NCBI GenBank assembly: GCA_011959805.1
Contig: BLMC01000008.1
Span: forward strand, 1 to 64,000
DNA: 64,000 nucleotides
Direction of reading: 5' to 3'
Source: Lachnospiraceae bacterium
Lineage (GTDB): Bacteria; Bacillota; Clostridia; Lachnospirales; Lachnospiraceae
Position numbers and translations under genes: made by a program
Shown: in pieces, positions 1 through 64,000 of the stretch
How the letters are laid out: every line of letters starts with the position of its first letter
Numbering within the stretch: the stretch's first letter is position 1
The notes under the pieces: model-generated
Seen by the model: only the letters and a program-made list of their open reading frames with translations
What the model was told of the DNA's origin: nothing
The model's database searches: none

Positions 1-145
1 TAGAGCGAGGGCATCGCTCAATTAGCTAATTTGATGATTTTGCGACACCCCCTTTATTTTGGACATATTATTAACTAGATTCTTTCATGACTTGTATTTC
101 ACACACTATTTGTACAAACAGAAATCTTTTTCGGCTAAAGTAAAT

Positions 146-496
146 TTATAAAGACTGTACATCAATAGCCTTTCCATCGCGCCAGATACGTTCTAAATCA
201 TAAAAGTTCCGACTCTCACGATCAAATATATGCACGAGAAAATCATTATAATCCATCAATATCCAATTTGCAGTATTATATCCTTCAATATTTCTTGGAC
301 GGATTCCATCAATCGCAAGTCTTTCTTCTACATTATCTGATAATGCCTGAATCTGACTTACATTTGTACCATTTGTAATGATAAAATAATCTGCAACTGT
401 TGAAACTTCACTAATATCAATTAATTGAATATTTTCTGCTTTTTTATTCTCAAGAGCATCAACAATTTTTTTCAAAGTATTATTTATTGTATTCAA
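146..496 (-). CDS. rsfS: ribosome silencing factor RsfS
   Basis: ORF; Iojap/RsfS-like sequence (VADYFIITNGTNVSQIQALSDNVEE...GYNTANWILMDYNDFLVHIF); next to yqeK/nadD as is usual in Firmicutes. Confidence 0.95.
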   Translation of the reverse strand: MNTINNTLKKIVDALENKKAENIQLIDISEVSTVADYFIITNGTNVSQIQALSDNVEERLAIDGIRPRNIEGYNTANWILMDYNDFLVHIFDRESRNFYDLERIWRDGKAIDVQSL

Positions 497-551
497 GCAA
501 AATTCCTCCTTTTACATGCCATGCAAAAGACTCTAAAAATCTATTACAATA

Positions 552-1166
552 CTAACGATTCAAAGCTGTCGTTTTATATGAGCTAATGACAGTTGGCCTT
601 ACATAGCTATCATATGTGATTTGTGTCATCTTGTCTATAGGATTTCCTTTTGATTCTAAAAATTTTAAAGTATTTGACAATATTTTTTCCATTGCCTTAT
701 CAATATCAATAAATGCAAGCTGTCGAATTAAATCAAGTTCTGGTATTGGGTTGCGATTTGGTTCTATATAGTCTGCTATAAAAATTATTTTTTCAAGAAG
801 AGACATATTTGGACGTCCAGTTGTATGCCACGTAATAGCCTGAAGAATCTCTTCGTCATGAATGCCAAACTTTGTCTTAGCAATATAAGCACCTACTTTA
901 CCGTGTAAAAGATAAGGATGACTTAGCTCGAAATTATTACACGGAAGTTTGTTTTTCTCACATATATGAAGCTTTTTATCGTTGTCCATACACTTCGCAC
1001 AATCATGTAAAAGCCCGGCAATCTCAGCTCTCTTTACAAAATCAGAATTATTTAAATTAGGATTATATCGCATAGCCATTGCAATTGCAATATTTGCCAC
1101 ATTAAGTGTATGATGATAACGATCTTTTGTTAGATGTTTCTTTAAATACTTCTTAATCTTCTTCAT
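552..1166 (-). CDS. yqeK: YqeK-family HD-domain hydrolase
   Basis: HD motif (AGLLHDCAK), position between nadD and rsfS. Confidence 0.93.
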   Translation of the reverse strand: MKKIKKYLKKHLTKDRYHHTLNVANIAIAMAMRYNPNLNNSDFVKRAEIAGLLHDCAKCMDNDKKLHICEKNKLPCNNFELSHPYLLHGKVGAYIAKTKFGIHDEEILQAITWHTTGRPNMSLLEKIIFIADYIEPNRNPIPELDLIRQLAFIDIDKAMEKILSNTLKFLESKGNPIDKMTQITYDSYVRPTVISSYKTTALNR

Positions 1167-1764
1167 AATATAAATGCTCCTGTTCTATATAGTTTGCAAC
1201 TTCTGGTGGAACCAATCCATGAATTGATTTTCCATCTTTGACTTTTGCCCTTATATCTGTCGATGAAATATCCCATTTGGGAGTATTTAGATAGATTATT
1301 TCTGCTCCAAACTTTGCTAAGACTTCTCCTTTCTTATAAATTCTATCAAAATCATAATTATCTCTAATTGCACAAATCAGTATCGCAAATCGAAAAATTT
1401 CCTCTGGACTCTTCCACTGCTCAATCTGAAATAAAGAATCTGCTCCAATAATAAAATAGTATTGCGTATCTGGATTCATTTTTGTTAATTGATATAACGT
1501 CTCACAAGTATAGGTATTGCCTATTTTTTTCGCTTCAATTAATGACAATTCAAATTCTGAATATTCTTTAATCGCTAAGGCAGTCATCTCAACTCTTTTT
1601 TTCGTATCGAGAACATTTTTTTTCATGTAAGAATATCCACTTGGCATAAAGAGCACTTTATCTAGCTGAACTTGCTCTTGTGCCTTTTGTGCTAAGTGCA
1701 GATGTCCATAGTGAATCGGATTAAAGGTTCCTCCCATAATTCCAACGCGCTTTCTGCTTTTCAT
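1153..1764 (-). CDS. nadD: nicotinate-nucleotide adenylyltransferase
   Basis: GGTFNPIHYGHLHLA nucleotidyltransferase motif, ISSTDIR motif. Confidence 0.97.
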   Translation of the reverse strand: MKSRKRVGIMGGTFNPIHYGHLHLAQKAQEQVQLDKVLFMPSGYSYMKKNVLDTKKRVEMTALAIKEYSEFELSLIEAKKIGNTYTCETLYQLTKMNPDTQYYFIIGADSLFQIEQWKSPEEIFRFAILICAIRDNYDFDRIYKKGEVLAKFGAEIIYLNTPKWDISSTDIRAKVKDGKSIHGLVPPEVANYIEQEHLYYEED

Positions 1765-1778
1765 AGCGTTCCTCCGCT

Positions 1779-2069
1779 TTACTTGGGCAAAATAATCTTT
1801 GGATTTTCTTTAAATGGTTTATAGAGCACAAATTTCTTCCCGATGATCTGAACCACCTGAGAATGTGTGCGCTCTGCGACAGTAGTCGCAATTTCTTTTG
1901 GATCATCAATACAGTTTTTCAACACAGCAATTTTCACAAGCTCATGTGTGTTAAAAACCTCTGAAATTGCCATAACATTTTCTGGTGTAACAGACGATTT
2001 TCCAATCTGAAATAAAGGCTCTAAGCTCATCGCCAATCCTTTTAAATAAGCTCTCTGTTTACTTGTCAT
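1779..2069 (-). CDS. yhbY: YhbY-type CRM-domain RNA-binding protein
   Basis: TSKQRAYLKGLA...IGK motif; 96 aa; synteny with obg/nadD. Confidence 0.95.
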   Translation of the reverse strand: MTSKQRAYLKGLAMSLEPLFQIGKSSVTPENVMAISEVFNTHELVKIAVLKNCIDDPKEIATTVAERTHSQVVQIIGKKFVLYKPFKENPKIILPK

Positions 2070-2117
2070 ATTTTATTCTTAAAACAGTCATTTCAACTGT
2101 CTTTTCCTTTCCTAAAT

Positions 2118-3422
2118 TCATTCTTTATAATAGCTGAATGCAAAACCATACATTCGTACTGTATCGCCTTCTTGAATATTAAGTGCTTCCAATTCTTCCA
2201 ATATCCCATTATCTTTCAAAAATTGTTGAAAAAATTTAAAGCCACGCTCAGACTCAAGATTCGTATAACCAAGCATCTTCTCTATACGAGGTCCCTCAAT
2301 AATATATACGTCATTCTTCTTATCATACTCAACTGTAAATGGTTCATTTGCTACAATGATATCTGTATCAGGATTAAATTCAGATGCAAAAACAGTTGGT
2401 GCTTCATCAATTTGGGATAACATTTCTGCCACATAATATAAAAGCTCTTTTAATCCTTGTCCAGATACTGCTGATATTGGAAATACTCGAATACCTTTTG
2501 GCTCAAATTCTTTTTTCATTCGATCAACTGGATTTTCTTCATCAACAACATAGATTGCATCAATCTTGTTAGCAGCAATCACTTGTGGTTTATTTGCAAT
2601 ATCCATGTTATAAGCTTCCAGTTCCTTATTGATTGCATAAACATCTGCAATAGGATCTCTCCCTTCTATAGAAGCAGCATCGACAAGATGAATCAAAACT
2701 TTTGTTCGTTCAATATGCCTTAGAAACTCATGTCCTAGACCAACACCATCTGAAGCTCCTTCAATTAACCCTGGAATATCTGCAATAACATATCCTTTTT
2801 GACCATCGAGATCTACTACCCCCAGATTCGGATTAAGCGTTGTAAAATGATAATTTGCTATTTTAGGTTGTGCATTTGTAACACGAGATAATAGTGTAGA
2901 CTTTCCTACATTGGGGTAGCCAACCAGACCCACATCTGCAATAACTTTTAATTCAAGAAAAAGATTTAATTCCCTTGATGGTTGTCCAGGTTGAGCATAT
3001 TTTGGCGCTTGCATAGTTGCAGTCGCATAATGCTGATTACCATTTCCACCTTTTCCGCCACTTAAGATTATCTGTCTATAATTTTCTCCTGACATGTCAG
3101 CAATAATTTTACCTGACTCTAATTCTCTTATAATTGTTCCCTCTGGTACTTTCACAATTATATCTAAACCATTTTTTCCACGGCAATTTCTTTTTCCGCC
3201 TTTTTCACCATCCTGTGCACAATATTTTCTAATGTGTCGAAAATCAGTCAGCGTGTTTAAACCTTTGTCAACTTCAAAAATTACACTTCCGCCATCTCCG
3301 CCATCTCCGCCATCTGGTCCACCATTGGGTACATATTTCTCTCGTCGGAAAGATACATGCCCATCTCCTCCTTTGCCACTTCTGATGTATATTTTGGCTC
3401 TGTCTGCAAACATTAATTTCAA
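2118..3422 (-). CDS. obgE: GTPase Obg/CgtA
   Basis: Gly-rich Obg fold (GGPDGGDGGDGG), GYPNVGKSTLL G1, DIPGLIEGA G3, OCT domain. Confidence 0.98.
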   Translation of the reverse strand: MKLMFADRAKIYIRSGKGGDGHVSFRREKYVPNGGPDGGDGGDGGSVIFEVDKGLNTLTDFRHIRKYCAQDGEKGGKRNCRGKNGLDIIVKVPEGTIIRELESGKIIADMSGENYRQIILSGGKGGNGNQHYATATMQAPKYAQPGQPSRELNLFLELKVIADVGLVGYPNVGKSTLLSRVTNAQPKIANYHFTTLNPNLGVVDLDGQKGYVIADIPGLIEGASDGVGLGHEFLRHIERTKVLIHLVDAASIEGRDPIADVYAINKELEAYNMDIANKPQVIAANKIDAIYVVDEENPVDRMKKEFEPKGIRVFPISAVSGQGLKELLYYVAEMLSQIDEAPTVFASEFNPDTDIIVANEPFTVEYDKKNDVYIIEGPRIEKMLGYTNLESERGFKFFQQFLKDNGILEELEALNIQEGDTVRMYGFAFSYYKE

Positions 3423-3451
3423 CCTTTCTTTGATCTGACAATCATATGCAA

Positions 3452-3478
3452 AAGGCTTCAGGTGAAACCTGAAGCCTT
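3452..3478 (-). terminator. perfect 12-bp hairpin (AAGGCTTCAGGT-GAA-ACCTGAAGCCTT) between rpmA and obgE
   Basis: Inverted repeat read directly; on the minus strand followed by TTTTGC; may be an attenuator rather than a full terminator. Confidence 0.7.
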
Positions 3479-3499
3479 AGTAAATCCGTAAATATAACA

Positions 3500-3787
3500 C
3501 TATTTCTTCTCTACAGGATAAACGGAAGCCTGTTTTCTATCTCTTCCTTTTCTTTCAAATCTGAGTACACCATCTACTAATGCAAACAATGTATCATCTC
3601 CTCCGATTCCAACATTCACGCCCGGATGAATCTTTGTTCCGCGCTGTCTATATAAAATGTTGCCTGCTTTTACGAACTGACCATCTGCTCTCTTTGCACC
3701 CAATCGCTTAGATTCAGAGTCTCTACCATTCTTTGTAGAACCAACTCCCTTTTTATGAGCAAAAAATTGAAGATTTAACTTCATCAT
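3500..3787 (-). CDS. rpmA: 50S ribosomal protein L27 with Firmicutes-type cleavable N-terminal extension
   Basis: [30 protein letters not shown]. Confidence 0.98.
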
Positions 3788-3791
3788 GGTA

Positions 3792-4145
3792 TTACACCTC
3801 CTTGATTATGAGCTCGAAATAACACTTTTCTTTTAAAAAAAGTCTTTTTCGTTTTCCGTAATTTTGTTCGATTTCTTTTAAACCCATTACCAAAGAATCC
3901 ATTAATAACTTTGTCTTGTCATTGATTTCATCAGGAAACTGACACTCAATATAGGCTTCTTTCTCATCACTCTCAGTAATCATATGCTCATTTGCCAACG
4001 ATTCAATAGCATTAAGCGTATTGATTACCAATATAGAAATAGAAGCACATACAATATCATTTCCAGACCGTCCAAAGCCTGCATGTCCCATACAGGTAAA
4101 TCCTTTATAACTGTCATTGGATTTAAAAATTACAATCGTAGTCAT
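3792..4145 (-). CDS. prp: ribosomal-processing cysteine protease Prp
   Basis: [18 protein letters not shown] catalytic His/Cys motif; between rplU and rpmA. Confidence 0.95.
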
Positions 4146-4167
4146 AATATTTCACTAACAACATTTA

Positions 4168-4473
4168 TTAAGCGTTGATTTTATCAATCTTAACCTGTGT
4201 GTATGCTTGTCTATGACCATTCTTCTTGTGATAGCCTGTTTTTCTCTTATACTTGTAAACGATGACCTTTTTACCTCTGCCCTGTTCCATAACAGTTGCG
4301 GAAACAGTTGCATTTGCTACATCAGCGCCCACTTTAAGAGACTCATTGCTAACAGCAATAACATTGTCAAAAGTTACAGTGTTTCCAGCTTCTACATCAA
4401 GCTTCTCTACCTTGATAACATCCCCTTCGGAAACCTTGTATTGCTTTCCACCTGTTGCAATAATTGCGTACAT
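4168..4473 (-). CDS. rplU: 50S ribosomal protein L21
   Basis: [25 protein letters not shown]...[23 protein letters not shown]. Confidence 0.98.
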
Positions 4474-4554
4474 ATTGCACCTCCTAAATAATTACTCGCT
4501 AACTTTGGTGATACCCTTAATATACTTAAACCTAGTTATGCGGCATACTCATAT

Positions 4555-4583
4555 ATATTAACATTGTTGCAAGCACTTGTCAA
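4555..4583 (-). promoter_or_regulatory. sigma-A-like promoter for the rplU operon; about 70-nt leader (possibly L21-leader type)
   Basis: Minus strand TTGACA - 17 nt - TAATAT, upstream of rplU; leader about 4474-4548. Confidence 0.65.
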
Positions 4584-4707
4584 TAATTTTTTCAGAACCT
4601 ATCTACAACCAATTATATCACAACTGATTTTTTCGTTTTCCTTAGGACTGTTGTGTTTTTAGATATTATACTTAGTGTGAATTTTAATATTTCTTAGAAA
4701 ATATCTT

Positions 4708-5946
4708 TTATGATACTTCCAACTGTTCCGCTAACGATTTTGTTGTCTTTCTGCGTGTAATTTCTACAAGACCAAGCGCGGTAATATCAACAATTGTTGT
4801 CTGAATACGATCTTTTTTTGCGAAAGCTCTTAATTCCTGCAACAACGCCTCTACTTTTTCTTCCTCATCCATATTAATAAAATCAATCAAAATCATTCCT
4901 GTTAGATTTCTAAGGCGAATCTGTCGCATGATTTCATCTGCTGCTTCGAGATTAATCTGAAAAATATATTCTATAGCATCTGTTTTAGTAATATTTTTCC
5001 CAGAATTAACATCTATAACATACATTGCTTCTGTTTTTTCAATAACAATATATGCACCAGATCTAAGCCATACTCTACTTGAAATCAATTCCGAAAGATG
5101 CGTTTCTACACGATAAAGTTTATATAACGAATAAGTATCATCCTGATATAAAGAAATCTTCGCCAACTGTTCTGGCATATAAAGCTCTACAAAATCTCTT
5201 AATTCATCATAAAGTACATTACTATCAGTGATAATTCGTTCATAAGTAACTCCCTCATCTCGCATCATTGTTAAATAAGAAGGCGGAGATTGCCAAATAC
5301 GACTATAACATGTTCTACAAATACCCTCTTGAATTAATCTAGTCATCTGTCGATTTAGATAATTTATCTCGTCTACGACAGGTTGTAAAATATCAGAAGA
5401 TTCATCTAACTCCGGCGACTGCAATAGCGATATCGCGTTCGTGCGAATCACAATCCCATAATCAATGTTTTGTGGAATAGCGGTTCTAAGCAATTCTCTT
5501 TCTGCTTTTGTACATTTCTTTGAGACCCCTTTATAAGTATTGGCATAGGAAATTACACTGTATTTTCCAGCCAAAGACAAGTTTATTGTAAATACGGGTT
5601 CTTTTGTTCGCACTGCCTCTTTCTCGAGCTGAACGATAATTTCATCTCCCGCTAATATTCTTCCATCATATTTCCGGTTCGTAATAATTGGTATATATTC
5701 TGTAGAAATAGGAAGATATCCTTTCTTGTTCGGTGCATATGCTATAAATGCCGCATGAATCTGTTTTACTACATTTATTACCTTTGCTACAAAAATATCT
5801 CCAATCGTAATTGTACTGTTTAATTGATTTGATGGCGAAAAATTTACAGATTCCACTTTTCCAGTTTTCATGTCAAGAGAAAATGAAAGTATCCCTTTTT
5901 TCTCACGAAAACAATATTCAGTAATAATATAGCGTAACTCCCTCAT
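4708..5946 (-). CDS. rng: ribonuclease E/G family protein
   Basis: AYIVIEKTEAMYVIDVNSGKN and GMILIDFINM motifs. Confidence 0.95.
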   Translation of the reverse strand: MRELRYIITEYCFREKKGILSFSLDMKTGKVESVNFSPSNQLNSTITIGDIFVAKVINVVKQIHAAFIAYAPNKKGYLPISTEYIPIITNRKYDGRILAGDEIIVQLEKEAVRTKEPVFTINLSLAGKYSVISYANTYKGVSKKCTKAERELLRTAIPQNIDYGIVIRTNAISLLQSPELDESSDILQPVVDEINYLNRQMTRLIQEGICRTCYSRIWQSPPSYLTMMRDEGVTYERIITDSNVLYDELRDFVELYMPEQLAKISLYQDDTYSLYKLYRVETHLSELISSRVWLRSGAYIVIEKTEAMYVIDVNSGKNITKTDAIEYIFQINLEAADEIMRQIRLRNLTGMILIDFINMDEEEKVEALLQELRAFAKKDRIQTTIVDITALGLVEITRRKTTKSLAEQLEVS

Positions 5947-6653
5947 TAATATTTACTCCCAACTGCCCCAAGTGGTTTTAACTGAATAACATCCTTAGTG
6001 CCAACATTTGTATAAGTCTCTTCTCTTGTAATCAACAATCCAAATTCGTCAAATTCCTGTTTGTTTGCCTCGTATAATGTTCTAACAACAAGTGATGGTT
6101 TAATATTATTTGCACTACTTGCATCAACTATCAATTTTAAGGAACAATTATTTTCATCAAAGCTACATAAAAAAATGTAAGGCTTGATATCAAAAGTCGA
6201 TTCGCTTTTTTTAGTCTTTTTTGTCACAATAATCTCATTTTGATTCATAAAGTTTTCTACTACTGACTGTGTCAAGAAAATTGGATAATATCCCTGACGA
6301 AATGAAATAGTATAACTTGCTGCAGCAACACTTGCCATTGCATTTCTCGCATTATCTGGAAGAAGACACACTTCGAGAACTTTAATGCCCTCTACCATCT
6401 GCCTATTAAGTGCATCAGCAAACTCTTGTGCACTTGTCAAAGAATTAACTTCGATATCCATATATTCACCATTACTCTCAAGCCCTACACCAAGCGGTGC
6501 CGCAAAAGACATAATCTGATGTGGACTAAATCCTGTCGAATAAGCAATATCAACACCAGCCCGACGTATCGCTTTCTGAAAATATCGCATGACATCCAGA
6601 TGTCCTATAAATTTAAGTGCTCCATGTTTTGAAAATTTTACTCTTAATTTCAC
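5946..6653 (-). CDS. radical SAM-associated protein (TIGR03936/DUF2344-like)
   Basis: MKLRVKFSKHGALKFIGHLDVMRYFQKAIRRAG...YSTGFSPHQIMSFA; next to a TIGR03960-like radical SAM. Confidence 0.9.
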   Translation of the reverse strand: MKLRVKFSKHGALKFIGHLDVMRYFQKAIRRAGVDIAYSTGFSPHQIMSFAAPLGVGLESNGEYMDIEVNSLTSAQEFADALNRQMVEGIKVLEVCLLPDNARNAMASVAAASYTISFRQGYYPIFLTQSVVENFMNQNEIIVTKKTKKSESTFDIKPYIFLCSFDENNCSLKLIVDASSANNIKPSLVVRTLYEANKQEFDEFGLLITREETYTNVGTKDVIQLKPLGAVGSKY

Positions 6654-6697
6654 AAAAACCTCCTCGATTTAACCCGAATATGTGATGAAAGTAATTC

Positions 6698-8563
6698 TTA
6701 ACGTTTTGTGTTGCAGATACCACAGTGAAATTTGGCGGCACCACATACATTGCACTGTTGCTGACAATTGGGAGTTGTCTGTTCCTCCAACGCACGCTGC
6801 CACTCTCTTTTTAAAAATTCTTTTGAAACACCACAATCAATAAAATCCCACGGAAAAATTTCATCAAGACTTCGCTTTCGTGTCGTATAGAAATCTATAT
6901 CAATCCCACATTCCTCAAAGGTTTCCATCCATATATCATGTTTATAATACTCTCCCCATGCATCAAAGATACACCCTTTTTGATACGCCTTTAAAATTGG
7001 CTCACTCAAACGTCTATCACCGCGAGCAAAAATCCCCTCCATAACGCTTGCATCTGCTTCATGCCAGTTATACTTAATACTCTTTTGATTAAGCTGTTCT
7101 GAAATCGCTCTCCGTGTTATATAAGCTTTCTCCAAAAATTGTTCTTTTGTGCATTGAGAAGCCCACTGAAACGGTGTAAAAGGCTTAGGAATAAAAAATG
7201 ATGTGCTAGCAACAATCTGTACTTTCCCCTTTCTTTTCTCCTTTGGTACTGTATCATAAAAAGCAATGGCAATCTTGTTAGAAAGTTCTGCGATACCGCG
7301 AATATCCTCCTCAGTCTCTGTTGGTAGTCCCAGCATAAAATAAAGTTTAACTCGATTCCATCCGCCCTCAAACGCCAATGTAGCCCCTTTTAATATAACT
7401 TCTTCTGTTAAACCTTTGTTAATGACATTTCTTAAACGTTGACTTCCAGCTTCCGGCGCAAATGTCAAACTGCTTTTTCTAACATCTTGAACCTTTTCCA
7501 TAACATCAAGAGAAAAAGCATCAATACGAAGAGAAGGAAGGGAAATATTAACCTTCTTTTCTTTACATTTATTAATCAGAAAAGCAACAAGCTCCTCTAA
7601 ATGTGTATAATCACTAGAACTTAAAGAACTAAGAGAAATTTCATCATAACCTGTATTGTCAAGCATTTTAACCGCGTAGTCCTTAAGCATCTCCACATTG
7701 CGTTCCCTTACAGGACGATACAATTGTCCAGCCTGACAGAAACGGCATCCTCGTATGCACCCTCGTTGAATTTCAAGTACAACCCTATCCTGTGTACATT
7801 TAATAAACGGTACAACAGGTTTTTCAGGATAATATGTGTTTGATACATCTGTGACAATTTCTTTCACAATTGTTACAGGAATATCTGGTCGTTTAGGCAA
7901 AAAAGATTGAATTGTTCCATCTTGGTGATAAGTTACTTCATAAAAATATGGTACATACATTCCAGGTAGCTTTGCAGCTTCTGCCAAAAATGCTTCTCTG
8001 GACACACTATTGCCACGACACTTTTTATACAAATCCAAAAGTGCACGATATTGTGTCTCTCCTTCTCCAATATAAAAAATATCAAAAAATTCTGCAATTG
8101 GTTCTGGATTATAACTACATGGACCACCTCCAATTACAATTGGGTGATCCCAAGTACGCTCTGAAGCAATCAAAGGAATCTGTGACAAATCTAATATCTG
8201 CAAAATATTTGTATAGCACATCTCATATTGAATCGTAATCCCCAAAAAGTCAAATTCTTTAATTGGATCTTGTGATTCCAGCGCAAACAATGGTATCTTT
8301 TTCTCACGCATAATAACATCTAAATCCGGCCACGGAGAATACACTCGTTCACACCAGGTATCCTCAAACTGATTAAACATATCATAGAGAATCTGAATCC
8401 CAAGATGTGACATACCAATCTCATAAACATCAGGAAAACACATTGCAAATCTGACACAAATGTCAGATTTGCTTTTAATTATACTATTTACTTCATTTCC
8501 AATATAACGTGCAGGCTTTTCAACCCTCATTAAAATTTCATCGCTCAATGCTAAATTTTTCAT
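6698..8563 (-). CDS. B12-binding-domain radical SAM protein (TIGR03960-like); ORF extends to 8611, probable start at internal Met 17
   Basis: CIRGCRFC cluster motif, PSLRIDAFS, C-terminal Cys-rich CQQQCNVCGAAKFHCGIC. Confidence 0.92.
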   Translation of the reverse strand: MKNLALSDEILMRVEKPARYIGNEVNSIIKSKSDICVRFAMCFPDVYEIGMSHLGIQILYDMFNQFEDTWCERVYSPWPDLDVIMREKKIPLFALESQDPIKEFDFLGITIQYEMCYTNILQILDLSQIPLIASERTWDHPIVIGGGPCSYNPEPIAEFFDIFYIGEGETQYRALLDLYKKCRGNSVSREAFLAEAAKLPGMYVPYFYEVTYHQDGTIQSFLPKRPDIPVTIVKEIVTDVSNTYYPEKPVVPFIKCTQDRVVLEIQRGCIRGCRFCQAGQLYRPVRERNVEMLKDYAVKMLDNTGYDEISLSSLSSSDYTHLEELVAFLINKCKEKKVNISLPSLRIDAFSLDVMEKVQDVRKSSLTFAPEAGSQRLRNVINKGLTEEVILKGATLAFEGGWNRVKLYFMLGLPTETEEDIRGIAELSNKIAIAFYDTVPKEKRKGKVQIVASTSFFIPKPFTPFQWASQCTKEQFLEKAYITRRAISEQLNQKSIKYNWHEADASVMEGIFARGDRRLSEPILKAYQKGCIFDAWGEYYKHDIWMETFEECGIDIDFYTTRKRSLDEIFPWDFIDCGVSKEFLKREWQRALEEQTTPNCQQQCNVCGAAKFHCGICNTKR

Positions 8564-8620
8564 ATTAATTACTCTCCCATACCGCCTTAAATAGAATATG
8601 GAACCGAACACTTCTAAAAC

Positions 8621-10192
8621 CTACTGTGGCGGTAGTTGTTGTGGTAAAAGCTGTTGTGTCAAATCCTGCGGCAACATTTTCCCATCTACATCAAATAGAT
8701 AAGGAATTCCGTCAATTTCAACAATTCCTGTCTGCATGTTTCCGTTGCTATCAAAATAATAAATATTATCACTAATTGTTGTCAAACCAATTGCCATATG
8801 CCCATCTGCCTCATAAAACTTTGCAGAAATTCCATCATTATACCATCCTGTATACATAACTCCATCTGGCGCAAACAAATACGAAAGACCATTTAATGTC
8901 ACTGCTCCTGTCATCATACGCCCCAATTCATCAAACAAATATGTTTTTCCTTCTATAGGCTGCCAACCTGTAACCCTGTGCCCATCATCCATAGATAGAT
9001 AATAACTATATGCGCCATCATTAAACCAACCACGTACCATAGGGCCATCTGCCGCAAAAAGAAATGTTTGCGCTCCAATGGTCTGCCATCCTGTCTGTAA
9101 ATATCCATTCGCATCAAAATAATAATTGTTATTATTAATTGAATTTAAACCAATTAACATATGTCCATCTATAGAGAAAAAGCGCTTTCCATCTGGAAAA
9201 TCAAGAAATCCCGTATACATAACACCATCTTCTGCAAAATAATAATAAAGACCATCTAAATTTTGCAAGCCTGTAAGCATTTTTCCATCTATGCCAAAGC
9301 AGTACATTCCCAATCCAATTGGAGTAAAACCAACAGCCATAACACCATCTGACTGCAAATAATACATACCATCTTCGAGCGGAAGCCATCCAGTCACCAT
9401 TCTACCAGCTGGATCAAGATAGTATTTTGCCGTACCTAAGTCAAGCCAACCACGCTGCATTTTATAATTGATATAATAATATAAAAAACCTTTTCTTGGA
9501 ACCCATCCAGTATTTACAATGCTTGTAGAAAAGTCTTTAAGCGCGTAGTCCAAATCAACATCACCTTTAATTCCCGGAATCCTACCCTTACAAGAATACT
9601 GCCATACTGCAGCATCTGGAATCTCACATGCCTCTGCCCACTGAGCTACCCATTTATCATAAAATATTGGGCCTATCCTGTCCCGATACCAATTAGTGCT
9701 AGAATACACCATTGGATAATATCCTTCCGCTTCCAATGTAGCACAAAATGTATTTGCCATCAGCGATAACGTTTCCGGTGAAAGTGTTTTATGTACATTG
9801 TCCTCAACATCCCACACCACAGGATATGATACTTGAACATTCTGAATCGCATCTAATACAAACTGTGCCTCAGCTGCTGCCTCCTGCACATTTTTTGCGT
9901 AAGAATAAATATATACGCCTGTCTTAATACCTGCTTGCTGTGCAGCAAGCATATTGTAATAAAAATACTCGTCAATTCCCTTACGAGTTGAACCTACTCG
10001 AATAAAAGCAAACTGAACACCACTCTGTGCAACTTCTTGCCAATTAATAGCACCCTGCCACTTAGAAACATCAATTCCTGTTTCTACAACTGCTGCATTT
10101 GCTGAAACAACTGGTACATTACTAAAAATACATATTACCAATAATGTACATAAAATACGCATAAATCCTTTGTTTAATCTTTGTTCTCTCAT
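8621..10192 (-). CDS. secreted GH25 lysozyme with C-terminal cell-wall-binding repeats
   Basis: Signal peptide; GIDVSKWQGAINW...VWDVED GH25 motifs; about 11 GW/YYF-type repeats (GWLPLEDGMYYLQSDGVM..). Confidence 0.93.
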   Translation of the reverse strand: MREQRLNKGFMRILCTLLVICIFSNVPVVSANAAVVETGIDVSKWQGAINWQEVAQSGVQFAFIRVGSTRKGIDEYFYYNMLAAQQAGIKTGVYIYSYAKNVQEAAAEAQFVLDAIQNVQVSYPVVWDVEDNVHKTLSPETLSLMANTFCATLEAEGYYPMVYSSTNWYRDRIGPIFYDKWVAQWAEACEIPDAAVWQYSCKGRIPGIKGDVDLDYALKDFSTSIVNTGWVPRKGFLYYYINYKMQRGWLDLGTAKYYLDPAGRMVTGWLPLEDGMYYLQSDGVMAVGFTPIGLGMYCFGIDGKMLTGLQNLDGLYYYFAEDGVMYTGFLDFPDGKRFFSIDGHMLIGLNSINNNNYYFDANGYLQTGWQTIGAQTFLFAADGPMVRGWFNDGAYSYYLSMDDGHRVTGWQPIEGKTYLFDELGRMMTGAVTLNGLSYLFAPDGVMYTGWYNDGISAKFYEADGHMAIGLTTISDNIYYFDSNGNMQTGIVEIDGIPYLFDVDGKMLPQDLTQQLLPQQLPPQ

Positions 10193-10195
10193 GTA

Positions 10196-10783
10196 TTATA
10201 AACTTCCTTTCGTAGAAAGCACATCTTTAATACGTCCATCAATAGACACTGCCTCATCAAGCGCTTTCGCAAATGCCTTAAATAAAGCTTCAATCATGTG
10301 ATGGCTGTTCTCACCATTAAGCATCTTAATATGTATATTCATCGCCGCACTATAAGACACTGCATAGAAAAACTCCTTTACCAATGATGTATCAAAGTCA
10401 CCGACCATATTCGCAGAAAAACTACAGTCAAATTGCAAATAGGGGCGACCACACAGGTCAACAGCACACAACGCCAAAGCATCATCCATTGGCAAAATAA
10501 AAGAACCATACCGCTTAATTCCCTTTTTATCACAAACTGCCTCTTTAATTACATTCCCTAGCACAATTCCAGCATCCTCAACGGTATGATGTCCATCAAC
10601 CTCTAAGTCACCTTTAATCTCAATAATTAAGTCAAAAAAACCATGTTTAGAAAATCCTTCAAGCATATGATCAAAAAAGCCAATTCCTGTATTGACAGAA
10701 GATCTACCTTCACCATCCAAATTCATTTTCATATAAATATCTGTCTCTTTTGTCTTTCTTTTCACTTCTGCAATTCTTTCCAT
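10196..10783 (-). CDS. hisB: imidazoleglycerol-phosphate dehydratase (ORF extends to 10804)
   Basis: NTGIGFFDHMLEGFSKHG, DGHHTVEDAGI, ENSHHMIEALFKAFA. Confidence 0.97.
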   Translation of the reverse strand: MERIAEVKRKTKETDIYMKMNLDGEGRSSVNTGIGFFDHMLEGFSKHGFFDLIIEIKGDLEVDGHHTVEDAGIVLGNVIKEAVCDKKGIKRYGSFILPMDDALALCAVDLCGRPYLQFDCSFSANMVGDFDTSLVKEFFYAVSYSAAMNIHIKMLNGENSHHMIEALFKAFAKALDEAVSIDGRIKDVLSTKGSL

Positions 10784-10800
10784 GATAGTATCCTCTCTTG

Positions 10801-12093
10801 TCACGCTTCAAAACGCACATGAATTGAATTTGCATGTGCAGTCAACCCTTCTTCTCTCGCAAAAAGTTCAATATCTTCATGAACCTTTTCAAGAGCTTCC
10901 CTAGAATAACAGATAACACTTGATTTCTTCACGTAATCGTCCAAATTTAATGGAGAGAAAAATTTTGCAGTTCCATTTGTTGGAAGAACATGATTTGGAC
11001 CAGCATAATAATCCCCCAACGGTTCTGAAGAATACTCTCCAAGGAAAATCGCCCCGGCATTTCTAATTTTTGTCATCGTATCAAATGGATTCTTTGTCAA
11101 AATTTCAAGATGCTCAGAAGCAATCTCATTTGTTGCCTCAATCGCACTATCCATATCAGGAGCCACAAGAATATATCCATAATTATCAAGAGATTTCTGT
11201 ATAATTTCCCTGCGCTCAAGAACTGTAACAAAACGTGCAACCTCATCAGAAACTTTTTCTGCCAGTTCTTCACTTGTCGTAATCAAAATTGCAGAAGCCA
11301 ACTCATCATGCTCTGCCTGAGACAAAAGATCTGCTGCCACATATCTTGGCGTAGCACTCTCATCAGCAAGCACAAGAATTTCGGAAGGACCTGCGATAGA
11401 ATCAATACTAACATGTCCATATACAGCACGCTTAGCTAACGCCACAAAAATATTTCCTGGTCCTACAATCTTATCAACTTTAGGTATCATTTCGCTACCA
11501 TATGCAAGTGCTGCAATTGCCTGTGCTCCGCCAACCCTATAAATAGCATCCACACCCGCAATATCAGCAGCGACAAGTGTCGCTGGATTAATTTTTCCAT
11601 CTATTCCAGCAGGCGTAGTCATAACAATATTAGAAACCCCTGCTACTCTCGCCGGTATAATATTCATCAGAGTTGTTGATGGATAAACAGCCTTCCCCCC
11701 AGGAACATAAACACCGACTGTCTGCATAGGTATAATCTTCTGCCCTAATATCGTTCCATCTTCCTTAGTATCAAACCAACTATTTCTCTTTTGCTTCTCA
11801 TGATATGCATAAATATTCGCAGCAGCGTTTTTCATCACCTGTATAAAATGAGCATCAACCTCTTGATAAGCGAACGCAATCTCTTCTCTTGTAACTTTAA
11901 AATTTTCTTTTGTTGTGATACACTTATCAAACTTTAAAGAATACTCAAATATAGCCTCTTCTTTGCGCTCTTTTACATCAGAAATAATATCTGCTACTAC
12001 CTTCTCATACTCACTATAATCATTTGTACTTCGTTTTAATAAACTTTCAAGCAAATTATGTTTAGTATCATTCGTTAATTTTATAATTCGCAC
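10801..12093 (-). CDS. hisD: histidinol dehydrogenase
   Basis: [36 protein letters not shown]. Confidence 0.98.
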
Positions 12094-12740
12094 TTCTGTA
12101 ATTCCTCCTTTAATGCTTGTAAAATTTTCTTAATTCGCTCTGCCTCCATCTTCATACTCACCTGATTAACAATCATACGAGCCGAAAGTGGGCAAATTTC
12201 CTCCAAAACTTCCAATCCATTTTCTTTTAGAGTAGATCCTGTCTCAACAATATCAACAATCACATCACTCAACCCTACGATAGGTCCAAGTTCGACAGAA
12301 CCATTCAATTTAATAATATCAACTGTCTGATGTTTTTGATTATAAAAATAATCTTTTGCAATCATTGGATATTTACTAGCAACACGAATCATCTCATGAT
12401 GTTGTAAAAGTTCCTTTGCCGAAGCCGGACCACAGACACACATACGGCACTTCCCAAATCCAAGATCTAAAACTTCATAGACTCTTTTATTTTCCTCTAA
12501 AATAGTGTCACTCCCCACCACACCAATATCCGCGGCACCATATTCTACATAAGTTGGCACATCTGAACCTTTCGCCAAAAAGAACTTTAACTTTCGCTCC
12601 TCATTGACAAAAATCAATTTCCTCGAAGACTTATCCTTCATCTCCTCACAAGTAATACCTATTCGTTCAAGAAGTGCCAATGTTTTCGTTGCAAGCCTTC
12701 CCTTACCAAGCGCAAAAGTAAGATATCTCATATTAAACAC
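12081..12740 (-). CDS. hisG: ATP phosphoribosyltransferase, short form (likely start 12731)
   Basis: ALGKGRL...YGAADIGVVGSD...DIVETGSTLKENGL; adjacent hisZ. Confidence 0.97.
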   Translation of the reverse strand: MFNMRYLTFALGKGRLATKTLALLERIGITCEEMKDKSSRKLIFVNEERKLKFFLAKGSDVPTYVEYGAADIGVVGSDTILEENKRVYEVLDLGFGKCRMCVCGPASAKELLQHHEMIRVASKYPMIAKDYFYNQKHQTVDIIKLNGSVELGPIVGLSDVIVDIVETGSTLKENGLEVLEEICPLSARMIVNQVSMKMEAERIKKILQALKEELQKCEL

Positions 12741-13944
12741 CTCCCTTTTCTACAGCAATCGTATCCAAGCATACCACTTCAGAGAAATAATTATCCGCAG
12801 CAAACTTCAAATAGTGCTCTTTTGGTTGCTCCATCTTCATAAGTACAGCAGAATTTCCATGCTTCCGATACTTTTTTGCTTTTTCTAATGCATCCTTGAA
12901 ATCTCCTGAATACAATAGCAAAAAACTTTTATCATTAGAAGTTGGACAAATCTTTTGTCTTGTAAGCGCTGTCACAAGTTCATCTATCATAACGACAAAA
13001 CCTGTCGCAGGCGCAGATTTACCAAATTTCTCCAAGAGATTATCATATCTACCGCCTTTCGCAATAGCACTTCCAGCCTGATATGTATATGCATTAAAAA
13101 TAACACCTGTATAGTAATTATATTTACTAACCATTGCAAGGTCAAAAGAAATATAGTTTTCCACCCCATATAATTTCAATCGTTCATAAACTTCTCTTAA
13201 TCGCATAACTGCCTTCTGTGAACGCAAATTCTTCGCATATTCTTGCGCTCTATCTAAAATCTCATATGTACCAAACAAACTATTTACTGCCAAGAGTGCT
13301 TCCATCGTTTTTTCAGGTATCTTTTTATCCAATAAAAGTTCCTGCGCACCAAATTCATTTCTGTTTGAAATATACTCACGCAATGCAAATTCTGTCTCTT
13401 CATCGAGTTCTGCATTAGCACACAATCCCTTAAAATATTCGACCTGTCCAACCGATATTTGAAATTCTTTTAAACCAGAACTACAAAGTGCCTCAACAAG
13501 CATCGCAATCATTTCTGCATCCGCCTCAGGTGATGCATCTCCAATCAATTCTGCCCCCATCTGTGTTGTTTCTTTTAATTTGCCTTGCAAATTACTAGTA
13601 TTAATAAAATTATTTCCGGAATAGCAAAAACGAAGGGGAATTATCTCATCCATAAAATACTTAGCTGCACACCGGGCAATAGACGGCGTAAAATCTGGTC
13701 TTAAAACTAATGTATTTCCTTCCTTATCAAAAAACTTATAAAGCTCTTTTGATGGTATTGTACCGATTTCACGGCTAAAAACATCAAAAAATTCAAAAGT
13801 CGGAGTCTGAATATTTTGATAACCATAGCTGTGCAGTTTATCGCCAAATAGCTTTTGCACCATCTGTTTATTAGCATACTCCTTGCCATAAATGTCCCGC
13901 ACACCCTCTGGTGTATGCAGCAGTCTTTTTCCATCTAAACCCAT
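12733..13944 (-). CDS. hisZ: ATP phosphoribosyltransferase regulatory subunit
   Basis: HisRS-like fold: TPEGVRDIYG, LRPDFTPSIAR; next to hisG. Confidence 0.95.
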   Translation of the reverse strand: MGLDGKRLLHTPEGVRDIYGKEYANKQMVQKLFGDKLHSYGYQNIQTPTFEFFDVFSREIGTIPSKELYKFFDKEGNTLVLRPDFTPSIARCAAKYFMDEIIPLRFCYSGNNFINTSNLQGKLKETTQMGAELIGDASPEADAEMIAMLVEALCSSGLKEFQISVGQVEYFKGLCANAELDEETEFALREYISNRNEFGAQELLLDKKIPEKTMEALLAVNSLFGTYEILDRAQEYAKNLRSQKAVMRLREVYERLKLYGVENYISFDLAMVSKYNYYTGVIFNAYTYQAGSAIAKGGRYDNLLEKFGKSAPATGFVVMIDELVTALTRQKICPTSNDKSFLLLYSGDFKDALEKAKKYRKHGNSAVLMKMEQPKEHYLKFAADNYFSEVVCLDTIAVEKGGV

Positions 13945-14054
13945 TATAAATCCCCTCTCTGCCCTGTCGTCACTTTATTACATTAATGTATTATCGGATT
14001 AACATATTATATCAATCGAAGTATACCTATTTTTTACTGTAGTGTCAACAAATA

Positions 14055-14588
14055 CTATGCTCGATCATTAAGATCTATTTGAATCATATCCAAATATGGT
14101 ACCATCTGACCTCCTTTGTGTTTCATAAAATACTTTTCCTTCAACTCTTCATACCGAAAACTTTTCCTTCCACCATTTTTCATTCGGTCCCAAAAAACAT
14201 TCATTTCGCGAATACTCATATAATACATTATATCGCGCGCTGTAAAATAAATTAGAAAAAAGGCGATTCCGCCCTGTTTATCAAAATCCCGCATAAATTG
14301 AACTTGATGTGGGTGTATCTTTTGAAGTGCAAACAAATCCACTGCGCACTCTTTGGCATCAAAACAAACAGGGATTCCCTGTACTGCTCCTATATAATCA
14401 ACTGTACTTTTCTGCTCAAAATAAGCAAGTGTAATATGTCTTGACTTCTTATCAATTGCAATTGGCGTAATCGGCGTAGGAACCTTTTGTATCAATGCAA
14501 GCCCACTATCTCGATATTTCTCATTTGTCATATTAACCATTTCTTCCAAAAGCGAACCGCGCAATCCACGAGATTTCCATGTTGGCAT
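14055..14588 (-). CDS. recU: Holliday junction resolvase RecU (ORF extends to 14618)
   Basis: RGxxLEEMVNMTNEKYRDSGLALIQKVPTPI...DYIGAVQGIPVCFDAKE nuclease motifs. Confidence 0.93.
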   Translation of the reverse strand: MPTWKSRGLRGSLLEEMVNMTNEKYRDSGLALIQKVPTPITPIAIDKKSRHITLAYFEQKSTVDYIGAVQGIPVCFDAKECAVDLFALQKIHPHQVQFMRDFDKQGGIAFFLIYFTARDIMYYMSIREMNVFWDRMKNGGRKSFRYEELKEKYFMKHKGGQMVPYLDMIQIDLNDRA

Positions 14589-14592
14589 TCCT

Positions 14593-15606
14593 TTATTCCT
14601 CCTGCAAAAGTTTATCAAATATAACGGGAACTGGACATTCTAAAGCTTTACCTGACAACTGAACAAAGTCCCTACAAGAAGACACTGGAAAAACAATCTT
14701 GTGCGCATGAAGAAGCTGATTTTTTACACCTTTTTGCAAATAAATCTGATTCATTTTAGCATCACCATACTTAAAATCTCCAATAATCGGATACCCCAAT
14801 GCTGCTAAATGTGCGCGAATCTGATGTGTCTTTCCAGTAAAAAGTTGCACTTCCAGTAATGTTCTATTATATCCAGTGCGAACTGTTTGAAATGCTGTAT
14901 CAATATACACCACTTCTTTCTTTATAGATTCGGGAATCTCACATTCTCTATGATATACTTTCACTTTATTCTGTAAAAAATCTTTATACAGATATCCTGT
15001 AACACGTTCGTTCACAGTAATTTCTCCCGAAACCAAACAATAATAATACTTTTCAAGAGATTTATCTTGTATAATTCTACTCAAATATTGGCTTCCTGCC
15101 AACGTTTTCCCACAAACCACCATTCCAGATGTATTTCGATCCAATCGATTGCAAACAGATGGTTTAAATGTAGAAAGTGAATTTTGTGTAATGCAACATT
15201 GAAAAAGCAAATAGCCAATCAACCATTCATTGACACTGATTTCGTCTGGTTTTGACTTTTGTGATAAAACTCCTGAAGGCTTATTTACCACCAAAATATT
15301 CTTATCTTCATATACAATATTCAAACCATAAAGCTTTTGATATGCCTGCTCGTATAATGCAATTTCTAAATTATCAATCTCTGTCTTTCCACAGAATTTT
15401 TCAAAGGTTTCATCAGCAAGAAAAAACTTCACAGTATCATTAAGACACAATTTTTCTTTTCCATCCGCTTTTTTTTCATTCAAAACAATATTTTTCTTGC
15501 GAAGCATTTTATAAATAAAGCTATCTGGTGCATCCTTTAATAGCTTCTTGAGATACTTGTCAAATCTTTGCCCTGCTTCATTCAAAGAAATCGTTTTGAT
15601 AATCAT
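14593..15606 (-). CDS. RluA-family pseudouridine synthase
   Basis: NRLDRNTSGMVV motif, HQIRAHLAALGYPIIGDFKYG. Confidence 0.94.
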   Translation of the reverse strand: MIIKTISLNEAGQRFDKYLKKLLKDAPDSFIYKMLRKKNIVLNEKKADGKEKLCLNDTVKFFLADETFEKFCGKTEIDNLEIALYEQAYQKLYGLNIVYEDKNILVVNKPSGVLSQKSKPDEISVNEWLIGYLLFQCCITQNSLSTFKPSVCNRLDRNTSGMVVCGKTLAGSQYLSRIIQDKSLEKYYYCLVSGEITVNERVTGYLYKDFLQNKVKVYHRECEIPESIKKEVVYIDTAFQTVRTGYNRTLLEVQLFTGKTHQIRAHLAALGYPIIGDFKYGDAKMNQIYLQKGVKNQLLHAHKIVFPVSSCRDFVQLSGKALECPVPVIFDKLLQEE

Positions 15607-15685
15607 ATATTGTGGTCTCCATTTCTACCCGAAAATTTACAAAGAAAATTTCTTTAAAATCCAATCTAAAAACTTACCTAAAAAT

Positions 15686-16255
15686 TTACAAAGAAATGTC
15701 GCATAACAGCGTTAAAATCTCAGCCTCTTTTTTTCCTGGCTCCAATACTTGAAGTTGTGCTAACCGATCTATAAAACGCGCTTTCTCATGAAAAATCTTG
15801 ACAGTAATATTTTGCAAGCTATTTTGTTTCAAAATCTCTTGAATATGCTTCTCGCACGCAGATACATTACAATTTGCAAACTCTGTATATCCAATCAGAT
15901 TATTGCCGCGCACAGCAAAACAGTTTATTGGGAAATTTAATTTATATGAGGTTAAATACATACTATAAATTACTGGCACTGCTTTCTCCTGTTTGGAAAT
16001 CTCCTGATAAACCAATTCATTAAATTTTGGAATTCTAAAATACATTACAACGGATACCAAACTTTTGCTGGAAGGCAGCATTCCTAAAACAGCAACTATC
16101 GTCAAAAGATTATCTGGTTTTCCTGTTGAAAAATACCCCAACAAAAATACTGACATAGAGATCAAAAAATAAATTGCTGTGCGAATGATTACTCTTTTTC
16201 GCTCATAAGGAGGATACCCAAAATCTCCTTTTTTCTGCCTTTGTGCTTTCTTCAT
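15686..16255 (-). CDS. conserved membrane-associated hypothetical protein
   Basis: ORF with two predicted TM segments; family not recognised. Confidence 0.7.
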   Translation of the reverse strand: MKKAQRQKKGDFGYPPYERKRVIIRTAIYFLISMSVFLLGYFSTGKPDNLLTIVAVLGMLPSSKSLVSVVMYFRIPKFNELVYQEISKQEKAVPVIYSMYLTSYKLNFPINCFAVRGNNLIGYTEFANCNVSACEKHIQEILKQNSLQNITVKIFHEKARFIDRLAQLQVLEPGKKEAEILTLLCDISL

Positions 16256-16307
16256 CTGCTATCTCCCGATTTTCAATATATTTTTTATATCCATCTCAAA
16301 TAAATTT

Positions 16308-17069
16308 CTACTTCAAGAAACGCATTCCCTCCAAAAGAACTCGATGAGGGATAATCTTTGCCAAAATTTCAAAACTCCTCATCCATATTCCATATACCGA
16401 ACGCTCACGTTTATAATAAGAATCCTTAATTGCTTGCTCGACTACCTGGTCTGCGCGAACTAACGTAAGTTTTTTTACTGCAAGTGTACTGCCTGTTCTT
16501 TCTGCAATGTCAAAAAATGGGGTATCCACAGGACCCGGACACACTGCGGTCACATAAATTTTTTTTCGACGCAATTCCTGGTTTAGCGCCCTAGAAAAAC
16601 TATACACATAAGATTTTGTAGCCGCATAAACTGCAAAATTAGGCTGTGGTAAAAAAGCTGCACTGGATGCAAGCTGAATCACACGACTATTTTTTCTCAT
16701 ATAGGGAAGACATAAATATGTCATCTGCGTTAGCGCTTTACAGTTCACCTCTATCATACCAAGTTCATCACTGATATTGGAATCAAAAAAGTCTCCCAAA
16801 ATACCATATCCAGCACAGTTGACAAGCATACGAATCACTGGTTTTTCCTCTGCAAGTAATTTTTTCAGTCGCTCTATTGGTTCTTTTTTTGTGAGATCCA
16901 TATCCAAAACTCTTGTTGTGTGCTCCAGATGTTGTGCTACTTCAAGCAATTCTTTTTTTCGGCGTGCAATCATCCATATTTCATCCATATTTTGGAAAAC
17001 ATTATCCAACTGTAATGCAAATTCCACACCCATACCAGACGATGCGCCTGTAATCAAAACAATATTCAT
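16308..17069 (-). CDS. short-chain dehydrogenase/reductase
   Basis: TGASSGMG, NCAGYG, YAATKSYV motifs. Confidence 0.95.
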   Translation of the reverse strand: MNIVLITGASSGMGVEFALQLDNVFQNMDEIWMIARRKKELLEVAQHLEHTTRVLDMDLTKKEPIERLKKLLAEEKPVIRMLVNCAGYGILGDFFDSNISDELGMIEVNCKALTQMTYLCLPYMRKNSRVIQLASSAAFLPQPNFAVYAATKSYVYSFSRALNQELRRKKIYVTAVCPGPVDTPFFDIAERTGSTLAVKKLTLVRADQVVEQAIKDSYYKRERSVYGIWMRSFEILAKIIPHRVLLEGMRFLK

Positions 17070-17143
17070 AGTTCAATCTCCTTTATTAATACAATGAATT
17101 CTCATTATATTTCCCAATCATATAGATTATCCTCTTAAGTTTA

Positions 17144-19063
17144 TCAATGTCCTTTGACAACTTGCTTATGAACATTTCGTATCTTTTTTTTCTTTACAGG
17201 CTTTGACTGTGGTTTCTTTCTATATTGGTAATCCTGTTTATGCATAGACTCACCAATTATTTTTCTTGGCTTAATCAAACATTTTTTGTCAAATCCAATC
17301 AAATCCTCGCGCCCTGCAAGTTTTAATGCTTCGCGAACAAGACCATAATTTTTCGGATTGCGGTATTGTATCAAGGCGCGCTGCATTGCCTTTTCATGCG
17401 GATTTTTACAGACATAGACAGATTTCATTGTCACAGGGTCAACTTTAGTATAATACATAACTGTTGACATGGTTGATGGCGTAGGATAAAAATCTTGTAC
17501 CTGCTCTGGCATATAGCCAGTATCCCGCAAATACTCTGCCAAAGCAATCGCTTCCTTGAGCGTAGATCCTGGGTGTGACGACATCAAATAAGGCACTAAA
17601 AACTGATTTTTTCCCATTTTTTGATTCAATCGATAATACTTTTTTGTAAAAGCTTCATAAATGGCATTTTCTGGTTTTCCCATTCTGGATAAAACAGCAT
17701 CACAGATATGTTCTGGTGCTACTTTAAGTTGTCCACTAATATGATGTTCCACAAGCTCTTTGAAAAAAGTATCATCTTTATCAAGCATCAGATAATCAAA
17801 GCGAATCCCTGAACGTACAAAAACCTTTTTGATGCCCGGAAGCATTCGCAATTTGCGTAGAAGAGACAGATAATCTGAATGGTCTACTTCTAAGTTTGGA
17901 CAAGGATTTGGATACAGGCATTGTCTATGTTTACAAACACCAACATTCAACTGTTTTTGGCAAGACGGTTGTCTAAAGTTGGCTGTTGGACCACCAACAT
18001 CATGAATATACCCCTTAAAATCTTTATCCTGCGCAATCTGTTTTGCCTCTTCTATAATTGATTCGTGGCTGCGTACTTGTACTGTACGTCCTTGATGAAA
18101 TGTAAGTGCACAAAAATTGCATCCGCCAAAGCATCCTCGATTGCTTGTCAAAGAAAACTTAATTTCTGAAATAGCCGGAACGCCACCTTGCAGTGCATAT
18201 GATGGATGATATGTCCTTTGATATGGCAGCGCATAGACATCATCCATCTCCTGCATAGAAAGTGGTTTTTGTGGTATATTCTGTACAATATAAAGTCCAT
18301 TTGCATATGGCTCTACTAATGTTTTTCCACAAAAAGAATCTGTATTTTCATACTGTTTTTGAAAACTTTTGGCATATAGTCTTTTGTCTGCCAGCATCTC
18401 ATCATAAGATGGCAACAATTCATAATCGTATAGATTAGAAATATCGTTTGTTTTATAAACAGTTCCTGCAACAAACGATAAATCTTTGACAGCAATACCA
18501 TGGTTTAAAGCATCTGCAATTTCAATAATTGATTTCTCCCCCATACCATATGAAATTAAGTTCGCCTGACTATCAAGCAAAATCGAACGCTTAAAAGAAT
18601 CAGACCAATAATCATAATGTGCCATACGGCGGAGGCTTGCCTCAATTCCTCCAATAATAATTGGTACATTTTTATACTTCTTACGGATAAGATTACTGTA
18701 TACAACGGTAGCATGATCTGGTCTTTTTCCAACTACGCCCCCAGGGGTATAAGCATCCATCTCGCGACGTTTCTTAGAAACATAATAATGATTTACCATA
18801 GAATCCATGTTGCCAGAGGAAACCAAAAAACCAAGACGAGGAGTCCCTAATATTGTAATGCTATCTTCTCTTTTCCAATCTGGCTGTGATATTATTCCAA
18901 CATGATATCCATGTGCTTGAAGGAGGCGTGTGATAATAGCATGTCCAAAAGATGGGTGATCTACGTAGGCATCTCCTGTGACATAAATAAAATCCAGTTG
19001 TTGGATTCCAAGTTTTTGTACCTCTTCCATTGTCATTGGAAGAAAACCATTTGCAACTGACAA
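17144..19063 (-). CDS. YgiQ-family radical SAM protein
   Basis: [12 protein letters not shown] cluster; YgiQ-type N and C termini. Confidence 0.95.
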
Positions 19064-19081
19064 TTCACAATCCTCCTAATA

Positions 19082-19795
19082 CTATTTTGGTAATTTTAAT
19101 TCCATAACTTCTGGCTCTGTAAGTGGTCTATATGCTCCTTTTGGAAGTGTAGAATCCAAATATAATGTTCCCATTGAAAGACGCTTTAAATAAATAACAG
19201 AACTTCCCACAGCTTGAATCATTCGTTTTATTTGATGAAAACGGCCTTCTGTAATCGTTAATTGCATAGAACTAAATCCTTCTGACCGTGATAGACAGTT
19301 TACTTTCGCTGGCAATGTAATGGTAGCATCTCCAATGTCTACACCGCATTCCAAGTGTTCAACATCGGAATCTGTAATCTCACCCAAGCATTCTACATAA
19401 TAGGTTTTTTCCACATGTTTTCCAGGAGAAAGCAAGTTATGCGCTAATTCCCCATCATTTGTAATCAGCAACAATCCTTCTGTATCTTTATCTAATCTGC
19501 CAACCGGAAATAAACCTTTCCCGGCAGCACCAATCAACAATGTCATTACAGTAAGCTCTTGATTATCCATTGTTGCAGTAACATATCCGGCTGGTTTATG
19601 AAGCATGTAATAATATTGCTTTTGATAAAATAACCTTTTTCCCATATAACAGACAAGATCCTTCTCTTCGTCTACTTTAATCTCTGGCTTTTTTACAATT
19701 GTATTATTTACAGAAATAAACCCCTTTTTAATAAATCCCTTTACTTGGCTTCGGGTTCCAATCTGCATATCACATAAATATTTATCCAACCTCAT
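19082..19795 (-). CDS. RsuA-family 16S rRNA pseudouridine synthase (ORF extends to 19834)
   Basis: S4 domain, GRLDKDTEGLLLITNDG, EGRFHQIKRM. Confidence 0.95.
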   Translation of the reverse strand: MRLDKYLCDMQIGTRSQVKGFIKKGFISVNNTIVKKPEIKVDEEKDLVCYMGKRLFYQKQYYYMLHKPAGYVTATMDNQELTVMTLLIGAAGKGLFPVGRLDKDTEGLLLITNDGELAHNLLSPGKHVEKTYYVECLGEITDSDVEHLECGVDIGDATITLPAKVNCLSRSEGFSSMQLTITEGRFHQIKRMIQAVGSSVIYLKRLSMGTLYLDSTLPKGAYRPLTEPEVMELKLPK

Positions 19796-19967
19796 ACTGC
19801 TCCTATTAATGATAGCAACAATTCCTACATACATGTTTAAATGTTAATTCTTATTCGTTTATACTGCTAAAGTGCTATTGATCAATTCAACGATAGTTTC
19901 ATAAATTGATTCACGTCATTATAAAATATAATATACCGAAATTCCACAAGAAATATGGAGGATACTT

Positions 19968-20927
19968 ATGTTGTTGAAAACGTTGGCATATCTGCTGCTA
20001 ATTATTATTATATTGAGTCGTCCAGATGCTGCATTTCAATATGCCTATGAAGGTTTATACCAATGGGCTACAAAAATGGTCCCTACACTCTTCCCATTTA
20101 TGATGATTAGCTCTATTATGGTCTACAGTGGTGCTGACTTGGAACTTGGCCGTATGCTTAATCGTATTTTAAAATATATCTACCGTTACAGCAGCTATGG
20201 ACTATATGCAATATTTATGGGATTTTTCTGTGGTTTTCCTATGGGTGCAAAAGTAGTAAGCGAACTATACGAAACAAAAAGACTCAGCAAAACAGAAGCA
20301 GAAACCCTGCTTGCTTTCTGTAACAATATTGGTCCAGCATACTTTGTAGGTATTATTATACCAATATTGCATACATGTGGACATCACCAAATCCTTCCAT
20401 TTTTATTTGGTATGTATGGCATCCCAGCACTCTATGGTATTTTTATACAATATATCACTGCTGCCTCCAAAAACAAAAACCCCAAAAAACAAAATATAGA
20501 TATATATTTTGTAAATTCTAATCAAAATTCCCTGGAAACATCAAAAATTTCTTTAATTACTGCTCTTAAAAAATCCTGTATAGACAATACCCAGTCACTT
20601 ATTGTCCTAGGTGGTTATATTACCTTTGCAAACGCTTTTCGGATACTGCTTGATTTCGTACCATTATCCCTCAACAGCAAAAATGTTCTATCCAGTTTTT
20701 TAGAGATTATAGGAGGGGTTCAAGCAATCTATATAACTTCTATTCCACCAGCACAAAAAATCTTTTGGATTATGACTGTGCTTTGCTTTGGCGGTATATC
20801 TTGCATCCTACAGACAAGCAGCTTTTTAGAAAAAACTGGATTGTCCATTGTAAGTTACCTAAAACATAAAATTATACTTACTATCATCTCTGCAAGTTAT
20901 TATTTTATCCTTACAAATTTTATTTGA
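19968..20927 (+). CDS. YlbJ-like sporulation integral membrane protein
   Basis: Multi-TM; GFFCGFPMGAKVVSELYE; nucleoside-recognition-like. Confidence 0.82.
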   Translation: MLLKTLAYLLLIIIILSRPDAAFQYAYEGLYQWATKMVPTLFPFMMISSIMVYSGADLELGRMLNRILKYIYRYSSYGLYAIFMGFFCGFPMGAKVVSELYETKRLSKTEAETLLAFCNNIGPAYFVGIIIPILHTCGHHQILPFLFGMYGIPALYGIFIQYITAASKNKNPKKQNIDIYFVNSNQNSLETSKISLITALKKSCIDNTQSLIVLGGYITFANAFRILLDFVPLSLNSKNVLSSFLEIIGGVQAIYITSIPPAQKIFWIMTVLCFGGISCILQTSSFLEKTGLSIVSYLKHKIILTIISASYYFILTNFI

Positions 20928-21957
20928 CATCAGTAAGTCTTATCGGATTCGAGTCTGTACTTTTGTCATATAGATTATATGCTTTAAAAATTAAATTTTC
21001 TTTCTTGCCATATTCCATATTGATAGATATTGTGATTGTCGGATTTCCCTTTGTCCACGGTTGAAGCATTGACCACGTCAAACCATTATCATAAGAATAG
21101 GAATAATACTGAATTGGTGATTCTGCATCCAGCGCTGTCAGTTCCACAGTGGCATATTTTCCCGTTTTATCATAGGATAAAAGATTTGCGCTTACATGTG
21201 TTGGCGCTGTGGTATCATTAACGACACGACTTGTAGGAACTGGCACAGCCAATGGAGCATATCCACTATAATCCGTTTTCCCATCTTTTGACACAAGTCC
21301 AAAATACCTAGCAACTGCCTCTGCATCGCGAATTCCAAACTCCTTAAGTTGCGATTCCATATAAGGCGCATCATTACTATGATCCACATGACAATGTTCC
21401 ACAATCACTGCAGGTATATTGCGCAAAGCACACTGACGTATAATACCATAATAATCTGCTCCTTTACTGCCAATCCGAGTTTTTATACCGCGATTAAAAA
21501 GTCCCATCTCCTCAAACTGTGTTAGAAATTCATTTGCCACCGAATACCCTTGACTATATAGCGAACCCTCTGATGGCACCCATACCTCACTGCCATAAAG
21601 GATATGAGAAATAGACATATTAAAGTGTAATGAAAAAACAAAATCTGCATTGACCTTATCTGCAAATTCTGCTCTCTCCTCCAACGACATATCAATATCC
21701 TCAGAATGTGTTAGATATACTTGCACATTCTGATAGTTCTCCAGTTGCTTCTTCATATACATTGCCACTATCATCGTGTAATGCTTTTCTGGAATTGGCA
21801 AATAATCTGTTCCTAAATTAGAACCGCCATGGCCTGGATCAATAACAACCACAATAGGTTCTGCCGCATTCACACTAGGCATATGCCCAGTTGACAACAC
21901 TGTGGCAACAATTGAAAGCGATAAAATAACCGCCGTTAGTCTACGTTTAAATTTCAT
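20920..21957 (-). CDS. secreted N-acetylmuramoyl-L-alanine amidase (Amidase_3)
   Basis: Signal peptide, IDPGHGGSNLG, DFVFSLHFN, AVIVEHCHVD. Confidence 0.9.
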   Translation of the reverse strand: MKFKRRLTAVILSLSIVATVLSTGHMPSVNAAEPIVVVIDPGHGGSNLGTDYLPIPEKHYTMIVAMYMKKQLENYQNVQVYLTHSEDIDMSLEERAEFADKVNADFVFSLHFNMSISHILYGSEVWVPSEGSLYSQGYSVANEFLTQFEEMGLFNRGIKTRIGSKGADYYGIIRQCALRNIPAVIVEHCHVDHSNDAPYMESQLKEFGIRDAEAVARYFGLVSKDGKTDYSGYAPLAVPVPTSRVVNDTTAPTHVSANLLSYDKTGKYATVELTALDAESPIQYYSYSYDNGLTWSMLQPWTKGNPTITISINMEYGKKENLIFKAYNLYDKSTDSNPIRLTDVK

Positions 21958-21987
21958 GCTTTTTCTCCTTAATTTCCTTTCACTACC

Positions 21988-22590
21988 CTATATCAACGCA
22001 ATACTCCCTGTATCCGTCTGTACTGTCGGCTGAACCTCTCCCATTGAATCATCCGCTGGAACAAGCTCTGCACGATTTGCAGTTACAACATTTTCTATTT
22101 CCTGAAGATTTCCTACCAAAGTGTTATAGTCACGGGTAGCAGTCGCTATCGATTCTTTCAAGACACTTTCAAGATTGGCAAGCATACTATCTGTGTACTG
22201 CATTGCAGCAGATTTTACAGCGTTTGCTTCAAGAGTGGCATTATCCAAAATTTCTTGTGCTTGTCTAGTAGCCATCTCTACAATCTCATTTGCCTGTTCA
22301 TATGCTTGTTGCATAATCTGATGTTCACTTACCAGCTCATTTGTCTGTACAGCTGCGTTATTCAACAGTTCTTGTGCCTTTTGTTTTGCATCATTTAAAA
22401 TCGCCTCTTTATTAGTAATAATTTTCTGATAGCGCTTGATCTCCTCCGGTGTTTTCATACGCAATTCGCGAAGAAGATCGTCAATCTCCGCCTTATTTAC
22501 CATAATCACGTCTGTTGAAAACGCCTTGTACTTGCAGTTGTCTATGAACTCTTCTATTTCATCTATTAACTGCTCTATCCTGCTGCTCAT
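21988..22590 (-). CDS. coiled-coil hypothetical protein (ORF extends to 22617)
   Basis: Long heptad/ATPase-stalk-like helix; conserved position next to coaD. Confidence 0.75.
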   Translation of the reverse strand: MSSRIEQLIDEIEEFIDNCKYKAFSTDVIMVNKAEIDDLLRELRMKTPEEIKRYQKIITNKEAILNDAKQKAQELLNNAAVQTNELVSEHQIMQQAYEQANEIVEMATRQAQEILDNATLEANAVKSAAMQYTDSMLANLESVLKESIATATRDYNTLVGNLQEIENVVTANRAELVPADDSMGEVQPTVQTDTGSIALI

Positions 22591-22630
22591 GTTATTCCTC
22601 CATAGCTCTATCGACAAAAGACAGAGCCTT

Positions 22631-23119
22631 TTATTCTACTACTCTAAATTTTTTATATACAAGTTCTGCCACAAAGTCAGGCACACATTGTGAAATATCT
22701 CCATGAAATGCTGCAATCTCCTTTACACTTGACGAACTAAGATAGGCATACTCTAAACTCGTCGTCAAAAAAACAGTATCAAGCTCCCCATTTGATAGCT
22801 TTCTGTTTGTCTGCGCAATCTGCAATTCATACTCAAAATCTGTAATTGCACGTAATCCGCGCACAGAAATATGGATATTTTTTTGTTTTGCATAGTCAAT
22901 TAAAAGTCCATTAAAAGAGTCAACTGTCACATTCGGCAATTTCTTTGTAGCTTCTTTTAATATACTAACACGTTCCTCAACAGAAAACAACGCATTCTTT
23001 GCCTTATTATCCAAAACACTTACCGTCAATTCGTCGAACATCATAGATGCACGCTCAATAATATCAAGATGTCCAAGCGTCATTGGGTCAAAACTTCCCG
23101 GGTAAATCGCAGCATTCAT
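22631..23119 (-). CDS. coaD: phosphopantetheine adenylyltransferase (ORF extends to 23152)
   Basis: AIYPGSFDPMTLGHLDII, SVRGLRAITDFEYE. Confidence 0.97.
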   Translation of the reverse strand: MNAAIYPGSFDPMTLGHLDIIERASMMFDELTVSVLDNKAKNALFSVEERVSILKEATKKLPNVTVDSFNGLLIDYAKQKNIHISVRGLRAITDFEYELQIAQTNRKLSNGELDTVFLTTSLEYAYLSSSSVKEIAAFHGDISQCVPDFVAELVYKKFRVVE

Positions 23120-23148
23120 GGTATCTATTTCCTCCAAACAATTTATTC

Positions 23149-23703
23149 TCATAATTCATCTTTTCTGATGAATACATGCTTACTCTTACTGTACGTTTTC
23201 TCTCTCTCAACAACAAATCCCAATGTTTGAACATAATCAAACGAAGTCTCTATAGAAGCCTCCACAATAATCAGTGTGTCTCCACTCACAAAAGAAGCAT
23301 CCTGCAACAATTCCAAAACCCGCCTGTCATACTCCTGATTATAGGGCGGGTCAAGAAAAATAATATCTGCAGTATCTTTTATGCTACCTCTAAGCACTGA
23401 AAAAACATCCTGTTTTAACACAACAGACTTGTCCGTCAGATGTGTATGCTCTAAATTTTCCGTAATACATGCAATTGCCTTTTGATTATTTTCTACAAAA
23501 TACGCTTTTTGCGCTCCCCGACTAAGCGCTTCTATACCAATCCCACCGCTGCCAGAAAAAAGATCTACAAACACGGCACCTGGCAACGCTGGCATAAGAA
23601 TGTTAAAAAGTGTCTCTTTGATCCGGTCTGTCGTCGGGCGCGTGTCCAGACCTTCTGGCGTTTTAAGCAATAAGCGTCTGGCTGTTCCTGCAATCACTCT
23701 CAT
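23149..23703 (-). CDS. rsmD: 16S rRNA (guanine(966)-N(2))-methyltransferase RsmD (ORF extends to 23739)
   Basis: MRVIAGTARR, DLFSGSGGIGIEALSRG, FLDPPY. Confidence 0.96.
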   Translation of the reverse strand: MRVIAGTARRLLLKTPEGLDTRPTTDRIKETLFNILMPALPGAVFVDLFSGSGGIGIEALSRGAQKAYFVENNQKAIACITENLEHTHLTDKSVVLKQDVFSVLRGSIKDTADIIFLDPPYNQEYDRRVLELLQDASFVSGDTLIIVEASIETSFDYVQTLGFVVEREKTYSKSKHVFIRKDEL

Positions 23704-23752
23704 AATAATCCTCCAATAGTTTATCTCTTGCCAATACAATCTGTCCTTTTTA

Positions 23753-25990
23753 TTATACTCTGATTTTTGTTCCTTTTGTATCCCTTTTGTTTAATTTTAT
23801 CTTACTAATGGGTACTTGTTTCCCTTTATATAAAATAGAACCATCTGAATTTGGCAAACAATAATTAACCGTCTCGATAAAATCCCCCTCTCCAAGTCGT
23901 ATTCCCCGCACACCAATCGCAGTCTTTTTTAACTCTGCAATTTCATCAGTATCAAATCTCAGAAAATAACCATCTTTACTCTGCATTATCAAATGCTGAT
24001 GCTCTGTCATTAGCGCAATACTGATTACTTCATCATCTTCCCCTAACTTTGTCGCTGCAACAGTTCGTTTCATCACATCAAATTCGCCGCCACTCACAAT
24101 TTTGCACATTCCCTGTCTGGTAACAAAAATCAACCGATAAAGATTCAATTCAGACTGGCTCGCAATAATAAGGATATCTTCTGTAATAGAACTGTAATTG
24201 CTAATATTATCCACAGGAAGTCCTTTATCCCGAAATTTTCCAAACGGAATATCTGCTACCTTAATTGTATGTAACTGTCCCGTGTTGGTAAACAGACAGA
24301 TTCTACCTATATTACGACACTTCACAACATATTTAAAGTCTATATGTGCCGCCTCCTTATTTCTTTCATAAGTAGCCATATCGATTGTCTTGCAATAACC
24401 AAATTTGTCCATAAGAAACATAATATCCATCTCTTCAAGCTTCTTTTCCTCATAGACAGCCTCCTGTGCATTCTCAATTAATGTCCTGCGTTTTCTTGCA
24501 TACGCTTTCTTTAGCGCATCTAAGTCTTGTATAATTACCTGCGCCATCGAATCACGTCGATCAAGAATATCTTCATATCGATAGATATTTGCGTTCGTTT
24601 CTTTGTTTTCCTTCATGAGCGCGTCAATTTCCAAACCAATTAACTTATACAAACGCATATCCAAAATTGCATTCGCCTGACGCTCTGTAAAATTCAACTG
24701 CTGCGCCATAACAGAAGATTCCTTAGAACGAAACTTAATCCCTTTTATCTCTCCGCTTGTCAGACAATTTTTTACCATATTTCTATCCTTAGAACCACGC
24801 AAAATCTCAATAATTAAATCAATAATATTGCAAGCGCGAATCAAGCCTTCTTGTATTTCTCGTTTCTCTAATTCTTTGTTTAATAGCGTTGTATATTTTC
24901 TTGTAGCAATTTCATATTGAAAAGCCACATTCCGCGCAATAATACTTTTTAACCCTAATGTTTCTGGTCTTCCATCAGCGATAGCAATCATATTCACGCC
25001 AAAGGTGTCTTCCAATCGCGTCTTTTTATACAATAAATTTTTGAAATTATCAACATCTGTATCTTTCTTTAGTTCGATTACAATCCGAATCCCTTCCTTT
25101 GAAGATTGATTTGAAATATCCAATATTTCAGGTGCCTTTTTCTGTTCATACAAAGAAGCAATATCCTGCAAAAATTTGCCAATATTAGCCCCTATCATAG
25201 TATAAGGAATCTCTGTAATAATCAAGTTGAGCTTTCCGCCTTTTACCTTTTCAACCTCTACTTTACCGCGGAGCTTTATCTTTCCAACTCCAGTTTCATA
25301 AATCGATAAGAGATCATCTTTGTTGCAGACAATGCCACCCGTAGGAAAATCTGGTCCTTTTACATACTTCATTAATTCTTGTGTGCTAATATTTTCATTC
25401 ATCATATAGGCTTTTGTCGCCTCAATCACTTCTTCAAGATTATGTGGTGGAATACTTGTCACCATACCGACAGCAATTCCCTCAGAACCATTTACAAGCA
25501 AATTTGGAAACCTACATGGCAATACACTTGGTTCTTTCTCCGTCTCATCAAAATTCGGAACAAAATCAACAACATCCTTATCGAGATCTGCCAAAATTGC
25601 TTCCTGAGAAATTTTCTGTAGCCTTGCTTCTGTGTATCGCATAGCTGCAGCGCCATCCCCTTCAATATTGCCAAAATTACCATGACCGTCAATCAGCGGA
25701 ATTCCTTTCTTAAAATCCTGCGTAAGAACTACCAGCGCATCATAGATGGAACTATCTCCATGTGGGTGATATTTACCCATCGTATCTCCAACAATACGAG
25801 CACTTTTTCTGTATGGGCGGTCATATCGTATCCCCAACTCATGCATATCATACAAAGTACGCCGCTGCACTGGTTTTAACCCATCTCTAACGTCCGGCAA
25901 TGCTCTAGCGATAATGACACTCATGGCATAGTCGATAAATGACCGCTGCATGGTCTCTGAATACTCAGTTTTTATAATTCTTTCTTCCAT
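23753..25990 (-). CDS. parC: DNA topoisomerase IV/gyrase subunit A-like
   Basis: RALPDVRDGLKPVQRR, KYHPHGDSSIYDALV; no clear GyrA-box (QRRGGKG) seen, so ParC-like rather than GyrA. Confidence 0.85.
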   Translation of the reverse strand: MEERIIKTEYSETMQRSFIDYAMSVIIARALPDVRDGLKPVQRRTLYDMHELGIRYDRPYRKSARIVGDTMGKYHPHGDSSIYDALVVLTQDFKKGIPLIDGHGNFGNIEGDGAAAMRYTEARLQKISQEAILADLDKDVVDFVPNFDETEKEPSVLPCRFPNLLVNGSEGIAVGMVTSIPPHNLEEVIEATKAYMMNENISTQELMKYVKGPDFPTGGIVCNKDDLLSIYETGVGKIKLRGKVEVEKVKGGKLNLIITEIPYTMIGANIGKFLQDIASLYEQKKAPEILDISNQSSKEGIRIVIELKKDTDVDNFKNLLYKKTRLEDTFGVNMIAIADGRPETLGLKSIIARNVAFQYEIATRKYTTLLNKELEKREIQEGLIRACNIIDLIIEILRGSKDRNMVKNCLTSGEIKGIKFRSKESSVMAQQLNFTERQANAILDMRLYKLIGLEIDALMKENKETNANIYRYEDILDRRDSMAQVIIQDLDALKKAYARKRRTLIENAQEAVYEEKKLEEMDIMFLMDKFGYCKTIDMATYERNKEAAHIDFKYVVKCRNIGRICLFTNTGQLHTIKVADIPFGKFRDKGLPVDNISNYSSITEDILIIASQSELNLYRLIFVTRQGMCKIVSGGEFDVMKRTVAATKLGEDDEVISIALMTEHQHLIMQSKDGYFLRFDTDEIAELKKTAIGVRGIRLGEGDFIETVNYCLPNSDGSILYKGKQVPISKIKLNKRDTKGTKIRV

Positions 25991-26008
25991 AAGTCAATCT
26001 GCTCCTTA

Positions 26009-27937
26009 TTATATATCAAGTTCTGCCTCTGTAGCATGTTCATAAATGAAAGTTCTTCTAGGAAGAACATCAGTTCCCATCAACAATTCTGTAATTTCTG
26101 ACGCCATACGTGCATCTTCAATCTCTATCTGTTTTAGCATCCTTGTCTCTGGATTTAATGTTGTCTCCCAAAGCTGCTCAGCATCCATCTCTCCTAATCC
26201 TTTATATCGTTGCAATGTAAATGCTCCTTTATGCTTTTTTCGATATTTTTCAAGCGCTTTATCATCATACAAATATTCTTCTTTTCCCTTTGCTGGCATA
26301 GCTTTATACAATGGAGGCATCGCAATATAAATATGCCCCTCATAGATTAGCTCTGGCATAAAACGATAAAAAAGTGTGAGCAGCAAATTACTGATATGCG
26401 CTCCATCCACATCTGCATCCGCCATAATGACAATCTTATTATATCGAAGTTTAGAGATGTCAAAATCATTGCCATACCCTTCAGAAAATCCACAGCCGAA
26501 AGCATTAATCATTGTTTTAATCTCGGCATTTGCAAGAACCTTATCAATGCTTGCTTTCTCAACATTCAATATTTTTCCTCGAATTGGCAAAATCGCCTGA
26601 TAATTTCTATTGCGTGCCGTCTTTGCACTGCCGCCAGCAGAATCTCCCTCCACAATAAAAATCTCACATTTACTGTAATCTTTTGACTCGCAGTTTGCCA
26701 ACTTTCCATTGGAATCAAAAGAAAACTTTTGTTTAGAAAGCATATTCGTCTTTGCCTTCTCCTCTGTCTTGCGGATTTTTGCAGCTTTTTCTGCACAAGA
26801 AATTACATTTTTTAGCACTTCAACATTCCTATCGAAGTAGCGTGGAAGTTCATCGCCAGTGACTTTGCTAACCGATTTTGCAGCATCTTGGTTGTCTAAC
26901 TTTGTTTTCGTCTGTCCCTCAAATCTAGGAGCAGGGTGTTTGATCGACACCACCGCTGTCATGCCATTGCGCACATCAGCTCCTGTAAAGTTTACATCTT
27001 TTTCCTTCAGGATATTCAATTCACGCGCATAGTTATTGATAATAGTAGTGAACATGGTTTTAAAACCAGTCAGATGCGTACCGCCCTCTGCATTGTAAAT
27101 ATTATTGCAGAAACCGAGTACATTTTCATGAAATTCATTGACATACTGGAATGCACACTCCACAGTGATATCCTCACTAATTCCAGTAAAATAGATGATA
27201 TCATGCAACGCTTCTTTATTTTTGTTCAAATCTTTGACGTATCCAATAATTCCCTCTGGTTCAAAGTAAGTAATTGTCTCTGGTTCTTCTCCACGTAAAT
27301 CAGAAAAAATAATTGTAAGTTTAGGATTCAAATATGCAGTCTCATGAAGTCGACTTTTTACATCCTCTGCCTTAAACCGTGTCTTATCAAAAATAGAAGG
27401 ATCTGGAGTAAAATTAATCGTCGTTCCTGTTTGTTTTGTCTTTCCAATCACAGGAAGAAGCCCATCAACCAACTCAACGACAGGATTTCCATACGCATAC
27501 TTATCCTGGTGAATCTGGCCACCACTTTTTACGGTAACTGTAAGTTGTGTAGAAAGCGCATTTACTACGGAGGAACCTACACCATGCAGACCACCGCTTG
27601 TCTTATATGCACTATTATCAAATTTTCCACCCGCATGAAGCGTCGTAAAAACCACACGCTCTGCACTAACCCCTTTCTGATGCATTCCAACGGGGATACC
27701 TCTGCCATTATCTGATATTGTGGCAGAACCATCTTTTTCAAGCGTCACTCGTATCTCACTGCACACCCCTGCAAGATGCTCATCCACGGAATTATCTACA
27801 ATTTCATATATTAAGTGATTGAGTCCTTTGGTAGACACACTTCCTATGTACATGCCAGGCCTTTTCCTGACCGCTTCAAGTCCTTCTAGCACAGTAATAC
27901 TAGAAGCATCATAAACCGTTTTATCCGCTTTTGCCAT
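26009..27937 (-). CDS. parE: DNA topoisomerase IV/gyrase subunit B-like (ORF extends to 27979)
   Basis: RKRPGMYIGS, VDNSVDEHLAG, EGDSAGGSAK, QRYKGLGEMD. Confidence 0.87.
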   Translation of the reverse strand: MAKADKTVYDASSITVLEGLEAVRKRPGMYIGSVSTKGLNHLIYEIVDNSVDEHLAGVCSEIRVTLEKDGSATISDNGRGIPVGMHQKGVSAERVVFTTLHAGGKFDNSAYKTSGGLHGVGSSVVNALSTQLTVTVKSGGQIHQDKYAYGNPVVELVDGLLPVIGKTKQTGTTINFTPDPSIFDKTRFKAEDVKSRLHETAYLNPKLTIIFSDLRGEEPETITYFEPEGIIGYVKDLNKNKEALHDIIYFTGISEDITVECAFQYVNEFHENVLGFCNNIYNAEGGTHLTGFKTMFTTIINNYARELNILKEKDVNFTGADVRNGMTAVVSIKHPAPRFEGQTKTKLDNQDAAKSVSKVTGDELPRYFDRNVEVLKNVISCAEKAAKIRKTEEKAKTNMLSKQKFSFDSNGKLANCESKDYSKCEIFIVEGDSAGGSAKTARNRNYQAILPIRGKILNVEKASIDKVLANAEIKTMINAFGCGFSEGYGNDFDISKLRYNKIVIMADADVDGAHISNLLLTLFYRFMPELIYEGHIYIAMPPLYKAMPAKGKEEYLYDDKALEKYRKKHKGAFTLQRYKGLGEMDAEQLWETTLNPETRMLKQIEIEDARMASEITELLMGTDVLPRRTFIYEHATEAELDI

Positions 27938-28116
27938 TGCGTATTCACGCCTTTCTTTATTTCCTATTTTGTCAATCAAAAAATTTGACTTTTAGAGTAT
28001 ACCACATTTTTACAACATTGCAAATACTTTTCAACAAAATTTCAAACATACGTTTTTATATCAATAAAGCGAAATAAAATTATAATATTTTTCCTGCATT
28101 ATTTTTAATACAACCA

Positions 28117-28144
28117 TTGCAAATGAATAAAATTTGTATACAAT
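28117..28144 (+). promoter_or_regulatory. putative pta promoter
   Basis: TTGCAA - 16 nt - TACAAT, about 190 bp upstream of the pta start. Confidence 0.5.
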
Positions 28145-28189
28145 AGTAATTAGAAACATAACTAAGCCCTTAAAACATCATGGTGTAAA

Positions 28190-28290
28190 CGCTTTCAATT
28201 GAGTAGGAAAACATGTCTTCTCCTACTTGCGCGCCAGACGCAAACAACTTTAGCTGCATATTTCCTTTCCGCGTCCATGCGCATAAACAG
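28190..28290 (+). repeat. dispersed intergenic repeat copy A, in the pta 5' UTR
   Basis: GAGTAGGA..TCCTACTTGCGCGCCAGACGC..TTTCCTTTCCGCGTCCATGCGCATAAA, same layout as copies B-F. Confidence 0.85.
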
Positions 28291-28332
28291 ACTGCAAAAT
28301 AAAAAAATAAAAGAAAAGGAAGGATTAATATT

Positions 28333-29322
28333 ATGTATGGATTTGGTACAATGATTGATCAACTGAAAAAAAACCCAAAAACTATCGTCTTCACAGAAGG
28401 TACGGACCCACGTATTCTTGAGGCGGCTTCCCGTCTTTTGGCAAGTAGTTTCCTTCATCCTATTCTTGTTGGCAATGAGGAAGAGGTTTTGAGTGCTGCG
28501 GAGGAAGCTGGCTACAATATTCGCGGTGCACAAATTATTGACAGCAAGCATTATGACCGCTTTGATGAGATGGTTGAACGATTTTGCGAACTTCGCAAAG
28601 GCAAAGGCATGACAAAGGAAGACGCAAAAAGTATTTTATCCCAGCCAAATTATTTTGGCACAATGCTTGTAGAAATGGGGGTAGCAGATTCCCTTCTTGG
28701 CGGCGCCACATACTCTACAGCAGATACAGTTCGCCCTGCTCTTCAGATTATCAAGACAAAGCCAGGCAACAATATTGTATCTTCCTGCTTTATTCTTGTA
28801 CGTCCTGGCGCAACTGGAGAAAACGAAGTTCTTGCTATGAGTGATTGTGCCATCAATATCAATCCTACAGAAGATGAACTCGTAGAAATTTGTGGTGAGA
28901 CTATCGAGTGCGCTAAAATTTTTGGTGTGGACCCAAAAGTTGCATTTCTAAGTTACTCAACACTTGGTTCCGGAAAAGGACCTGATGTAGAGAAAATGAG
29001 AAATGCTGCGCTAAAAGCAAAGGTAAAATATCCAATGACTCCAATTGAAGGAGAATTGCAGTTTGACTCAGCCGTTTCTCCGCGTGTGGCGCGTACAAAA
29101 TGCCCAAAATCAGCAGTTGCAGGCCATGCAAACACTTTTATATTCCCAGATTTAAGCTCTGGAAATATGGGTTACAAAATTGCACAGAGAATGGGTAATT
29201 TCGAGGCGTATGGACCAATTCTTCTAGGACTAAACGCACCAGTCAATGACCTTTCCCGCGGATGTAATGCGATTGAAGTATATTCGATGGCAATTATTAC
29301 AGCAGCGTTAGTAATCGATTAG
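28333..29322 (+). CDS. pta: phosphate acetyltransferase
   Basis: PTA family: VFTEGTDPRILEAASRL, GATGENEVLAMSDCAININP, ANTFIFPDLSSGNMGYKIAQR. Confidence 0.96.
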   Translation: MYGFGTMIDQLKKNPKTIVFTEGTDPRILEAASRLLASSFLHPILVGNEEEVLSAAEEAGYNIRGAQIIDSKHYDRFDEMVERFCELRKGKGMTKEDAKSILSQPNYFGTMLVEMGVADSLLGGATYSTADTVRPALQIIKTKPGNNIVSSCFILVRPGATGENEVLAMSDCAININPTEDELVEICGETIECAKIFGVDPKVAFLSYSTLGSGKGPDVEKMRNAALKAKVKYPMTPIEGELQFDSAVSPRVARTKCPKSAVAGHANTFIFPDLSSGNMGYKIAQRMGNFEAYGPILLGLNAPVNDLSRGCNAIEVYSMAIITAALVID

Positions 29323-29399
29323 AAAATATTGTTTTCTCGCTCCAGACATCTTTCAGCTTCTGCTGACATTTTTTCCATTGGACGCCCATGTGCATAAAA
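29312..29399 (+). repeat. dispersed intergenic repeat copy B (degenerate), overlapping the pta stop codon
   Basis: AATCGATTAGAAAAT..TTTTCTCGCTCCAGAC..CAGCTTCTGCTG..ATTTTTTCCATTGGACGCCCATGTGCATAAAA. Confidence 0.8.
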
Positions 29400-29430
29400 A
29401 AGCAGACCAAGAATTAGGGTCTGCTTTTTT
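29396..29430. terminator. bidirectional terminator between pta and degV
   Basis: AAAAAAGCAGACC-aagaattag-GGTCTGCTTTTTT. Confidence 0.9.
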
Positions 29431-29440
29431 AATACCATTC

Positions 29441-30310
29441 TTATCTTAATTTCTTACAACATGTCACTGCTAGAGAACCTGGTCCTATGTGACATGACAC
29501 ACTCAACGATAATGGGTCCACTGCAACAATCGGATAATCTGGAAGCTGTGCTTGAACTTCTTCCTGAAAAATTTTTGCCGCCTCCTCATTTTGTGTATGC
29601 GCCATTGCCAAATAAATCTGGTTATCAGGTGAAAGACCACCAAAACGTTTCTCAATATCATTCTTAATAGCATTAATCATAATAGACTTTGCCTGATTTA
29701 CAGTTCTTGCTTTTGCAAAGGCATCTAGTTTTTCTCCTTGTATCTGCAAAACTGGTTTTAGACGCAACAGTGTTCCAAGCGCGGCTGCTGCCGGCGTAAT
29801 ACGCCCTCCTTTTTTGAGATAATACAGCGTATCAATCATAATATAAATGCTAGAATTGAATTTATCTGCCTCCAAAATCTCCTTGATTTCACTGCCGCTC
29901 TTTCCTTCTTTCATAAGTGCAATCGCATCAAATACCGACTGCTTCTGTGTGACAGAAATCCGTTGATTATTTACTACATGAACTTTTCCGTTATAGTCCT
30001 GCGCCAACATAATGGCAGTCTGACAAGAACCACTTAATCCACTCGACATGGGAATATGCACCACTTCATCATTGTCCTTTAGAAGCTTGTCCCAAAGTCC
30101 TAAAATAGACTCCGGTGATGGCTGTGAAGTGGAAATATCTGCATTCTGAGCAAGTCTTTGATAAAACTCATCCTGGCTAAGTGTAATTTCCTCATAATAA
30201 GTTTCCCCATCAATCATAAAGGGCATTGGTAGCACATGGATTCCAAGTTCCTTTGCCTGACCTTGTGTGATACCACTATTGCTATCCGTAACAATTACTA
30301 TTTTCGACAT
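29441..30310 (-). CDS. DegV-family fatty acid-binding protein
   Basis: IVTDSNSGIT, ISTSQPSPE, MSSGLSGS. Confidence 0.95.
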   Translation of the reverse strand: MSKIVIVTDSNSGITQGQAKELGIHVLPMPFMIDGETYYEEITLSQDEFYQRLAQNADISTSQPSPESILGLWDKLLKDNDEVVHIPMSSGLSGSCQTAIMLAQDYNGKVHVVNNQRISVTQKQSVFDAIALMKEGKSGSEIKEILEADKFNSSIYIMIDTLYYLKKGGRITPAAAALGTLLRLKPVLQIQGEKLDAFAKARTVNQAKSIMINAIKNDIEKRFGGLSPDNQIYLAMAHTQNEEAAKIFQEEVQAQLPDYPIVAVDPLSLSVSCHIGPGSLAVTCCKKLR

Positions 30311-30393
30311 ATCATCCTATCTCCCTGTTGTTATAAAATAGTTTTCCCTGTATATTGTTTTTCATACAATCATAACAGAGATCAAATATCTAT

Positions 30394-32478
30394 TTATATA
30401 TTAATAAAATCAACATTAGAAGCAATATTTGTCTCATAATGCTCCCAAAACACTTGATATTCTCTGGAATACTTTTCTGGATGCGTATAGGCATCATACA
30501 GATTTGCAGCACAGTTTTGTGCCTCTTGAAGAATTTTGGCATCCTGATAAATATCGCCCAGACGAAACTGAAATTGACCACTCTGTCGAATACCGAATAA
30601 ATCTCCTGGCCCTCTTAATCTCATATCTTCTGACGAGATAAAAAAACCATCATTCGACCGATTAAGTACCTGTAATCGCTCCATTGTATCATTCTGGGTT
30701 GTACTAGATATCAATATACAATAAGACTGGTCTTTGCCACGTCCAACACGCCCCCGAAGCTGATGCAACTGCGCAAGACCAAACCGCTCTGCATTTTCCA
30801 CCAACATCACCGTGGCATTGGGCACATTGATACCAACCTCAATAACCGTAGTAGATACCAGTACATCGATACGATGTGCCGCAAATTCCTCCATAATAAA
30901 ATTTTTTGCCTTTGGATTCATCTGACCGTGAAGATATTCCACACACACTGTTTCTGGCAATGTTTTTTTTAACTTTTCTGTGTATTCTACCACATTTTCC
31001 AGAATCGGCATATCCCCCATTATCTCATCATTTGGTTCGACCATAGGACAAATCACATAAACTTGCCTACCATTTTCCACTTCTTTTGCTATAAATTCAT
31101 AAGCTTTTTGCCGATAATTTGTATTGACAACACAATTTTTAATTGGAAGCCTATTTGCTGGTAACTCATCCATAACGGAAATGTCCAAATCTCCATATAA
31201 AATCAAGGCAAGCGTCCTGGGAATAGGGGTTGCACTCATAACAAGGATATGCGGTTGCATCCCTTTTAGCGCCAAAGTCTCACGCTGTTTTACACCAAAC
31301 CGATGCTGCTCATCTGTAATTACCAATCGAAGGTCATGAAAATCAACATCATCTTGCAACAACGCTTGTGTACCAATAATCACATTTCCAGTGCCAAGAA
31401 CAATATTTTCTTTTGCTCTGCGCTTCTCTTTTGCTGTCAACGAACCAGTCAAAAGCACTGGTTTTAACGGCAATTGATAATTTTGCACCAATTCCAAAAC
31501 AGATTCATAATGTTGTTTTGCAAGCACCTCTGTCGGAGCCATAAACGCTGCCTGATGGTGATTCATCACACACATAAGTATCGCTAAGACTGCCACAATT
31601 GTTTTTCCAGAGCCTACATCTCCCTGAACAAGTCGGTTCATTAGGCGTGTAGAGCACATATCTTGTTCTATCTCTTCCCAAACCCGCCTTTGTGCGGCTG
31701 TAAGTTTATAAGGCAGCTTACAAATTAAATCTTGACAAGCAGCAACGCGCATCATTGGCGCATCATTAGTTTCCTGTGCTGTCATATCCTTTAAAATCAT
31801 AATCGATAAAATAAAAAACAAGAATTCTTCAAATACAAGACGTTTTCTGGCAGCAGTTAACTCTATATAATTTTTTGGAAAATGAATTCCTGTTACGGCA
31901 GATTTTAATTCAGGCAGTCCATATCTTTGACAGACGCACGCCGGCAGATAATCCTGTCCCCAGTCCAGACAGTCCACTGCCAAATGCATTATTTTTGTTA
32001 TCGCGGCAATAGTAAGCCCTTTTGTAGTCGGATAAATTGGCGTGAGTCGATGCACATTTTGCGCAAATTCTTGAGCACTTACAATTTTGGGTTGGTCGAA
32101 CGTAATCATATGATTTTTCAATACAATACGCCCGCGAAAAATATATTGTTTTCCAACTTGAAGATTATTTTTTATATAAGGCATATTAAAATAAATAATA
32201 TCACATGCACCCGTGTCATCTTTAATACGCACAGTAGTAATAGACATATTTTTCCTTATATGTATCGTCTGGGGAGCACTGATAACCATAGCGCGTACCG
32301 CATGCACCTGATTTTCTTTCAGCTCCCCTATTTTCACAATGTCACGCCACTCCTCGTAATCTCTAGGATAATGTTTAATTAAGTCCTCAATGCTAAAAAT
32401 ATTTAACTTATGATAGAATATCGCTGTCTTCTCACCGATGCCTTTTAGTTCTGTAATCGGATCATTTAAACGCATCAT
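30394..32478 (-). CDS. recG: ATP-dependent DNA helicase RecG (ORF extends to 32526; likely start MMRLNDP at 32475-32478)
   Basis: GDVGSGKT, DEQHRFGVKQR, MSATPIPRTLA, QLHQLRGRVGRG. Confidence 0.97.
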   Translation of the reverse strand: MMRLNDPITELKGIGEKTAIFYHKLNIFSIEDLIKHYPRDYEEWRDIVKIGELKENQVHAVRAMVISAPQTIHIRKNMSITTVRIKDDTGACDIIYFNMPYIKNNLQVGKQYIFRGRIVLKNHMITFDQPKIVSAQEFAQNVHRLTPIYPTTKGLTIAAITKIMHLAVDCLDWGQDYLPACVCQRYGLPELKSAVTGIHFPKNYIELTAARKRLVFEEFLFFILSIMILKDMTAQETNDAPMMRVAACQDLICKLPYKLTAAQRRVWEEIEQDMCSTRLMNRLVQGDVGSGKTIVAVLAILMCVMNHHQAAFMAPTEVLAKQHYESVLELVQNYQLPLKPVLLTGSLTAKEKRRAKENIVLGTGNVIIGTQALLQDDVDFHDLRLVITDEQHRFGVKQRETLALKGMQPHILVMSATPIPRTLALILYGDLDISVMDELPANRLPIKNCVVNTNYRQKAYEFIAKEVENGRQVYVICPMVEPNDEIMGDMPILENVVEYTEKLKKTLPETVCVEYLHGQMNPKAKNFIMEEFAAHRIDVLVSTTVIEVGINVPNATVMLVENAERFGLAQLHQLRGRVGRGKDQSYCILISSTTQNDTMERLQVLNRSNDGFFISSEDMRLRGPGDLFGIRQSGQFQFRLGDIYQDAKILQEAQNCAANLYDAYTHPEKYSREYQVFWEHYETNIASNVDFINI

Positions 32479-32482
32479 ATTA

Positions 32483-34207
32483 TCACTCCGCAGAGACAAT
32501 ATAAGAATAGATTGGCTGTCCTCCAAACTGAAGTTCTACATCACAACTACCAAACTCTGTCCGAACCATATCAGCAAGTTCCTGCGCCTGCTCTTTCTGA
32601 ATAATATCACCGTAATATATACTAATCAGTTCATACTCATCCGACATCATTTCTTGAATCATATGAAATGCTACATCTTGCAAATTTGTACCAACTGCCA
32701 AAATGCCTTTATCACCAATTCCCATAAAATCCCCTTGATGAATCTCCTTATCATCAATCACAGTATCTCGCACTGCATACGTTACCTGACCAGTTGCGAC
32801 ATGTTGAACCTCTTCCTTCATAACAGCCTCATTTTCCTCCACGGAAATGTCTGGAACATAGTTGATAATTGCAGTAATGCCTTGTGGTACTGTCTTTGTT
32901 GGAATCACAATAATATTTTTATCATTTGTCAACTGTTTCGCCTGGTTTGCTGCAAGAATGATATTTTTATTGTTAGGGAATATGAAAATATTATCTGCAT
33001 CTAGTTTTTCTATAGCATTGAGCATATCCTCTGTGCTAGGATTCATTGTTTGACCGCCCTCAATAATATAATCCACTCCTAAAGAGCGAAAAATCTCATT
33101 CATTCCCTCACCAATTGAAACTGCAATAAATCCCGTTTCTTTATGTCCGATTACCATGTTTTCCTTGGTCTCTGGTTCATTTTTTTCTGGAAGCACAGTG
33201 CTTTGCATCTGTTTCTCCATCATATCGGAAACCTTCTCATCTCGCTCAAGACGCATATTTTCAATAATGATTGTTGTGAGAGAACCATACCGCAGCGCCT
33301 TTTGCATAGCAAGTCCAGGATCATTTGTATGCACATGTACCTTGACAATCTCATCATCTGCCACAACTACAATCGAGTCTCCTATCGAGGAAAGATATTC
33401 TTTAAAGTCCATTTCCTGCTTGATATTAAATGGTTTGCTTAACATAATCAAAAACTGTGTACAGTAACAGAACTTAATCTCTGCGTTTGCCTGCGCTTCA
33501 ATTGTGGAAGACATTGCACTCTGTTGAATAGTACCTCCTAAACTAGCTTTCGCTTTGTCAGAACTATCCACAGAGAAATCTATTTCCTTGCCAAGAAATG
33601 CATCGTAAGCACCTTTGAGTACCTCTACCAGCCCTTGTCCGCCAGAATCAACTACACCAGCTTGTTTTAATACAGGAAGCATCTCCGGTGTTCGTGCAAG
33701 CACTACATCTGCCTCTTTGATAATTTCTCCAATAAATACTTCTAAATCTTTCTCCCCGGCCATCGCAAGGTCGTTTGCCCGCTTCGCAGCGCCCTTTGCG
33801 ACCGTCAAAATTGTTCCTTCCTTTGGCTTCATAACTGCTTTGTATGCTGTCTCTACCGCCTTCTCGCAAGCCGAAGCAAGAATTGCTACATTAATCTCAT
33901 CATACTCTCGAATAACTTTTGTAAATCCTCTGAAAAGCTGTGACAATATAACGCCAGAGTTTCCCCTTGCACCTCTTAAAGAACCTGACGAAATTGCTTT
34001 TGACAAAGAAGCCATATCCGGTTCTGCAATCGCTGCCACTTCCCGAGCAGCAGACATAATTGTCATCGACATATTAGTGCCAGTATCTCCATCTGGAACA
34101 GGAAAGACATTGAGTTCATTAATCCATTCCTTCTTATTCTCCAGATTTTTTGCTCCGGCAAGAAACATCTTTGATAACATTTTCGCATCGATTACATTTA
34201 ATCCCAC
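32483..34207 (-). CDS. fakA: DAK2-domain fatty acid kinase FakA/YloV
   Basis: INELNVFPVPDGDTGTNMSMT, ARGNSGVILSQLFRG. Confidence 0.93.
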   Translation of the reverse strand: MGLNVIDAKMLSKMFLAGAKNLENKKEWINELNVFPVPDGDTGTNMSMTIMSAAREVAAIAEPDMASLSKAISSGSLRGARGNSGVILSQLFRGFTKVIREYDEINVAILASACEKAVETAYKAVMKPKEGTILTVAKGAAKRANDLAMAGEKDLEVFIGEIIKEADVVLARTPEMLPVLKQAGVVDSGGQGLVEVLKGAYDAFLGKEIDFSVDSSDKAKASLGGTIQQSAMSSTIEAQANAEIKFCYCTQFLIMLSKPFNIKQEMDFKEYLSSIGDSIVVVADDEIVKVHVHTNDPGLAMQKALRYGSLTTIIIENMRLERDEKVSDMMEKQMQSTVLPEKNEPETKENMVIGHKETGFIAVSIGEGMNEIFRSLGVDYIIEGGQTMNPSTEDMLNAIEKLDADNIFIFPNNKNIILAANQAKQLTNDKNIIVIPTKTVPQGITAIINYVPDISVEENEAVMKEEVQHVATGQVTYAVRDTVIDDKEIHQGDFMGIGDKGILAVGTNLQDVAFHMIQEMMSDEYELISIYYGDIIQKEQAQELADMVRTEFGSCDVELQFGGQPIYSYIVSAE

Positions 34208-34221
34208 TTCAGAAATCCTCC

Positions 34222-34578
34222 TTAATCAATCACTCGAACGCCCTCAACAAAGATGTTGATGTTTTCGATTTCGAGACCTGTGAAATTTTCAACCTTGTAC
34301 TTTACATTATTAATCAAATTATCGCACACAGTAATAATACTTACACCATAGGCAACAATCACGTGAAAGTTAAGAAGCAATTTATTATTGACAATATTTA
34401 CTGATATTCCATGCGTAATGCTTTCTTTCATCAAAAGTTTTACCAAGCCATCCTTTACATTCACTGAAGCCATGCCAACAATTCCAAAACATTCTACCGC
34501 CACACTTCCAGCGTACTGGGCAATCACTTCAGGATCAATATAGATATTCCCCATATGGGTATTCATAGATCCTTTCAT
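34222..34578 (-). CDS. Asp23/Gls24 family envelope stress protein
   Basis: Asp23 fold: IYIDPEVIAQYAGSVAVECFGIVGMAS; upstream of fakA. Confidence 0.92.
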   Translation of the reverse strand: MKGSMNTHMGNIYIDPEVIAQYAGSVAVECFGIVGMASVNVKDGLVKLLMKESITHGISVNIVNNKLLLNFHVIVAYGVSIITVCDNLINNVKYKVENFTGLEIENINIFVEGVRVID

Positions 34579-34609
34579 AGAAATCCTCCTTCTGTTGTTC
34601 CATCATTCC

Positions 34610-34693
34610 ATAATCAAGTAGGAAATTCCTACTCACTGCACAACCTGCGCGCCTCTTGACGTCTTATTTTCTCTATACAGATCTGTGCATAAA
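34610..34693 (+). repeat. dispersed intergenic repeat copy E (degenerate)
   Basis: TAATCAAGTAGGAAATTCCTACTC...GCGCGCC..TTATTTTCTCT...CTGTGCATAAA. Confidence 0.7.
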
Positions 34694-34970
34694 TTTAAGA
34701 ATGCCACCGGCATCTTGCTGTGACATGCAAATCAACTCTGCTGACATAAACTAATTCACACGCTCGCAATCTTACCAGAGGCTTATCTTAGTCGAAATTA
34801 TATCTAGGACAAAGTTATATTTTTTTACCACTCATAGAAGTGGAAGTCTTCTCCGACTAAGATAAAAAACACTAATGTTATTATTATAACCGTTTTTTGG
34901 TAAAAAAGAAACATATATTTTTATAGAATTCATTGTTTGCAAAAAAATTACATTTTTTATGAAAAATAAC

Positions 34971-34999
34971 TTGCCAAAAGCCTGTTTTTTTGATAAGAT
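34971..34999 (+). promoter_or_regulatory. rpmB promoter
   Basis: TTGCCA - 17 nt - TAAGAT about 40 bp upstream of rpmB. Confidence 0.65.
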
Positions 35000-35039
35000 A
35001 CAAATGTTGTGAGTCGAATGACTTAGTTTAGTCGAGGAG

Positions 35040-35234
35040 GTGCTAACGATGGCAAAATGTGATATTTGTGGCAAAGGCGTTCATTTCGGTAATAACGTAA
35101 GCCATTCTCATAGAAGATCCAATGCGATTTGGAATTCCAATGTAAAGAGTGTGAAATGCAAAGTAAATGGAGCTGCTAAGAGAATGCATGTATGTACAAG
35201 ATGTTTGCGTTCTGGAGCTATTGAAAGAGCATAA
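35040..35234 (+). CDS. rpmB: 50S ribosomal protein L28 (zinc-ribbon, Cys-containing form)
   Basis: MAKCDICGKGVHFGNNVSHSHRRSNAIW...CTRCLRSG; real start at MAK (35049). Confidence 0.96.
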   Translation: MLTMAKCDICGKGVHFGNNVSHSHRRSNAIWNSNVKSVKCKVNGAAKRMHVCTRCLRSGAIERA

Positions 35235-35256
35235 TTAGAATTATAGTGATATTATC

Positions 35257-35286
35257 AAATAGGGGAAGGTAAATCTTCCCCTATTT
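35257..35286 (+). terminator. rpmB terminator
   Basis: 12-bp perfect stem AAATAGGGGAAG/CTTCCCCTATTT. Confidence 0.85.
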
Positions 35287-35374
35287 GCTGTGCATGTGTT
35301 TACCAACTCTGCTAACTATTTTCTTATAAACACCTGTATATAAGAATTGATAATACTTTCTTTACTTCCCCGCC

Positions 35375-35493
35375 AAATACTTTTCTTTGGGCATCCATGT
35401 AATCAAGTAGAGAAGATTCCTCTTCTCCTTACTCGCACGCCAGACACGGATAGCTTTCGCTGCATAGTTCCTCTCCGCGTTTGTGTACATAAA
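35375..35493 (+). repeat. dispersed intergenic repeat copy C (full unit preceded by a shortened unit)
   Basis: GCCAAATACTTTTCTTTGGGCATCCATG + TAATCAAGTAGAGAAG..CTTCTCCTTACTCGCACGCCAGACACGG..CTCTCCGCGTTTGTGTACATAAAA. Confidence 0.8.
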
Positions 35494-35531
35494 AGAGTCG
35501 GTACTATTTAACTTTCATAGTACCGACTCTT
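35493..35531 (-). terminator. terminator hairpin overlapping the 3' end of the J-domain-like CDS
   Basis: AAGAGTCGGTACTA/TAGTACCGACTCTT 14-bp stem; stop codon in the loop. Confidence 0.8.
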
Positions 35532-36071
35532 TAAGTTTTCATACTCTGTCTGAATCAACAGCAATGTCTTAGTATCACCACATTTGTTATCTGGGTGAAA
35601 AATCTTCAGCAATTCTTTATAGCGCTTCCGCAAAGCCATATCATTGTCAACCCCTCGGAAAAAGCTTGTACTCTCATAAACACCAGACTCATACTGTGTA
35701 TGTGCTGACTTGGCACTCGACATTCGTTGACGCCGATACTTACTCTTTTCATGTTCAAAATTCAACCGTTCGCACTCCAACGCCTTCCTATCAATTGCCA
35801 ATTGCTGATATGCATCTTCAATAATTTTCTGTTTCTTAGCGATAAAAACCTCATTATCATCATATCGCTTTTGAATAGTTTTCTCACGCCTGTCCAAAAT
35901 ATTTTTATCTCGCTCAAGTTTTCGCTTTAAATCCTGTAATTCACGACTAAGCTCATGCAGCTCATCTCTTTTTGACTGAATTCTGACCTGCTCTTGAAAC
36001 ATCCATGCTTTCATCTTTTTGATATCATCTGGATCTTCAACCGCCATAAGCGCCTCATCAAAATCCAACAT
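35508..36071 (-). CDS. coiled-coil protein with C-terminal J-domain-like segment
   Basis: RYKELLKIFHPDNKCGDTKTLLLIQTEYENLKSRY: HPD motif at the C terminus. Confidence 0.75.
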   Translation of the reverse strand: MLDFDEALMAVEDPDDIKKMKAWMFQEQVRIQSKRDELHELSRELQDLKRKLERDKNILDRREKTIQKRYDDNEVFIAKKQKIIEDAYQQLAIDRKALECERLNFEHEKSKYRRQRMSSAKSAHTQYESGVYESTSFFRGVDNDMALRKRYKELLKIFHPDNKCGDTKTLLLIQTEYENLKSRYYES

Positions 36072-36116
36072 ATTTACTACTCCCTTTTCAATCCAAACTT
36101 GTACTTTGTTTTCTTC

Positions 36117-36260
36117 TTACCTACAGTCAAATAAATAATACCCCAAAATAATAAAAAATGCAATCAAAATTAATCCAATCCAAGTGCTTCCAATAACCAA
36201 CATAAAAAGCATGCCGATTGCAATCCAAAACAAGGTATAACCTACCAACTTACACATCAT
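36117..36260 (-). CDS. small membrane protein, 47 aa, not in the supplied ORF track
   Basis: MMCKLVGYTLFWIAIGMLFMLVIGSTWIGLILIAFFIILGYYLFDCR; two hydrophobic helices; between the J-domain gene and gerW. Confidence 0.7.
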   Translation of the reverse strand: MMCKLVGYTLFWIAIGMLFMLVIGSTWIGLILIAFFIILGYYLFDCR

Positions 36261-36342
36261 CTTGCACCTCGGCACATCTTTCTTTATTATATGCGCCGCG
36301 CGCCTAATTTATAATTTATTTCCCATCATTCTTTAGATTCGT

Positions 36343-36741
36343 CTATTCTTCATAATCATACTCTGGAAATGCTGCACTGACCACCTCATCATCGCTCGGC
36401 ATCTCTTCCTTTTTCGTTGTAAACCGGTCAATCAGGTCTGGAACCATATCGATAATCTTTGTCACCGTATCCTGATTTTTAATATTGACAAGCCTTACCT
36501 GCCCATTTTTAACCACAAGAACTGCACTCGGAGACATCTTGCCAGTCATTCCTCCTGCGCCACCACTTTTCTTCTCCTGGGAAGATGCACCTGCTCCAAC
36601 ACCAAATGTAACATCAACCAATGGAATGATCGTTGTATCTCCTGCCTGCGTCGGCTCACCGACTACGGTTTTAGAAGAGAGAAAACTCTCCATTCCCTGC
36701 ATCATAGAATTTACTACTTCATTAAAACTGTTATCAGACAT
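36343..36741 (-). CDS. spore germination/sporulation protein GerW (YtfJ) family
   Basis: TIIPLVDVTFGVGAGAS..GGAGGMTGKMSPSAVLVVKNGQVRLV. Confidence 0.92.
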   Translation of the reverse strand: MSDNSFNEVVNSMMQGMESFLSSKTVVGEPTQAGDTTIIPLVDVTFGVGAGASSQEKKSGGAGGMTGKMSPSAVLVVKNGQVRLVNIKNQDTVTKIIDMVPDLIDRFTTKKEEMPSDDEVVSAAFPEYDYEE

Positions 36742-36768
36742 TCTATCCCTCCAAAATCAATAAATCCA

Positions 36769-37707
36769 TTAGTTTTCCTCTCGCTTTAACAACCTAAGTA
36801 GCCTTTTAATATTCTTGTCGAAGAACAAAATACAAGCAGTCCGAATTAGCACAAATACACTGATGTGCCCTCGAAAAGAAAAATCTCCCTCCAGAACAGA
36901 TTGGTCAAACTCAGGTTGTATTGCTATATTTCCCTGATGCAATGGATAAAACATTCCCCAAACTGCGAGTACCTCTCCCATCACCGCCGGATCATCAAAA
37001 CCCAAATGCAAATTCATCTGAAATTTTCGCGGAGACACTTTGCACAGAACATATCCTAGCTGTTTCTGGCATGTTATAAACGCCTTCTTCGTGCTGTCAA
37101 GCTGCAACACTTCAAGATAATATTTTATGTTATCTTTTATTCTAACTATTGTATCATAAACTTTGTTGAATGTGAACTTTATATTTTTTAAAAAGTTTAC
37201 AAAATTTATAAAAAATTCCTTAATTTTTTGCAAGATATTTTGCTTTTTCTCCCGCGAATCAGATTTTACAGATTCGATATCCTCAACTGCCTCCGCTTCT
37301 TCTACCGATGGTTCTTTTATCGCGGCGACGATCTTTTCCTCAGATGGTTCTTGCATCGCTGCTGCTTGAATCTCATTATTATTTTCTAACTTAGTTTTTG
37401 TTGATTTTTCTTTTTTATGCTTCTTTTTTTGATTCCTCTTTTTCTGATTATCATAAACAGTAATTCCAAAAATTTTAAGATAAATATGGAAATCCTGCCC
37501 TATTTGAAACATACCCCATATTGATACGATATGCAAACACCATGATAAATTCAGTTTTGTTGAAAATACACTGTCAAAATAATTGCCTTTTCCGCGGTAG
37601 CGCACCGGCACAAATAGAACCAACAACAATATAAAAAGAACAAGTCCAAAAAGAACAAGGAATGTAATTCCTGCTATCTTTAGTACAGTGAAAAATATCG
37701 ATGCCAT
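36769..37707 (-). CDS. DUF2953 (YtfI-like) membrane protein
   Basis: N-terminal TM; NLHLGFDDPAVMGEVLAVWGMFYPL; adjacent to gerW as in Bacillus ytfI-ytfJ. Confidence 0.85.
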   Translation of the reverse strand: MASIFFTVLKIAGITFLVLFGLVLFILLLVLFVPVRYRGKGNYFDSVFSTKLNLSWCLHIVSIWGMFQIGQDFHIYLKIFGITVYDNQKKRNQKKKHKKEKSTKTKLENNNEIQAAAMQEPSEEKIVAAIKEPSVEEAEAVEDIESVKSDSREKKQNILQKIKEFFINFVNFLKNIKFTFNKVYDTIVRIKDNIKYYLEVLQLDSTKKAFITCQKQLGYVLCKVSPRKFQMNLHLGFDDPAVMGEVLAVWGMFYPLHQGNIAIQPEFDQSVLEGDFSFRGHISVFVLIRTACILFFDKNIKRLLRLLKREEN

Positions 37708-37716
37708 AAGCTCCCC

Positions 37717-38031
37717 TTAATGATTAAAAAGTACCTTGACGTTGTATGTTCCATTTTCTTGATAGACATCCTCAATCATGTCTATCACAAGGTCTACTGC
37801 TCCGCTGTATCCAGCAGCAATCCCAACAATATAAGGAGCGTTTGCTTTTTTCTTATAGTAATTCTGTTTCAGTATCCCACTATGATAAATCTCCAGCAAA
37901 TCTGTATTCTTTGCAAGTGCAATAATATATACACAAGGCTGTGGCCTTCCCGTTCGCAACTTCCACATTACTTTTCTGCATTTTCTCTCTAATGACGGAC
38001 TGATATATAATCTTTTGCTAAAACGTACCAT
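37717..38031 (-). CDS. conserved hypothetical protein
   Basis: ORF with coherent composition and tight spacing. Confidence 0.7.
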   Translation of the reverse strand: MVRFSKRLYISPSLERKCRKVMWKLRTGRPQPCVYIIALAKNTDLLEIYHSGILKQNYYKKKANAPYIVGIAAGYSGAVDLVIDMIEDVYQENGTYNVKVLFNH

Positions 38032-38105
38032 TGCCTATGCTCCTATTTTCCGATAATCCAACAAAACTATTTTATCATATCATTCACGATTTTACAAATC
38101 AAAAA

Positions 38106-38123
38106 AAGGTCAGAACTGACCTT
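38106..38123. terminator. terminator downstream of the NUDIX gene
   Basis: AAAAAAAGGTCAG-AA-CTGACCTTCTTTTT. Confidence 0.85.
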
Positions 38124-38136
38124 CTTTTTAGTTGTT

Positions 38137-38583
38137 TTAACGAGGTTTTATCCATTGTTTATTCTTCCGAAGATCCAGATATTCCTGATACGCCTGCTCT
38201 AAAATCTGTTTTTCATTGGAAAATTTGAGCAGATGATATGCCTCATGATATTTGTAATACCCCGAATCAACAAAAAATTCTTCCCGTTGTGGCTTACTGT
38301 AATAATTATCCGCCATCATCAGATACCAGTGGACTTCCTTCTCCACAATATCCTGAGGCACATTAAAGGTGTATTCACTTTTTCCGATATATTTCATGAC
38401 AGTAGCCTTCACGCCTGACTCTTCAAACACTTCTCGCAGGGCAGTCTCAACATGTTTTTCACCTGCCTCGACAGTTCCTTTTGGCAAAACCCATCCCTCA
38501 TACCTGTTTTTGAAATTTTTGTACAAAAGTAAAATTTTCCCCCTGAAAATGACTACGCCACCACAGCTAGTAGCTTGTATCAT
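38137..38583 (-). CDS. NUDIX hydrolase
   Basis: GWVLPKGTVEAGEKHVETALREVFEESGV Nudix box. Confidence 0.95.
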   Translation of the reverse strand: MIQATSCGGVVIFRGKILLLYKNFKNRYEGWVLPKGTVEAGEKHVETALREVFEESGVKATVMKYIGKSEYTFNVPQDIVEKEVHWYLMMADNYYSKPQREEFFVDSGYYKYHEAYHLLKFSNEKQILEQAYQEYLDLRKNKQWIKPR

Positions 38584-38608
38584 GTTTTTCCTCCTGTAGG
38601 GTACCTAT

Positions 38609-38971
38609 CTAAAAATCTTTCATGCTGTCCATAATACTAATAATTTGACTTGTCTCATAAGGTTTTGTCACAAAATCTGCGGCACCTAGCTTAATCGCAT
38701 CCAACATTTTATTCTTCTGTCCAGAAGCTGTCACCATAATAATTTTGGCATCCTCATCATACTCTTTAATCTTTACAAGTGTTTCTAACCCGTCCATCAC
38801 AGGCATTGTAATATCCAGCGTTACAAAATCTGGGTTCAACTCACAATATTTTTCGTATCCTTCCTGCCCGTTCTCCGCCTCATCAAGCACTTCATAACCA
38901 TTTTCTACAAGAATATGTCGAAGCATATACCTGGATGTTTTAGAATCATCTACTATCAAAACAGTACTCAT
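38609..38971 (-). CDS. CheY-like response regulator
   Basis: LIVDDSKTSRYMLR, FVTLDITMPVMDG, KLGAADFVTKPY. Confidence 0.95.
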   Translation of the reverse strand: MSTVLIVDDSKTSRYMLRHILVENGYEVLDEAENGQEGYEKYCELNPDFVTLDITMPVMDGLETLVKIKEYDEDAKIIMVTASGQKNKMLDAIKLGAADFVTKPYETSQIISIMDSMKDF

Positions 38972-39013
38972 TTTTAATTCTCCTTATCCTCTAAAATTTC
39001 AATCAGTATATTC

Positions 39014-39886
39014 TTATTCATATACTTCTAAAACTGCCTTAAAACAATAACCATTGGCATGAACAGGAATGATGTACAATTTCTCATTGCTAACAAAAGG
39101 TCCCTCTACAGAATACTCTGGTGAATTCATATCAATCGAGAAATCATCATAACTTAGATTTGTAGCAAACAGCCCATTTACACAATTAATAAACTCTCCC
39201 ACATTATCCAATGCATCTGTATCTACTGTACAATATGTATCTTCAGTAAAATAGTTGGCAATGGCAAGCAAACCATCATCGGGTGCACTTATGTACACTT
39301 TCATATGCATATCGCCGACAATCATCTGACATGCATATTTGTCTAGCTGCAATGAACTGGCAATATACGCTTTTTCAAGATACATATCACTGTCAATCAG
39401 TCTACGAACTGTCTGAACAAAAGTGAGAATATACTCTTTTAGACGTTTAGATTTTAATGGAACAAATGCATCGACACACTGTTCCAAATCGTCATGAACC
39501 AATGCGCTGATTACAACATCACTATATCCTCCAAGCTGTTGGAATTCATCCAGACACAAATTGATTTGTTCCAAACTAAGCATTCCTTTATCCAAAAGGC
39601 TTTGTACAAACCTCATAAATGTATTTGTTTGATAAGACAAGATCTCATCCAATTTTTCGTCTGTGAGATATCCAGCCTCCACAGCAGTCTCCCCAAAACG
39701 TTCGTTATTTTTATCTATCCGCTCCAGAAGTTCATTTACGACTGCTGATGTAAGCACTCTATTAATGACTGCTATTGTCTCCACCTCAGCCTTAAACTCC
39801 TTTTGAACAGGAAGCAACTTATCAAGCTGTTCTTGTGTTATCATTTGTTTGTTTACCAGATAGTTTCCAAATAAGCGGTTGATCAT
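39014..39886 (-). CDS. protein with N-terminal MshEN-like and C-terminal CheX-like regions
   Basis: LVNKQMITQEQLDKLLPVQ ... FGETAVEAGYLTDEKLDEIL ... DNVGEFINCVNGLFATNLS; next to cheY-like gene. Confidence 0.7.
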   Translation of the reverse strand: MINRLFGNYLVNKQMITQEQLDKLLPVQKEFKAEVETIAVINRVLTSAVVNELLERIDKNNERFGETAVEAGYLTDEKLDEILSYQTNTFMRFVQSLLDKGMLSLEQINLCLDEFQQLGGYSDVVISALVHDDLEQCVDAFVPLKSKRLKEYILTFVQTVRRLIDSDMYLEKAYIASSLQLDKYACQMIVGDMHMKVYISAPDDGLLAIANYFTEDTYCTVDTDALDNVGEFINCVNGLFATNLSYDDFSIDMNSPEYSVEGPFVSNEKLYIIPVHANGYCFKAVLEVYE

Positions 39887-40026
39887 TTTCCGGCTCCCTT
39901 CTATATTATATTTAATTTGACATCATACAAATTATACCTATATTCTAATATACACCTTTTTACAAAAAATTACAAAGAATTATTGAAATTTTTATGAAAA
40001 AACAGGCACTCACAAAAATTAAAACA

Positions 40027-42786
40027 TTAGTTCTCTTTATAATACTGTTCCAAAATCCTTCTTGCTACAGGAACAGCATATTCTCCCCCTGAACCAGCTC
40101 CTTCCATAATCACAGTAATCTGAAGTGGTTGTTCTGTATTATACGTATACCCTGTAAACCATGCATGAGAATCCGAATCCTTATTATATTCAGCGGACCC
40201 CGTCTTTCCTGCTGCACCAAATAACTGACTTTCGAGACGAGTTCCTGTCCCTTCCGCAACAACAGCAGTCATCATCTCTTGCAGTGCAGCTGCCTCTTGT
40301 TGTGTAATCTTCTGTCCTAACGACTTTGGGTTGTATTGCTTTATAATATCTCCATCCACAGTTTCAATATGGTCTATCATATAAGGTGTCATCATTTCAC
40401 CGTTGTTGGCAATCATCGCAGTGACCATTGCCATTAGAATTGGCGTGATTTGTGATGTTCCTTGACCAATTGCAGTTTGCAACATTACACCATTACTCTG
40501 AGAAATCTTATCCGAAATACTACTACTCTTTGTCAGAAAGTCCACAGGAAGTTCTCTGTTAAAATACAAACTATATAGAGTCTGCTCAAATTTCTTCCGA
40601 TTAATTTCCAAACCAATACTGGCAAATGCAGAATTGCAAGATTTTGCAAACGCTTTCTCTAAATCAACTGTACCATGACTTGTATTGTGAAAACAACGAA
40701 TTGTATGACCATCGTCCGTAAACTTCCCTGTGCACTGAAACTGGTAGTCCTTGTAAGTATCAGGATTTTCTCTAATGTACTCTAATACTGTGAGAATCTT
40801 AAACGTTGATCCAGGAGGATATACTCCTTGTGTAACCCTATTTAGCAATACAGAACTTGTTGTGTCCTCAATAATATCATCCCATGTCTCCTTGATTGTA
40901 TTAGGGTCAAAATCTGGTTTGGATACCATCGCTAAGATTTTTCCTGATGATGGTTCTGTAATCACTACTGCCCCATCATATAGTCCCAAAGCATCATACG
41001 CAATTTTCTGTAGTTTAGCATCCAATGTAGTCACAACAGTATTTCCCATATGTTTCTCGCCTGCCAAATCATTCTGCAATCGATTATTTAATGGTACATT
41101 TGAGGAAACCAAAAACATATTGGTACTCTGCTCTATCCCCATACGACCATTTGATGCATACCCAACTGCATGGGAAAAAACTTTGTCAAACGGATAATGT
41201 CTTTCCTCCGTATCAATATCTGTTGTCGCCAACACCTGCCCGTCTGCTGATAAAATATCTCCGCGTATCGTTTGCGCTGCCAAAAGATCTTGACGTTTTG
41301 TATTATAAGGATTATTAATAATGTGAGAACTATCAAAATACACATAATGAATCAAATACCCACTGATAGCTACAAATAATCCAACAAAAACTCCAGCAGT
41401 AATATTCATGCTAAGCTTTGGAAAATCCAAAATTATTTTATTGTTATCATTACTTGTCACTTTAACATTATCCTGTTTTTTCTCCTCGCAAGAATCATTA
41501 TAAATATAAAACCCCTGGACCACAGAAAACATTATTAATGTTGCCAGCACAGAACTACCACCATAACTAATCAATGGTAGGGTCACACCTGTCAATGGTA
41601 TAAACTTGCTGTTTCCACCAACCGTAAGAAATAGTTGTATAATATAAATCAAGCCAAGTCCATAAACTGCATATTTTGAAAATATCACATGACAAGAATG
41701 CGCAATACGAACCATCTCCAAAAACAAATTGACGCAAACTGCAATCAAACAAATGCCATAAATTACCCCAAATTCTTCACAGACAGCCGAAAAAATAAAA
41801 TCCTGTTCTACATAAGGTATCGAGCTAGGAGTACCAGCATCGATTCCCATGCCAAACCAACCGCCAGTTCCAATGCCAAACAAAGATTGCGCAATCTGAT
41901 ATCCCGTGGCATTGATATCTGTCCAAGGGTCAAGCCATGCGGCAACACGCACACGCACATGCGCAAACATTAAGTAAGATGCATATGCTGCGACAGCTCC
42001 TCCCAAAAATCCTGCTGCCAAATATCTTAATTTATGTGTAGATACATACAACAATACAATATAAGCGATAAAATAAATCAACGCGCCGCCAAGGTCTTTT
42101 GATGCTGTCAAAATGAAAACATGGATTGCCGCCAACACTGCTGAGAGCACAATATGTCCAAAATGCTGCGCTCTTGATAGAATTGATGCGATAAATAACA
42201 CATAGATAATCTTGACAAACTCTGATGGTTGAAATGACAATCCAAAAACAGAAAATGACAACTTAGAACCGTTTGTTATGCTTCCTCTAATCAATACAAT
42301 CCCTAATATCACTATTCCAATTGCAGCAAAAAGAAATTCACAACGCTTCAAAAGTGAGGTATATTTCATAAAAAACGGAATAATCAGTGCCACCACAAGA
42401 GATACTGCTACAATCATAAACTGTCGAATAGAACGAGTGAGAGACAACCGTGTTAGAATCACAAAACTGATAGACAGAAGAAGTGCTATATGATTCTGTA
42501 TCATTCTGTTTGCCCGCGGATAAATCACTCTCATCAAAACTAGAAATGCAAATACCGTTATCATCTGGAAAAGCGGCAAGAAAAGATATGTAAAATCTTT
42601 TCTTGATGAAAGCAGAACAAGACTTCCTACAGTGTGATTTATAAAAATCATAATATACTGTAGAACGAAAACAAAACCCCTGCGGTCTCTATCGTCACGC
42701 CAGAAGAAAACATAGCTAGTGATTGTATACAATATTATATTTACAGCCAAGATATACTTTGATAATTCGATCACTGCTCTAAGCAT
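40027..42786 (-). CDS. fused SEDS (FtsW/RodA/SpoVE) glycosyltransferase and class B penicillin-binding transpeptidase
   Basis: N-terminal multi-TM SEDS region (SFQPSEFVKI, DLGGALIYF, TGVTLPLISYGGSS), C-terminal transpeptidase with STFK, SCN and KTG motifs in one continuous ORF. Confidence 0.95.
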   Translation of the reverse strand: MLRAVIELSKYILAVNIILYTITSYVFFWRDDRDRRGFVFVLQYIMIFINHTVGSLVLLSSRKDFTYLFLPLFQMITVFAFLVLMRVIYPRANRMIQNHIALLLSISFVILTRLSLTRSIRQFMIVAVSLVVALIIPFFMKYTSLLKRCEFLFAAIGIVILGIVLIRGSITNGSKLSFSVFGLSFQPSEFVKIIYVLFIASILSRAQHFGHIVLSAVLAAIHVFILTASKDLGGALIYFIAYIVLLYVSTHKLRYLAAGFLGGAVAAYASYLMFAHVRVRVAAWLDPWTDINATGYQIAQSLFGIGTGGWFGMGIDAGTPSSIPYVEQDFIFSAVCEEFGVIYGICLIAVCVNLFLEMVRIAHSCHVIFSKYAVYGLGLIYIIQLFLTVGGNSKFIPLTGVTLPLISYGGSSVLATLIMFSVVQGFYIYNDSCEEKKQDNVKVTSNDNNKIILDFPKLSMNITAGVFVGLFVAISGYLIHYVYFDSSHIINNPYNTKRQDLLAAQTIRGDILSADGQVLATTDIDTEERHYPFDKVFSHAVGYASNGRMGIEQSTNMFLVSSNVPLNNRLQNDLAGEKHMGNTVVTTLDAKLQKIAYDALGLYDGAVVITEPSSGKILAMVSKPDFDPNTIKETWDDIIEDTTSSVLLNRVTQGVYPPGSTFKILTVLEYIRENPDTYKDYQFQCTGKFTDDGHTIRCFHNTSHGTVDLEKAFAKSCNSAFASIGLEINRKKFEQTLYSLYFNRELPVDFLTKSSSISDKISQSNGVMLQTAIGQGTSQITPILMAMVTAMIANNGEMMTPYMIDHIETVDGDIIKQYNPKSLGQKITQQEAAALQEMMTAVVAEGTGTRLESQLFGAAGKTGSAEYNKDSDSHAWFTGYTYNTEQPLQITVIMEGAGSGGEYAVPVARRILEQYYKEN

Positions 42787-42787
42787 T

Positions 42788-44965
42788 CTACTCTACTCCA
42801 CGTTTATAATGTCCATTTGTAAATTCTCCCAACGGAAATTTTACAGTAATTTCTGTTTCAGGACAAGTAATTTGATTGAAATAAAATTCAAGTACAGCTT
42901 TCGTCTGTTGCTTATCTTCTATTGAAAAGTCAATCCGCAATGCCTGATAATTCTTTTTTAAAATTTGTGCAAGCTGCTTGTGGAGAGACAAGGGAACTGT
43001 ATTGTAAAGGATATTGTAACAGTGCGCACAATTTTGAACAATTGTGATATCATTTTGATAACGGTCCGTCAAATGATATCTATTATTTGTACCTGTACTA
43101 TTATTTATACAATGTTCCAATGTTTTCTTTACACAATTTGCCGAAAACATCAATGGAATATACCCATACAAAACAAATACAACATTGCTGTCTACCGTAA
43201 GTTTTTCCAATTCCTTTTGATTTAGTTCTAACGGAAATGTAATTTGCGAACACTGCTTCGCCAAAAATTGAAGTGCAGCATTGTTCCACGTATACAAAGT
43301 ATAATCAGAACAAATTTCTCCTGTATAGCCAATTGTATTAAGCCATTCAAGCTCCTCAAAATTTCTGACCATCACACCCGAGAACTGACCACTGTCAATT
43401 ATCTTTTTATATGTGTCTATATACAGATAAGACCGCTTGCGAAATATATAAGGTAACGCAAGAATATACTGCTTTTCTGGCAAAAAACATTCTTCTGATA
43501 GTTTTCCTTTTAACAGTAAATCCGCATCCACATAAATTCTGCGTACCCCCGAAAAACTATTTGCAGTCAAAAGCTGTTCTGCCGTTGTGACAAGCACACA
43601 CACAACATTTGTTTCTTGATTGCAATCGTTTCTTTTGTAACGCAAATCTTCTAGGAAATGCCACCCCTTTTTATCGACGGATTGCAATCGTTCACAACAT
43701 TTTTTCTCCAATTCAGAACATGCCGCCCGCCGTAGTTCATTGAGTGCTTTCACTGGCAAAAAAGAACCATGATCTGTATCAATGGTAAGTTTTGTAAGCG
43801 AAAAGAAAGTATCCCCTAATTTGCCAAGTTTCTGTAAAATATCCTCTTCTGTCAGCGGTCTATTAACAGCTGGACTGACCAAATCCCCTTTTACAGTCAC
43901 GGATATGTCTGCTTGCTCAAATGTCAATTCCGCTGGTTCTTTTGCATATATTTTGGCAGTTCCAACTATCGGCAGCAGAATATTCTTAGAAAGATATTTT
44001 TCTCGAACAGCATCAATAACCTCTGGTACACTACCTGAATATCCTGGTTCCTTTAATGTAATCATGGATTTATCATTATGATTCTGATAATATCCACCAC
44101 AGGTATCCGAACGAATATATAACCCTCGTATACACTGTTCATCCTTTGCAGATATTTTATATAGCCTGTCTGGATTTTCCAAATATAAATCTATATATTT
44201 TCTATAGATAGCAGTTACACCGGCAACATATTCTGGGCGCTTCATACGCCCTTCAATTTTAAAAGAATCGACTCCTGCTTGTATTAGCGCTGGCAACATT
44301 GGCAAAGTATACAAATCCTTTAGGCTAAGTGGGTATTGCTTTCTTCCCTTGTTGTCCGTATACGGCAAGCGACATGGTCCTGCACACCGCCCACGGTTTC
44401 CACTCCTACCGCCTAAAATCGAACTAAATAGACACTGACCTGAATAGGCATAACACATAGCGCCATGCACAAAACATTCCACTTCCAAACCTGTCTTCTC
44501 TTTGATATCCCGGATTTCATCAAGAGAAAGTTCTCTTGCTGGTACAACACGACATACGCCGAGTTTTTTCAAATATGCAGCGCCATAAGCCCCTGTAATT
44601 GTCATCTGTGTACTTGCATGCAATTCCAATCTGGGAAAATTTTCACGAAAGTATTCTAACACACCAACATCCTGAAAAATAACACCATCCAAACCAGCCT
44701 CATAAAATGGTCTCATATACGGAATAAGATTCTCAAATTCCTGTTCTTTTATCAGTGTATTGACCGTTAGATAAATCTTTCTGCCAAAAAGATGAGCAAT
44801 TCGCAAAGCTTCCAGAATTTCATCTTTTGTAAAATTACTCGCATAAGCACGAGCCCCATATTGTCCACCACCAAGATACACCGCGTCGGCACCAGCATTC
44901 ACTGCTGCTCTAAAGCAGGCAAAATCACCAGCGGGGGCCAATAATTCCACTTTTTTAATGCTCAT
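42788..44965 (-). CDS. U32 family peptidase (ORF extends to 45007)
   Basis: VELLAPAGDF, DAVYLGGGQYGARA, FVHGAMCYAYSGQCLFSS, GPCRLPY. Confidence 0.95.
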   Translation of the reverse strand: MSIKKVELLAPAGDFACFRAAVNAGADAVYLGGGQYGARAYASNFTKDEILEALRIAHLFGRKIYLTVNTLIKEQEFENLIPYMRPFYEAGLDGVIFQDVGVLEYFRENFPRLELHASTQMTITGAYGAAYLKKLGVCRVVPARELSLDEIRDIKEKTGLEVECFVHGAMCYAYSGQCLFSSILGGRSGNRGRCAGPCRLPYTDNKGRKQYPLSLKDLYTLPMLPALIQAGVDSFKIEGRMKRPEYVAGVTAIYRKYIDLYLENPDRLYKISAKDEQCIRGLYIRSDTCGGYYQNHNDKSMITLKEPGYSGSVPEVIDAVREKYLSKNILLPIVGTAKIYAKEPAELTFEQADISVTVKGDLVSPAVNRPLTEEDILQKLGKLGDTFFSLTKLTIDTDHGSFLPVKALNELRRAACSELEKKCCERLQSVDKKGWHFLEDLRYKRNDCNQETNVVCVLVTTAEQLLTANSFSGVRRIYVDADLLLKGKLSEECFLPEKQYILALPYIFRKRSYLYIDTYKKIIDSGQFSGVMVRNFEELEWLNTIGYTGEICSDYTLYTWNNAALQFLAKQCSQITFPLELNQKELEKLTVDSNVVFVLYGYIPLMFSANCVKKTLEHCINNSTGTNNRYHLTDRYQNDITIVQNCAHCYNILYNTVPLSLHKQLAQILKKNYQALRIDFSIEDKQQTKAVLEFYFNQITCPETEITVKFPLGEFTNGHYKRGVE

Positions 44966-45000
44966 AATATTATTCCCTTTTAGAACACTCTTATTAAATA

Positions 45001-45037
45001 TGAGCAATCAGACAAAATTGCACTGCCCGATTGCTCA
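45001..45037 (-). terminator. zapA terminator hairpin
   Basis: TGAGCAATC/GATTGCTCA 9-bp stem. Confidence 0.6.
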
Positions 45038-45040
45038 AAC

Positions 45041-45448
45041 TTATTTCTTATATTCTTTAAGCTCTGTCTCAAGGCGAATGATCTGTTTGGAATTCTCATT
45101 TAACGTTTCATTTGCTTCTTTCAGAGCCTTTGACACATTGTCAAGTTTAATCTGTGTAGCAATCAACTCATGCTTCAGATCATAAAGCTCATTATCTTTT
45201 GCTTTTAAATCCTGTTCCAGAAGCTCAATCTGTTTTTTCGCCTTAAAATAATCGTCAGCGATATTTAGCTGGACAAGCATATTCTGCTTTTCAACAGATT
45301 GTCTTTTATAACTGTCCAGCTTTGCGTACTCATTCAGCTTATTGTTGATGTAAGATGCAACCCTCTGTAAATACTCAACACTTTCATTCCCGCTAACCGT
45401 CAGTACCTTTCCCCCGATAATAACCTCTGTATCTGTCCTGGCAGACAT
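45041..45448 (-). CDS. zapA: cell division protein ZapA
   Basis: VIIGGKVLTVSGNESVEYLQRVASYINNKLNE; C-terminal coiled coil. Confidence 0.92.
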   Translation of the reverse strand: MSARTDTEVIIGGKVLTVSGNESVEYLQRVASYINNKLNEYAKLDSYKRQSVEKQNMLVQLNIADDYFKAKKQIELLEQDLKAKDNELYDLKHELIATQIKLDNVSKALKEANETLNENSKQIIRLETELKEYKK

Positions 45449-45521
45449 AATCTTGCCCCTTTCTCTCTAGCTATTTCAAGATGAAAACAAACACCTTACT
45501 ATGATTATAAATTATATCAGA

Positions 45522-46520
45522 TTATTCCGGCATTTCAAGCCCAAAATGATGATATGTAAGCTCAGATACCACTCTTCCGCGCGGCGTGCGCGTTATAAAA
45601 CCATTTTTGATTAAATATGGCTCATATACCTCTTCAATCGTGCCACTGTCCTCACCAATTGCAGCAGATAAGGTTTCTAACCCAACTGGCCCTCCATTAA
45701 ATCGGTCAATCATTGTCATCAAAATTAATCTGTCTGTTTGGTCCAATCCAAGTTTATCGACATCCAACATATCAAGTGCTGTATTTGCAGCCTGCAATGT
45801 TATTTGACCATTATATTTTACCTGTGCAAAATCCCTGACTCTACGCAACATACGATTCGCAAGACGTGGTGTTCCACGGCTTCTTCGCGCAAGCTCCAGC
45901 GCACCTTGTTCATCAATCTGTACATTCAATATCCGCGCAGAATGTTGAATAATCAACTTTAGTTCATCGACAGAATAAAATTCAAGATGCTGAATCACTC
46001 CAAATCGATCTCGTAATGGCGCCGTTAAAAGTCCAGCTCTAGTAGTGGCACCGATTAATGTAAATCGTGGCAAATCAAGCCGCACAGACCTTGCTGAAGT
46101 CCCCTTTCCTATCATAATATCAATCACAAAATCTTCCATTGCAGGATATAATACTTCTTCTACTTGCCGATTGAGTCGATGAATCTCATCAATAAATAAA
46201 ATATCTCCTTCCTGCAATGCATTCAATATCGAAGCCATATCTCCTGGCTTTTCAATTGCGGGACCACTTGTCACTTTAATATGAACTCCCATTTCATTTG
46301 CAATAATCCCTGCAAGTGTTGTTTTGCCAAGCCCAGGAGGTCCATAAAAGAGCACATGATCCAGAGAATCGTTTCGCTGTCTTGCAGCCTCAATATAAAT
46401 TTTTAAAATTTCTTTTGCTTTTTTCTGACCAATATACTCCTTTAGATATTGCGGGCGCAGACTTCCTTCGATTTTAATATCCTCGTCCAAAATCTTTGTC
46501 TCAATTACTCTGGCTGCCAT
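45522..46520 (-). CDS. ruvB: Holliday junction branch migration helicase RuvB
   Basis: [34 protein letters not shown]. Confidence 0.98.
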
Positions 46521-46538
46521 ATGAACCCTCCAAATACT

Positions 46539-47144
46539 TTAAAATGTACTGATTATTTTCAGGGCTTGCTTTAATACCGCTCCTGAATCCATATTGTCTA
46601 TAATTGCTATCTGATTAACTGCCTTAAGTGCCTCCGCGGGAGTATATCCTAATGAAATCAATGCTTCTGTTGCCTCGTTTTTCGCACTGGAATTTGGCTG
46701 CACATCTTCTGTAAGCGCTTGATTTGTAGCACCAGAATACAAAATCTGAACTTTGTCCTTCAGCTCAAGAATAATTCTCTCTGCCGATTTATTTCCAATT
46801 CCGGGTGCTTTAGAGATTGCCTTGGCATCACCAGAAAGAATAGCAAATCGAAGATCATCTGCACTCATCACAGATAAGATACTCAATGCTCCTTTGGGCC
46901 CAATCCCATTGACAACAATCAATTTCTTATAAATCTCCAAATCATCTTTTGACAAAAATCCAAACAGATGAAATGCATCCTCCCGGACACTTGTATAGGT
47001 ATAAATTTTTATTGTGGCACCAATTCCTGGTAAGCGCTGTGCCACGCTAAACGGTATTCTAATGTTATAACCAATATTATTGCATTCCAATATCAAGTTA
47101 TCATCAGTGATATCAATAATTTCACCTTTTATATATGCGTACAT
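46539..47144 (-). CDS. ruvA: Holliday junction branch migration protein RuvA
   Basis: VNGIGPKGALSIL, APGIGNKSAERIILELKDK. Confidence 0.97.
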   Translation of the reverse strand: MYAYIKGEIIDITDDNLILECNNIGYNIRIPFSVAQRLPGIGATIKIYTYTSVREDAFHLFGFLSKDDLEIYKKLIVVNGIGPKGALSILSVMSADDLRFAILSGDAKAISKAPGIGNKSAERIILELKDKVQILYSGATNQALTEDVQPNSSAKNEATEALISLGYTPAEALKAVNQIAIIDNMDSGAVLKQALKIISTF

Positions 47145-47294
47145 TTTTCACCCCGCTGTATACAATCTATTACTATTTACTCGCCCATTAAACAAACGAG
47201 ATTAAGAGTGTATCAATATTGCCATTTGTAGAAAAGCTAAAAATTATACAAACAGTAACTTTAAACTATTATAACACAGACTGTCAAAAAAATA

Positions 47295-47332
47295 AAGGAG
47301 AAAAAGAAACATATGTTTTCTCTTTCTCCCTT
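47295..47332 (-). terminator. ilv operon terminator
   Basis: GGAGAAAGAGAAAACATATGTTTCTTTTTCTCC followed by T-rich tract on the minus strand, just after the ilvC stop. Confidence 0.8.
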
Positions 47333-47345
47333 CCTGTATCGTTTA

Positions 47346-48431
<1,086 letters not shown>

Positions 48432-48932
48432 TTACTCAAGATGTACCAAATCTTCTGTGCCTCGTCCTAATCCAGCAATACCAGTTCTTGCAATCTCAAG
48501 AATCTCATAGTCCTGAAGAAGACCGATAAACGCCTCAATCTTTGATTGGCTTCCTGTAAGTTCCACTATCAAACTGTCTATATTGACATCGACAATCTTC
48601 GCTCGGAAGATATCTGCTACGGAAATAACTCCTTGACGTTTCTCTGGAGTTGATCGTACCTTGATTAGACAAAGCTCTCTGTAAACACTTTTCTCCGGTT
48701 TCAATTCCCGGATATCCCTTACATCAATTAGTTTTGCAACCTGTTTTTCAATCTGGTCAAGAATTTCCTCTTCTCCCGAAGTCACTATGGTGATACGACT
48801 GAAACGCGAATCTGCAGTAACACCAGCCGTAATGCTTTCGATATTATAGCCACGTCTGGAAAACAAACCCGAAATACGACTTAAAACACCAGAATTGTTA
48901 TCAACCAAAAGTTGAAATACTCTATTCTGCAT
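48432..48932 (-). CDS. ilvN: acetolactate synthase small subunit (ORF extends to 48974)
   Basis: ACT domain: VFQLLVDNNSGVLSRISGLFSRRGYNIESITAG. Confidence 0.96.
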   Translation of the reverse strand: MQNRVFQLLVDNNSGVLSRISGLFSRRGYNIESITAGVTADSRFSRITIVTSGEEEILDQIEKQVAKLIDVRDIRELKPEKSVYRELCLIKVRSTPEKRQGVISVADIFRAKIVDVNIDSLIVELTGSQSKIEAFIGLLQDYEILEIARTGIAGLGRGTEDLVHLE

Positions 48933-49007
48933 AAAGATACACTCCCTTATTATGTAAATCAATAAATCTTGCATAAATAACCAAAAATTATTGTAGCAAT
49001 TCTACTA

Positions 49008-49490
49008 TTAATTGTCAATACATTTAGGCAAAGCTAAAGTCCCTGTTCTTGCCACTTCCACAATACTGATAGACTTTAACATATCTAGCATAACCTTAAT
49101 GCGCTCTGGCATATCACAGATTTGTATAATCATATTGTTGTTGGACATATCGACAATATCTGCTTTCATAATCTCACAAATTTCCATAATATCGCGCCGC
49201 GTACCACGATTGTATTTTACTTTAATCAGCATAAGCTCTCGGCTAATACTATCCTTCTCATCAAAAGTTTTTACTTTGATGACATCCAACTTTTTGTTAA
49301 GCTGCTTCTCAATTTGCTCAATGGTTCGTTGATTTCCAGAACTTACAATCGTCATGCAAGAAACTGCTGGATCATCTGTCTCACCAACGGCTAGACTATC
49401 AATATTAAAACACCTTCTTGAAAACAAACCGGAAACCTTACAAAGTACACCTGCTCTATTTTCTACTAAAACGGAATATATTTTTTTCAT
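49008..49490 (-). CDS. second acetolactate synthase small-subunit-like ACT protein
   Basis: IYSVLVENRAGVLCKVSGLFSRRCFNIDSLAVG. Confidence 0.93.
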   Translation of the reverse strand: MKKIYSVLVENRAGVLCKVSGLFSRRCFNIDSLAVGETDDPAVSCMTIVSSGNQRTIEQIEKQLNKKLDVIKVKTFDEKDSISRELMLIKVKYNRGTRRDIMEICEIMKADIVDMSNNNMIIQICDMPERIKVMLDMLKSISIVEVARTGTLALPKCIDN

Positions 49491-49506
49491 ATAAATTGGA
49501 ACCTCC

Positions 49507-51135
49507 TCATTTTACCAAATCCATCGGATCTACGAGACACTCCATAAGCATGGTATTGTCCTGCGCTAAAAACTCCTTTAACTTCTCCTGCGCATGAGAC
49601 ATATTTTCCACTCGAATAAAGGGAATATCATACGCCGCCGCAAGTTTTTCAAGATTTGGCGTCCCATCTTTGATATCCACAACAGAATAGTTATCCTTAT
49701 AGGTATAATGTTGAAATTCACGTACCATTCCAAGGTAATTATTTTTTAGGACAATAATCTTTACTGGAATATGATGTTGCATGATTGTCGCAAGCTCCAT
49801 CATAGACATCTGGAAGGAACCATCGCCGCAGACTGCTACCACCTGTCTATCCATATCGCCGCGCTTGACACCCATCGCCGCTGGAATAGAATACCCCATC
49901 GTTCCCATTCCGCCTGAAGTAAGAAAACGCCCTTGCTTCACAATATGATAATTGCAGCTCCAAATTTGATTCTGTCCTACATCAGCAACATAGACTGCAT
50001 CTTCTTTCATCTCATTAGAAAGCATTGTAATAAACGCTGCTGGATCTACATATGCGGGATTTGGATTGCGTTTTTGAACCATCGTTTCACGGTAACCTTC
50101 TAGTGTCTGAATCCATGCCTCATGTTCACATTTCAATTCTTCCTTTGTAATGTCTTCAAAGATATGCCTTGCATCCCCTACAAGCGGAATGGACGGCCCA
50201 ACATTCTTACCAATCTCTGCGGGGTCCACATCAATATGTACCAAAATCTTATTGGTTGTAATCAAATCTGGTTGGCTAACAGCCCTGTCCGCCACACGCG
50301 CACCAACCATAATTAAAAGGTCTGACTCATTCATTGCACGATTTGCATAGGCCTTGCCATTATTTCCAACCATGCCAAAATACATTGGGTCCTCTGTAGG
50401 CATAACTCCAATCCCCATCATTGTAGACACAACAGGAATCCGATAATTATGGGCAAATTCACGAAGGGCCAAAACCGCCTCACTCAAATGGACGCCTCCA
50501 CCTGCACAGATAATTGGTCTTTTTGCTTTCTCTAATTCTTTGATAACCTTTTTAATCTGTACAATATTTCCCTTGATTGTTGGTTTATATGCGCGAATAT
50601 TTACTTCTTCTGGATATTTAAAATTTCTGATAGCCGCATTTTGTATATCGATTGGAACATCAATCAACACAGGACCTTTTCTGCCAGAATTTGCTATATA
50701 AAATGCTTCCTTAAATACACGAGGTATCTCCTCTACATTTTTTATCAAATAACTATATTTTACAAAAGACTCAACAGCCCCTGTAATGTCCGCTTCCTGA
50801 AAAACATCGCTTCCAATCAGTTCACTTTTTACCTGTCCTGTAATACATACAATGGGAATACTATCTGCAAAGGCTGTCGCGATACCTGTAATTAAATTGG
50901 TTGCACCTGGTCCGCTTGTCACAGCACACACTCCTACTTTACCGGTGACTCGGGCTTCTCCGCTTGCTGCGTGCGCAGCATTCTGTTCTGTTCTCACTAA
51001 TATTGTCCTAATTTCCGAATCGAGAATGCTGTTGTAAAACGGGCATATCGCCACTCCTGGATAGCCATATACTGTGGTAACGCCCTCTTTCTCGAGACAT
51101 TTTACGATTGCGTCAGCACCGATCATGTTGTTCAC
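49507..51135 (-). CDS. ilvB: acetolactate synthase large subunit
   Basis: GADAIVKCLEKEGVTTVYGYPG, TPP-binding GDGSFQMSMMELAT..NN. Confidence 0.97.
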   Translation of the reverse strand: MNNMIGADAIVKCLEKEGVTTVYGYPGVAICPFYNSILDSEIRTILVRTEQNAAHAASGEARVTGKVGVCAVTSGPGATNLITGIATAFADSIPIVCITGQVKSELIGSDVFQEADITGAVESFVKYSYLIKNVEEIPRVFKEAFYIANSGRKGPVLIDVPIDIQNAAIRNFKYPEEVNIRAYKPTIKGNIVQIKKVIKELEKAKRPIICAGGGVHLSEAVLALREFAHNYRIPVVSTMMGIGVMPTEDPMYFGMVGNNGKAYANRAMNESDLLIMVGARVADRAVSQPDLITTNKILVHIDVDPAEIGKNVGPSIPLVGDARHIFEDITKEELKCEHEAWIQTLEGYRETMVQKRNPNPAYVDPAAFITMLSNEMKEDAVYVADVGQNQIWSCNYHIVKQGRFLTSGGMGTMGYSIPAAMGVKRGDMDRQVVAVCGDGSFQMSMMELATIMQHHIPVKIIVLKNNYLGMVREFQHYTYKDNYSVVDIKDGTPNLEKLAAAYDIPFIRVENMSHAQEKLKEFLAQDNTMLMECLVDPMDLVK

Positions 51136-51149
51136 TCTTATCCTTTCAA

Positions 51150-51176
51150 ATGTGATTTATTTTGCCGCAATCACAT
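51150..51176 (-). other. 8-bp stem hairpin in the ilvB 5' region
   Basis: ATGTGATT/AATCACAT immediately upstream of the ilvB Shine-Dalgarno. Confidence 0.5.
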
Positions 51177-51400
51177 AAAACTGCTGCAAAACATATTTCA
51201 TTATACATAATATTACAGATTAAGTAAACCTTTATTTTGAAGAATGGTTTAATTTTCACATTGATTTTGTATACATATTATGCTAAAGTATGCTTATGCA
51301 ATTAATACACAATGAAGCCGATGGATATTGACCTTAACAGCTTCTTATGAATGAATCCTTTCCAGGATAGATAACAAATTTAAAAAAGGAAACGATAAAA

Positions 51401-51988
51401 ATGAACCGCATTTTACGCAATAAGAAAACAATACTAATCGTCACTGCCCTAACAAGTGCTACCTGTTTTTCCGGCTGCAACAAAGCAAGTGATGAGGAGA
51501 AAGCATTGGCCGTTTTTTCGACCTCTATCTCTGAGTTTGCAACCTACATAAAAGATACTGATGAAAAAATAAATGACCTTGATCCTAGTCAAAAAGAATC
51601 TGTAATAGAACTTTTAGAAATACTAGATGATATGGATAACCAATTTGAAAATTTTTCCTTGGTTGAACCTCCTTTGCAGTATGCAGGAGTATCAAATTTG
51701 GCAAGGCAAGCAAGCACAGATATGTCTCTTGCTGTATCTTATTATCACACGGCATATGAGTCAGAACCTTTTGACGAAAATTATGCCAATGCAGCCTATC
51801 AGTGCTATTCAAATTCCATTGAGTACATCCGGTATATTGGATATTTATTAAAAGGAGAAAAAATACCAGAAAACGACCATGTTACGGTATATGAAGAATT
51901 AAATAACGAAAATATTTTAGACAAATGGTGGTCAGGAGATGACGAAAACGAAGCGACTTTTGACAATGCATCAGAAGTCGCTAACTAA
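51401..51988 (+). CDS. putative lipoprotein
   Basis: Lipobox-like SATCFSGC after signal sequence. Confidence 0.75.
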   Translation: MNRILRNKKTILIVTALTSATCFSGCNKASDEEKALAVFSTSISEFATYIKDTDEKINDLDPSQKESVIELLEILDDMDNQFENFSLVEPPLQYAGVSNLARQASTDMSLAVSYYHTAYESEPFDENYANAAYQCYSNSIEYIRYIGYLLKGEKIPENDHVTVYEELNNENILDKWWSGDDENEATFDNASEVAN

Positions 51989-51999
51989 AAATATTTCTA

Positions 52000-52025
52000 A
52001 ACATCGAATCATTTGATTCGATGTT
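52000..52025. terminator. bidirectional terminator between convergent genes
   Basis: AACATCGAATCA-TT-TGATTCGATGTT 12-bp perfect stem. Confidence 0.8.
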
Positions 52026-52608
52026 ATTCATTTCCCTTGAACTCACGCACTCTTTTATCAGTATCTTTCTGTGCCAAATAAGAGAACGCTAAAAGTGCTA
52101 AATCAGAACCACCATCATAAATCATAGCAATTCCCAAAAGAACCATTGTAATTTCATACGCAGTAAATGGATTTAACACCAACAACAGACCAACCACAAT
52201 TGTAAGAATGGCAGCAATCAATGCAATCCACCACTTATCACTTCCTGCCCTTTTAATGTCTAATGTATACTGAATATCCATCAGTCCATGAATCAATACA
52301 ATCACTCCTACAACCACTGGAACAATCGACAATACAATGCGCGGTTGTGTACAAATCCAAATGCCAAGAAGGATTAGTACAATTCCCATAAGCATATTAA
52401 ACTTATTGTAAAAGCCAAGCCGCTCGCCACGCAGAAAACCGATAAGTTGAATAACTCCCATTAAAATCAGTGCCCCACCGATCAAATAGCACAGCAAAAC
52501 GCCAAGAATATGTGGCCATATCACAAGAACAAGCCCCAATACTACCATAATTACTGCATTGATTAAATAATTGTGCTTCATATCCTGTATAATTGATTTC
52601 ATAAACAA
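52024..52608 (-). CDS. HdeD/DUF308 family membrane protein
   Basis: Six-TM repeats, LVIWPHILGVLLCYLIGGALILMGVIQL. Confidence 0.88.
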   Translation of the reverse strand: MFMKSIIQDMKHNYLINAVIMVVLGLVLVIWPHILGVLLCYLIGGALILMGVIQLIGFLRGERLGFYNKFNMLMGIVLILLGIWICTQPRIVLSIVPVVVGVIVLIHGLMDIQYTLDIKRAGSDKWWIALIAAILTIVVGLLLVLNPFTAYEITMVLLGIAMIYDGGSDLALLAFSYLAQKDTDKRVREFKGNE

Positions 52609-52719
52609 TACCTCCTTATAGACAGGACTATTTTTGATTTCGTATACAAGTATTGTAGCATATTATTTTAAAAAATAATACTGAATTTTTTATATATTAT
52701 TTTTCTTTGCATCTAAGCA

Positions 52720-53493
52720 CTAAAACACCCACTCATACAATATCGCAAACAGTTCTCTTGCATAATATGTTGGCAGCAGCCATAATGCTGTATCTCCTGA
52801 GGCAGCACCATGTTCCAATCCAAGACTATCTGCAACCTTTCCAGCTCTGTATTCATGAAAATTATTGGTTGCAATCGCAATCTGTTCTTTAAGCCCATGT
52901 TCTTTTATAATCTCATAAGAAAAAGCAAGATTTTCCCGTGTTGTAGTAGATTTATCTTCCTTGTATATCCGGTCAGGAGCAATACCATTATTTACTAGAT
53001 ACAGATACATACACTCTGCCTCGGAAATCGTCTCATCTATCCCTTGACCTCCTGACACAATACATGCTGAATCTGGATTTGCATTCAAATATTTTAAAGC
53101 TGCCTTCAGGCGTTCTTCTAGTGTAATACTAGGTCGTTCCCCATATACTTTGCACCCCAATACTATCACAGTAGCATTTGAAGCTGGTTTCGTATTGGCA
53201 GCTTTTATCATCAATATTGTCATAACAATCACAAGGACTATTCCCAAAAGTATCCCTGCTGCCAGAATACTTAAAATTATTCTCCCAATTCTTTTCTGCC
53301 AACAAACATGTAACAATCTGTGCACTGTTGGCAGAAACAGTGCATAAAGTATCACACAAATGCAAAACACAAGACCTGCTGTATTTCCTATATTTAATAT
53401 CCTTCTTCTAAGTACAGGAAGAAAAAAACCGCTAAAGCTGGCTGCACCAAATAAAAACAATAGCAATCTTATAATAATATTCCAAACTTTCAA
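52720..53493 (-). CDS. YdcF/SanA (ElyC)-family membrane protein
   Basis: ATVIVLGCKVYGERPSITLEERLKAAL, VSGGQGIDETISEA, EDKSTTTRENLAFS. Confidence 0.93.
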   Translation of the reverse strand: MKVWNIIIRLLLFLFGAASFSGFFLPVLRRRILNIGNTAGLVFCICVILYALFLPTVHRLLHVCWQKRIGRIILSILAAGILLGIVLVIVMTILMIKAANTKPASNATVIVLGCKVYGERPSITLEERLKAALKYLNANPDSACIVSGGQGIDETISEAECMYLYLVNNGIAPDRIYKEDKSTTTRENLAFSYEIIKEHGLKEQIAIATNNFHEYRAGKVADSLGLEHGAASGDTALWLLPTYYARELFAILYEWVF

Positions 53494-53597
53494 TACTTTA
53501 TCCTCTCTGTTAGATACTCATGTATAGTCCAGTAAAAATTACTTCCTCTACGCATTGCATTACTAATGCGTCATGTAATAACTTATTTTCTTCTATA

Positions 53598-53699
53598 TGT
53601 GCAATCGAGTAGAGACCCCTACTCGCGCGCCGGGCACCCGTCAGCGAACCGATAAATTGGTTTGATGACACATTTCACTTGGGTGCCTGTGTGCACAAA
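53598..53699 (+). repeat. dispersed intergenic repeat copy D
   Basis: TGTGCAATCGAGTAG..CTACTCGCGCGCCGGGCACCC..GGGTGCCTGTGTGCACAAAA; stem sequence differs but pairing is retained. Confidence 0.85.
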
Positions 53700-53701
53700 A
53701 A

Positions 53702-53722
53702 GACGACAGATATTTCTGTCGC
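53702..53722 (-). terminator. terminator of the Asp/Thr-rich lipoprotein gene
   Basis: CGACAG/CTGTCG stem with T-rich flank. Confidence 0.65.
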
Positions 53723-53747
53723 CTAATTTTTGTTTAAAGTTTCTAAA

Positions 53748-54371
53748 TTACAATTCGTGACGAAACAGCTCTGTACCATTGCTTGTCCTATAAACAATCT
53801 GCACTACAAGATCGGAAATACCAATTGTTTCTTTCAGCTCATCACGCATTGGCTGAAACTGATCTTTAAGTCCATCAAATTGTTGCTGCATTTGTGTTTC
53901 CATTTCACTTTTCTGCTCATCTGTCAAATCACTGCCGTCTGTGCCAAGAGCCTCTGCCGAAAGTACAAAAACCATAGACAATGTATTGCCTTCTCCCTCA
54001 AACTCTGTTGTCATCATTCCATTCGACATTGCGCCAATTGTTGTATTAAGCACCTCCACATATTGAGCAGCTTCCTCAGAGCTTACCCATTCCTCAACAG
54101 TCATGCCACCCTCTGCATTCGCATTTGCTGTATCTGTCTGTGCTGTATCTTCTGTATCTGCATTTGCTGTATCTTCTGTATCTGCATTTGCTGTATCTGT
54201 CTGTGCTGTACCTTCTGTATCTGTGTTTGCTGCATCTTCTACAGTATTTGTAACTGCTGCTGACTCTGCTGGTGCCTTATCGTTATCTTTTGAACCACAT
54301 GCTGTCACTGTAAACATCATTGATGTCACAACTGCTACTGATAAAATTACATTAACAATCTTCTTTTTCAT
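53748..54371 (-). CDS. putative lipoprotein/secreted protein with Asp-Thr-Ala repeat linker (ORF extends to 54401)
   Basis: Signal/lipobox MMFTVTACGS; repeats TEDTAN/ADTEDT/AQTDTAN. Confidence 0.8.
   Translation of the reverse strand: MKKKIVNVILSVAVVTSMMFTVTACGSKDNDKAPAESAAVTNTVEDAANTDTEGTAQTDTANADTEDTANADTEDTAQTDTANANAEGGMTVEEWVSSEEAAQYVEVLNTTIGAMSNGMMTTEFEGEGNTLSMVFVLSAEALGTDGSDLTDEQKSEMETQMQQQFDGLKDQFQPMRDELKETIGISDLVVQIVYRTSNGTELFRHEL
54119..54232. repeat. in-frame low-complexity tandem repeat in the lipoprotein linker
   Basis: Repeated TGTATCTTCTGTATCTGCATTTGC / TGTATCTGTCTGTGC units. Confidence 0.85.
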
Positions 54372-54564
54372 CCTAAATTCCCCCTTCTTATGAAAAATCA
54401 TAAATAATTGTTTAACGTCTTAACAATTTAGCAGTTTATCACTGTTTGATTAATGTGTCAACTTCCAAAACATATTTTCGGAGTGTTGTTTAGAATAACA
54501 ATAATTTCCTCCAAATTTTAGTGCACTTTATACAGTTTTAAATAAACAATAGTTTAAAATAAAT

Positions 54565-54607
54565 TTTGGTTTCACTCGCCCAATCTAGTAGGCACTGAAA
54601 CCAAAAG
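54565..54607 (-). terminator. terminator downstream of the M56 gene
   Basis: TTTTGGTTTCA/TGAAACCAAAA 11-bp stem. Confidence 0.8.
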
Positions 54608-54622
54608 AATAAAAATCTAATT

Positions 54623-57600
54623 TTATTCTTCTGGTTTGATAGGAACATATTCTACACTACTACTGTGATTAAATGGAAGCGTAATTATCCCGCTCCCCTC
54701 TGTAGCCTCCTCAATCCCCTGATGCATTAATGCTATTTTACCGCAACTATCCAGCAGAAAATAATGCCTAGATGTCCATGTATGGTCTTTCTGAAGCCGA
54801 AGTTCTGTGATAACATATCCCAATGTATCGGCATGCCCCAAAAATCCAGGGACATATGTCTTTAAAAATACAACTGGCGTCTTTTCATTCTGAAAAGTAA
54901 TTATATTGCATCCACTAATGGCATCTACAGCAATCTTTTCTCCAGAAGTTTTATTTTGTATCTCATTTTTCAATTCAACCTGATTTTGGTCATATAGTAA
55001 AGTTAGTGCATCCATCATAATTGTGGCTACAGTCTGACACGATTCCCCTTCTCCAATCTGAATCAAAAGTAGTGGTTCCTTTTCCTCTGGTTTAACATAA
55101 GTGCGAAAAATAGAAAATCCGTTTTCTTCTCTATAACCATCTGGCAATGGAATCTGTTCACCTGTTTTTGTATTTGTCACTTTTAACGCATATCCTCCAT
55201 CACCACCATTATATTTTAAATCCATTAATTCAATTTGCTCCTCTATGCCATCCCCATCCAAGTCAAGTTTTTGTGGAAAGCCCGCATTAAACGCAAATTC
55301 ATGGTGATTTGGGAAAATCGCTTCAAGCTGTTTCGCATCTTTCTGCGCAATTTCTCCCACACTTTGACTCGTAATCTCATATGGGACAATAGAATCTATA
55401 TCTGAAGCCTTTGCATTTTCTGTGCTTGGAACCCAGATACCATCTGTTCCATAAGGCTGTATCATCTGGATCGTTACCGAACTTCCATCCTCATAAAAAT
55501 CAAATGTCACAGTACAGTTGGAACTATCTGTATTAGATTTTGTCACACGCGTTCCAACTTTATTGGGATTGTTCAATAGATTCAATAGATAAATCGCTGC
55601 GGAATCTGGTTCAAACAACTTTTTATACCAATCGTTGGTTCGATTCTCTTTTGCATTTCTATTGAGAGCTTCTCCCGCTCCATTAAAGGAATAATAATCC
55701 ATCATTGTACCCGTAATACCCTCTGGATAGGCACGATTAAATTCTTCCGCAATACAGATTGCATTCATAAATTCTATTGTCTCTGATACAATAATACCTT
55801 TCTCCCCTTCCATTTCAAAGGTGAGAAATTCACGCCATACAGTCACATGTGGGTCAGATGACCATGCATAATACAATATTTCTGCGGAATGTTCTGTCAT
55901 GCTCACAATGCGATAATTGCGTGCAGTCGCATTATCTTCATTCTCTCCTCCCCAAGGCCACGGACTCGACCAGCCAAACGATACACTTTCTTCCTCATTA
56001 TCAAACGTTTGACTTAACAGCTCTCTTTCCAAAAGATGCGCCTGCACCTGATTACTGGCAAATTTTAGAATAGTCTTCGTATCACGGTTACAAAATGCTT
56101 GTGCCCACTGCTCAATCATTTCTCTTGCATTTATTGTGGACTCTTGTTTATACATGCTAGGCACTAGCGCTTCAAGTGTTGTTTCTACTCCTTTCAAGCG
56201 CTCAATAGTTGCTTTCCAATTTTGCTGTAATTGTTTTTCTTCTTTTGAGAAGGCCTGATTATCTAATGTTTCAAGTTGTTTTTGCAATATATTTTTTTCT
56301 GTCAAAATCTGTTTTTGCATTGCTTCCACATCTGTTATATTTTTCTGAAATTCCTGATTTGTTATTGTAGTGTCTTGGCGCAAATTATTGGAAATATTTT
56401 GTGTCAAAACATCTGCTTCACGCAAAAGTCTTAGTGCGTCTGTTTTCACAAAAATAGAACCGTCTATCATGAAATTATCTACATTTTGTTTTGAATCAGT
56501 CAAGAGGATTTCAGACGAATTTTTAGCATCAAATAACAAAGTACCATAATCTGTAGTAATAAATTGATAGTGATACTTTTGGTCTTCTGTAACTGCAATC
56601 AGTCGATTACCTTCAATCTCGTAATTTCCATAGGATAAATAAGAACTAAGCGCATCGTAAGAAAATGTAAATTTCCCGTTTTGGGATACTTTTAAACTTG
56701 GGATACTTTTATTTTCCTTCTGTTCATTCGACGGCAAAAAAAGACAATAATCCCCATCTATTGTGATGATTGTTTCTGCAAATTCTGTTTTATCTGTTTT
56801 CTTCTGTGTCATAAAACACACTGGAACAATCATACATACCAATATTCCTACCACCAAAATCCAAAAGGTAGGTTTTTTATAATGCAGCACATTTTTCACG
56901 CGCTCTTTGACACTAACTTCCCCAAAAGCAATTGGACATGCTGCAATCATGCAGCGATTGACTGCGCTGTTGAGAAGTGCTTGAGAATATGCCTTTTTAT
57001 GTTCCACACCAAGTTCACGGATAACACACTCATCACAAATCAACTCAATGTCCTTACAGAGTATAATATAGGCAATCCACACACAAGGATTAAACCAATA
57101 AATTGATAGAAGCACAAATCCAATAGGTTTTATTAAATAATCTTTTCTCTTTCTATGTGTCAATTCATGTCGAATCACATAGGGAAGTTCCTCGTTGGAA
57201 ATACTGTTTGGAATATAAATACGCGGAAAAATAACCCCAAATAAAAATGGACTTTCAATCGCATCACTTCGATAAATTTTTACAACGTTCTTTCCTTTGT
57301 ACCCATTATCTAGTACAATTTCTACTGGCACAGACAGTTTGACACGGCTTCTAAGACGCAACCAGCTAAACAACATATAACCAAACATCAATATCATACC
57401 GCCAAGCCAAAATCTCGTCCATATTTCCACTCTAGTAATTGGTTTATGTTTGTGATTCTCTTGCATAGGCGTATTTTCATATGGAATTGATGAATTATTT
57501 GATTGCTGTTTTTCTAACATGGTTAAATTTATATCGGGCTGCACTGTTTGGTAAATATAGTTCTCTGCCATTTGTGTATTTGGAATCAAACTAAATATAG

Positions 57601-57766
57601 ATTCAACTGAAAATGGAACCACCAAACGGATTCCAACCAACAGCCACAAGAAACTCCGCATAGATTTTGGTGCTTTTCGCAACAGAAATCGCACCAGTAA
57701 AACTGCTAAAATAAGATAACTTGCTGAGCTACTCATATGAAAAATATTGATAAATAGTTTCTCCAT
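54623..57766 (-). CDS. BlaR1/MecR1-like M56 metalloprotease with large non-PBP C-terminal region
   Basis: Four N-terminal TM, HELTHRKRKD zinc motif, ELICDECVIRELG; 1047 aa. Confidence 0.92.
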   Translation of the reverse strand: MEKLFINIFHMSSSASYLILAVLLVRFLLRKAPKSMRSFLWLLVGIRLVVPFSVESIFSLIPNTQMAENYIYQTVQPDINLTMLEKQQSNNSSIPYENTPMQENHKHKPITRVEIWTRFWLGGMILMFGYMLFSWLRLRSRVKLSVPVEIVLDNGYKGKNVVKIYRSDAIESPFLFGVIFPRIYIPNSISNEELPYVIRHELTHRKRKDYLIKPIGFVLLSIYWFNPCVWIAYIILCKDIELICDECVIRELGVEHKKAYSQALLNSAVNRCMIAACPIAFGEVSVKERVKNVLHYKKPTFWILVVGILVCMIVPVCFMTQKKTDKTEFAETIITIDGDYCLFLPSNEQKENKSIPSLKVSQNGKFTFSYDALSSYLSYGNYEIEGNRLIAVTEDQKYHYQFITTDYGTLLFDAKNSSEILLTDSKQNVDNFMIDGSIFVKTDALRLLREADVLTQNISNNLRQDTTITNQEFQKNITDVEAMQKQILTEKNILQKQLETLDNQAFSKEEKQLQQNWKATIERLKGVETTLEALVPSMYKQESTINAREMIEQWAQAFCNRDTKTILKFASNQVQAHLLERELLSQTFDNEEESVSFGWSSPWPWGGENEDNATARNYRIVSMTEHSAEILYYAWSSDPHVTVWREFLTFEMEGEKGIIVSETIEFMNAICIAEEFNRAYPEGITGTMMDYYSFNGAGEALNRNAKENRTNDWYKKLFEPDSAAIYLLNLLNNPNKVGTRVTKSNTDSSNCTVTFDFYEDGSSVTIQMIQPYGTDGIWVPSTENAKASDIDSIVPYEITSQSVGEIAQKDAKQLEAIFPNHHEFAFNAGFPQKLDLDGDGIEEQIELMDLKYNGGDGGYALKVTNTKTGEQIPLPDGYREENGFSIFRTYVKPEEKEPLLLIQIGEGESCQTVATIMMDALTLLYDQNQVELKNEIQNKTSGEKIAVDAISGCNIITFQNEKTPVVFLKTYVPGFLGHADTLGYVITELRLQKDHTWTSRHYFLLDSCGKIALMHQGIEEATEGSGIITLPFNHSSSVEYVPIKPEE

Positions 57767-57799
57767 CGCTCACCCTCCATGCTACTATTCCACTCTGTT

Positions 57800-58159
57800 C
57801 TAATCCTTATAATTGTCAATAATCTTCTGAATTTCATCAATTTCTTGTCTGGACAAATTCTTTTTTCGTGTAAATGCCGCAATAAAACTAGGAAGTGACC
57901 CTGAAAACGTTCGTTCGACAATCTCTGTACTCTCTGCTGACTGTGCATCTTCTCTGGAAACCAGCGAAGTCACGATTGCATCTTCGGATTTAATCACACC
58001 GCGCTCAGAAAGTCTTCGTATCACAGTGTATGTTGTAGACTTTTTCCACTCTAACTTTTCTCTACATAATCGAACCAATTCACTGCTTGTCACTGGCTCA
58101 TTCTCCCATAAAATCTCACAAAAACGGTATTCACTCTCAAATATTTTTGGCACTTCCAT
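57800..58159 (-). CDS. BlaI/MecI/CopY-family transcriptional repressor
   Basis: FCEILWENEPVTSSELVRLCREKLEWKKSTTYTVIRRLSERGVIKSE wHTH. Confidence 0.95.
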   Translation of the reverse strand: MEVPKIFESEYRFCEILWENEPVTSSELVRLCREKLEWKKSTTYTVIRRLSERGVIKSEDAIVTSLVSREDAQSAESTEIVERTFSGSLPSFIAAFTRKKNLSRQEIDEIQKIIDNYKD

Positions 58160-58186
58160 TTTCTCTCCTCCATTCTATACGCAAAA

Positions 58187-58240
58187 GGTCTAATGCATTA
58201 AACTCAATGTTAGTTTAACACATTAGACCAATGCTGTCAA
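58187..58240 (-). promoter_or_regulatory. blaI-M56 promoter with overlapping 43-bp dyad operator
   Basis: GGTCTAATG..TTAAAC..GTTTAA..CATTAGACC centred on 58208; minus-strand TTGACA-17-TAAACT. Confidence 0.8.
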
Positions 58241-58262
58241 TACTATTCCATTTTAATTCCCA

Positions 58263-58379
58263 TGCCGCCTTTGGCGGCACAAATAGATAGGAAAAACGCT
58301 GTCTTTTGCGTTTTTCCTGTGCGAAACTTAATCGTTCTAAGACAGTGTCTTTCGCTGCCTTAGAACGATTAAGTTTCGT
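58263..58379 (-). other. three consecutive intergenic hairpins (7, 11 and 20-24 bp stems)
   Basis: TGCCGCC/GGCGGCA; AGGAAAAACGC/GCGTTTTTCCT; CGAAACTTAATCGTTCTAAG/CTTAGAACGATTAAGTTTCG. Confidence 0.85.
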
Positions 58380-58486
58380 ACTACTTTCGATGCAACTTTT
58401 ATGGATTCTTTTCGATAAAAATATTCAAGCTTGTATGCTGTTATATTGGTTATTGCTTTGTTCCATTAATATAGGGTTCAACCCCA

Positions 58487-59281
58487 TTACTTTTTCATAA
58501 AATAACAGAATAACACTGAAAAAAGAATCCCTTCCAGCACAACACAAACAATCATTTCTGTCAACATTTTATAAAGTCCTGTTAAGGTAGAAAGATTTCC
58601 AAGAAGAAATAGATATCCTGCTGCCAGAGCTACTCCTGTTAGCGTTAACCCATAAATGGCTTTATGAATTCTACATCCACGAAGTCGCAAAAAATTGGAC
58701 AGAACAAAAATACCAAGCTGGGCGCCAGCTATCATTTTAAGCCATCGGTCTAAGTAAAAGCCTGTCTCCTCTAATGGTATGTTAAATATATAGTCCTCTC
58801 CTCTGCCCATTGGAATACTCCAGAAAATAATAATTGCAAAGTACACTCCAATCAACACAATGCTAATTCCAATAAAAACCCACGATAACCTTGACTTTTT
58901 AGATGGCACTATATTCCATGATGCCAAACCATATGCGATAAAAAGAAAAAATGGAAAAGACAGATACAACAAGTTAGCTCCAAGTGGCATTTGAGAATCT
59001 TGTATCGCCAAAAATCCGCCTATTATCACAATTGTCAACAATAGTATACCAAGCACTTCATTTTTCATATAGTGTTTTTTTATCTTCTTAAAATACGAAA
59101 TTTTTGTTGATTCTCCTTGCTTGTCAGTAAGTTCGACTTTCTTTAGCAACTCCAACTTTGTACGACATTGTTCGCAATTTTTCAAATGTGTATCAACAAG
59201 GTTTCTACTCTCCTCTGAACAGATTACATCCAGATACAATGGCATCAAATCTTTGATTACATTACAATCCAAATCTTTCAT
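58487..59281 (-). CDS. putative anti-sigma factor, N-terminal zinc finger plus TM helices
   Basis: DLMPLYLDVICSEESRNLVDTHLKNCEQCRTKL ZAS-like HxxxCxxC; six hydrophobic segments. Confidence 0.85.
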   Translation of the reverse strand: MKDLDCNVIKDLMPLYLDVICSEESRNLVDTHLKNCEQCRTKLELLKKVELTDKQGESTKISYFKKIKKHYMKNEVLGILLLTIVIIGGFLAIQDSQMPLGANLLYLSFPFFLFIAYGLASWNIVPSKKSRLSWVFIGISIVLIGVYFAIIIFWSIPMGRGEDYIFNIPLEETGFYLDRWLKMIAGAQLGIFVLSNFLRLRGCRIHKAIYGLTLTGVALAAGYLFLLGNLSTLTGLYKMLTEMIVCVVLEGILFSVLFCYFMKK

Positions 59282-59289
59282 TCACGCTC

Positions 59290-59445
59290 TCATTCCTTTC
59301 TTTTTAATAGTAATTGTTTCTTCCCACGATAAAAAGTTACTCTAGCCCAGTTCTCACTTTTACCTACAATTTTGAAATATTCCCTACACAGTTCTTTCAT
59401 GTGACACCTCATTTCTATTTTCTTGTAGTCTTGAATAACGCTTTG
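59290..59445 (-). pseudogene. C-terminal remnant of an ECF-type sigma factor
   Basis: In-frame ..QDYKKIEMRCHMKELCREYFKIVGKSENWARVTFYRGKKQLLLKRKE* resembling sigma region 4; preceded by in-frame stop; no N-terminal region before mutS2. Confidence 0.5.
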
Positions 59446-59526
59446 CTAATATATCCGTTTAGAAGTGGTTCGCCACAAAAAGAAATATCAAAATTTCTAA
59501 TAAAATGTTGAAAAACTGTCAAATCC

Positions 59527-61428
59527 CTACTCGTCATATTGTAAAATCTTTTCTGTATACTTTCGCTCCATATCATGTTTTATTTTTCGGTTCTCCACAG
59601 ACTCAAAAATAATCGAGAAATCATAATCTGCCGGATACAATTGTTCTGCTGCCACATGAAGTTTGACACGCTTATGGTTAATCCAGATTTTTTTGTCTGG
59701 CAGCTGTACACGCAAAACACCTTTCTCATTAATAGATTCGCACACAATACCAATTTTCTGATCTGGAAATATCATCACACTATCTCCAAGATGATACTTT
59801 GTACTAAGGTCTGTTTTTGGACTAGGCTTTTTTTGTTTTGAAATCTTATATGTATTTTGCTTCCAAATAGTGTTCTCCTCGCCGTGAAACTGATAATTTT
59901 CTACGGCTGTCTCACCGTAAGCTGCCTTGACAGCCGTCCGCAACATATTTTTTGGCATACCCAGTCTGCCAGCAATATAAAATGCACAGCTCTCCCCAGC
60001 CTCTCCGATAACCATTTGATAAGTTGGCTTTAAAGTCTCTTTGTCAAAAGTCATTCTCGCATTAATAATATCTTGTGTTTTGTCCGCATATTCTTTGACC
60101 TCGGGATAATGTGTTGTAACAAGGAATAAACAATCACTTTTGCGAAGCTCCTCCAATATTGCAACAGCGATCCCCATACCCTCTGTTGGGTCAGTGCCAG
60201 AACCCATCTCGTCCAGAATTACAAGACTATCGTGGTTGACTTCGCGCAATACTTCCAGCACATTTTTAATGTGTGCGGAAAATGTGGAAAGATTCTCCGC
60301 GATATCTTGGCCATCACCAATATCGCACAAATAACTACTATTCATACAAATATCAGCTTCTTTACAAGCAACGTGGAGTCCACACTGCGCCATAAAACAA
60401 CTAAGCATGACGGTCTTAATTGCCACTGTTTTTCCGCCGGTATTTGGTCCTGTAATAATGATTCCTCTTGCCTGCTTACCAATTTCAAATTGCAGCGGAA
60501 CATTTATTGCTCTATCCATTAATGGGTGTCTTGCATCTTTTAAGATAATGCGGCGTTCTGTATTGATAGTCGGTTCTACAGCATCCATATCCAAACTAAG
60601 TTTTCCTTTTGAAAAGATAAAATCCAACTTTTCCATAACACGAATATTTTCATTCATTAATAGAACAGACTCCGCAACCATTGCGGTTAGTGTATACAAA
60701 ATACGATATACTTCGTTTTCCTCACTGATGCGCAACAACTGTAATTCTTCATAATATTTTGCAACGCTAACTGGTTCAATAAAGAACGTGTTTCCTGTAG
60801 CAGACTTGTCAATCACTGTTCCTGATATCTTAAATTTATATTCTTTTTTCACAGGAACGCAAATTCTGCCGTTGCGTGTAGTGCAATAGCTGTCTGCCAT
60901 ACACTCTTTGTTTGTACGCATTAGTTGTTCTGCCTTCTGTTTCATCTGCTCTTGACAACGTATCATATCGGTCCTAATTTGTTTGAGTTCTTTGGACGCA
61001 TAATCATCAACCGCACCATTTCTAATCTGGCGACTAATCTCCTCTCGAAGCGTTTCCACTGCGTCAAGATTTTCCTCATAATAAGCAAGTGGGTTTTCGT
61101 ACTGTTTTCCTCTATTAAGATAATCCTTTAAGCGCCTGACAGCAACCAAAACTTTTTCCACCCGCTCTAATTGATATGGTATCAGACAATCACCTTTTTC
61201 AGCAATCGCTAAAATCTCTTTTGCTTCCGCTACATTCTGTAAAGGAGGGGTTCCAAGCTTCTCCAGCAAAATTTTACTGTTGGTCGTATCTCTAATTTGC
61301 TTTCTCAACTCACCTTCTGCCAGATAGCAAGACACTCCCGCAATTGCTTCCTTTGCGCAGTCTGTGACAGCAAGCGCTTTCCAATATTCCTTTATTTTGT
61401 CAAATTCAATTTGTTTTTCGATATTCAT
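59527..61428 (-). CDS. MutS2-like DNA mismatch repair ATPase lacking Smr domain (ORF extends to 61470)
   Basis: GPNTGGKTVAIKTVMLSCFMAQCG, STFSAHI, LDEMGSGTDPTEG; ends shortly after ATPase/linker region. Confidence 0.9.
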   Translation of the reverse strand: MNIEKQIEFDKIKEYWKALAVTDCAKEAIAGVSCYLAEGELRKQIRDTTNSKILLEKLGTPPLQNVAEAKEILAIAEKGDCLIPYQLERVEKVLVAVRRLKDYLNRGKQYENPLAYYEENLDAVETLREEISRQIRNGAVDDYASKELKQIRTDMIRCQEQMKQKAEQLMRTNKECMADSYCTTRNGRICVPVKKEYKFKISGTVIDKSATGNTFFIEPVSVAKYYEELQLLRISEENEVYRILYTLTAMVAESVLLMNENIRVMEKLDFIFSKGKLSLDMDAVEPTINTERRIILKDARHPLMDRAINVPLQFEIGKQARGIIITGPNTGGKTVAIKTVMLSCFMAQCGLHVACKEADICMNSSYLCDIGDGQDIAENLSTFSAHIKNVLEVLREVNHDSLVILDEMGSGTDPTEGMGIAVAILEELRKSDCLFLVTTHYPEVKEYADKTQDIINARMTFDKETLKPTYQMVIGEAGESCAFYIAGRLGMPKNMLRTAVKAAYGETAVENYQFHGEENTIWKQNTYKISKQKKPSPKTDLSTKYHLGDSVMIFPDQKIGIVCESINEKGVLRVQLPDKKIWINHKRVKLHVAAEQLYPADYDFSIIFESVENRKIKHDMERKYTEKILQYDE

Positions 61429-61504
61429 TTCTTTTTTCCTTTCTATAAAATTCTGCGAAATGCGCAGCATAACACATTCTATTATTTACCTTACAACGCA
61501 AAAA

Positions 61505-61545
61505 AGACCATAGTCACCCGCCTGAACGTGTCTATACTATGGTCT
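61505..61545 (-). terminator. terminator-like hairpin upstream of mutS2-like gene
   Basis: AGACCATAGT/ACTATGGTCT 10-bp stem followed by T6 on the minus strand. Confidence 0.75.
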
Positions 61546-61571
61546 TCTCTCTTGATGAAACAAAAAGCAAA

Positions 61572-61755
61572 TGCACAATCGAATAAGGCAGATTTATCTT
61601 CCTTACTCTATATTAGGCGTTTGTCAGCTTCTGCTGATATTTTTCCTTTGGACGCCCGTGTGCAATCGAGTAGGGAAGTCTATCTTCCCCTACTCGCGCG
61701 CCGGACGCGGGCAGCATTTGCTGCTTATTTCCTCTCCGCGTCCGTGTGCATAAAA
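61572..61755 (+). repeat. dispersed intergenic repeat copy F: tandem pair of diverged units (F1 61572-61660, F2 61661-61755)
   Basis: TGCACAATCGAATAAG..CTTACTC..GGCGTTTGTCAGCTTCTGCTGATATTTTTCCTTTGGACGCCCGTG + TGCAATCGAGTAGGGAAG..CTTCCCCTACTCGCGCGCCGGACGCGGGCAGCATTTGCTGCTTATTTCCTCTCCGCGTCCGTGTGCATAAAA. Confidence 0.9.
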
Positions 61756-61783
61756 AAACATGACCATACAGCCATGTTTTAAT
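61754..61783 (-). terminator. terminator-like hairpin abutting repeat copy F
   Basis: AAAACATG..CATGTTTT with T7 run on the minus strand. Confidence 0.6.
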
Positions 61784-62111
61784 GATTCAAAAATATATAC
61801 CATCATATAAAACAATTGTAAGGCGAAAACGTCAATAGCATTCGCTATCGACAATGGGCAGACTTTTAGCGCAAACATAAATAAGGCCAAAAATCACCCT
61901 GCAATATTTACTTTGCAATTTTCTCCATTACAATTAAATTTAACATGCAAACTCCTCCATAAAAGATAATATAACCAGTTATTTGTCAACTGTTCCTAAT
62001 TATCATACGTGCAAAAAAGCTTATTGTCAAGTCTATTTTATTACTATCTATATTTTAATCCTTGCCAAATATAACAAAAACTATCGTTTTTTAGCACTTT
62101 GCTAATATTTA

Positions 62112-63692
62112 TTACAGTTGCAATACTGCATCAAAGCGTCCTAATACTTCTTTACTTCTATCATGTGTTATCACAATAACAATTTTATCCTGAATACTAA
62201 AAATCATATTAAAGATTTCATTCGCTGTCTCTGCATCCAGATTGCTGGTCGGTTCATCAAACACAAGAACATCATAGTTATGCACCATAAAGCGCGCAAT
62301 ATCAATTCGCTGCTTTTCTCCAAAAGAAACTTCACCGGAATCAGATGTACCAATTTCCTTTTGCACCAACTCGCTATTAAGCTTTAAATCCTGACAAACT
62401 TGATTCAATTCTCCATTCGAGATATTTTCTCTATAAAGTACAATATTATCTTTGACAGAACCGTCAATCAGAAATTCATTGCGCTGGATATAGCCAATCT
62501 TTTGATAAACACTGTCTGAATCAATAGTTCGGATATCTTGATTATTAATTCGGACTGTACCCTCATACTCATTTTCTGTCAAATATTTCATCAACAAATG
62601 CATCAATGTTGACTTTCCTTTTCCAGATTCGCCGACAATCGCATATTTTCTCCCAGCTTCAAATGTCGTATGGAATCCCTGAAATATCTCCTTATTTCCA
62701 AACTGAAGATTCACATTATGAAATTCTATTTTTTGCACTTCCCCTAAAATCTCTTTTTCTACCTTTTCTTCTATTGTCTGTTCCTGATCAATCCGACAAA
62801 TAATTTCTTTTGTTGTTCCCATTAGATTTTTTTCTTCTACAAAAAACTGTAATGGAGAAAATACCCCATTTAAAAGCTGTACTGCTGCAATTAAAAGGCC
62901 CACTGTCATATCTCCACGAAGTACAAACCAGATACCCACAGCCATACACAAAAGCTGTGAAAGCATTCCAATTGCCATTCCTATATTATTTGATGTAATT
63001 TTTGCAAACAGATAATGCATTCTGGACTTTTCATATTCATAGTCTTTTGCATTTAACTTTTCCTGAAAAAGTTTTCCCAATCCTAAAAGCTTTACCTGTT
63101 CAAAGCCTTTTAAATAATTTTCAAGCAATGCCATGTAAACACTGTTGTTGTGCGTGTATTCCACCGTCTTTCTTGCCATAATAGTTCCTGGAATCTGAGA
63201 GAGGACTACCGTAATAAATGAAATAATAACAAAAGAAACTCCAAGCTTCCAGTTGATTACAAATATGGATAACAGACAGACAGCTGCAGATAAAATATGG
63301 GAAACAATATTGCATTTTGGCATCAAATAATTGTCTACCACAAGGTCAATATCCTTGGAATATAAACTTAAATAATGTCCATTTTTCTCAGCAAAAAATG
63401 TATTTAACTCCTTATGATAAAGTGCCTTATAAAGATTTGTCTTTAAAAAACGTACAATTTTGTTGACATAGATAATTTTTGTACAATTATATACAAACGA
63501 AACAATTAGCCAACATACCGCCATATAAATACATGTCAGCATAGATGTTTGAAGTGAATCCGTTGGGTCAATTACCACGTCAATTACTTTTCCAAGACAA
63601 AAAGAAAACCGCGCCATAAAAATTGCCGAAATAAACCCTAAAATCATTGTTAGAATATAAATTCCCCTATATTGTTTTTCCGCTGTTGCCAT
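62112..63692 (-). CDS. ABC transporter, fused permease and ATP-binding domains
   Basis: N-terminal TM domain; VGESGKGKSTLMHLL, SFGEKQRIDIARFMV, DVLVFDEPTSNLD. Confidence 0.95.
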   Translation of the reverse strand: MATAEKQYRGIYILTMILGFISAIFMARFSFCLGKVIDVVIDPTDSLQTSMLTCIYMAVCWLIVSFVYNCTKIIYVNKIVRFLKTNLYKALYHKELNTFFAEKNGHYLSLYSKDIDLVVDNYLMPKCNIVSHILSAAVCLLSIFVINWKLGVSFVIISFITVVLSQIPGTIMARKTVEYTHNNSVYMALLENYLKGFEQVKLLGLGKLFQEKLNAKDYEYEKSRMHYLFAKITSNNIGMAIGMLSQLLCMAVGIWFVLRGDMTVGLLIAAVQLLNGVFSPLQFFVEEKNLMGTTKEIICRIDQEQTIEEKVEKEILGEVQKIEFHNVNLQFGNKEIFQGFHTTFEAGRKYAIVGESGKGKSTLMHLLMKYLTENEYEGTVRINNQDIRTIDSDSVYQKIGYIQRNEFLIDGSVKDNIVLYRENISNGELNQVCQDLKLNSELVQKEIGTSDSGEVSFGEKQRIDIARFMVHNYDVLVFDEPTSNLDAETANEIFNMIFSIQDKIVIVITHDRSKEVLGRFDAVLQL

Positions 63693-63748
63693 AATCGTAA
63701 TCTCCTTTTCTTATTCCTTTTGTATTTTGATTCCAATCATAAGAAAAA

Positions 63749-63785
63749 AGACCACAGATGTAAATAGCTTTTCATCAAGTGGTCT
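63749..63785 (-). terminator. terminator upstream of ABC transporter gene
   Basis: AGACCAC/GTGGTCT stem followed by T-run on the minus strand. Confidence 0.75.
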
Positions 63786-63817
63786 TCTTTTTAAGATAAG
63801 AGGTTTATTTTAGGAAC

Positions 63818-64000
63818 TCAAACTCCGCTTTGTTTATACTTTCTCCAACTACATCCAATATAGAGTATAATTACCACAGTCACATAGAGAAAAATTCCCG
63901 GCCATACCCACGGATAATGCATCTGCATAATGTCTAATTCACTTGCTCCATTCATAATCAGTACAAAGGGAATTGTATAATAAAATGGAAAGATATGTCG
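63818..64000 (-). CDS. C-terminal part of a membrane protein (possibly ABC-2 permease), truncated by window edge
   Basis: ..RHIFPFYYTIPFVLIMNGASELDIMQMHYPWVWPGIFLYVTVVIILYIGCSWRKYKQSGV*. Confidence 0.6.
   Translation of the reverse strand, partial: RHIFPFYYTIPFVLIMNGASELDIMQMHYPWVWPGIFLYVTVVIILYIGCSWRKYKQSGV

Follow-up and report, generated by a model that had tools for sequence, protein, structure and literature searches.

Short structured repeats behind intrinsic terminators in Lachnospiraceae, with an end resembling that of group IIC introns

Repeat units in the window

The window is the whole stretch of DNA analysed, 64,000 nucleotides of contig BLMC01000008.1 (positions 1 to 64,000, forward strand) from the Lachnospiraceae bacterium assembly GCA_011959805.1. 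Directly behind the intrinsic terminator of a gene ending at 62112 lies a head-to-tail array of two repeat units, and further units of the family occur elsewhere in the window. The features are listed below; R1, R2 and R3 are covariance models of the whole unit, of intron ends and of the core, respectively.

61752..61781, minus: intrinsic terminator (AACATGGCTGTATGGTCATGTTTTTTT) immediately preceding the array and belonging to the gene ending at 62112; fold -11.0 kcal/mol
61664..61751, minus: best unit (class I), first of the two-unit array; R1 match 61662-61757, 110 bits, E 2.1e-23
61695..61751, minus: core hairpin of the best unit; R3 match, E 5.9e-14; covariation over 36 copies
61664..61699, minus: tail hairpin of the best unit, like domain VI and the 3' end of a group IIC intron; intron-only model R2, 15 bits, E 0.05
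61577..61663, minus: second unit of the array; R1 match 61575-61664; junction GATT/GCACA common to both units
28195..28290, minus: unit without a preceding terminator; orthologous site empty in genomes G016 and G308
29311..29401, minus: unit behind the terminator of the DegV gene, overlapping the pta stop codon
34610..34696, minus: unit placed behind the tail hairpin of a longer class II element; R1 match
34697..34880, minus: this longer related element, termed class II; about 71% identity to G308 L275:9240-9429 and to two places in its own genome; ends approximate
35251..35347, minus: degenerate unit; R1 40.4 bits, E 1.2e-6
35399..35496, minus: unit behind the terminator of gene 35508..36071(-); upstream fold -24.0 kcal/mol
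53601..53702, minus: unit with a GGGCACC stem variant, behind the terminator of gene 53748..54401(-); absent in G308

The original prediction had described at least seven units. R1, which was built from 44 copies, recovered all seven at essentially the same coordinates and in a single orientation, and added the degenerate unit at 35251..35347 as an eighth that was missing from the earlier list. The terminator at 61752..61781 has a counterpart in G308 without units. At the DegV side, the unit runs into the last part of pta, a convergent gene (29311-29322), and gives it a C-terminus VID slightly unlike that of most congeners. Some spurious intergenic open reading frames are accounted for by the units.

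The window also has other repeats. A 27-bp inverted repeat, 93% complementary with a 9-nt spacer, lies at 58319-58381 between genes 57800..58159 and 58487..59281 and is not a unit. Short tandem repeats occur at 54112-54237 within the coding sequence of gene 53748..54401 (minus), whose product is a DUF4854 protein, and imperfect repeats at 8726-9364 in gene 8621..10192(-), which possibly encodes a repetitive surface or wall-binding protein.

Structure and covariation

We take the strand described originally to be the complement of the functional one; both strands fold. The best copy (61662-61757) folds at -46.8 kcal/mol on the minus strand (z -6.2) and at -49.1 kcal/mol on the plus strand (z -7.4), with 0 of 200 shuffles as good in either case. 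On the minus strand, the unit reads AUGCACA-C-GGACGCGG-AGAGGAAAUAA-GCAGC-AAAU-GCUGC-CCGCGUCC-G-GCGC-GC-GAGUAGGGGAAG..CUUCCCUACUC-GAUU. The best unit is laid out as AUGCACA, core and GGCGC, followed by a tail hairpin with the end CUACUCGAUU. Its core hairpin comprises a 9-bp stem, an 11-nt one-sided bulge AGAGGAAATAA and the inner hairpin GCAGC-AAAT-GCTGC. The constancy claimed earlier for the one-sided bulge is borne out, with a length kept at 10-12 nt and the minus-strand consensus A-R-AGGAAATW.

Standard pairs fill 89.3% of the pair cells in the 44 copies. Changes on both sides of a pair were found in 144 cells of these related copies versus 53.5 +/- 5.4 in shuffles (0/500), and the covariation score is 0.432, whereas slid controls reach no more than 0.136. 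The core alone, compared over 36 sequences taken from the host's own genome and many other genera, has 161 double changes versus 50 under shuffling. The CA ahead of the main stem, the GGAA in the bulge and the GCG behind the stem are retained, and nearly all change is in the stems. Such stem-restricted, pairing-preserving change is the mark of selection on a folded single strand, RNA or DNA. Covariation is strong in both hairpins, which supports the earlier suggestion of a selected structure rather than a simple palindrome. The suggestion of an uncharacterised structured RNA stands as regards the selected structure, and none of 4227 Rfam families gave a gathering-score match to the units.

Distribution

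R1 has 142 matches (E <= 0.01) in the 4.25-Mb draft genome, with head-to-tail arrays of up to four units (contig C50), and finds units in 32/35 congeneric species. A pattern scan for units matches Lachnospiraceae bacterium COE1 and two uncultured Lachnospiraceae, and the genus of the host and its congeners is therefore probably GTDB COE1. Units also occur patchily in 36 of 248 other Lachnospiraceae genera (R1, E <= 1e-5), and in a class-wide sample the core model matches almost only Lachnospiraceae, plus one genus of another family. Rfam and the open-access literature on such repeats yielded no description of the family, although one may exist elsewhere. Whatever moves them, the units are abundant in the genomes of gut Lachnospiraceae and are described in none of the family libraries used.

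Mobility and exact ends

At the pta/DegV locus, congeners differ and carry other units or none. Several orthologous sites are empty in G016 and G308 (~85% DNA identity), the clearest being CTGTTTATGAAAGCG versus the filled CTGTTTATGCGCA...CTCAATTGAAAGCG. In genome G063, which belongs to another genus, seven copies with 90-100% identity lie behind the terminators of seven different genes; their unrelated flanks start directly after GATT, which marks a sharp 3' end. For four of these loci, the orthologous sites found in congeners of G063 are all without a unit. Three empty sites favour the ends ATGCACA...CGATT, and one is better explained by ends lying 1-2 nt inside these. No clear target-site duplication is present at the empty sites, within 2 nt of ambiguity, and the G063 flanks are unrelated. 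The mobility of the units is well supported by these comparisons. As a separate observation, the units at the pta/DegV locus of G016 (L244) and G308 (L245) combine a 5' stem half GGGCACCC and a 3' half GCGCAGATC from different variants, as if recombined.

The idea of a mobile MITE- or REP-like element is supported as regards mobility by the empty orthologous sites and near-identical copies. The units are not MITEs in the strict sense and do not behave like RAYT-linked REPs. MITEs have inverted ends and target duplications; the unit ends AUGCACA and CUCGAUU are not complementary, so that terminal inverted repeats are absent. Integron attC sites are defined by paired RYYYAAC/GTTRRRY boxes, and this identity was rejected since the consensus has none.

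Insertion behind intrinsic terminators

Read on the minus strand, units start directly behind intrinsic terminators. Over 814 kb of the host genome, the upstream 50 nt fold at -10 kcal/mol or below for 31 of 38 first-in-array units versus 10-11% of random or T-rich positions; a few of the 38 may be second units of arrays, which leaves the contrast unaffected. T content just before the junction is 5.3 of 6 for first-in-array units, and the foot of the unit is TTTAT/GCRCA. Besides the unit at 28195-28290, the one at L104:16090 is an example without a preceding terminator. Lying behind terminators, the units are mostly not transcribed with the gene. The family is very probably a mobile, structure-selected and terminator-targeting repeat.

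Relation to group IIC introns

Group IIC introns insert at terminators (PMC4424553, PMC8919778). Introns with a class C reverse transcriptase (RT) occur in the genus, where they start behind terminators and end in a domain VI whose last letters are CTACTYGATT or a near variant. Model R2 was built exclusively from intron domain VI sequences, ten in number, of other genomes. On 814 kb of the host, its 12 best matches are all unit tails (best E 1.3e-8); R2 is short, its E-values are rough and most single matches weak, but the order of the matches is unambiguous. Two group IIC introns lie exactly at unit boundaries. In G007:C15 and G034:C55, an intron is followed by a unit without a gap, and the same position is therefore a junction for both. 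Behind the introns L185/L293 and L313, the unit start GCGCAG or GCAG follows exactly after CGATT. Two features absent from the original description, the terminators next to the units and an end like that of group II introns, point to a mover other than the MITE or REP type.

The units also differ from the introns. Neither the window nor the unit loci have a match to domain V (RF00029), and the hairpin anatomy differs. The 5' start GUGYG was not seen in units, which begin with AUGCRCA or GUGCACA. A unit with neither domain V nor GUGYG would therefore be unable to splice or reverse-splice alone. Moreover, the branch-point A of the introns is paired in units, with U-A in 39/43 and the U added opposite. 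The core motif turned up within group IIC introns or Y1 transposase loci only as adjoining units.

The element has no RT, and the host, an 86.5%-complete draft, has no class C RT match (E <= 1e-30); like it, G016 and G032 combine many units with the lack of such a match. G232 has at least 16 units and no RVT_1 match, and the group II intron of G063, where copies are recent, belongs to another class. Within the genus, unit number is not higher where a class C-like RT is present; the median per genome is 11.5 with a class C-like RT versus 17 without (P 0.53), in a test with a loose RT threshold, non-independent species and counts that reach at least 70 at the maximum.

Class II relatives with another tail

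Class II elements, found in other genera, once in G308 and in the window stretch, have the core of the units and another tail, often ...TTGAA. In several genomes they carry a constant upstream hairpin. Since class II shares the core and not the tail, the core may predate the intron-like tail, and recombination with an intron could have supplied that tail. Together with L111:1616-1776, L128:6349-6514 and L275:9240-9429, the window stretch at 34697-34880 makes up a second, longer repeat family that has the core hairpin in common with the units and a different end hairpin. Near-identical 130-nt elements were also observed in two genera (L203-L207 in G162, L216-L217 in G070), consisting of the constant hairpin AACTCAGTCGGAG..CTCCGACTGAGTT, then GCTCCGCGAGG, the same core and AAGACTCGCGAGCGAGTCTT.

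Proposed mechanism and alternatives

The explanation we favour is that the units are non-autonomous retroelements with a domain-VI-like end that group IIC intron machinery moves in trans, a proposal whose chances we put as evenly balanced. The elements, of ~90 nt, insert on one strand directly behind terminators or terminator-like hairpins. We infer that transcribed unit RNA would be taken up by the group IIC intron ribonucleoprotein (RNP), with the core hairpin and its conserved AGGAA bulge acting as a protein or RNP handle. The 3' tail hairpin and GATT, an imitation of how group IIC introns end in domain VI, would serve as the 3' end that is attached to the target and reverse-transcribed by the intron's enzyme. 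The tail hairpin of an inserted unit would in turn present a new terminator-like target, from which head-to-tail arrays could arise.

It is rather improbable that an unrecognised enzyme moves the units and that the tail came to resemble domain VI by converging on a terminator-like hairpin. Class II relatives do use other tails, neither RT (RVT_1) nor Y1 presence tracks the units and so marks the mover, and a search for a conserved neighbouring transposase around 20 loci in ten genomes returned only common gene families. Convergence accounts poorly for CCTACTCGATT at the very end of both units and introns, for the first rank of units under R2 and for the junctions common to both.

Movement as REP- or PATE-like single-strand DNA by a Y1 transposase (RAYT or IS200/IS605) is improbable. 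Y1 transposases act on hairpins, insert in one orientation and leave no target duplication. The bulged hairpin without clear duplication agrees with this, as do Y1 genes in 11/16 genomes tested, with RAYT-sized ones in G063. However, no unit ends at a Y1 gene, Y1_Tnp matches are missing from four unit-bearing genomes (G189, G211, G201 and G072), and neither the intron-like tail nor terminator targeting is predicted. In the single case of a neighbouring Y1 gene, an IS605 at G000:C101 (L062) considered as parent had inserted into a unit array and was not its source.

A host RNA with a function in gene 3' regions (stability, second terminator or regulator), kept by host selection, would explain the strong covariation and the positions adjoining terminators, but is highly improbable given that presence at the same gene differs between close species, that units behind terminators are mostly not transcribed with the gene, and that arrays and identical copies are what a mobile element would produce.

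Comparison with known systems

Returning to the group IIC proposal, a bolder form, possible and somewhat short of an even chance, is a bacterial retroelement comparable to a SINE. Its 90-nt RNA, equipped with no more than a domain-VI-like end, would live as a parasite on group IIC RNPs acting in trans and would spread to terminators as a free-living counterpart of group III introns. Should the units be moved by group IIC machinery, bacteria would have their own version of SINEs that depend on LINEs, together with a natural group II-type 3' end whose catalytic core acts in trans. This core-in-trans step is commonly postulated for the route to spliceosomal introns, and one review contains no report of it in bacteria. 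If the machinery is not that of group IIC introns, the units would still be a mobile repeat of wide occurrence and strong structure that lands at terminators, moved by some other enzyme.

By description, MITEs and the BOX and RUP repeats of Streptococcus pneumoniae are likewise small, dispersed, structured and intergenic. REPs with RAYT (TnpA-REP) and IS200/IS605-derived PATEs are short, hairpin-forming, intergenic elements of high copy number without target duplication. The units share all of these properties and differ from REP/PATE in terminator targeting, in having no linked Y1 transposase and in having no GTAG/GGAG-type tetranucleotide at the 5' foot.

Group IIC introns have in common with the units the sense insertion after intrinsic terminators, the 3' end CUACUCGAUU and the junctions, and their domain VI hairpin resembles the unit tail. 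In contrast, they are ~1.9 kb long with domains I-VI and an RT, whereas units have 90 nt and no domain V; the introns start with GUGYG and the units with AUGCRC, and the branch-point A is paired in the units. The group III introns found in chloroplasts of Euglena have 90-120 nt, sometimes with only domain I and VI motifs, and their catalytic core is thought to be supplied in trans (PMC4424553). They resemble the units in short size and reduced motifs; known from Euglena chloroplasts, they interrupt genes and are spliced, whereas the units are intergenic and lie behind genes.
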